Assembly: GCA_903862855.1 (NCBI GenBank)
Contig: CAIOZW010000136.1
Location: 1-34,214 of the forward strand
Source of the DNA: an uncultured Acidobacteriota bacterium
Lineage (GTDB): Bacteria; Acidobacteriota; Blastocatellia; RBC074
DNA length: 34,214 bases
Direction: 5' to 3'
Part shown: in pieces, positions 1 to 34,214 of the stretch
Layout of the letters: every line of letters starts with the position of its first letter
Numbering within the stretch: position 1 is the first letter of the stretch
Program-made: the position numbers and the translations under genes
The notes under the pieces: generated by a model
Seen by the model: the letters and a program-made list of their open reading frames with translations, nothing else
What the model was told of the DNA's origin: nothing
Databases searched by the model: none

Positions 1-327
1 ATTATCCAGTCACTTGCCGGGCTCCACAGGGTTGAAATCCGAGGTTACCTCTCCTACACTCGATTTTTATAAAGGGCAACTCTTTCAAAAGATGATTGGT
101 TGTGGATAACCACGTTGTCTCAAGAACAGGAGCCTTTTTCCCTTAAACCAAAGAGAAACGCGTGATAGATCGCTTTGCCAAAGCCATTACCAATCGTTAG
201 CTTACCAGCTGAAGTCACCACTATTTGATTTGTCTTGACTTCTAAGTTGGATTTTACTAATGATAGTTATTCATTGTTTTCTGGTTGACTCTTGTATATT
301 GAAATTCACAATGGAGTGTTAGCGTAA
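1..327. other. AT-rich intergenic leader, no gene seen
   Basis: No convincing reading frame is present on either strand. The stretch is clearly richer in A and T than the coding sequence that follows. Two TTGACT hexamers (235-240 and 285-290) resemble -35 boxes, and a TATATT at 295-300 could be a -10 box, but no pair has good spacing and good sequence together, so no promoter is called. A GGAG at 313-316 lies 11 bases before the GTG start of the downstream regulator and is its likely ribosome-binding site. Confidence 0.5.
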
Positions 328-2607
328 GTGGACCCTATGAATGCAATATTTTTTCAATTCGATTCATTCATAGTCGATTGCGAGAACCAGAAGCTATATA
401 AAGACAGACTACCTACCCAGATCCAGCGAAAACTTTACGACATCCTTCTCCTTTTCATTGAAAATGCAGGAAATCTGGTCACAAGAGAGCAACTGATCGA
501 GAATGTCTGGGAGGGAAAGGAGATCGATGAGCGGAACCTCACCCAGCACATCTACAATCTCCGCCGTTTACTTGGCGACAATCCCCGCAGCCCCTCTTTC
601 ATCCTGACAATTCCAGGAAAAGGTTACACCTTCAGTTACCCCGTCAGGCAGCTCGACAGGCAAGAAGTGGAATCAATTTTGAATGAGTCGGAGCCAGCGG
701 GGGGAGATGTGTCCATTGAATCTGATGCGGTTGAGTCTCGCGAGATCCAGCCCCGTCTGACGCCCAAGGTGATCCTGGCGCTCAAAAACTGGAAGGTTCT
801 GACGACACTCGGAATTATGCTGGTTCTTGCCATCCTGATACTGGTTGCTCCAAACTTGTTTGGACGGATGATCAAAACCGGTCTGACGCCAGTGACCTAT
901 CCGCGCATCCTCACCCTTGCAACGACCTCCGGTTACAAAACTGATCCAGTCTTCTCGCCGACAGGTCGGCAGATCGCCTTATCGAGTGGCCAGTCTTCGA
1001 CGACCCTCGACATCTTCGTCAGCACCAGCTTCGACTCTTCCAGTAAGTTGCTCAATCGGATTACCAACCATCCACTTTCAGAGCATAGTCCATCCTGGTC
1101 ACCAGATGGCAAGTCGATCGCCTTTCTGAGGGGGGATCTCTATGCGCAGAGGAAGATCGATCTCGTTATTGCCTCTTCGGCCGGTGGAGACGAAAAGACG
1201 CTCACTCAGGTTTGGGGAGGTCTTGACTGGTCGCCTGATGGTCGTTACCTGGCCGTCATTGACGATGAAACGCCGGATACCCCATCGTCCGTCTTTCTTC
1301 TCTCTCCTGATGGAACAGAACGGATCAAATTGACTGAACCAGTTCTTGGAGAATGGCGATTCGATTCGACTCCCCGTTTTTCCCACGATGGAAAATCGGT
1401 CGCCTTGATTCGCTGGCGTGGCGATCTTGATGGGGATATCTGGGTTGTCGATATTGCGACGAAGAGGCTTCGACAGATTACCTTTGATCGGCTCGCGATT
1501 GCGGATCTCAGATGGTCGGCTGATGACAGTGAGATCTTATTTGTCTCGGGACGTATCGGAGTAGGTCGACTCTGGCGGCAGAAGATCGATGAGAAAACAC
1601 CGACGCTGATCGATTCGATGGTCAGTGATATCGATCGCTTTGATGTTCATCCTCTCAGTAAAAGACTTGTCTTTACACAGTATTCACAAAGCACCTCGAT
1701 CGAGGTATGGCCGCCGGGCAAGGGCCCTGACGCGAAGTCGTCGGTAAACAGGTCCAGCAAGGACTGGGTCTGCCGCATCGATTCCAATACCAGTAATCTG
1801 AATAGTCGCTACGACGGTGAATCACGGAGGGTCATCAGTAACGCCAGTTCAAAGAACTTTCTCAATCCCCGCTTCTCGCCCAATGGAAAGCAGCTGCTCT
1901 TTGTCTCGAACAGGACAGGCGTCAACCAGATATGGATTGCGAAATCTGATTGTTCTGAGCCCGTACAGTTGACCCAGGTCGATTTTGAAGGACTAGGCAG
2001 CCCGCGCTGGTCCCCTGATGGTCGCCGGATCGTCTTTGACGGAAGGAAGAATGGGCCGGCTGATGTCTACCTGATCGACGCTGATGGCAGAAATCTGCAG
2101 ATGATCACTGAAGGCTATATGCCATCCTGGTCGGCGGATGGAAGCCACATCTACTATGTCTCCAATCGAAGGCGACAGCCGCAGATCTGGAAGATACCGG
2201 TCAATGGTGGCACAGCGATGAGAGTGACCGAAGTTCAGGCATTGGAGCCTCTCGAGTCACAAGATGGGCGAACACTCTACTTTACCAGGACGGATGGTTT
2301 GTGGCAGAAGGATCTGGCAACTGGAACTGAGTCACCGGTAAAAGGATTGGAGAATCTGGATGTCAGTCGTTACTGGGATCTGACGTCGCGTGGAATATAT
2401 TTTGCGTTGACCAACGAGAACAAAGATCGCATCCAATTGAATTACCTTGATCTGGAAACGAGGCGCCGCGACTTTCTCTTCGAGTTGAATGGAGTGCGGG
2501 CCAGGTGGGTTCCAGGCATCTCGATTCGACCGGACGAGCAGGTGATCGGGATTAGCTACCTCAACAACGTCATCGGTGACCTCCAGCTCCTCGACAACTG
2601 GAATTGA
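328..2607 (+). CDS. Winged-helix membrane regulator with periplasmic PD40/TolB-like beta-propeller
   Basis: Predicted one-component transmembrane regulator of ToxR/CadC topology. Residues 5-105 form an OmpR/PhoB-type winged helix (QIQRKLYDILLLFIENAG, then LVTREQLIENVWEG and NLTQHIYNLRRLLGDN, ending IPGKGYTF). A linker leads to one hydrophobic membrane helix at about 157-178. The rest is a PD40/WD40-like propeller with at least eight F/W-S-x-D/N-G repeats (for example WSPDGKSIAF, WSPDGRYLAV, FSPNGKQLLF, WSADGSHIYY). The DNA-binding part should be cytoplasmic and the propeller periplasmic, where it could sense a ligand or protein. Proteins of this build are abundant in Acidobacteriota. The GTG start at 328 has GGAG 11 bases upstream; an in-frame ATG at 337 would remove only three residues. 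The gene is monocistronic and its target genes cannot be deduced. The family call is firm, the signal unknown. Confidence 0.9.
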   Translation: MDPMNAIFFQFDSFIVDCENQKLYKDRLPTQIQRKLYDILLLFIENAGNLVTREQLIENVWEGKEIDERNLTQHIYNLRRLLGDNPRSPSFILTIPGKGYTFSYPVRQLDRQEVESILNESEPAGGDVSIESDAVESREIQPRLTPKVILALKNWKVLTTLGIMLVLAILILVAPNLFGRMIKTGLTPVTYPRILTLATTSGYKTDPVFSPTGRQIALSSGQSSTTLDIFVSTSFDSSSKLLNRITNHPLSEHSPSWSPDGKSIAFLRGDLYAQRKIDLVIASSAGGDEKTLTQVWGGLDWSPDGRYLAVIDDETPDTPSSVFLLSPDGTERIKLTEPVLGEWRFDSTPRFSHDGKSVALIRWRGDLDGDIWVVDIATKRLRQITFDRLAIADLRWSADDSEILFVSGRIGVGRLWRQKIDEKTPTLIDSMVSDIDRFDVHPLSKRLVFTQYSQSTSIEVWPPGKGPDAKSSVNRSSKDWVCRIDSNTSNLNSRYDGESRRVISNASSKNFLNPRFSPNGKQLLFVSNRTGVNQIWIAKSDCSEPVQLTQVDFEGLGSPRWSPDGRRIVFDGRKNGPADVYLIDADGRNLQMITEGYMPSWSADGSHIYYVSNRRRQPQIWKIPVNGGTAMRVTEVQALEPLESQDGRTLYFTRTDGLWQKDLATGTESPVKGLENLDVSRYWDLTSRGIYFALTNENKDRIQLNYLDLETRRRDFLFELNGVRARWVPGISIRPDEQVIGISYLNNVIGDLQLLDNWN

Positions 2608-2657
2608 ATCCCACTCGCGAACCTCTTCGGTCAGCCAGAGCAATCAGCCAGAGCGTC

Positions 2658-3848
2658 TCAACGACCAGATACCTGCCGCACTGCCAGTCTTCCCAGTTCA
2701 TTTTCGGCCTCCTGCCAGTTACTGAATAGTCTTTCATCATCCCGGAAAGCAGGACTGTGGGCAATACGTCGTCCATTGATGATCTGGCTGCCATGTTTCT
2801 TATGGAGCAGTTCGTGATAGACCACATAATCGAGCAGGGAAGTGCTTACGTCGGGGCTGTCGAGACTCACGGAGATCATGACCGTATCACGAGCGGGCTG
2901 GTAATGGCCAAACTTGCGCGAAGTGAGTGTCTGATTCCAGCAGAGTGTTGGTCGATCCATTCGGTTATTGAAGTATCGATCGTTGACGCGACGGAAGCTC
3001 TCGTCGAGATCGTGAACCCGGCCGCGGGTGATGGGGGTTGGGGGAGCGGCGAGAGCCTCGACCTCGAAGAGGATGTCGTTGAAATCTTCAGAGAGGGTAA
3101 AATCGGTGACCGCGAGACGATCCTGCCCGGTGCCTTTGCCAAGAATCGACGCCAGAAGTGCCCTCCATACCTTCATATCCGCATTGATGAAACCAGGACA
3201 GACCCGCAGAACGAGGGCGTTTCCATACTGGCGGAAGCGCCAGAGCGAGTTCATGCCGAGCAGTTCGACAATGAGCAAGCGGCCTGGTGGGAGACTTGAG
3301 CTTCGCGACGCTTCATCGGCCAGAAGGAGCGCTGCAATGATGGCGCGCAGATTCGATTCGCTCGAGGCAAAGCTGAGGTAAGTGAAGGCGACCCTGGATC
3401 GCGTCTCGAGTGCGGCTGGAGTCTCCCCTTGCTCGCGGCAGATAGCCTCGATAGTGTTGGTATGCTTCCTGACAAGTTTGATCAGCTCACCCATTTTGGC
3501 GGGTGATTCGTGCAGCTCCTCACGCTGCTGCCAGAGCTGGCGAGCGACACTTTCGGCGATGCTGACGACATTGCGTATCCTGACCGGTCCAACTGGCTGT
3601 GAAGGCTGACCACTTTCGCGAACCGGCAGATTATCGAGGTCGAGACTCTTCAGAAACTGGTAAGCCATCCGCGATGGCCCAGGGAGGACGCGTGAGGGAT
3701 GACCATGTCCGGCACATATCTCCTCGACCTGGCCGATAATCTGGCGCACCTGGCGTCGGAATTCATCGAGATCCCCCTCAGGAATACCGGCCTGCAGTGC
3801 CGCTCGGACGTGATTGAATGTTTTTACGAGGCCGCCGATTCTGATCAT
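2658..3848 (-). CDS. SprT-like zinc metalloprotease-domain protein with long N-terminal extension
   Basis: The C-terminal third carries the metalloprotease signature YHELLHKKHG, with H345, E346 and H349 as HExxH, preceded by the SprT-like element LCWNQTLTSRKFGHYQP and followed by RIAHSPAFRDDERLF, whose His is a candidate third zinc ligand. SprT/Spartan-like domains act on proteins attached to DNA or in general proteolysis; the substrate here is unknown. SprT itself is about 160-170 residues. Here 396 residues include some 260 N-terminal residues, mostly helical-looking and Arg/Glu-rich, that I do not recognise. There is no signal peptide, so it is probably cytoplasmic. The ATG at 3848 is supported by GGAGG three bases upstream. 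It converges on the regulator to its left (50-bp gap) and is separated by about 450 bp from the ATP-grasp operon on the same strand, so co-transcription is uncertain. Confidence 0.8.
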   Translation of the reverse strand: MIRIGGLVKTFNHVRAALQAGIPEGDLDEFRRQVRQIIGQVEEICAGHGHPSRVLPGPSRMAYQFLKSLDLDNLPVRESGQPSQPVGPVRIRNVVSIAESVARQLWQQREELHESPAKMGELIKLVRKHTNTIEAICREQGETPAALETRSRVAFTYLSFASSESNLRAIIAALLLADEASRSSSLPPGRLLIVELLGMNSLWRFRQYGNALVLRVCPGFINADMKVWRALLASILGKGTGQDRLAVTDFTLSEDFNDILFEVEALAAPPTPITRGRVHDLDESFRRVNDRYFNNRMDRPTLCWNQTLTSRKFGHYQPARDTVMISVSLDSPDVSTSLLDYVVYHELLHKKHGSQIINGRRIAHSPAFRDDERLFSNWQEAENELGRLAVRQVSGR

Positions 3849-4296
3849 AATCCTCCGTGATGGGGGTAGTCGGATTAGATTATTGAATCAGCGCGGCGTA
3901 AGTTGCAAGTGAGCCCAGTGGTGAAATGGAGTAGGTGGGGAGCGCCCGCTGCCGTCAACGTGGCACCGCGACTATGACGCCTCGCGCGGTGCAGCCGGCC
4001 CTTCTCAAAAAGTCAACTGACGGGCAGCGAGATGCAGTTACCTGACGAAGGTGAAAGACTGAACTGGATGATCCTACTTCGTCTCCTTGCGCCTTCGCGT
4101 GAGGCCACGGGAAGCCTCCAGAAGAGGGATCTTACACGAAGCTGACAAGACAGCATATTCAGCTGGCAGTCAAATGCAACTGCCCTTTCGTTTCAGGTGC
4201 AGAATCAGCAGGCAGAACAGGGCGGCTGATAACGGGCCTTCTTTGAGAATCGCGAGACGTCAGCTTCGCTGGTCAGGCAAGGCTGGCCGCTCTCCA
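3849..4296. other. Intergenic region with dispersed repeat, no gene seen
   Basis: This 448-bp gap lies between two minus-strand genes. Open frames here run into the transglutaminase gene antisense and show no protein-like content. The middle (4077-4149) is a copy of the dispersed hairpin repeat annotated separately. A small inverted repeat, GGCAGT/ACTGCC around 4166-4185, follows the transglutaminase stop on the minus strand but lacks a T-tract, so it is not called as a terminator. No promoter for the SprT-like gene is obvious. Confidence 0.5.
4077..4149 (-). repeat. Dispersed hairpin repeat, copy 1 (inverted relative to copies 2 and 3)
   Basis: Read on the minus strand, this segment aligns with 26884-26958 over its whole length. 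It contains TTCGTGTAAGATC, an internal CTGGAGG block and the right arm CCTCACGCGAAGGCGCAAGG. The two ends are inverted repeats: CTTCGCGTGAG at 4092-4102 pairs with CTTACACGAAG at 4131-4141 with two mismatches. A 2-base gap separates it from copy 2 in the spacer between arms. It carries no coding capacity and lies between genes, as expected of a REP/MITE-like element or a shared structured RNA or DNA element. Confidence 0.75.
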
Positions 4297-5133
4297 TCAG
4301 TTGACAGCGCGTACCTCGACCCGCACCTCGAGCTCCTCCCTCGCCGAGCCCTTGTAGATCCCCCGGGTCGGTGGAACATCCGCATAGTCCCGGCCAGTCG
4401 CGACGCGGACATACTCGGCGGTCTGTTCACAGTTGTGGGTCGGATCGAGTGACAACCACCCGTGATTCTCCAGATAGACATCGACCCAGGCATGCGAGGC
4501 CGCATTGGCAGGAATGGCTATCCCCGCCTCCTTCCGTTCATTGACGATCTGCGGACTGTAGAGGTATCCGCTCACATAGCGCGCTGGAATTCCCAGGCAC
4601 CTTGTCGCGGCCAGCATAAGGTGGGCGAAGTCCTGACAGACGCCGCGACCAATCTCCAGCACCTCCGGGGCCCGTGTCTTGACGTCTGTCGCCTCCGGAT
4701 CGTAGACCAGCCTTCGATAGATCGCATCCATCAGACCACGTGCCGTGCGGAGCGGATCATCCGCAACCAGGTGGCCACGCGCAAACTCACCAATCCGGCC
4801 ATTCCCCGGAGCGTAGTCGGTCGGCGCGAGAAAATCGTAGCGATCGAGTGGCGGAAGTTCCTGAAACTCCGGTCGGAATGAACTCGGAGTCTCGACGTCA
4901 CTGGATGCCGTGACCACCACCTGCTGGTGAGATTGCAGTGTATCGAAATGATGAACCTGATTACCGTAACGGTCGAGATAACTCATCACTTCACCCCGCG
5001 GTTCGGTGGTGAGGGAGAACCGGTAACACCGCTGGCCGGCAGTCTCGAGAGGTCGCAGTCGCATCTCGGTGTAGGCCTCATTGATCAACTCTGCGTAGCG
5101 AAAGACGGTCGTATGCCTGATCTGTAGTCTCAT
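4297..5133 (-). CDS. Transglutaminase-like cysteine protease-fold protein
   Basis: Residues 1-85 match the bacterial transglutaminase N-terminal beta domain (start [15 protein letters not shown]). Residues 150-235 are a transglutaminase core with a complete triad: C166 in [12 protein letters not shown]214 in [10 protein letters not shown] and D230 in LSLDPTHN. Such proteins catalyse peptide-bond hydrolysis or acyl transfer. With no signal peptide it should be cytoplasmic. At 278 residues it has the usual length for this family. It is the last gene of a three-gene minus-strand operon, starting 30 bp after the alpha-E gene. In many bacteria this trio is conserved, often with the proteasome-like peptidase Anbu, and has been predicted from comparative genomics to synthesise, conjugate or remove a peptide. 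Function here is inferred from that context; the family call is secure. Confidence 0.93.
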
Positions 5134-5163
5134 CTTTGTAAATGGTTAAATGACGTACCAATG

Positions 5164-6171
5164 CTATTGCTGCTGTTGCTGGGCAGGCTGCTGGCTCCGG
5201 CCCGGGAGAATCACCTGCGTGTTGAAGAAGGTGCGGGTAATGTCGTCTCCAACCAGGTTGATACGCAGAAGCAGCCCGTCGAGAAAGGGATGCATCCGGT
5301 GGTCGAGGATCTCTTCGATATTGAGATAGTCGAGATCGGCGCAGATGCGACCGATCTGCCGCTGCGGATTGTTGAGCTGATGGGGCTGCCGAACCGCGTC
5401 GCTGCCGGCAATTCCGGAGATCGAGTTGATGGAACGAAGTGCCCGGTTGAGACAGAACCCGACCGCCCGCGGAAACTCCTGGTCGAGCAGCAGGAACTGT
5501 GCGACCCGCCCAGACTGCAGCACCGAGGCTCCGGTCTTGCGGAAGGCTTCAAAGGCACTGCAGGAACGCAGGAGGACGATCAACTGCAGCGAGGCTTCCG
5601 GCCCCTCGGTCAACTGGTTGACTGCCGCATACTTGACGTCGAGCGTCCGGATTGTCTTGTCCGACCGCTCCATCATTTTGCCCAACTGAATGAACTCATA
5701 CCCGTCTCCGTGGGTCATCGTCTCGGCAGTGATACCCTGAAAGGCCCACGACCCGTAACGGATCTGGTCAAAGAATTCATAAGGGCCGCTCCGTCGTGCC
5801 TCATCCCGATCCAGATCGCGCACCAGAAAGTAGAGCCGGTTGAGGTTCTCCCACATCTCACTGCTGATCTGCTCACGGACACTCCGGGCATTCTCACGGG
5901 CCAGGGAGATACAGGTGGTCACGGCGTTCGGATTGTGCGGATTCCAGAGCAGAAATTCGCTCACGTTCCGGGCATTGTACTCCTGATAGCACTGCCGATA
6001 ACGCTCCTCATCGCCCGTTATCGCAATGATCGGCTGCCAGGCCGCTTCGGCCGCTTCGACCGGGGCATCGAGGAGGGAGTGAAAATTGACGGTCAGAATC
6101 CGCGTGATATCCTCGGCCCGTTCGACATATCGCGACATCCAGTAGAGTGCATCTGCTACACGAGATAACAT
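5164..6171 (-). CDS. Alpha-E domain protein (DUF403)
   Basis: All-helical protein of 335 residues, typical for the alpha-E family. It opens with the family hallmark [20 protein letters not shown], and further hallmarks are [18 protein letters not shown] and CLNRALRSI. It ends in a proline/glutamine tail (QQPAQQQQQ) that is probably disordered. No catalytic residues are known. The family occurs almost only with circularly permuted ATP-grasp enzymes and transglutaminases, as here, and is thought to be a partner or scaffold of the ligase. The gene lies 47 bp downstream of the ATP-grasp gene and 30 bp upstream of the transglutaminase gene on the minus strand, consistent with one transcript. The ATG at 6171 is the natural start. 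A frame of equal length on the opposite strand is a coding shadow. Confidence 0.93.
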
Positions 6172-6218
6172 TGATTTTTGCCTGTCCTTAGTTCTTCAGT
6201 CACGGCGTTGCCGCGTCG

Positions 6219-7685
6219 CTACTTTCCAAGCACCCAGGTGTCCTTGCTCCCGCCGCCCTGGGAGGAGTTGACAACCAGCGAGCCTTTTCGCAAGGCGACC
6301 CGCGTGAGTCCACCCGGCACGATCCGGACCTCTTCACCACAGAGAATGTATGGACGCAGGTCGACGTGACAACCGTACAGTTCACCATCCTGATAGGTCG
6401 GGTGACGACTCAGACTGACCGTTGGCTGGGCGATGAAGTTACGCGGGGCGATTCTGATCAGTTCGCGAAACCTATCCCGCTCTGCCTGTGTCGACTGTGT
6501 TCCAACCAGCATCCCATAACCACCGCTCTCATTGACCGACTTTACGACCAGGCTGTCGAGATGGTCGAGAATGTACTTCCGATCCTCATCACGCATCGCC
6601 AGATAGGTCGGCACATTCTGCAGAATCGGTTCCTCGCTCAGGTAGAAACGAATGATCTCCGGGACAAAGGCATAGACTGCCTTGTCGTCCGCCACACCCG
6701 TGCCGATTGCGTTGGCGAGAGTCACATTACCTGCCCGATAGGCGTTGAGCAGTCCCGAGACACCAAGCATACTGTCGTGATTGAAGGAGAGCGGATCGAT
6801 GAACTCATCGTCGATCCGTCGATAGATCACATCGACCGGTTTCAGCCCGCGCGTCGTTCGCGTGTAGACGTGATTGTCGTGAACCACCAGATCACGCCCC
6901 TCGACGATCTCGATCCCCATCTGCCGGGCAAGAAAGGTATGCTCGAAATAGGCTGAATTGTAGATGCCCGGCGTTAGCAGGACGACCGTCGGATCGGGCA
7001 TATCGTGCGGTGCGACTGAGCGGAGCGTCGCGAGCAGCTCCTGCGGATAGTGCTCATTCGGCCGGACCTCATACTTCTGGAAGAGATTGGGGAAGGTGCG
7101 CTTCATCGCCTGACGGTTCTCGAGCATGTAGCTCACTCCCGATGGTGAGCGCAGATTGTCCTCCAGCACCAGATACTCGCCATTCCGGTCGCGCACCAGA
7201 TCACTGCCGACGATGTGGGCATAGACATTGCGTGGCGGATGAATCCCGATCATCTCCCGCCGGAAATGCTTTGCGCCAAAGATCAGTTCGGGTGGAATGA
7301 GGCCCTCGCGAATTATCCGCTGCTCGTGGTAGATGTCGTGCAGGAACAGGTTGAGCGCCGTGACCCGCTGCGTCAGTCCCCGCTCGAGGAAATCCCACTC
7401 CTGGTGAGGAATGATGCGCGGGATCAGGTCGAAAGGAAAGATTCGCTCGATCCCTTCGTCCTCCTTGTTGTAGACGGTGAAGGTGATGCCCTGGTAGAGG
7501 AAGGCAATGTCCGCCTGTCTGCGCCGTTCTTCAAATGACTCGCGTGAGAGGTCGCGCAGTTGCTCATAGATCGGTTCATAATGACGATGGGGGTTGCTGT
7601 CACCCGCAAACATCTCGTCAAAGAAATCACCAATCTCGTAGCTGTTCTCGAGCAGCCAGGGTCTTTTGTCAGCTTGTTGGTTCAT
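6219..7685 (-). CDS. Circularly permuted type 2 ATP-grasp protein (DUF404/DUF407)
   Basis: Predicted ATP-dependent carboxylate-amine/peptide ligase with permuted ATP-grasp order. Family blocks are easy to see: [26 protein letters not shown] is the N-terminal section (about 70-95), followed by [56 protein letters not shown] (nucleotide-binding loop) and the C-terminal block ending [18 protein letters not shown]. The length of 488 residues is normal. I start at ATG 7685; a GTG two codons earlier is possible. It is the first gene of the ATP-grasp/alpha-E/transglutaminase operon and follows the addA-like gene on the same strand by about 140 bp, enough for a separate promoter, though no good one was found. 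The product is unknown; ligation of amino acids or a short peptide is the inference from the fold. Confidence 0.95.
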
Positions 7686-7823
7686 ACACACGATCAGGCC
7701 CCCACAGGCAGAGCCGCCTCAGACAATGGTCACAAAAGTGTTTGATCGCAGTGCAGATTGATGGAAAGAATCAAGTCAGTCAATAAGTAAGTGTTCCGAG
7801 ACTAGCGAATGTGATTCGATCCG

Positions 7824-10436
7824 TCAACCCGGCAACCAGGAATCGGTTGAATCATCTGCAGTTGGTGGCCGATGGAAGGGGATCGTTTCGGCCAATATTC
7901 CGGCATTTTCGAGACCAGGAATAAGTTGACCCGGCAGATCTCCACGCAGATCGGGGGCTGAGAGGACTACTCTGTCCCTGGCTCTTGTCATTGCCACATA
8001 GAGCAGGCGCCGTAATTCGGCTGCCTCACGCTTCTTCTGGGCAGCCGCAAGCCAGGAGTAGAGGACCGGCAGACTGCCGGCCCGCTCGTCATCATCCTCC
8101 GACTCCTGGGATACGTCAGTCTCATCGGTCCCATTGTTCTGCAGGGAGAGGGCAATCCCCACCTGCGGATCGAAGTGGACCGCTGGTCGACTGGGCATCC
8201 GATTGAAGCTGAGGTCGGGCACGATGACCACCGGCCATTCAAGTCCCTTTGCGCTGTGAATGGTGAGCATGGAGACCGACTCTCCAGCCTCGAGCGGAGG
8301 GCGGGGGATGGATACCTGGCAATCGATCAGCCTCTTCAGGCGGCGCCAGAGAGGAAAGATCTCTCCACCGTATGTTCTCTCCCCGTCCCGTACCCAATCC
8401 AGAAAAGCCTGCCAGTCAGCCAGTCTCCGTCGTGCATTGGGAAGGCCGGCGAGCACGGCCGAATATCCCGTCAGCCGATCGGCCAGTCGAAGCAGCATCT
8501 CCGGACTCTCCGTTCCCCGTCGATCGAGCAGGCTCTGCAGAATGGCGGCGGCATGCCTGATCTCCCCAGCGCTCGAGGTTGCGAGGTGGCTCCACCAGCC
8601 AGCCTCTTTGACGCGCTGCTCCGCCTCGATCTGCAACTGCAGGTCGCTGATCGCAAAGAAGGGGCTGCGCAGAATCGCGACCAGCGCGAGATCATCTCCT
8701 GGATTGGCCAGAAAGCGGATCAGCGCGATCTGATCCAGGGCCTCCCTGGTTCTCAGCAGATCACCTCCACCCATATTGGTCGAGGGAATATTTACGGCTG
8801 CAAGAGCCTCCCCAAATATCTCGAGTGGATGCCAGGTTCGCGAGAGGATGGCGATATCAGCAGGAGTAATGGGTCTGGTCAGTCCGGTGAGGCGATCGTG
8901 AACGGCCAGCCGCTCATCGAGCATCTGGCGGATGATCGACGCAATCGCCCCGGCCTCTCTCTGCTGTCGGCTTTGTCTCGTGGATCCCTTGACCGTTTCG
9001 ACGGAGAGAAAGCGAACGTAGGGTGGTCCGGCAGGTGGCACGTCGCGCAGCGCCTCGAGATGCCGGTGCTCATCCGGCTGGACTGTCTCGAAGACTCTGT
9101 TCAGAATGCCGGTCAGCGCCGCGTGGCTGCGAAAGCTGATGGTTAGCTGGTGGTTCGAACCGCCGGAATTGACGATCTTCTCGCTGAATTGACGGAAGAC
9201 GGCCACTTCAGCCCGTCGAAAACCATAGATCGACTGGTTCTCGTCCCCGACAATGGTCAGACTCGCCTCAGCCGTGAGCCGCTCGATGATATCGGCCTGA
9301 ATCTGACTGGTGTCCTGAAATTCGTCGATCAGAAAGGCACGCCAGCGACGACGGTAATAATCACAGACCTTATCTGACTGAACGGCCCGCCGCGCTCCGG
9401 CCTCGACTCCGGCGTAGTCGATCAGCCTCGCCGCCGTACGCGCCTGTCGAAGACTGGCCTGGAGATAATTGAAGGCCTGGTTGAGCAGTGGGATGATCCG
9501 CGCCAGCTCCAGATCCGTCGCAGTGATGGTGAATACCTGCCGGGTTGTTTCAATCTCCCGGGCAATTGCACGAAGGCATTTGAGGGCTGCTTTGACCGTG
9601 TCGAATCCCCCGTCAGGCCAGCCCTTCACACTTCCGCCACGGAGGTTAAAGCTGCCGATCTGCTCAACCAGGTCTGCCCGTCCGGCCAGATCGGTCTTGG
9701 CACCCGAGGTCAGGGTCATTGTCAACTCAAGGACACGACGCCGAAGCTCCTCGATGGTATCACCCTTTCGCCCTGCATGACTCTTGAGCGTACTGATCGA
9801 GTCGGCCCACTCTGCTCCGTTGATCAATCGCTCGAACTCAGACTCGGTGGCCTGCCGTCCGATGGCGGCCCAGAGTTCAACCAGTTTCTCACCATCCTCT
9901 CCGTACTGGAGAGCTGAAGCAAAGGCCTGCTCTGCAGTCACCGGATCGGCGAGCAGTCTGGTCAAGACCGTGCGGAGCAGCGAGAATGGAATTGACTCGT
10001 AGATTTCCGGCAGCACACCATCGAGCGAGTGTCGGTCGAGAGCCGCGTTGATGAGGTCCGGGCTGATCAGCTTGTCGCTGCTCTCGTTGAGTATCTCAAA
10101 TGACGCCGGCACACCCGATTCACGCGGATGATCACGGCAGATTCGTGCACAGAGTGAATCGATCGTCGTGATCGGGGCTGCTTCGATCCCGGCCAGAAGA
10201 TCATCCCGGTCAGGCAATCGCTGCGCAACGATCTGTCTGACTCGTGACCGCAACTCGGCCGCGGCACGTCGGGTAAAGGTTATCGCGACCACTTCGAGAG
10301 GTGACAAGCCCTCCTCGACAAGATGAAAGAGATACCGTTCGGCAAGCAGATGTGTCTTGCCGGTTCCGGCTCCAGCCGTCACGGCAATGCTGGAACGGGC
10401 AGTGATCGCCGCCCTCTGATCGACAGTCAGGCTCAT
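7824..10436 (-). CDS. addA: UvrD/AddA-like superfamily 1 helicase lacking the C-terminal nuclease
   Basis: ATP-dependent 3'-5' DNA translocase of the RecB/AddA branch. Motifs in order: Walker A TAGAGTGKTHLLAERYL (K27), Walker B FLIDEFQDTSQ (D371, E372), motif III GDENQSIYGFRRAEV, motif IV-like LTISFRSHAAL, motif V MLTIHSAKGLEWPVVIVPDL and motif VI LYVAMTRARDRVVLS (R818). The chain stops about 50 residues after motif VI, at residue 870. Typical AddA subunits are around 1,200 residues and end in a PD-(D/E)XK nuclease, which is absent here. The sequence simply reaches a stop codon, and no nuclease remnant appears in the 130 bp that follow. The start ATG overlaps the stop of the AddB-like gene by 4 bp (ATGA), so the two are translationally coupled and probably form one complex for double-strand-break processing. 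Confidence 0.92.
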   Translation of the reverse strand: MSLTVDQRAAITARSSIAVTAGAGTGKTHLLAERYLFHLVEEGLSPLEVVAITFTRRAAAELRSRVRQIVAQRLPDRDDLLAGIEAAPITTIDSLCARICRDHPRESGVPASFEILNESSDKLISPDLINAALDRHSLDGVLPEIYESIPFSLLRTVLTRLLADPVTAEQAFASALQYGEDGEKLVELWAAIGRQATESEFERLINGAEWADSISTLKSHAGRKGDTIEELRRRVLELTMTLTSGAKTDLAGRADLVEQIGSFNLRGGSVKGWPDGGFDTVKAALKCLRAIAREIETTRQVFTITATDLELARIIPLLNQAFNYLQASLRQARTAARLIDYAGVEAGARRAVQSDKVCDYYRRRWRAFLIDEFQDTSQIQADIIERLTAEASLTIVGDENQSIYGFRRAEVAVFRQFSEKIVNSGGSNHQLTISFRSHAALTGILNRVFETVQPDEHRHLEALRDVPPAGPPYVRFLSVETVKGSTRQSRQQREAGAIASIIRQMLDERLAVHDRLTGLTRPITPADIAILSRTWHPLEIFGEALAAVNIPSTNMGGGDLLRTREALDQIALIRFLANPGDDLALVAILRSPFFAISDLQLQIEAEQRVKEAGWWSHLATSSAGEIRHAAAILQSLLDRRGTESPEMLLRLADRLTGYSAVLAGLPNARRRLADWQAFLDWVRDGERTYGGEIFPLWRRLKRLIDCQVSIPRPPLEAGESVSMLTIHSAKGLEWPVVIVPDLSFNRMPSRPAVHFDPQVGIALSLQNNGTDETDVSQESEDDDERAGSLPVLYSWLAAAQKKREAAELRRLLYVAMTRARDRVVLSAPDLRGDLPGQLIPGLENAGILAETIPFHRPPTADDSTDSWLPG

Positions 10437-13153
10437 TCCTTCTCCTCCTCTTCGTGCACAGAATCGAAACCGGTCTTTCTTCCCAGTCGCTGTCCGCGCC
10501 GACAGACCATTTCCAATTCGCAGTATTCACAGGCCTGGCCCGCCACATCTGGGGCGACTGCAAAGTCACCCTCTGCCAGTTTCTGCCTGACCGACCCGAC
10601 AAAACCATCCAGTCTCTCGCTCTGATCCGTCTGTCGCCGGACCAGATTCTTCCGTGTCGAGAGTGAATAGTAGCGGCCGGTGACCCTCTGTCCAGGGAAG
10701 AGCTGCTGGCCGGCCGCTTCAATGTAGATTGGCAGTTGCAGGTCGAGCTTCAGCCTTCCCGATCCATCATTGGCGCCCCGGGGAAAGTAGCGGCCAGACT
10801 TGTAGTCGATCATTTCGATCCCTTGCGGAGTCCGGTCGAGACGGTCGATCCATCCCGTGACCCGGAGTCCACGCCAGAGTGCGTCGAACCGCACTTCATT
10901 ACCAATGACCGTCGCCTCCTTTGCCAGGAAGTGCTCACTCCTGATGGCCTCCTGCAGCCGGTTGAGTATCTGATTTCGCTGGGCCGGCCAGGCCGGGAAC
11001 TTGCAGAGCGGATTGTCGGGATCATCAGCCGCCGCATCGAGGGACTCTGCGAGTCTGCTCAGCGCCCACTCGCGCACCTCACCCGGAGAGGTTTCATCAG
11101 GAAGCCCCTCCAGTGCCAGCTCGAGGGTGCGGTGGAGAAGTTGCCCGTACTGCCGCGCGGTCAACTCGGCCGGTTGTTCACCATCATCCTCAATACCCAG
11201 AATGTAACGGCTGAACCACTGGAATCGACACTGTCCGAAGCTGGTCAGCTGCGAAGCGCTCCAGACCCGGGCACTGGCGTCCAACCCCCTTCCGGTAATT
11301 CCATCGTATTCGTCCTGAAACGCAGCGAGTTCGCGCCATCGCTCGATCGAGAGGGCCCGGCGAATATGACCACTCAGTTGATCGTCAGGTCGTGTTCGTT
11401 CCGGGTCAGCCCGCCGCCTCTCCTCGAGGCTTATCGTCGCAGCGTCACTGCCGGAGTGCAGCTCGATTCGCTCGAAGTTGTGATTGGCGATCTTACTGAA
11501 GAGTGCGGTGGGGATGGTCACCTCGTGATCCTTCATCCGCGGCATACTGAAGGTGAGCGAACCGGTCGCCGCCGCCAGAGCGCTGAGAATGGTCAGCTGC
11601 TCGTCGCGAACCAGACTGTCCGCCGTCTCGATCGGATAACCGGCGGAGAAGAGCCTTCGTCGCTCGTAGAGATCGAGGATCTCACCATCGGAGATCGGTC
11701 GGGGCAGACTTCCCTCGACCATGCCGACGACGAAGATATGCTGGTACTCCGATCCGGCAATCATCTCTGGCTCGAGCAGCTCGAGGCCGGGTGTGGTCTC
11801 CGGTGGCGCCACCCGCACTGTTGCAAGAAGTTCGACGACTTCACTCGCAAAGAGCCTGCCAGCGATCGACTCTTCGCCACTCAACCAGACCTGATCGTCG
11901 AGTGCCAGTCGCACCCGTTCACTCAACGCAAGGCCGGTTGAATCGAGCCGGGGCCTGATCTGGTCCACTGCCGCGACCAAGATGGCGACCCAGTCTCGTC
12001 GGGCCATCTCGACCGGTTCATCCGCATCACCAAGCCATGTGGGCCACGGGGTGCCGGGCGCAGCGAGACAGTTGCGCCAGGAGGCAAGGTTGTCCGGACG
12101 GTGCGCGAAGACTATGTTCAACCGCTCTTTTGGCAATCCTCCGCTCAGGGTATGGTTGAGAAATGCCAGTGCTGGCTCATAGCTGAACCCGGACCCGATC
12201 ATCTCCACCATCAGTCTCACCCAGGATCTGAAACGGGAGCTCCCCGGTGGTTCCTCCTCCGGCAGCGAGACAGCTATCCCATACTCCCGGCCAATGGCCT
12301 GAAGCGCCGGGCCGTATGTCGCCATATCGGTTGTCAGAATGGCCATCTCCCCGAGCCCTACTCCGCTGGCCGCCAGCCTGCCGATCCTTCGCAGAGTTTC
12401 ACGCACCTCCGTATCGACGGTCGAGGCAGTGAATGCGGTGACTCCATCACCGGCCGCACCACCAGCCACAATCCGGCAGGCCCGTTCCCAACCGGAGACT
12501 ACCGGTGATTTGTCGCAAGCCTGGACGATCTCCCAGCCAAGCCGGGAGAGTTGGTCGATTGCCTTCCGGGTCGACTCAAGGATCGGCTCGGACCCACCGG
12601 GCAGGATGATCTCGCTGCCATCACCTGCCAGCCGGTCGAGCAGTCCAATCTCATCTCTCCGGAGTCGGAAGAACCCCCTCACCACGAGCGTTGACCTTGC
12701 CTGACCGTTAGCCTCTGCGACCGCCGCTGCTCGCCAGAAGAGTTCCCCCGAATCGACCAGTGAACCCGCCCGCAGCCGTTCTCTGTAAATTCCGGTAACC
12801 TGCGCGAGCATCCTGATCCGCTCCTCCGGATCATCAGTGAGCTCTTCTGGCCCAATCCCAGTCCGCAGCAGCGTCTCGACGCTCTTGCTCAACTGAAGGA
12901 CCAACTCGCCTGCCTCGTCTGGCGTCAGCTCCGGGCAGACCGACTGAACGCCATCCCGCAGGAGACGCTTTCTGGTCAACCTTGAGGCGATCTCCTCTCC
13001 TGCCTCCCGCAACTGGATGATCGCCAGATCTTCGAGGGTCACCGCTCTCCCTTCGAGACCGCTGGCAGCTCTGCGGTGCGGAACGACGAGGATCTCTCCA
13101 GAGCGGCTTGCTCTCTCCCTCCGGATCTGGTGCGTGAAGACTCTTCGGCTCAT
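10433..13153 (-). CDS. addB: AddB-like subunit with Fe-S PD-(D/E)XK nuclease
   Basis: The N-terminal two thirds form a degenerate helicase-like region beginning EILVVPHRRAASGLEG, with no Walker A GxxxxGK[ST] and therefore probably no ATPase. The C-terminal third is a RecB-family nuclease: GWIDRLDRTPQGIEMIDYKSG contains D783 and K785 of the PD-(D/E)XK site, followed by LDLQLPIYIEAA. An iron-sulfur cluster is indicated by C642 (SFGQCRFQW) plus C875, C878 and C884 (CEYCELEMVC), as in AddB. I start at ATG 13153, with GGGGAG 12 bases upstream; an in-frame TTG at 13201 has no ribosome-binding site. The protein is 906 residues long. Paired with the nuclease-less AddA-like gene, it would supply the only nuclease of the complex. 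Divergent from the ADP-ribosylglycohydrolase gene. Confidence 0.88.
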   Translation of the reverse strand: MSRRVFTHQIRRERASRSGEILVVPHRRAASGLEGRAVTLEDLAIIQLREAGEEIASRLTRKRLLRDGVQSVCPELTPDEAGELVLQLSKSVETLLRTGIGPEELTDDPEERIRMLAQVTGIYRERLRAGSLVDSGELFWRAAAVAEANGQARSTLVVRGFFRLRRDEIGLLDRLAGDGSEIILPGGSEPILESTRKAIDQLSRLGWEIVQACDKSPVVSGWERACRIVAGGAAGDGVTAFTASTVDTEVRETLRRIGRLAASGVGLGEMAILTTDMATYGPALQAIGREYGIAVSLPEEEPPGSSRFRSWVRLMVEMIGSGFSYEPALAFLNHTLSGGLPKERLNIVFAHRPDNLASWRNCLAAPGTPWPTWLGDADEPVEMARRDWVAILVAAVDQIRPRLDSTGLALSERVRLALDDQVWLSGEESIAGRLFASEVVELLATVRVAPPETTPGLELLEPEMIAGSEYQHIFVVGMVEGSLPRPISDGEILDLYERRRLFSAGYPIETADSLVRDEQLTILSALAAATGSLTFSMPRMKDHEVTIPTALFSKIANHNFERIELHSGSDAATISLEERRRADPERTRPDDQLSGHIRRALSIERWRELAAFQDEYDGITGRGLDASARVWSASQLTSFGQCRFQWFSRYILGIEDDGEQPAELTARQYGQLLHRTLELALEGLPDETSPGEVREWALSRLAESLDAAADDPDNPLCKFPAWPAQRNQILNRLQEAIRSEHFLAKEATVIGNEVRFDALWRGLRVTGWIDRLDRTPQGIEMIDYKSGRYFPRGANDGSGRLKLDLQLPIYIEAAGQQLFPGQRVTGRYYSLSTRKNLVRRQTDQSERLDGFVGSVRQKLAEGDFAVAPDVAGQACEYCELEMVCRRGQRLGRKTGFDSVHEEEEKE

Positions 13154-13236
13154 ATCTATATTTGACTCCCCATCCGCTTCCTCTTTCGGGCCCACCGGCA
13201 AGGTCTGATTGCTTGACCATCAAAGGGCCAGAACAC

Positions 13237-13265
13237 TTGTCAGCTTCTCACAGTTGACATACATT
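13237..13265 (+). promoter_or_regulatory. Candidate sigma70-type promoter for the ADP-ribosylglycohydrolase gene
   Basis: TTGTCA at 13237-13242 and TACATT at 13260-13265 are separated by exactly 17 bases. Transcription would begin near 13272, almost at the ATG at 13276, so the mRNA would be leaderless. That fits the absence of a Shine-Dalgarno sequence. It lies in the 122-bp divergent region shared with addB. Confidence 0.4.
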
Positions 13266-13275
13266 TCTAGTGTAC

Positions 13276-14355
13276 ATGGATAACAAAAACGGCCTTCCCT
13301 ACTCGAAATTTGCCGGTTGCCTGCTAGGCGGTGCGGTCGGTGACGCACTTGGCGCTCCGGTCGAATTCAAGTCGACCGGAGCCATCCGTGACATCTACGG
13401 TCAGGATGGGATCACCGATTATGATCTCTCCTATGGTCGCCGCGGGGCGATCACCGACGATACCCAGATGACCCTCTTCACCGCCGAAGGTCTGCTCCGC
13501 GCCGAGACCCGCCGCCATCTCCACGGAGTGACCGATCAGGTCACGGCGATCCATCGGGCCTACCTGCGCTGGCTTCATACTCAGGATCATCGCTCGAAAT
13601 CGCCGCTCTTTGAGCCGACCCTCTTCGATGGCTGGCTGATCGGTATCAAGGATCTCTACAGTTGTCGCGCCCCGGGCCTGACCTGTCTCTCCGCTCTCTC
13701 GTCGCGGGAGATGGGGACGACCTCCACCCCGCTCAATAACAGCAAGGGCTGCGGTGGCGTGATGCGCGTTGCCCCAATCGGGCTGTTCGCCACTTCCCCT
13801 CACGAAGCTTTTCGGCTCGGTGTTGATGCTGCCGCCATTACCCACAGCCACCCAAGCGGCTACTACTCCTCCGGCTGTTTCGCCGCCATCATCCGGCTTC
13901 TGCTCGACGGTCGTTCACTCGAAGAGGCGATCGAGATGTCCCTTGCCCTGCTTGAGACCTCGCAGAATCTCGACTACACCGAGACCTCCCGCGCCATCCG
14001 CAAGGCACTTGAGTTCTGGCGGGACAAGACTCTCAGCCCGGGACCGGAGGTCCTCGAATGGCTTGGCGGTGGCTGGGTCGGTGAGGAGGCCCTGGCCATC
14101 TCTCTCTACGCGGCTCTCTCCGCCCAGGACGATTTTGCCCGTGGGGTCATTCTCTCCATCAACCACTCCGGTGACAGTGACAGCACCGGATCAATTACCG
14201 GCAATATCCTCGGCCTCATGCTTGGACTGGAGGCTATTCCCGTGCACTGGCTCGACCATCTGGAACTGCGCCAGATCATTCAAACCCTTGCTCTCGACCT
14301 TGCCCATCCCGATCCTGCCTCACCCGAATGGCAGACCAGATATCCTGCCGATTGA
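13276..14355 (+). CDS. ADP-ribosylglycohydrolase (DraG/ARH family)
   Basis: Hydrolyses ADP-ribose from modified macromolecules using a di-metal site. The family metal-binding and substrate motifs are complete: [14 protein letters not shown] near the N-terminus, [46 protein letters not shown], and the C-terminal [18 protein letters not shown] holding the distal Asp residues. The length of 359 residues is normal. I take ATG 13276; a GTG two codons earlier (13270) is possible. There is no signal peptide, so it is a cytoplasmic enzyme. It is divergent from the AddAB-like genes and monocistronic, with 270 bp before the next gene. Candidate substrates are ADP-ribosylated protein, DNA or RNA; the neighbourhood hints at DNA repair but does not prove it. 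No partner ADP-ribosyltransferase is in the window. Confidence 0.93.
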
Positions 14356-14615
14356 TCGTTGCCAGGCTCTCTACCCGATTCAATTTTTATGCAAAAATCC
14401 CACACAGCCAAAAATTGATTTCGATCCGGCGGTCGATTCGTGTATCTTAATTCAAAATTAACATGAGCATAAGCTGGTTTGAATGCACACCGGATAGAGT
14501 TGATGATAGGTTCGCTGAAATACCATAAGACATCGAGTCGGATGTGTAGAATCAGTTTGAGTGGGTTCAATGCGATCCAGAGAGTAAGTTCGACCAACAA
14601 GATTTTGATAGGTCC

Positions 14616-14621
14616 AGGAGG
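14616..14621 (+). promoter_or_regulatory. Strong ribosome-binding site fixing the receptor start
   Basis: A perfect AGGAGG lies four bases before ATG 14626. It selects this codon over the upstream in-frame start at 14479, which would place a charged 49-residue extension in front of an otherwise clean signal peptide. Confidence 0.85.
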
Positions 14622-14625
14622 TTCA

Positions 14626-17600
14626 ATGAAAGCACCTGCAAGCAGACTGATCGGTCTATTCCGGCAGTCGACGCTAATTTTTGCCATCGCCCTGATGGCG
14701 ACGTCACTCGTTCTCGGTCAGTTTGATACGGCGACCGTTCTTGGGACGGTAACGGATGGCAGTGGCGCGGCGGTACCACGCGCGACCGTTACGCTGCGAA
14801 ATGTGGCGACGGGAGTCTCGGTTACGGCGACTTCGGATGAGAGTGGCAACTACCAGTTCTCCAATGTCCGGATCGGTTCATACACCGTTGCGGCGGAGGC
14901 GACCGGTTTCACGAAGGCGATCACCGAGAGCATCCAGGTGACGGTCAACGCCCGACAGCGCATCGATCTGGCACTCAAGCCCGGTGCAGTGACTGAGACG
15001 GTGACGATCTCTGCCGACAATATCCAGGTACTCGAGACCGAGAGCAGCGATCGTGGTCAGGTCATCAACCGGCAGCAGATCGTCAATCTGCCGCTCAATG
15101 GCCGAGCCTATGCCGATCTGGCGCTACTCTCACCTGGAGTGCGCAAGTCAGTTCTCAACAACCAGGGTTCGGGTGGTCGCGACGCCTCATTCAACGTCAA
15201 TGGACTTCGCAGCTCACTCAACAATTTTGTCCTCGACGGCATCGACAACAATTCATACGGGACGAGCAACCAGGGTTTCTCGAACCAGGTAATTCAGGCC
15301 TCTCCCGATGCGGTGCAGGAGTTTCGAGTTCAGACCAACAACTTCAGTGCCGAGTTTGGACGTGCCGGTGGAGCAGTGATCAATGCCTCGCTCCGCAGTG
15401 GCACCAATGAGTTTCACGGATCGGCCTACAACTATCTCCGCAACACGGCGCTCAATGCGACCGGTTTCTTCAAGCCGACTCGCGGGGTCAAGCCGGTCCT
15501 TCAGCAGAACCAGTTCGGAGCGACGATTGGCGGACCAATTGTGAAGGACAAGACCTTCTTCTTCTTCAATTATGAGGGATTCCGTCGCATCACCCGTTCG
15601 CTCAGCTTCGCGACGGTACCGACGGCAGCGCAGCGTGAGGGACGGTTGGGCGTTCCCGTTCGTAATCCGATCACCGGGACGGTCTACGCTGATGGCAACA
15701 TTCCCGCCTCGGACATCACTCCCTTCGCCCGCTCGGTCATGGCGGCGCTCGTCGCCCCGACAACCAGTGCGACGGCGACCGGCTTTGTCTCCAACAACTT
15801 CGAGGATCTCCCGCGCAGCCAGTTCTACAACGACAAGGGTGACCTGAAGATCGATCATACCTTCAACAAGAAGACGACCATCTTCGCGAGGTTGAGCCAG
15901 CGGAAGATGAACAACTACGAGGCGCCGACGATTCCCGGCCCGGTCTTCAGCCAGGCCAACGCCTTCGTGCGAGTACTCAATCAGCAGCTGGCGACCGGCG
16001 TCACCCATACCATCAGCGGAAACTCGGTGCTCGAGTTCCGCCTGGGAGTTTCTCGAACCAAGGCCGGGAAGACTCCGACCGGGGTTGGTGATCCGAACTT
16101 CCGGCTTCCTGGGCTGCCCACCGATCCGCGCTTTGCCGGAGGGCTCAATACCCAGAACATCGGCGGTTACACGGGTCTCGGACGTCAGAGCAGCAATCCC
16201 CAGTTCCAGGATCCGATTGTCTATAACCCACGACTCAACTACACGACGATCCTCAAGGGCCACAGTCTGAAGATGGGCTACGAGTATCAGCTCGTCAATA
16301 CCCAGATCGATGACTTCAATCCGAAGTATGGTCAGGATGGCTACTCGGGTCAGTTCAGCCGTCCAAGTGGGGCGACCAGCAATAACATCTACAATCTGGC
16401 CGATTTCCTCTTCGGAGCGCGCAGCACCTATTCGCTCAACAACAACGTCATCGTCAACTACCGGCAGCGCATGCATTTTGCCTACCTTCAGGACGACTTC
16501 AAGGTCAATCAGAAGCTGACCTTCAATCTCGGAATGCGCTATGAGTTCGCCACTCCGCAGTATGAGAAGGACAACCTGCTCGCGAACTTCGATCCGGTTG
16601 CCCTGACCCTGATTCGGGCAAAGGACGGTTCACTCTACAATAAGGCGCTGGTCGATCCTGACTTCAACAACTGGTCGCCACGCCTTGGTTTTGCCTGGCA
16701 GGCAATGGAGAAGACGGTTCTCCGTGGCGGTTATGGCCTCAGCTACATCCACTTCAACCGTCTCGGGGGAGAGAACCTGCTCGCCTTCAACGGGCCGAAC
16801 ATCGTTGGAAGCGAGATTACCCAGCAGCCGTCGCAGGGGTTCTGTACGGGAGAGAACTTCCTCAACTGTTTCCGGTTGACAGCGCAGGGCTATCCGGCCG
16901 GGTTTGTTGCATCGGATCGGTTCAATCCGCTCACGGCGCGGGTCAATTTCTCGCCGCGAGACACGCGGACGGCCTATGTGCAGAGCTGGCACCTCACCCT
17001 GCAGCGTGAGCTGCCGTGGCGGCTGCTGCTCGATGTCGCCTATGTCGGAAACCGCAGTCTGAAGCTGATTGCGCTTGCCGATTACAACCAGGCGCGTCCC
17101 AACAACTCGACCGATCCGGCGGCAGGCACCCCGCTCCAGAACCGACGGCCATTCACCAACTACTCCTTCATCCAGGCCTCATTCAATGGTGGATGGGCGA
17201 CCTACAATGCACTGCAGGTCAAGGTCGAGCGTCGTTTCACCAACGGGCTCTACCTGCTCAATTCATTCACCTGGTCGAAGGCGATGGACAATGTCGCTGG
17301 ACACCTCGAGGCCAGCTTTGGCGACAACTCGCGGGGTAATATCCGCAATCTGGCCAACGATAAGGGGCGTTCAAACTACGATCAGCCGCTCAATAACACG
17401 ACGAGCCTCGTCTATGATCTGCCATTCGGCAAAGGAGGGCGGTTCCTCTCCGGTGCCAATGGCGTGGTTGACGGGGTGATTGGCGGATGGCGACTGACCT
17501 TGATCAATACGGTCACGAGCGGCCTGCCGGCCAATCTGACCTACAGTCCGGCGGCGCAGTTCGTGGTCGGTTCCTCGCTCACCTATCGCCCGAACCAGAT

Positions 17601-17979
17601 TCAGCCAAATCTCTATGCGACGAGTGGGGGCAAGGCCGATCCGAACAACTATCTGAACATCAGTGCGGTGGTTGTCCCGACTGATCGCAGTCTGCCGTTC
17701 GGTACGGCCGGGCGCAACACTGTGCGTGGACCGAGTTTCAGTCAGGCCGATCTGGGACTTCACAAGTCGTTCCGCCTCTTCAACGAGACGACCCGGCTCG
17801 AGTTCCGGATGGAGGCCTTCAACCTCTTCAACAAGACCAACTTCCAGGTGCCGGACACCAATGCCAACAATATCCGGCGCGACTCGACGGGGGCGGCGAT
17901 TGCCGGTGGTTCATATGGAACGATCCGCAGCGCCTATCCGGCACGTGAGATTCAGTTTGCCTTGAAGCTGCTCTTTTAG
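14626..17979 (+). CDS. Oar-like TonB-dependent outer-membrane receptor with carboxypeptidase-regulatory domain
   Basis: Large outer-membrane protein of 1,117 residues. The signal peptide spans about residues 1-31 (hydrophobic core [15 protein letters not shown]). It is followed by a CarboxypepD_reg-like beta sandwich (about 33-115: [20 protein letters not shown]) and a plug region (about 140-250) with the Acidobacteria-type sequence [20 protein letters not shown] and the stretch [21 protein letters not shown] long barrel follows ([15 protein letters not shown], then [20 protein letters not shown]), ending in the terminal aromatic LKLLF expected of an outer-membrane barrel. Such receptors import or bind large substrates, commonly glycans, in Acidobacteriota. 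The gene has its own terminator, so it is a separate transcript from the sugar-acid genes after it, although a functional link to that degradation locus is plausible. Substrate unknown. Confidence 0.94.
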
Positions 17980-18021
17980 GCATCTCGAGACAGGCCCGAG
18001 AGGGCAGGACTGAAAGTTATG

Positions 18022-18056
18022 ACGGGGGATCGTTTCGGCGGTTCCCCGTTTTCTTA
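18022..18056 (+). terminator. Intrinsic terminator after the Oar-like gene
   Basis: A stem formed by ACGGGG (18022-18027, with a bulged G) and CCCCGT (18044-18049) closes over a loop of about 15 bases and runs into TTTTCTTAT. It lies 43 bp past the receptor stop codon. Confidence 0.8.
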
Positions 18057-18166
18057 TCTGGCGATTGGCGTTAAACTGCCGTTTCGATAACCCATACAGT
18101 GGCGGGCAGAAACTTTGACGGGCTGAGAGGTCGGCGCACCCGTCCGATGGATCAAGGGTGGAAGTC

Positions 18167-18171
18167 AGGAG
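18167..18171 (+). promoter_or_regulatory. Ribosome-binding site selecting a GTG start
   Basis: AGGAG sits five bases before GTG 18177. The next ATG (18192) has only a weak purine run, and the first ATG of the frame (18099) would add 26 residues outside the aldolase family length. The GTG is therefore the best start. Confidence 0.65.
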
Positions 18172-18176
18172 TATCG

Positions 18177-18839
18177 GTGCTGAGAGTAGATATGGCGAGA
18201 GAACTGGAGATGATCGGGCAGGGAAGAGTCGTTGCGATTCTTCGGGGCAGCTTTGGCGGGCGGGAGATGGAGATTGTCGAGGTTCTGGCCGGGGCGGGAA
18301 TAGGGGCCGTCGAGGTGACGCTCAACTCACCCGGGGCATTGAGGACGATTGCTGCGCTCGCCGCCCATTTTGGCAATCGGCTGACGGTTGGAGCGGGGAC
18401 GGTTCTGACAGCAGAGGAGGTGGAGAGGGTGGCCGACGCTGGAGGCCGTTTCATTGTCTCGCCAAACCGGGATGCGGCGGTGATCGCCCGAACGAGAGAG
18501 TTGGGGCTGGTCTCCCTTCCGGGATGTTTTACACCTTCGGAGATCGTCGAGGCACTGCAGGCGGGTGCGGACGCGATCAAGCTCTTTCCGGCCCAGCCGC
18601 TGGGCCCCCAGTTTCTGCGGGCGATCCACGGTCCCTTGCCTGGGACCCGTCTTGTGCCAACCGGAGGTGTGACCCCGGAGAGGGCACGTGAGTACTTTGA
18701 GGCTGGCGCCTGGGCAGTTGGTGTCGGGTCGGAACTGCTCGGTCAGGATTACACTGGTGGAGATAATCTGGATCCCCTCGATCGGCGGGCACGTCAGTAT
18801 ACTGCCCTGCAGAGTTCTGAGGGAGCTGAGCGCCGATGA
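18177..18839 (+). CDS. dgoA: KDPG/KDPGal aldolase (class I, Eda/DgoA family)
   Basis: Cleaves 2-dehydro-3-deoxy-6-phospho-aldonates to pyruvate and glyceraldehyde 3-phosphate. The TIM-barrel signatures are present: [20 protein letters not shown] with general-acid/base E46, [43 protein letters not shown] with Schiff-base lysine K135, and [10 protein letters not shown]. The length of 220 residues fits the family. The gene overlaps the downstream kinase by 4 bp (ATGA), and that kinase phosphorylates 2-dehydro-3-deoxygalactonate. The natural substrate is therefore probably the galacto epimer (DgoA role) rather than the Entner-Doudoroff intermediate; the sequence alone cannot separate the two. It is the first gene of the plus-strand operon after a terminator. 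No clear promoter was identified in the 120-bp leader. Confidence 0.92.
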
Positions 18840-19855
18840 TGAACGGTTCAAACGAGATGGACAATCTGATCTGCATCGATACGGGAACGACCAATACGCG
18901 GGTCTGGTATCTGCGGGGAGATGAGATCGTCGCCACGGCGCGGGCTGCCGTTGGCGTTCGTGACACGGCCCGGGAAGGTTCGCCGCGAATGCTCCACGAG
19001 GCGCTGCGCCAAGCGATCGCCCGTGTCTGTGAGGAGGCCATTTCGAGCGGGGTTGAGGGTGAGCCCTGGACGGTCATTGCGGCTGGAATGATCACCTCCC
19101 CGCTTGGTCTGCGGGAGGTTCCGCATCTGGTCGCCCCGGCAGGTCTGGGTGAGCTCGCCGCCAACCATCATCTCTGCTCTTTTCCGGAGATTACCAATCT
19201 GCCGATCCGGCTCGTCCCCGGCGTTCGATCAGGGCCTGATCGAGTCGACCCGGAATCGATCGGTTCGACCGATGTCATGCGTGGTGAGGAGACTCTCGGG
19301 CTTGGCCTGGTGGTGACCGGTCAGCTCAAGCCAGGCTCGACGATCCTCAACCTTGGATCACACTGGAAGATCATCCGCCTCGATGATGATGGGCGTATCT
19401 CTTCAAGTGTCACCTCGCTCACCGGGGAGTTGATTCACGCCAGTCAGACCCAGACAATTCTGGCCAGTTCCGTACCGGCAGAACGCCCGGGCCACCTCGA
19501 CTCCCGCTGGGTTGGCGCTGGAATGAATGAAACGCGAAAGGCGGGTCTGCCACGAGCCCTCTTCTGTGTGAGGCTTCTCGAGCAACGAACCGATTCAACC
19601 CCCGCGGAGAGGCTCTCGTATCTGATCGGGGCCTGCCTCGCGGCCGATCTCGATGGACTTCTCAAGGGTGGACACCTGCCACTAAATGGTGAGGTGGTGA
19701 TTACCGGCGGAGAGGTTCTGGCCGGTGCAGTTATTCAGGTACTGGCAGGCGTAGGGATACGTGCCCGTTCTTTGTCCGAATCCGAGATCGAAGCCGGACT
19801 CCTCGCCGGATTGCGAGCCATTGCCAGTCTCGCCCGACCGGTCACCCAGGGCTGA
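18836..19855 (+). CDS. dgoK: 2-dehydro-3-deoxygalactonokinase
   Basis: ATP-dependent kinase making 2-dehydro-3-deoxy-6-phosphogalactonate, the substrate of the aldolase encoded immediately upstream. The N-terminal phosphate loop reads [16 protein letters not shown], and family blocks follow: [29 protein letters not shown] and NLGSHWKII. The 339 residues match the DgoK family. It is translationally coupled to the aldolase by overlap. The ATG at 18836 has GGGAG about 10 bases upstream; a later Met (codon 8) would also keep the P-loop. Together the pair is the lower half of the De Ley-Doudoroff pathway, used for D-galactonate and for sugar acids derived from galactose or 3,6-anhydrogalactose. 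No galactonate dehydratase or galactose dehydrogenase is in the window. The gene ends 36 bp before the DUF1549/DUF1553 gene. Confidence 0.92.
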
Positions 19856-19891
19856 GTGGCATCTTCGGATGTTATCCAGGAGTAGAGATCG

Positions 19892-22813
19892 ATGATTACC
19901 AGAAATCTGAAGTTCCTTGTTATTCTATCCGCTTTGGTTGTCCTCGGCTGGTTCCGGTCGATGCCAGTCAGTTCGGCCGTCCAGTCTGAAGAGCCACCGA
20001 TTCGGTTCGGGCGCGATATTCTGCCGATTCTCGCCGCCAACTGTCTCTCCTGCCACGGACCGGATGAGAGAAACCGCAAGGCGGGATTGCGACTCGATCT
20101 CGAAGAGACGGCAAAGGCACCGCGTCGGGCCGGGACTCCCGTCAAGCCAGGTGATCCGGAGGCGAGTCTGATCATCGCCCGCATCACGAGCGCTGACCCT
20201 GATCTGGTCATGCCTCCCCCGTCCTCACACCGCAATGTAACGGCCGAGCAGGTGAAGCTGCTGCGGCGGTGGATAGCCGCCGGTGCCCCGTGGGGGCTCC
20301 ACTGGTCGTTCGAGCCGGTGGTTGCGCCGGCCATCGCCCGGACGAAGAGCCATCCGATCGACCAGTTGATCGACAGCGAACTTGCGGCAAAGGGGCTGCA
20401 GCGAAGTCCGTCTGCCGCACCACAGATTCTGGTCCGGCGCCTCTGGCTCGATCTGGTCGGGCTTCCTCCGGCACCGGAGGTCGCTGACCGCTTCGCCGCC
20501 AGCCCGACTCCGGCGGCCTGGGAGAGGATGGTCGATGAGCTTCTTGCCAGCCCGCGCTTTGGCGAGCACTGGGCCCGAATGTGGCTCGATCTCGCGCGCT
20601 ATGCCGACACCAAAGGTTACGAGAAGGATCTCGGCCGCACCGTCTGGCCATATCGTGACTGGGTCATCGATGCCCTCAACGCTGATATGCCGCTCGACCG
20701 CTTCACCACCGAACAGCTTGCCGGCGATCTGCTGCCAAATCCTGACCAGTCGCAGACCATTGCTACCGCCTACCATCGCAACACCATGACCAACGATGAG
20801 GGTGGAACCGACAACGAAGAGTTCCGGGTGGCCGCCGTCAAGGATCGCATTGACACGACCATGCAGATCTGGATGGGGCTGACCATGGGGTGTGCGAAAT
20901 GCCATACCCACAAGTATGACCCGATCTCCCACGAGGAGTATTACCGTTTCTTTGCCATCTTCAATCAGACCGAAGATGCTGACCGTCCTGATGAGGCACC
21001 GACTCTCGAGATGGCCACTGCTGACGAGAAGGAGCGTCGACAGCAGTTGAAGTCGAATATCGACGCGCTCGAGAAGACGCTGCCGGCGTTCGACCGGCCG
21101 GTCGAGACACCCGGATGGCGGACTCTCTCGATCGGTGAAGTTGTCTCACGTGGCAAGGCGACCGTAAAGATCGAGCCTGACCAGTCCGTCACTGTCAGCG
21201 GAACCAACCCCCCGGAGGAGACTCTCGAACTGACCGTCGCCCTTCCCGCCGGCGAACATACGGCTTTCCGGCTCGAGGCCCTTCCCGAGAAGCAGCCCGG
21301 CGGGCAGTTTACACTTGGGCGTAACAACACGACCGGGAATCTGGTCGTCTCCGAGGTTCGGGCCATGCTCGATGAACGTCCTGTCGAGTTCTCCCGGGCG
21401 AGGGCCGACTACTCCGAGCCTGATGGTGACATTGCACGTGCAATCGATGGTCAGGAGATGACCGGCTGGTCGATCAAATCACGCGGAAGAGAGCCGCACA
21501 CGGCCATCTTCGAGCTTGCCCGTCCACTGCGTCTCGAGACTGCGGCGAGGCTGCGACTCACCATCTCGCACCAGAATGGAGACTCCTCCGCCCTGCGCCG
21601 CTTCCGGCTTCTGACCACCGGTCTCGAGGCCGGTAAGATTGATATCCCCACCTGGACCGCCGAGATACGTCGTAATATCGACGCACTCGCTGAGGCCTAT
21701 GACTCCTTCAACAAGTTCAATGACCGGATAGTCAAGCTGCCGATCATGCGTGAACTTGACGCAGACAAACAGCGCACGACGAGGATCCATCTTCGTGGCA
21801 ACTTCCTTGAGCCCGGCGAGACGGTTACGCCGGGCGTTCCAGCTTCGTTCCATCCATTTCCTGCCGGTGCACCGGTCAACCGGCTTGGGCTCGCTCGCTG
21901 GCTGGTCGATCGACAGAACCCGCTCACACCGCGCGTCTGGGCCAATCGCGTCTGGGCGAGACTCTTCGGAACCGGTATTGTCGAGACCGAGGAGGATTTC
22001 GGTGCGCAGGGCACCTTCCCAACCAATCCGCAACTCCTCGACTGGCTTGCTGCCACCTACCGTGATCAGGGCTGGTCTCTGAAGAGGCTGCTCAAGACGA
22101 TCGTTCTCAGTGAGACCTATCGCCAGGCATCAGAGGTCACTCCTCCACGTCAGCAGGCCGATCCGCGTAACCTTCTTCTCTCCCGCGGGGCTCGTTTCCG
22201 CCTCAGTGCTGAGTCGATTCGTGACCAGGCTCTCAGCATCTCCGGATTGCTCTCTTCAAAGATGGGCGGACCTCCGGTCATGCCTCCTCAACCGGCTGGC
22301 CTCTGGCGCTCCACCTACAATGGTCTGAAGTGGGTCGATTCCGAGGGCGATGATCGTTATCGACGGGCGGTCTACACCTATCTTAAACGGACGACGCCAT
22401 ACCCTTCGATGATCACTTTCGATGGGGGAAGCGGTGAGGTCTGCCAGATCCGCCGCATCCGGACCAATACTCCTCTCCAGGCGCTGGTGACGCTCAATGA
22501 CCCGGTCTTTCTCGAGGCCGCCGCCGGCCTGGCCGGGCGGATGGTCAGCGCTTCCTCCGTCGATTCACAACGCGTTTCTCACGGGTTGCGACTTGCACTG
22601 ATCAGAAAGCCGACCGAGGCCGAGATTGCTCCAATCGTCTCACTCTACCGTGATACCCTGAAGCATTTCGCTTCATCACCTGACAAGGCCGCCGCATTGG
22701 TCAGGGCGACCCGTGCCGAGAGTATGGCAGGAAGCGACCCGGCCTCATTTGCCGCCTGGATTGTTGTCGCCAATACGATTCTCAACCTCGATGAAGTTCT
22801 GATGAGGCACTGA
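19892..22813 (+). CDS. PSCyt1-DUF1549-DUF1553 exported cytochrome-like protein
   Basis: A signal peptide (about 1-29) precedes a planctomycete-type cytochrome C domain with a CxxCH motif (C51, C54, H55 in NCLSCHG). DUF1549 follows (about 130-350), with LVRRLWLDLVGLPP, FGEHWARMWLDLARYADT and a second CxxCH (C334, C337, H338 in CAKCHTHKYDP). A central beta-rich segment (about 420-600) resembles a carbohydrate-binding discoidin-like module. DUF1553 covers about 660-960 (RLGLARWLVDRQNPL, VWARLFGTGIVETEEDFG). At 973 residues it has the usual size. The start has CAGGAG nine bases before the ATG. This architecture is common in Planctomycetes and some Acidobacteriota and almost always sits beside a DUF1501 gene, as here. 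The function is unproven; periplasmic redox-linked carbohydrate processing is the common inference. It probably shares a transcript with the dgo genes (36-bp gap). Confidence 0.93.
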   Translation: MITRNLKFLVILSALVVLGWFRSMPVSSAVQSEEPPIRFGRDILPILAANCLSCHGPDERNRKAGLRLDLEETAKAPRRAGTPVKPGDPEASLIIARITSADPDLVMPPPSSHRNVTAEQVKLLRRWIAAGAPWGLHWSFEPVVAPAIARTKSHPIDQLIDSELAAKGLQRSPSAAPQILVRRLWLDLVGLPPAPEVADRFAASPTPAAWERMVDELLASPRFGEHWARMWLDLARYADTKGYEKDLGRTVWPYRDWVIDALNADMPLDRFTTEQLAGDLLPNPDQSQTIATAYHRNTMTNDEGGTDNEEFRVAAVKDRIDTTMQIWMGLTMGCAKCHTHKYDPISHEEYYRFFAIFNQTEDADRPDEAPTLEMATADEKERRQQLKSNIDALEKTLPAFDRPVETPGWRTLSIGEVVSRGKATVKIEPDQSVTVSGTNPPEETLELTVALPAGEHTAFRLEALPEKQPGGQFTLGRNNTTGNLVVSEVRAMLDERPVEFSRARADYSEPDGDIARAIDGQEMTGWSIKSRGREPHTAIFELARPLRLETAARLRLTISHQNGDSSALRRFRLLTTGLEAGKIDIPTWTAEIRRNIDALAEAYDSFNKFNDRIVKLPIMRELDADKQRTTRIHLRGNFLEPGETVTPGVPASFHPFPAGAPVNRLGLARWLVDRQNPLTPRVWANRVWARLFGTGIVETEEDFGAQGTFPTNPQLLDWLAATYRDQGWSLKRLLKTIVLSETYRQASEVTPPRQQADPRNLLLSRGARFRLSAESIRDQALSISGLLSSKMGGPPVMPPQPAGLWRSTYNGLKWVDSEGDDRYRRAVYTYLKRTTPYPSMITFDGGSGEVCQIRRIRTNTPLQALVTLNDPVFLEAAAGLAGRMVSASSVDSQRVSHGLRLALIRKPTEAEIAPIVSLYRDTLKHFASSPDKAAALVRATRAESMAGSDPASFAAWIVVANTILNLDEVLMRH

Positions 22814-22856
22814 TCCAAGGTGTGATAGCACGAATATCGTGAAAGAGAGAGCAATT

Positions 22857-24347
22857 ATGAACGAAATTACCCGCCGCCATTTTTTTGAGAGAACCGGACT
22901 CGGTCTGGGAGCCATGGCTCTGCAGTCGATCCTCCTGCGTGAGACTCCCGCCCAGTCTGGGAACCCGCTTGCTCCACGCCGGCCGATGCACCCTCCCCGG
23001 GCCCGCAGCGTCATCTATCTCCACATGGCGGGTTCACCATCACAACTTGAGCTCTTCGAGCATAAGCCGGAACTCGAAAAGCTTCATCTCAAGGATGCTC
23101 CACCATCGTTCCTCGCCGGGAAGAGGTTTGCCTTTATCAAGGGTGTGCCAAAGATGCTCGCCAGCCAGTTCCGCTTTGCCCGGCACGGTGAGAGCGGGCA
23201 ATGGGTCAGTGAACTGCTGCCCAACTTTTCACGGGTTGCTGACAAAACGACCATCATCCGCACCGTCCACACCGATCAGTTCAATCACGCCCCGGCCCAG
23301 CTCTATATCCACACCGGCTCACCACGCCTCGGGAATCCCTCCCTTGGTTCCTGGATCACCTATGGTCTCGGAAGTGCGAATGAAGACCTGCCAGGTTTTG
23401 TCGTACTTCTCTCAGGGGGGAAGACTCCAGATGGTGGCAAGTCGCTCTGGGGGTCGGGTTTCCTGCCCAGTGTCTACCAGGGAGTTCAGTGTCGGACGGC
23501 TGGTGATCCGGTTCTCTATCTCAGCAATCCCGAGGGGATCGATCGTGAAGTCCGCCGGCGCACGCTCGATACGCTGGGCCAGATGAATCGTGACGCTCAG
23601 CAGCGAACGGGTGATCCCGAGACCCTCACCCGCATTGCCCAGTATGAACTGGCCTACCGGATGCAGGTCTCAGTCCCGGCGGCCATGGACATCTCTCGCG
23701 AACCCCAGCACATCCTTGACCTCTACGGTGCCCGTCCCGGTTACGTCTCGCCGGCGGAGACCGCCGACGATCCGCGCATCATCTACAAGGGCGATGACCC
23801 AACCTTCGCGAACAACTGTCTGCTTGCCCGCCGCCTGGTCGAGAATGGCGTACGCTTTGTCCAGCTCTACGATTGGGGATGGGATCATCATGGATCATCA
23901 CCGGGTGAGAGTCTCGATGAGACTCTTCCGATCAAGTGTCGCCAGATCGATCGGGCCATCTACGGACTACTCACCGATCTCGAACAGCGCGGTCTTCTCA
24001 AGGATACTCTTGTTGTCTGGGGAGGTGAGTTCGGCCGCACGCCCATGATGCAGAACAATGTGCGCACCGAACTCCGGAAGGGGTTTATCGGGCGCGATCA
24101 TCACACCAATGCCTATACGATGTGGATGGCCGGGGGTGGCGTCAAACCCGGCCTTCAGTACGGGCAGACCGATGAGTTTGGGTACTTTCCTGTCGAGAAT
24201 CCGGTCAGCATCCGTGACATCCAGGCAACCATCGAACACCTCGTCGGGCTCGATCCCTATCGGTTCAACTATCCATACCAGGGCCTGAACAACCGGCTCA
24301 TCGGGCCAACCGAGGAGGGAAAGATCCTCGAGGGGATCCTCGCCTGA
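22857..24347 (+). CDS. DUF1501 protein with Tat signal (sulfatase-fold relative)
   Basis: The N-terminus NEITRRHFFERTGLGLGAMAL is a twin-arginine signal, so the protein should be exported folded. The body carries DUF1501 landmarks: SVIYLHMAGSPSQLELFEHK, GSWITYGLGS, FVVLLSGGKTPDGGK, VQLYDWGWDHHG and LVVWGGEFGRTPMMQ, with HHTNAYTMWMAGGGVKPG near the end. DUF1501 belongs to the alkaline phosphatase/sulfatase superfamily by fold, and the conserved Asp/His positions in the WDHHG and GEFGRTP segments could bind metal. The ATG at 22857 follows GAGAG by six bases; a GTG at 22839 is disfavoured because it would extend the Tat n-region. The length of 496 residues is normal. It follows the DUF1553 gene by 43 bp, its standard partner, and ends 6 bp from the convergent sulfatase gene. 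Confidence 0.93.
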   Translation: MNEITRRHFFERTGLGLGAMALQSILLRETPAQSGNPLAPRRPMHPPRARSVIYLHMAGSPSQLELFEHKPELEKLHLKDAPPSFLAGKRFAFIKGVPKMLASQFRFARHGESGQWVSELLPNFSRVADKTTIIRTVHTDQFNHAPAQLYIHTGSPRLGNPSLGSWITYGLGSANEDLPGFVVLLSGGKTPDGGKSLWGSGFLPSVYQGVQCRTAGDPVLYLSNPEGIDREVRRRTLDTLGQMNRDAQQRTGDPETLTRIAQYELAYRMQVSVPAAMDISREPQHILDLYGARPGYVSPAETADDPRIIYKGDDPTFANNCLLARRLVENGVRFVQLYDWGWDHHGSSPGESLDETLPIKCRQIDRAIYGLLTDLEQRGLLKDTLVVWGGEFGRTPMMQNNVRTELRKGFIGRDHHTNAYTMWMAGGGVKPGLQYGQTDEFGYFPVENPVSIRDIQATIEHLVGLDPYRFNYPYQGLNNRLIGPTEEGKILEGILA

Positions 24348-24353
24348 ATCTCG

Positions 24354-25814
24354 CTACCTCTTCCGGCCAAAATACTTACGGACAATCCAGTCCGGTTGCC
24401 ACTGGTCGGGCTTACGTTCCTCTCCGGAGAGGTCGAGTGGGGTTGGGACACGGCGGTTCGTCGGAATGGCCAGCGTATCACCCACTCGCTCCTGCCACTC
24501 CTTCATTCTTGCCGTGAGCCGTTCGATGTGCGGCCGTGCCCCCGGATGGTCATAGAGATCGACCATCTCATGCGGATCACGCTGCAGATCGAAGAGCTGC
24601 AGAAATCCGATCTGCGGGTAGGCGATCAGCTTCCAGCGCTCATCCCGGATGCCGCGCTGGATATTTCTGAAAGGCAGAAAGACCGTCTCGCGGATCGAGC
24701 TCCGCTCACCCCGCACTAGTGGAAGAAGGCTCTGCCCAGTCAATCCCGAAGGAGTTGGAATCCGGGCCAGCTGACAGATGGTTGGAAAGATGTCGAAAAG
24801 GTAGGTCAGCGCTTCGCTCGATCCTCCACGCGGAATTCCCGGGCCAGCCAAGATCAGCGGAACCCGCACGCTGTGCTGATAGACGCTCTGCTTGCCAAGC
24901 AGCCCATGACTGCCCAGCGCCAGCCCGTTATCGGCAGCATAGACGATGATGGTGTTTCGATCCTGCCCCGTCCGTTTCAGGGCGTCGAGAATCCGGCCGA
25001 CCTGCTCGTCCATATGCGAGAGCAGCCCGTAATACTCGGCAATCTGCTCCCGGATCACCATCTTCTCTCGCGGCCAACCAGCCAGATCCTCATCCCGCAG
25101 ATTGCGCACCATACCATTATCAAATGGATGCTGGGGAAGGAAGTTGATCGGCAACGGTGGAGGGTTATTCTTGTAATAGTTTGTCCATCTTCCGGTCGGC
25201 TGGCGCGGATCGTGGGGGGCGGTGAATGCAATGTAGGCGAAGAATGGATTCTGCCGCTCCCGCTCCTCCAGATACTCGATCGCCGCGTCTGCAAAGAGTT
25301 CACTCGAGAACTTCTCTCCTGTGCGCTCCACGCTCAATCGACCATCCGGAAGGAGATCCTTTACCGGAACCTTCGTATGATCGGACATCCCTCCGAACAT
25401 GATCGCCTTTCCCCGCTGAAATGCCCTCTTCCAGGAGGTCTCTCCGTTATGCCATTTGCCCGTCCCAAAGGTCTCATACCCGCTCTTGGCAAGCATCTCG
25501 GGCAGCAATAGCTCACTCTCCAGCTTCAGCGTGTCGATCTGGAACCAGGTCTTTCCCGTCATGAGCATCGCCCGGCTTGGAACACAGACTGCGCCATTGT
25601 TGCTGCCAAAGACGTGGTTCTGACGGAAACTGAATCCACTCCTTACCAGCCGGTCGATGTTCGGTGTCCGGATATGTCGGTTACCGTGTGCTCCAATCGT
25701 ATCGGCACGTTGATCATCAGCAAAGATGAAGAGGATGTTCGGGCCCCGCCTCACCTGACCGGATGCGATCAGTTGGAGAAAAAGGATCAGTAAAACTGGA
25801 GATATTCGTCTCAT
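24354..25814 (-). CDS. Secreted S1-family sulfatase (Cys-type formylglycine enzyme)
   Basis: Hydrolyses sulfate esters after conversion of C77 to formylglycine. The maturation motif CVPSRAMLMTGK is intact. Metal-site residues appear in NILFIFADDQRAD and in the C-terminal half (YAADNGLALGSHGLLGKQ, followed by SVRVPLILAGPG). A short signal peptide (MRRISPVLLILFLQLIASG) directs it outside the cytoplasm. I chose ATG 25814 because GGGAG lies five bases upstream; the frame opens seven codons earlier without such support. The length of 486 residues is typical. The substrate cannot be told from sequence; carbohydrate sulfate is likely given the convergent dgo/DUF1553/DUF1501 genes and the receptor. 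No formylglycine-generating enzyme is encoded in this window, so maturation must rely on one elsewhere. The gene converges on DUF1501 with no room for a terminator. Confidence 0.95.
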   Translation of the reverse strand: MRRISPVLLILFLQLIASGQVRRGPNILFIFADDQRADTIGAHGNRHIRTPNIDRLVRSGFSFRQNHVFGSNNGAVCVPSRAMLMTGKTWFQIDTLKLESELLLPEMLAKSGYETFGTGKWHNGETSWKRAFQRGKAIMFGGMSDHTKVPVKDLLPDGRLSVERTGEKFSSELFADAAIEYLEERERQNPFFAYIAFTAPHDPRQPTGRWTNYYKNNPPPLPINFLPQHPFDNGMVRNLRDEDLAGWPREKMVIREQIAEYYGLLSHMDEQVGRILDALKRTGQDRNTIIVYAADNGLALGSHGLLGKQSVYQHSVRVPLILAGPGIPRGGSSEALTYLFDIFPTICQLARIPTPSGLTGQSLLPLVRGERSSIRETVFLPFRNIQRGIRDERWKLIAYPQIGFLQLFDLQRDPHEMVDLYDHPGARPHIERLTARMKEWQERVGDTLAIPTNRRVPTPLDLSGEERKPDQWQPDWIVRKYFGRKR

Positions 25815-25819
25815 TTGAA

Positions 25820-25824
25820 CTCCC
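25820..25824 (-). promoter_or_regulatory. Ribosome-binding site of the sulfatase gene
   Basis: GGGAG on the minus strand lies five bases before ATG 25814, which favours that start over the upstream in-frame codon at 25835 and gives a compact signal peptide. Confidence 0.7.
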
Positions 25825-26055
25825 GGGTCTATCATCGATTTGGAGCGGAGTTGAATGGTATTCCTGCAAACCTCAGAGCACTACATCACGCAGACTTGCG
25901 GCGCTGATCGTCCGGTATCTGCTTCTGTAGGTCATATTTGGATCACGATATCTCAATGATAATGGCTGCAGTTGCAGGTGGACTCTTCTCAGGTAAATCT
26001 CTATACCGATTATCATTCAAGCCGGGTTCCAGGCAGGTCGATTGGCCGACTCGAC

Positions 26056-26445
26056 TCATCCCCTCTGGCGCAGACGATCCTCTATCTCCCGATCGAGTGC
26101 CCTCATCAGGATGTTGACCTCTTTCTTGTCCTCCTCCGACAGTTGACTGAACTTGACCAGCAGTGATGTGATCGCCGCATCACTCAATACTCGGGGATCC
26201 GTCTTGCCTCCCCGGGCCTTGTCGAACAGCTCTTCCTCTGAGCGGTTCAGGGCGGCTGCTAATGCCTGCAGCTTCTCAACTGTCACATTGGTCGCGGCTC
26301 CGCTGATGATCTGACTGATGTAGCTCTGCGTAATCTTGAAGCCGCAACGCTGCGCCCGCTCAACAAGATGTCGCTGTGAGATGTTCTCCTCGCTCATTAC
26401 CTGTCGAACGTACTCTGAGAGGTTCGTCTTTTCAGTATCTTCCAT
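26056..26445 (-). CDS. XRE-family helix-turn-helix regulator
   Basis: Small DNA-binding protein of 129 residues. The HTH_3 domain covers about residues 8-75: SEYVRQVMSEENISQRHLVE is followed by the recognition part KITQSYISQIISGAATNVTV and LQALAAALNRSEEELF. The C-terminal 50 residues are charged and helical (FSQLSEEDKKEVNILMRAL, ending EIEDRLRQRG) and may dimerise. There is no sensor or peptidase domain. I use ATG 26445; a GTG two codons earlier is equally possible and neither has a strong ribosome-binding site. It stands alone between the sulfatase and a gene-poor region containing TTGTCGACAA-type palindromes, which could be its operators. Its regulon is unknown. Confidence 0.9.
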   Translation of the reverse strand: MEDTEKTNLSEYVRQVMSEENISQRHLVERAQRCGFKITQSYISQIISGAATNVTVEKLQALAAALNRSEEELFDKARGGKTDPRVLSDAAITSLLVKFSQLSEEDKKEVNILMRALDREIEDRLRQRG

Positions 26446-26484
26446 TTTCACGATATCTTTTCATTAACACAAGAGGTCATCGAG

Positions 26485-26652
26485 ATGCTGATAAACTCTA
26501 TTGATCTAATACCCGGTAGTAGTCTCTGTCTGAGTTTGCACACCGAAAATCCAGTCCCCGCACAGGTACTTGTCGACAAGATGGAAAGAATCCATACACC
26601 TGATATTCTGAATCGACTGGAAGGTGGAGATCAGGAGATGTATTTTTCCTGA
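26485..26652 (+). CDS. Possible 55-residue small protein divergent from the XRE regulator
   Basis: An uninterrupted 56-codon frame begins with ATG 26485, preceded by AAGAGG about eight bases upstream, and ends with TGA at 26650. The product starts MLINSIDLIPGSSLCLSLHT and its second half, VLVDKMERIHTPDILNRLEG, looks plausibly helical. I do not recognise it. Third codon positions are only about 42 percent G or C, well below neighbouring genes, and the start lies only 39 bp from the divergent regulator start, leaving little space for two promoters. It could be a small accessory protein of the regulator or a chance frame; I favour neither strongly. Confidence 0.25.
   Translation: MLINSIDLIPGSSLCLSLHTENPVPAQVLVDKMERIHTPDILNRLEGGDQEMYFS
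26569..26580. promoter_or_regulatory. Perfect 12-bp palindrome CTTGTCGACAAG, possible operator
   Basis: CTTGTCGACAAG is self-complementary over all 12 bases and lies 124 bp upstream of the XRE regulator start. The same core recurs nearby as a split inverted repeat, ATTGTCGA (26734-26741) and TCGACAAT (26752-26759), separated by 10 bases. Paired sites with a shared half-site next to a helix-turn-helix gene suggest protein binding, but no footprint or promoter overlap can be shown. Confidence 0.35.
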
Positions 26653-26883
26653 TCTGTTATGACAAGAGCTGGAGTGAGTCCATCGAGACTCTTCAATTTA
26701 GAGGTAAAGATCGGCCAGGTTTGTCAGAGACTGATTGTCGATCTGAAGGGGTCGACAATTCGAAGACAATATATGCAACCAGCGCTGAAACTGCAATATC
26801 AACAGCAAGAGTTGTCGCACAATATTCAGCCAGCCCCCAAGGGCAAGTGCATTTTCCTTCCAGCCATCTTCTTGGCTTAGCAG

Positions 26884-26958
26884 CTTCTTGGATTCGTGTG
26901 AGATCTCTCTGACTGGAGACCTCCTGGTGGTCTCACGCGAAGACGCAAAGGCGCGAAG
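26884..26958 (+). repeat. Dispersed hairpin repeat, copy 2 (most complete)
   Basis: The left part CTTCTTGGATTCGTGTGAGA continues to ATCTCTCTGACTGGAG, followed by ACCTCCTGGT and the right part GGTCTCACGCGAAGACGCAA ending AGGCGCGAAG. The arms TTCGTGTGAGATC (26893-26905) and GGTCTCACGCGAA (26929-26941) are inverted repeats matching at 11 of 13 positions, so the element can fold into a hairpin. It aligns with 4077-4149 (opposite strand) and 34174-34214. Confidence 0.8.
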
Positions 26959-26962
26959 GAGG

Positions 26963-26980
26963 GGCGGTTCGCGAACCGCC
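26963..26980. repeat. Perfect 18-bp palindrome next to repeat copy 2
   Basis: GGCGGTTCGCGAACCGCC is fully self-complementary and begins four bases after the dispersed repeat ends. It has no following T-tract, so it is not a typical intrinsic terminator. It may be part of a larger composite element or a binding site. Confidence 0.7.
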
Positions 26981-27280
26981 TCGTCACGGCCCGACTCCGA
27001 GGCCGGATCGACCCCGCAGATTCAGTTCACCTCAGACCGCAGTATATGGTCATACGCCACCTTGAGCTGGTGACGCAGCAATCCGCAGTGGAGAAGGAGT
27101 GCGCCACCGCCGATGGGCCGAGACTGCCTGCAGCGGCTGGGATCTGGAAAATTCTCTCAACTCATAATACGAGTGCTCTGATTCCGACCCGTGAAGATCG
27201 CAATACCCCTCCGGAGATGTCACTCGGCTTTGCCAAGGCAGGAACACCTCTCGGACGCTCAGGACTCTCCATTCGCCCTT

Positions 27281-27308
27281 TTCACTATCGCCGGATCTGC
27301 ATTATGAT
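27281..27308 (+). promoter_or_regulatory. Candidate sigma70-type promoter for the EEP-family gene
   Basis: TTCACT at 27281-27286 and TATGAT at 27303-27308 are 16 bases apart; the -10 box matches consensus at five of six positions. Transcription would start near 27315, giving a 50-base leader. A GGATC/GATCC inverted repeat overlaps the -10 box and might be an operator. Confidence 0.42.
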
Positions 27309-27364
27309 CCAGCCGTCCAACAATTGGTCGATATCCATTTTTTCCAGACAGGCGGTAACAATCA

Positions 27365-28252
27365 ATGACCGGAATCTTCAAGGCAAGCCTGATCATAATG
27401 GTCGGACTTGTGTCTACACTATACTCAATACAGGGTTTACGGGCTGAGAGCCGGAAACCGGCGCAACTGCGGGTGATGAGCTATAACATCCGCTACGGTA
27501 CGGCAGCGGATGGGGAGAATCACTGGGAGAAGAGGCGTGAGCTGCTCGTTGAGACCATCAGGAACTTCGGCCCCGATCTGCTCGGCACCCAGGAGACTCT
27601 CGGGTTTCAGCGGGACTATCTGGCGCAGCAACTGCCTGGATATGTGGCCATCGGGGTTGGGCGGGATGATGGACGGGAGAATGGTGAGATGACGGCTCTC
27701 TATTTTCGCCGGGAGCGCTTTGAGCAGCTCGATGGGGGCCATTTCTGGTTGAGTGAGACTCCGGAGCTGCCCGGGAGCAAGAGCTGGGATACTTCGTTGA
27801 CGAGGATGGCAAGCTGGGTGAGGCTGCGTGACCGGCATAATCCGCGGAGTCGCCCAATCGTCTTCTTCAATACCCATTTCGATCACCGTGGTGAAAAGGC
27901 ACGCGTCGAGTCGGCACTTCTCCTGCGCCGCCGGGTCGCTGCGCTTGCCGGTCGTGATCGAGCAATCATCACCGGCGATTTCAACGCCGGAGAGGATAGC
28001 CAGCCATATCAGGCCCTCTTTGATCCATCGCAACTGCTTCGCGACACCTTTCGCCTTGCCAATCCCCGCCGGGGAGGCGAAGAGGGAACCTTCTCCGGAT
28101 TCAGGGTCGAGAGAGTCACCGGGCCACGAATCGACTGGATCGGCGTGACCAGAGATTGGCGGGTCAAGGCGGCGACGATCGATCGCACGGCTCGCGACGG
28201 GCGAACACCCTCTGACCACTTTCCAGTCAACGCCATTCTTGAACCGCAATAG
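27365..28252 (+). CDS. Secreted endonuclease/exonuclease/phosphatase-family hydrolase
   Basis: Metal-dependent phosphoesterase fold of 295 residues. The signal peptide (about 1-27, hydrophobic SLIIMVGLVSTLYSI) is followed by the family motifs: LRVMSYNIRYGT, LLGTQETLGFQ with the metal-binding Glu, VFFNTHFDHRGEKAR with the catalytic His, IITGDFNAGEDSQPY with Asp/Asn, RIDWIGV, and the C-terminal PSDHFPVNAIL with the Asp-His pair. All key residues are present, so it should be active. Members closest in sequence style are exported phosphodiesterases or phosphatases often found in carbohydrate or phosphate-scavenging contexts, not DNA repair enzymes. The ATG at 27365 has only a weak upstream AGGCGG. 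The gene is monocistronic, with a candidate promoter upstream, and converges on the subtilase gene across a hairpin region. Confidence 0.93.
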   Translation: MTGIFKASLIIMVGLVSTLYSIQGLRAESRKPAQLRVMSYNIRYGTAADGENHWEKRRELLVETIRNFGPDLLGTQETLGFQRDYLAQQLPGYVAIGVGRDDGRENGEMTALYFRRERFEQLDGGHFWLSETPELPGSKSWDTSLTRMASWVRLRDRHNPRSRPIVFFNTHFDHRGEKARVESALLLRRRVAALAGRDRAIITGDFNAGEDSQPYQALFDPSQLLRDTFRLANPRRGGEEGTFSGFRVERVTGPRIDWIGVTRDWRVKAATIDRTARDGRTPSDHFPVNAILEPQ

Positions 28253-28256
28253 AAAA

Positions 28257-28294
28257 GACGGAGTGAAATGGTGATGCAACCATTTCACTCCGTC
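28257..28294 (-). terminator. Strong 16-bp hairpin between convergent genes
   Basis: GACGGAGTGAAATGGT (28257-28272) pairs perfectly with ACCATTTCACTCCGTC (28279-28294) around a 6-base loop. On the minus strand it runs into TTTTCT, making it an intrinsic terminator for the subtilase gene, 62 bp past its stop. On the plus strand it starts four bases after the EEP-family stop codon but lacks a T-tract, so it would act there only as a stabilising or weak stop structure. Confidence 0.82.
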
Positions 28295-28315
28295 ACTCGG
28301 TATTTGCATTGAAAT

Positions 28316-28352
28316 GAGTGCCGGTGAGACCATCAGGATCGCTCCGGCACTC
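28316..28352 (-). terminator. Second hairpin immediately after the subtilase stop codon
   Basis: GAGTGCCGG (28316-28324) and CCGGCACTC (28344-28352) are perfect 9-bp arms around a 19-base loop, beginning three bases beyond the subtilase stop on the minus strand. There is no T-tract directly after it, so it more likely protects the 3' end or slows polymerase ahead of the main terminator. Confidence 0.45.
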
Positions 28353-28355
28353 GTC

Positions 28356-31300
28356 TTAAGGCACTACAACCATATTACCGTCTTTGTCGAACATCTGTAC
28401 CAACAAACGGTAGTTGGTCTTCATCCACGAATAGCCCTTCACCATGATATACCAATCACCAGGGGCAGGGTTATTGATCTCGCACACTTCGTTCGGCCCT
28501 TTAGTGCCAGATGCACAATTAAAATCATCAGTAGTGGGCTGTTGACCCGCGCGAACGAAGATATCAACATCATCGGCAGTGATCCCGGTTTTTCCTGATG
28601 ACCTGACGATAAGTTTTGTTACCGGTTTTGGTAGAGGTTCGTTCGGTTTAGGTGGAGGAGGTACCTTCACTCGATAGTAGATCTTTTCATCACGCAACAG
28701 AGAACCTGGACAACCTAATTTATCATTTGGTGTCGTATGGCAGTCCATCAGCTCAGTGAAGTTGTAGAGTGGGGCAATGAATGAGATCACTTGGGATTGG
28801 GTTGTCCCGATTGAATTGAACGACTCTACGTTATACTCGTATGTATTTCCAGGGACGAGACCGCTGTTGACCAGAGACTCTGACCCTGGTGCGAGCGTTG
28901 TCACTTCCACCCATTCTGAGAACTTGCCAGTTGAGAGCAGTTCACGTCGGTTGATCCGGTAACCAGCCTCGTTGCCGGCGATGTCCTTCCATCTGATCTC
29001 TGCCATCTTCGGTTTGAATTTTACGGGAACTGCATTGACTGTCAATTCACTCGGTGCGGCCGGAGCCTGCGTCGCCCCGAGTGTGATCACTTTGACCTCA
29101 TTCGATTTGATTGAGTCTGTCGTCATGTTGTAAGCATGCACCTGGTAGACATACTCAGTGTCAGGAGGGAGAGACTCGTTGCTGTAACAGACCCTGTCGG
29201 TTCTAAGCGTGGTCAGCGCATTGCCTGAACATGGATTTTGACTTACGTCGGCCACACGCGTCCAGACACCCGATGAACTGAGACGCCGCATCACCTTGAA
29301 CCCAAATTCATTATTCGAATTGTCCTTCCAGTTCAGAGTGACCCCTAGTTTCGTGGTCGCGCTGATCGTTGTCACATCGACCTTGGTCGCACTGGCAGAG
29401 AGTTCTGTTGGGGGAACGATAGGTGGTTTCAATGTCTTGGCAGTGACTCCGTTCGAGCCCAACGAGTGACCGTAGAGGTTATAAGCAACAATGTAAAAGT
29501 AGTACGACGTTTCAGCTTCGAGCCCATACACCTTGTACTGACTTATATTTTCAGAGACCAGATCAAGGGCGACCATAGAAACACACTTTTTGTCCTCTTT
29601 TTTTACTTTCGGGTCTGGGTCTAAGACCTCCCAATATTTGCAGGGATCACTCGCCAACTTCATAAAGATCAGAAACCCCATCTCATTGTTCGAATTGTCA
29701 GTCCACCTGAGATTGATCTGATTGACAGTGAACGGATTGGCGATGAGGTTTGACGGATTTTTAGGGATGGTGGAGAGTGTTGCCAGTGTATTCAACCTTG
29801 CAAGGCTCCCCTCGATGTTCAGGCGGGGAATGGTAATCCCATTCCGTGAATCGGTGACAGGAGTTCCGGACTCCGTCAGGGCGGCGAGGATGGCTTTGAC
29901 ATCCCTCACATTTGACCCCTGTCTGGCCAGGGCCCATGCGCCGGCAACCTGGGGAGAGGACATCGAAGTGCCCGTTCCAAGGGCATAGGAGCCTCCACTA
30001 ACCGCTGAGTTGATCGAATCTCCAGGTGCAAGAAGGTTGAGGAATTTGGCGCTGTTCGAGAATGAGGCGACCTGGATCGGCTGACCGCTTGGTTCGCGCG
30101 TCGAGCCTACGCTGATTGCCGATGAGATGCAGGCTGGCGCTCCGAGCGCATCAATATCTCCGTTGTTCCCAGCCGGGGCAATCGTGGCGATGTCAACACT
30201 TCGCAACAGATCAATGCCACTCCGGTAAGCCGGTTCGGCATCATCACAGATTTTCTTATAACTTCCACCGCTGAACCCAATATTTACGGCGACGATCTGG
30301 TGTGCCGCTCGAAGCTCATAGACCCGTTCGAGTGCCGCCAACTGGTCGGAGGTGAAGGAGACAAGGCAGGAACTGTTTCCCGATGCGCATCCTGTCTCGC
30401 TGTCCAGGCGCGATGCCACCTGAATCGAGATCAGGTTCGCTTCCGGGGCGACGCCGGAGAAATTTCTTCCAGGGACTTTCTCGCCCGCGGCGATACCGGC
30501 CACGTGGGTTCCATGGTCGCAATCGGCACCTTCGACCTCACAGGGAATACCGGAATTGACCGATTCTGATCTCTCGAGCTGGGCTGGACAGAGTGAGGAG
30601 ATTCCGCTGAGCGGAATATTGCTTGAATAGCAGGCCTCGGCAACGACACGGCCTGAAAGATATGAATGAGCCTTATCGATACCGGTATCAAGAAAAGCAA
30701 TGGCCTTGCCCGAGCCGGTCGGTCCACTCTCCAAGACCTGCCCGGCACCAACGGCAGCTCCTCCACTCGACTGACTCGGGAAGGAGACGGTATCATCCTG
30801 GATATCGAGCGCAAACGGTGAAGACCGCAGACTTTCAAAGCCCGCTTGACTGACGCGCAGTCCGAGATATGGAATGTATTTGAATGACTTGATCGAAGTC
30901 TGATCGAACCCTTTCATACTGTCGAGCAGACGCTGACGCACCCGGACGATCATCTCCCGCTGCGCTTCGATCTCGACCGGTGCTTTGAAAGCCCCTTCAG
31001 GCTGATAGGGGAGTCGCAATCTGATCAGATATGGATGCTTGACCTCTTCATCGGTCCGCACCGCCAGCTCGGCGAAGTGGCGGTCTGCCTCCGCTGTTCT
31101 GACCATTTTGGCAGCTTCATCTTCGAGACGCTGCAGGTTGGAGGAGAGATCTGTTGATACTCCTGTTCCCTGAGGTGTCTGAAGCGCCTGGCTCGCCCGG
31201 GGCACGGGCGTTCTGGCGAAAGCCGAGAAAAAGAGATTGAGTTGAACCAGCAACAGGGCAAATGTCAGAAGGTTGATAAACAGCCTCACCGACAATCGTG

Positions 31301-31385
31301 GGTTATGGGATATCTCAGCTCTTCTGACCTTCGCGATGCGTTTGAAATTGAACCTGACAAGTGAAAACTTTTTCTGTGTGTCCAT
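28356..31385 (-). CDS. Secreted subtilisin-like serine protease (S8) with three Fn3 domains and PPC domain
   Basis: A 1,009-residue extracellular protease. The N-terminus has a long basic n-region before a hydrophobic segment (about 35-57, FINLLTFALLLVQLNLFFSA), acting as a signal peptide or anchor. Residues about 70-215 look like a pro-region. The catalytic triad is complete: D233 in FLDTGIDKAHSY, H291 in DHGTHVAGIAAG and S474 in GTSMSSPQVAGAW; the oxyanion Asn is likely in IAPAGNNGD. Three fibronectin type III domains follow (about 540-650, 656-765, 771-870), each with a WTDNSNNE-like or WKDNSNNE-like motif. The C-terminus (about 875-1005) is a pre-peptidase C-terminal (PPC) domain, usually cleaved or used for surface association. 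ATG 31385 has AGAGAG five bases upstream. The gene is single, with terminator hairpins downstream. Confidence 0.94.
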   Translation of the reverse strand: MDTQKKFSLVRFNFKRIAKVRRAEISHNPRLSVRLFINLLTFALLLVQLNLFFSAFARTPVPRASQALQTPQGTGVSTDLSSNLQRLEDEAAKMVRTAEADRHFAELAVRTDEEVKHPYLIRLRLPYQPEGAFKAPVEIEAQREMIVRVRQRLLDSMKGFDQTSIKSFKYIPYLGLRVSQAGFESLRSSPFALDIQDDTVSFPSQSSGGAAVGAGQVLESGPTGSGKAIAFLDTGIDKAHSYLSGRVVAEACYSSNIPLSGISSLCPAQLERSESVNSGIPCEVEGADCDHGTHVAGIAAGEKVPGRNFSGVAPEANLISIQVASRLDSETGCASGNSSCLVSFTSDQLAALERVYELRAAHQIVAVNIGFSGGSYKKICDDAEPAYRSGIDLLRSVDIATIAPAGNNGDIDALGAPACISSAISVGSTREPSGQPIQVASFSNSAKFLNLLAPGDSINSAVSGGSYALGTGTSMSSPQVAGAWALARQGSNVRDVKAILAALTESGTPVTDSRNGITIPRLNIEGSLARLNTLATLSTIPKNPSNLIANPFTVNQINLRWTDNSNNEMGFLIFMKLASDPCKYWEVLDPDPKVKKEDKKCVSMVALDLVSENISQYKVYGLEAETSYYFYIVAYNLYGHSLGSNGVTAKTLKPPIVPPTELSASATKVDVTTISATTKLGVTLNWKDNSNNEFGFKVMRRLSSSGVWTRVADVSQNPCSGNALTTLRTDRVCYSNESLPPDTEYVYQVHAYNMTTDSIKSNEVKVITLGATQAPAAPSELTVNAVPVKFKPKMAEIRWKDIAGNEAGYRINRRELLSTGKFSEWVEVTTLAPGSESLVNSGLVPGNTYEYNVESFNSIGTTQSQVISFIAPLYNFTELMDCHTTPNDKLGCPGSLLRDEKIYYRVKVPPPPKPNEPLPKPVTKLIVRSSGKTGITADDVDIFVRAGQQPTTDDFNCASGTKGPNEVCEINNPAPGDWYIMVKGYSWMKTNYRLLVQMFDKDGNMVVVP

Positions 31386-32481
31386 AATGACTCTCTTCTA
31401 AAGACGGATACGTTGTCCGATTTCCAGTTTTTTGTCTGGTTTGGTACGAAATTTTATACTGGACTCCTGATTTCGGATGTTCATACTAAGCCGACTCGAC
31501 TTTTCAGCAGGACATCTGAAGCAGGAGGCAGAACTCGATTACGGTATTGTGTGCAGTTTTTCAAATATCAGGCAGAGTTGTGACACTGATCCAAGCCAAC
31601 TCTTCACTTAAGGGAGTGTAGACCAGCAAGAACCGGTTGGTACGATCTCTGCGTCAGCTGCGAACGATGTCTGTGTCTGCAACTCTCATACCGCAAAACG
31701 AAGATTAACGAACCTTGAGCCTAATTAAAGAGTGGGCTCACTTGACACCCTGATTTTCTAATGTTTAAGCGTTCGCAGTATAATTAAAATGCAATCAATT
31801 AATCAATTGAGATCATGTAAATTTGTTCATAAGTTAAAATAAATATCTAAAGTGGCCTATCCGGGAACGATTTCCGGCCTCTTGTCGGCGAAAAAGGATC
31901 TTAGAGGGTCAGAAATCGACATCTCGGTCAAATTTTCTCAGATTCGACCCTGCCATAATGTGCTGGCAAGATTGGCGCAATAAGTTTTTAATTTATCTGA
32001 TGTGGAGGACGAGTCGCCCGACTGAAGACCCCGTCAAGCCCAGACAAGGTGTAAAACTTACATTTTACAGATGACATCTTACCGGTCTCTAGTGATTAGA
32101 AAGCTTTCGATATCCAAAAATGATCTTCAAGTGAGGTGTGGCCCATTTCCAATCGATGGGGGACACTTTACTGATTGCTGGATTGACGGAGGCTGAAAGA
32201 GGGTCAATCAGTCGCTCTTGAGGATTAGAAAGCACAGATTCCGACTTTGGTCCTCGGATCGTGCATAATTTATCGGATTGTGAGACTCTCCAGGCATTCA
32301 GTAGAGAGGTTCGACAGAACTGTCTGGTGGTGCGGATTTTTGGAGTGTCAGAAGAGGAGACCATCAAAGCTCTTCCTGGCAGGCAAAGAGTGCAAGGATT
32401 GCCGGCTGGTGGGGATCTGCACGCGCCCTGGAGACTGCATTTTAAGAACAAGCAACTTCCTGACCCTGGCAAAGGAGACTG
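31386..32481. other. 1.1-kb AT-rich intergenic region without a recognisable gene
   Basis: This is the longest spacer in the window. On the minus strand, TATAAA at 31453-31458 could be the -10 box of the subtilase promoter, but its -35 is poor. On the plus strand, TTGACA (31742-31747) and TATAAT (31779-31784) are near consensus but 31 bases apart, so they do not form one promoter. The sequence from 31795 contains tandem AATCAATT units. Around 32012-32023, AGTCG/CGACT forms a small stem with a 2-base loop. GATTAGAAAGC occurs twice, near 32094 and 32223. Open frames near 32247-32482 and the antisense frame from 32089 have no recognisable content. Confidence 0.5.
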
Positions 32482-33765
32482 ATGAAGATAGCAACTCTGA
32501 TTGTGATTCTGCTTATGTCCAATGTGGGCAGAGCGGAGAACCTGCTCAAAGCTGGCATCGCTCGCGTCGAGATCACGCCATCGACACTGATGCCAATGTA
32601 TGGATATGCCAATCGCAAATGCGGACCAGCCAATGGCACGCATGACCCGCTTTATGCCAAGGTTCTCGTCCTGGAGTCCGGGGATACACGTCTCGCGCTG
32701 GTGACATTGGATCTGGGAAGCATGGTTTCCGAGACTCTTCAGCGTGAAGTGGCCGAAAAGCTGCAAATACCGGTTCTGCTGCTTGCCGCCTCGCACACCC
32801 ACTCGGCGCCGTCATTTCTGCCTTTTGGGAGTTCTCCGGTTCAGAGTCCGGAGGCCAGTGCATATCTGGCTGAGGTAGAGCGAAAGATATTCAAGGCGAT
32901 TGCCGAGGCCAAAGCGGCGATGTTTCCGGCCAGACTGGGCATTGGTCGAGGGACGATGCCCCTCGGTTACAACCGACTTCTGCAACGCGACAATGGAAGG
33001 GCACGGGCATTGTTCGACAATCTCGAGCGTATACCCTATGGTCCGGTCGATTCGGAGTTCGTACTTCTTCGGGTCGAGGATATGAGTGGGAAGGTGCGCG
33101 TACTCATGGTCCATTACGCCGTTCACGCCGTCGTCCTCGGAACGACCAACTGCAAATATTCGGCAGACTACCCGGGGGTGATGCAGGCGCGGGTGGAGAA
33201 GGGGTTGGATGGCACCCAGGTCATGTTTGTGCAGGGTGGGGCAGGTGATATCAACCCCCTGTTTCTGGCACGATCGGGAAGGGAGGATGAAGATTTTGCA
33301 GTGGTTCAAAAGATGGGAGAGTTGCTGGGTGATGAGGTCCTGCGAGCGAATAGCCGAGTCAAGCCACTCGATCTGGTCACTGAACCATTCAGGTGGAAGA
33401 GTGAAGTCCTCACATTCGAGGATCGGTGGGAGAAGGGGAAGAGTCTCGAGGTCGGGATCACGACGCTGCTGATCAATCGCGAACTGGCAATTGCCGCCGT
33501 GCCGGGTGAGCCCCTGCAGCGACTCCAGAGGATCTGGAAGGAGCAGGCAGATGTTCCCAACGCTCTCTTCTATGGGTATACGTTCAGTGCAGGTGGCACC
33601 TGGCCAGGGTATATTCCGGATCTACGGTCGGCCGCATACGGAGGATATGGAGCAGATGTAACCACCCGCATCGAAGTCGGTGCCGGGGAAAAGATCATGC
33701 TTCGCCATCTGACCAATCTCTATGATCTGCGCGGGATGTGGCGCGACAAACCCGGCCAGCCATGA
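32482..33765 (+). CDS. Secreted neutral/alkaline ceramidase N-domain protein, probably not a ceramidase
   Basis: A signal peptide (about 1-18, MKIATLIVILLMSNVGRA) precedes a single ceramidase-N-like domain, with LLKAGIARVEITPSTLMPMYG, the His-rich ASHTHSAPS (H105, H107) and VHYAVHAVVLGTTN as likely zinc-site segments. In characterised ceramidases the nucleophile is the Ser of a GNLSPN or GDVSPN loop; here the loop reads QGGAGDINPLF, with N258 at that position. At 427 residues it also lacks the C-terminal domain of true ceramidases (about 650 residues or more). It therefore belongs to the large group of ceramidase-N-only proteins of unknown substrate, often linked to carbohydrate or lipid breakdown. 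AAAGGAG lies about six bases before ATG 32482. It is monocistronic and ends before a bidirectional terminator. Confidence 0.9.
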   Translation: MKIATLIVILLMSNVGRAENLLKAGIARVEITPSTLMPMYGYANRKCGPANGTHDPLYAKVLVLESGDTRLALVTLDLGSMVSETLQREVAEKLQIPVLLLAASHTHSAPSFLPFGSSPVQSPEASAYLAEVERKIFKAIAEAKAAMFPARLGIGRGTMPLGYNRLLQRDNGRARALFDNLERIPYGPVDSEFVLLRVEDMSGKVRVLMVHYAVHAVVLGTTNCKYSADYPGVMQARVEKGLDGTQVMFVQGGAGDINPLFLARSGREDEDFAVVQKMGELLGDEVLRANSRVKPLDLVTEPFRWKSEVLTFEDRWEKGKSLEVGITTLLINRELAIAAVPGEPLQRLQRIWKEQADVPNALFYGYTFSAGGTWPGYIPDLRSAAYGGYGADVTTRIEVGAGEKIMLRHLTNLYDLRGMWRDKPGQP

Positions 33766-33849
33766 AGCCAGGCAACCCGGCCGGTGAAAGATGGGGGAGA
33801 TGTTCTTTTGAGAGGAGCGGCAGGGGTATCCACGGTATACAAAAGAGAG

Positions 33850-33876
33850 AAGGGCACCACAGTGGGTGCCCTTTTC
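33850..33876. terminator. Bidirectional intrinsic terminator
   Basis: AAGGGCACC (33850-33858) and GGTGCCCTT (33865-33873) form a perfect 9-bp stem with a 6-base loop. Plus-strand transcripts from the ceramidase-like gene run into CTTTTC; minus-strand transcripts from the tRNA run into CTCTCTTTTG. It serves both convergent units. Confidence 0.88.
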
Positions 33877-33883
33877 AATCGAG

Positions 33884-33959
<76 letters not shown>

Positions 33960-33972
33960 GAACGAAGTAGGG

Positions 33973-34001
33973 ATATTACCTGTCGAGTTCTCATCTGTCA
34001 A
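33973..34001 (-). promoter_or_regulatory. Near-consensus promoter of tRNA-Phe
   Basis: On the minus strand, a perfect TTGACA (34001-33996) and TAATAT (33978-33973) are separated by exactly 17 bases. The predicted start falls near 33966, seven bases before the mature tRNA 5' end at 33959. Confidence 0.85.
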
Positions 34002-34173
34002 TCTCTATGGCTCTATAGTGGAAAATTCCAGGATCTGGGATTCACGATGGGTCTGTTCGAGACGGCCTTTAGACCGACTCTGGTCAGGTTCCGGCGAATT
34101 CCAAATTTATTGATTATTACGTGATCAATGCCAGACCAGGGCTATCGCATTTTCCTGCCACCTATCCGCTCGT

Positions 34174-34214
34174 CTTCGTGGCTTCGTGTGAGATCTCTTT
34201 GACTGGAGGGTTCC
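34174..34214 (+). repeat. Dispersed hairpin repeat, copy 3 (cut by the window end)
   Basis: CTTCGTGGCTTCGTGTGAGA continues to TCTCTTTGACTGGAGGGTTCC and matches copy 2 (26884-26924) at most positions, 28 of 32 over the section starting TTCGTGTGAG. The right arm with CTCACGCGAAG is expected just beyond the end of the window. It lies in the spacer upstream of the tRNA-Phe promoter. Confidence 0.7.

Follow-up and report, generated by a model that had tools for sequence, protein, structure and literature searches.

An AddAB-derived helicase–nuclease pair of Blastocatellia that has lost the AddA nuclease

Results

A coupled addB–addA pair on a Blastocatellia contig

The window considered here (the whole 34,214-nucleotide stretch of DNA) belongs to a 4.6-Mb draft assembly of 517 contigs from the class Blastocatellia, and carries an addB-like gene that overlaps an addA-like gene on the reverse strand (Table 1). 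The addB-like open reading frame spans 10433..13201 with a TTG start, and TTG 13201 is open as an alternative to ATG 13153, the start on which the first-pass annotation, made from the letters alone, based its AddB residue numbers. An ADP-ribosylglycohydrolase gene diverges upstream of addB. After addBA, genes for CP_ATPgrasp, Alpha-E and transglutaminase proteins occupy 4297-7691, in an order common to both members of the genus, and the other neighbour scanned encodes a TonB-type receptor. Given these neighbours, a reading of the locus as a defence island was rejected. No RecD was found among the scanned neighbouring genes, and the PADLOC matches to GajB in the window reflect generic UvrD helicase similarity. 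Elsewhere in the window, 19892-24347 encodes a PSCyt/PSD1 protein and then a DUF1501 protein, a pairing common in Planctomycetes.

Table 1. Features of the addB–addA locus and of the corresponding locus in the genus mate.
Feature	Coordinates	Strand	Size or motif	Description	Basis
addB-like gene	10433..13153	-	906 aa from ATG 13153	inactivated helicase-like scaffold and C-terminal Fe-S PD-(D/E)XK nuclease	
addA-like gene	7824..10436	-	870 aa	complete SF1A helicase, nuclease domain absent	
overlap of addB stop and addA start	10433..10436	-	4 bp, ATGA	coupled genes	sequence
PD-(D/E)XK nuclease domain of AddB	10499..11263	-			PF12705 match in whole-genome search
catalytic residues of AddB	10799..10807	-	D783-Y784-K785		
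Fe-S ligand of AddB	11228..11230	-	C642		
Fe-S ligands of AddB	within 10502-10531	-	C875, C878, C884		
motif I (Walker A) of AddA	10353..10376	-	AGAGTGKT		motif scan
motif VI of AddA	7974..8006	-	LLYVAMTRARD		motif scan
gap 3' of addA, up to CP_ATPgrasp gene	7692..7823	-	132 bp	no nuclease remnant	
CP_ATPgrasp gene	6219..7691	-		circularly permuted ATP-grasp; downstream neighbour, not part of the system	
genus-mate locus (G149, L107)	CAIKMY010000445.1			uncultured Acidobacteria bin	

AddA retains its motor and ends where the nuclease should begin

The first-pass annotation had described the AddA-like protein as an SF1 helicase that stops about 50 residues past motif VI without a PD-(D/E)XK domain. 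This description held: the motifs scanned lie at residues 21 (I), 53 (Ia), 371 (II), 396 (III), 724 (V) and 811-821 (VI), 49 residues remain C-terminal of motif VI, and Pfam matched the helicase domains UvrD_N and UvrD_C with no match to a PD-(D/E)XK domain in the protein. The annotation had named a second nuclease site in this protein, or a frameshift or assembly error at 7824, as grounds for abandoning its reading. Neither Pfam nor a profile built from 23 AddA nuclease domains recovered a second site. The profile was run against six-frame open reading frames of 25 aa or more from the window and from seven other loci and uncovered no hidden nuclease; within the window it matched only the nuclease of AddB itself. 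Downstream of the addA stop, three frames read across the gap to the CP_ATPgrasp gene contained no nuclease-coding frame. We therefore reject a frameshift or a hidden nuclease beside addA. An AlphaFold2 model of the protein (mean pLDDT 88.4) aligned with residues 9-960 of B. subtilis AddA (4ceh_A; Z 37.8, rmsd 3.7, 819 residues aligned), indicating that the protein stops where the nuclease should begin. Deinococcus UvrD tied on score (Z 38.1), yet with 591 residues aligned and an rmsd of 10.8.

AddB retains an Fe-S nuclease

Pfam returned PDDEXK_1 alone for the AddB-like protein, at 124 bits. The residue numbers previously assigned to its catalytic pair (D783, K785) and to its four cysteine ligands are correct, and H674, D770 and Q806 complete the site. 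The protein was also correctly said to lack a Walker A motif, but this is not special to the pair, since none of the 54 compact AddBs described below has one, and we do not count it as a distinguishing trait. The AlphaFold2 model (mean pLDDT 81.6) fitted best to B. subtilis AddB (4cei_B; Z 27.2, rmsd 8.6, 867 aligned), ahead of AdnA (6ppr_A; Z 20.4, rmsd 10.2, 596 aligned) and RecC (1w36_F; Z 18.5, rmsd 11.2, 787 aligned). F161 of the window AddB aligns with the Chi-contacting F210 of B. subtilis AddB in a nearly invariant F/Y column, so that this position is aromatic; the region of F68 in the B. subtilis protein has no sequence alignment with the window AddB.

A search of the whole window genome with PF12705 found two proteins, AddB and a 292-aa Fe-S PD-(D/E)XK protein on contig C322. 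As the only other such protein found, it is a candidate if a cut in the 3'-ended strand were supplied in trans, a role that a general exonuclease could also fill. We consider supply in trans quite unlikely. The C322 protein sits in a cluster of its own with a UvrD-type helicase and RecJ, and this cluster also occurs in the genus mate and in two members of the family (G157, G158) in which no AddA was found, so that it does not track the truncation. The same distribution led us to reject the protein as a detached AddA nuclease. In this second helicase–nuclease cluster (L049 1812-5580, contig C322:4000-9611) the C-terminal part of the helicase lies at the contig end, the 292-aa protein starts in a 4-bp overlap and RecJ follows; the order is similar in L234, L227 and L228.

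The pair is nearest to AddAB

In searches against the PDB, a profile of 34 AddB relatives had B. subtilis AddB as its top match (3u44_B, 8.8e-24) and a profile of 26 AddA relatives had B. subtilis AddA (3u44_A, 7.2e-99). B. subtilis AddAB was likewise the top Foldseek match for both subunits; sequence identity to it is low, at 14-22%. Together these sequence and fold comparisons point to a pair nearer to Bacillus AddAB than to AdnAB or RecBCD, the families with which the first-pass annotation had proposed an alignment. Its earlier identification as an AddAB-type pair with a nuclease in AddB alone is borne out by Pfam, PDB profiles and folds alike.

The window pair shares with B. subtilis AddAB (PDB 3u44, 3u4q, 4ceh, 4cei, 4cej) an SF1A motor in AddA as the one motor, an AddB that is an inactivated helicase-like scaffold with a C-terminal Fe-S nuclease, and adjacent addB and addA genes. 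It differs in that AddB has no Walker A and falls about 260 residues short of the B. subtilis protein, and in that AddA, whose model ends at AddA residue 960, has no PD-(D/E)XK nuclease at its C-terminus. Because this second nuclease is a defining feature, the pair is an AddAB-derived variant and not a member of classical AddAB. The single motor, which the first-pass annotation had listed as part of the variation, does not set the pair apart, since B. subtilis AddAB itself has a single SF1A motor (available excerpt of PMC4027173).

The best NCBIfam equivalog models were missed by a wide margin for both AddA (225.8 bits against a cut-off of 707.65) and AddB (38.7 against 903.7), and as compact relatives that have the nuclease also fall below these cut-offs, the failure reflects the subfamily. 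RecBCD resembles the pair in working with one nuclease per complex, unlike it in that this nuclease is located on the motor subunit RecB and not on the scaffold subunit. AdnAB also consists of two UvrD-like subunits, each of which, AdnA and AdnB, carries a nuclease domain, in contrast to the one nuclease of the window pair.

The truncation is shared by the genus

A search of 149 genomes from the phylum gave matches in 29 with the AddA query and in 4 with the AddB query. AddA was present in two of the 11 genomes of the order, that of the window and its genus mate (G149). The genus-mate AddA (805 aa) is 47% identical to the window AddA and also ends just past motif VI, and the locus has the same gene order with the same genes downstream of addBA. 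The survey of the clade that the first-pass annotation had suggested thus found the AddA nuclease missing in both members of the genus (2/2).

This agreement bears directly on the idea that an assembly error or frameshift had split off the nuclease domain. The window does come from a draft in 517 contigs, but it contains no nuclease remnant, a separate genome with the same gene order agrees, and one of the nuclease-less Nostocaceae AddAs described below (G370) is encoded on an 8.6-Mb contig. For practical purposes this explanation is refuted.

The last residues of the genus-mate AddA are encoded by a 7-bp tandem array. At the end of this shortened addA lies a gene for a 23S rRNA-intervening-sequence protein (G149 L051 4617-5304), which is bracketed by two 7-bp tandem arrays in opposite orientation.

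Within the class, a survey of 162 genomes found 10 genomes of genus g4 with a compact pair whose AddA nuclease is present; relatives of g4 fall in Pyrinomonadaceae and Blastocatellia. In the AddB tree, Pyrinomonadaceae-type genomes form the sister group of the window and its genus mate (97, starred branch).

The compact AddAB subfamily mostly keeps both nucleases

Compact (short) AddBs in the named-genome scan, which comprises the best 80 of 102 loci, were mostly cyanobacterial. The 54 family members counted, with scan loci again from the best 80 of 102, come from Blastocatellia, cyanobacteria and a few other groups; all 54 have the four Fe-S cysteines, and the nuclease motif reads D-Y-K in 53 and E-Y-K in one. 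The scan patterns contained C642 and D770, and AddBs that had lost these residues would escape them; 12 Blastocatellia AddBs came from a profile search free of this bias. An AddA match was obtained in 40 of the 41 genomes searched from the scan list (best 80 of 102 loci).

Compact AddAs scoring at least 650 bits kept the nuclease in 44 of 48 cases and lacked it in four (scan loci: best 80 of 102). The totals of 48 AddAs and 54 AddBs were taken once identical sequences had been discarded. Outside the 48 lie 25 rows below 650 bits, including contig-cut rows and the internally deleted G473, together with a fusion to PglZ (G298) and genomes with fragmented or no AddA matches. All 44 nuclease-bearing AddAs have the catalytic H, D, D-x-K and Q. 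Given a nuclease in 44/48, its presence was most likely ancestral in the compact family, as judged from this distribution. The Pyrinomonadaceae-type Blastocatellia and cyanobacterial pairs (e.g. L109, L111, L116) belong to the same subfamily as the window pair and have the same short AddB without Walker A, and differ from it in an intact AddA nuclease with four cysteines.

The four AddAs without a nuclease are those of the window, of its genus mate and of two near-identical Nostocaceae, Amazonocrinis nigriterrae CENA67 (G297) and G370. Both Nostocaceae proteins stop within the linker that, in their full-length sisters, immediately precedes the nuclease.

The four-cysteine pattern is also seen in the AddA nucleases of compact pairs (L053, L111, L113 and others); the last cysteine is unaligned in L056 and L058, and three are unaligned in L126. 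Compact AddAB with a nuclease-bearing AddA may on this pattern contain two Fe-S nucleases. In B. subtilis AddAB an Fe-S nuclease is known in AddB only.

A nuclease-bearing Nostocaceae AddA (L243 8453-12169, G462) has a C-terminal BrxF domain (154 bits), which links compact AddAB to BREX defence; L217 and L218 have a C-terminal extension like it, judged by eye alone. In Nostocales LEGE 12452 (L225 1355-5349, G298) a shortened AddA helicase is fused in frame to PglZ (670 bits) and followed by BrxA (288 bits), a case of an AddA gene becoming joined to a BREX cluster. A further Nostocaceae AddA (L222, G473) has a frame of 549 aa that lacks most of the helicase, and matches model positions 5 to 1069 with a large gap inside.

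The nuclease has been lost repeatedly

A second AddA subfamily provided another case. In family f2, three genomes of three genera (G009, G291, G296) encode AddAs of 940-962 aa, measured as stop-to-stop frames, in which Pfam detected no nuclease; the best NCBIfam score of the G009 protein is of AddA type. The f2 AddB genes lie on contigs other than those of AddA, and the one that was checked, from G009, keeps both Walker A and the nuclease.

We built an unrooted AddA tree from the helicase part only, with rows cut at the 5' end excluded. Of its 66 rows, 63 have a known nuclease state, and the domain is present in 56 and truncated in seven. The truncated state requires three changes, all forced by starred branches: the window with its genus mate (99), the Nostocaceae pair (100) and f2 (100). 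A single clade of the window, its genus mate and the Nostocaceae pair was rejected by the AU test (p 0.0014). The separation of f2 rests on starred branches, around which the tree program warns of long branches. Since the nuclease is present in 56/63 rows, loss and not gain is the natural reading, though the tree is unrooted, and the AddA nuclease would thus have been lost at least three times.

For the short Nostocaceae pair, dN/dS was 0.173 for AddA and 0.222 for AddB, and two pairs of full-length AddA gave 0.132 and 0.150; these values point to purifying selection on the short Nostocaceae AddA. The f2 pairs gave 0.178 and 0.152, with high dS. Between the window and its genus mate the values were 0.32 for AddA and 0.41 for AddB, at a near-saturated dS of about 1.6 that gives them little weight. 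Because these window values rest on near-saturated dS, and the AddB branch of the window is long (1.62, as against 0.83 for the genus mate), some relaxation of selection is possible in the window lineage.

These data can be set against a reading of the locus as a decaying gene, in which loss of the nuclease was accidental and the whole complex is in the course of disappearing. Such a course would fit the fast-evolving window AddB, the nine other members of the family without an AddA match, and the genus-mate AddA tail, where 7-bp repeats beside the 23S rRNA-intervening-sequence gene put a repeat element at the break. It accords poorly with frames that remain open and motifs that are kept between the window and its genus mate at 47% identity, and with independent losses followed by purifying selection. 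Decay is therefore disfavoured in general, and improbable as an account of the pair, although the case against it is weakest for the lineage of the window itself.

Discussion

The loss of the AddA nuclease in this AddAB-derived enzyme is real, genus-wide and recurrent. We interpret the pair as a working end-processing enzyme, AddAB-derived, that has lost the AddA nuclease, retains that of AddB alone and would resect mainly the 5'-ended strand; we give this reading a probability of about 0.6.

The expected course of the reaction follows from the B. subtilis enzyme. The available excerpts describe a single SF1A motor in AddA that moves on the 3'-ended strand (PMC4027173, PMC4824097), two nucleases, each lining the exit channel of its own strand (PMC4027173), and a division of labour that assigns the 5'-ended strand to the AddB nuclease and the 3'-ended strand to that of AddA, which cuts it up to Chi (PMC4824097). 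By analogy across the low sequence identity given above, the AddB nuclease of the window pair likely acts on the 5'-ended strand, a prediction already made in the first-pass annotation and in agreement with the excerpt of PMC4824097. The AddA motor would draw the 3'-ended strand through the complex and release it uncut, while the 5'-ended strand, once unwound, would pass the AddB nuclease and be cut. Such an enzyme would work permanently in the state to which classical AddAB switches only after Chi, producing 3' overhangs for RecA, and destructive degradation of both strands would be weak or absent. According to the excerpt of PMC5443536, a two-hybrid assay places the contact of RecA in the N-terminal (helicase) part of AddA, so that RecA loading need not be lost along with the AddA nuclease.

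The single AddB nuclease might instead cut both strands, as that of RecB does in RecBCD, leaving an enzyme that is still destructive and needs hotspot control. RecBCD operates with one nuclease, and hotspot control could persist here, given the aromatic F161 at the F210 position. The RecBCD nuclease sits on the motor subunit, however. In AddAB the two nucleases occupy separate exit channels (excerpt of PMC4027173), and the domain that remains in the window pair is on the AddB side. We regard cutting of both strands as unlikely, and mainly 5'-strand resection as the better account.

A nuclease-less AddA is not unheard of. The available part of PMC4224334 reports that addA of six isopod Wolbachia strains has a premature stop by which the nuclease domain is removed completely, and gives Ka/Ks values of 0.175-0.193, indicating purifying selection, for the first part of the gene. 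The window addA resembles this case in that the whole domain is missing; it differs in that the Wolbachia region after the stop is still alignable, whereas here no trace of the domain remains in a genome of 4.6 Mb. Citing Amundsen 2009, the same excerpt states that loss of the nuclease domain significantly reduces AddAB exonuclease activity and that repair is still able to operate without it. In the open-licence literature, of which our coverage is incomplete, we found no paper that treats single-nuclease AddAB as recurrent or describes it in the present lineages.

These data allow us to propose, tentatively, that AddB-nuclease-only AddABs form a stable functional class of repeated origin, in Blastocatellia genus g1, Blastocatellia family f2, Nostocaceae and, as reported, Wolbachia. 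Its members would be natural machines for Chi-independent resection of the 5'-ended strand only, having given up the destructive, phage-degrading mode. If this is true, 5'-strand cutting by AddB is the indispensable nuclease activity of AddAB and 3'-strand cutting by AddA is dispensable. A dual-nuclease AddAB relies on Chi to end its cutting of the strand needed for recombination, and a natural AddAB without the 3'-strand nuclease would be a direct probe of what Chi control serves. It raises the question of whether an enzyme can give up destroying DNA and still serve recombination, for which several independent losses and their dual-nuclease sisters make a ready comparative set.
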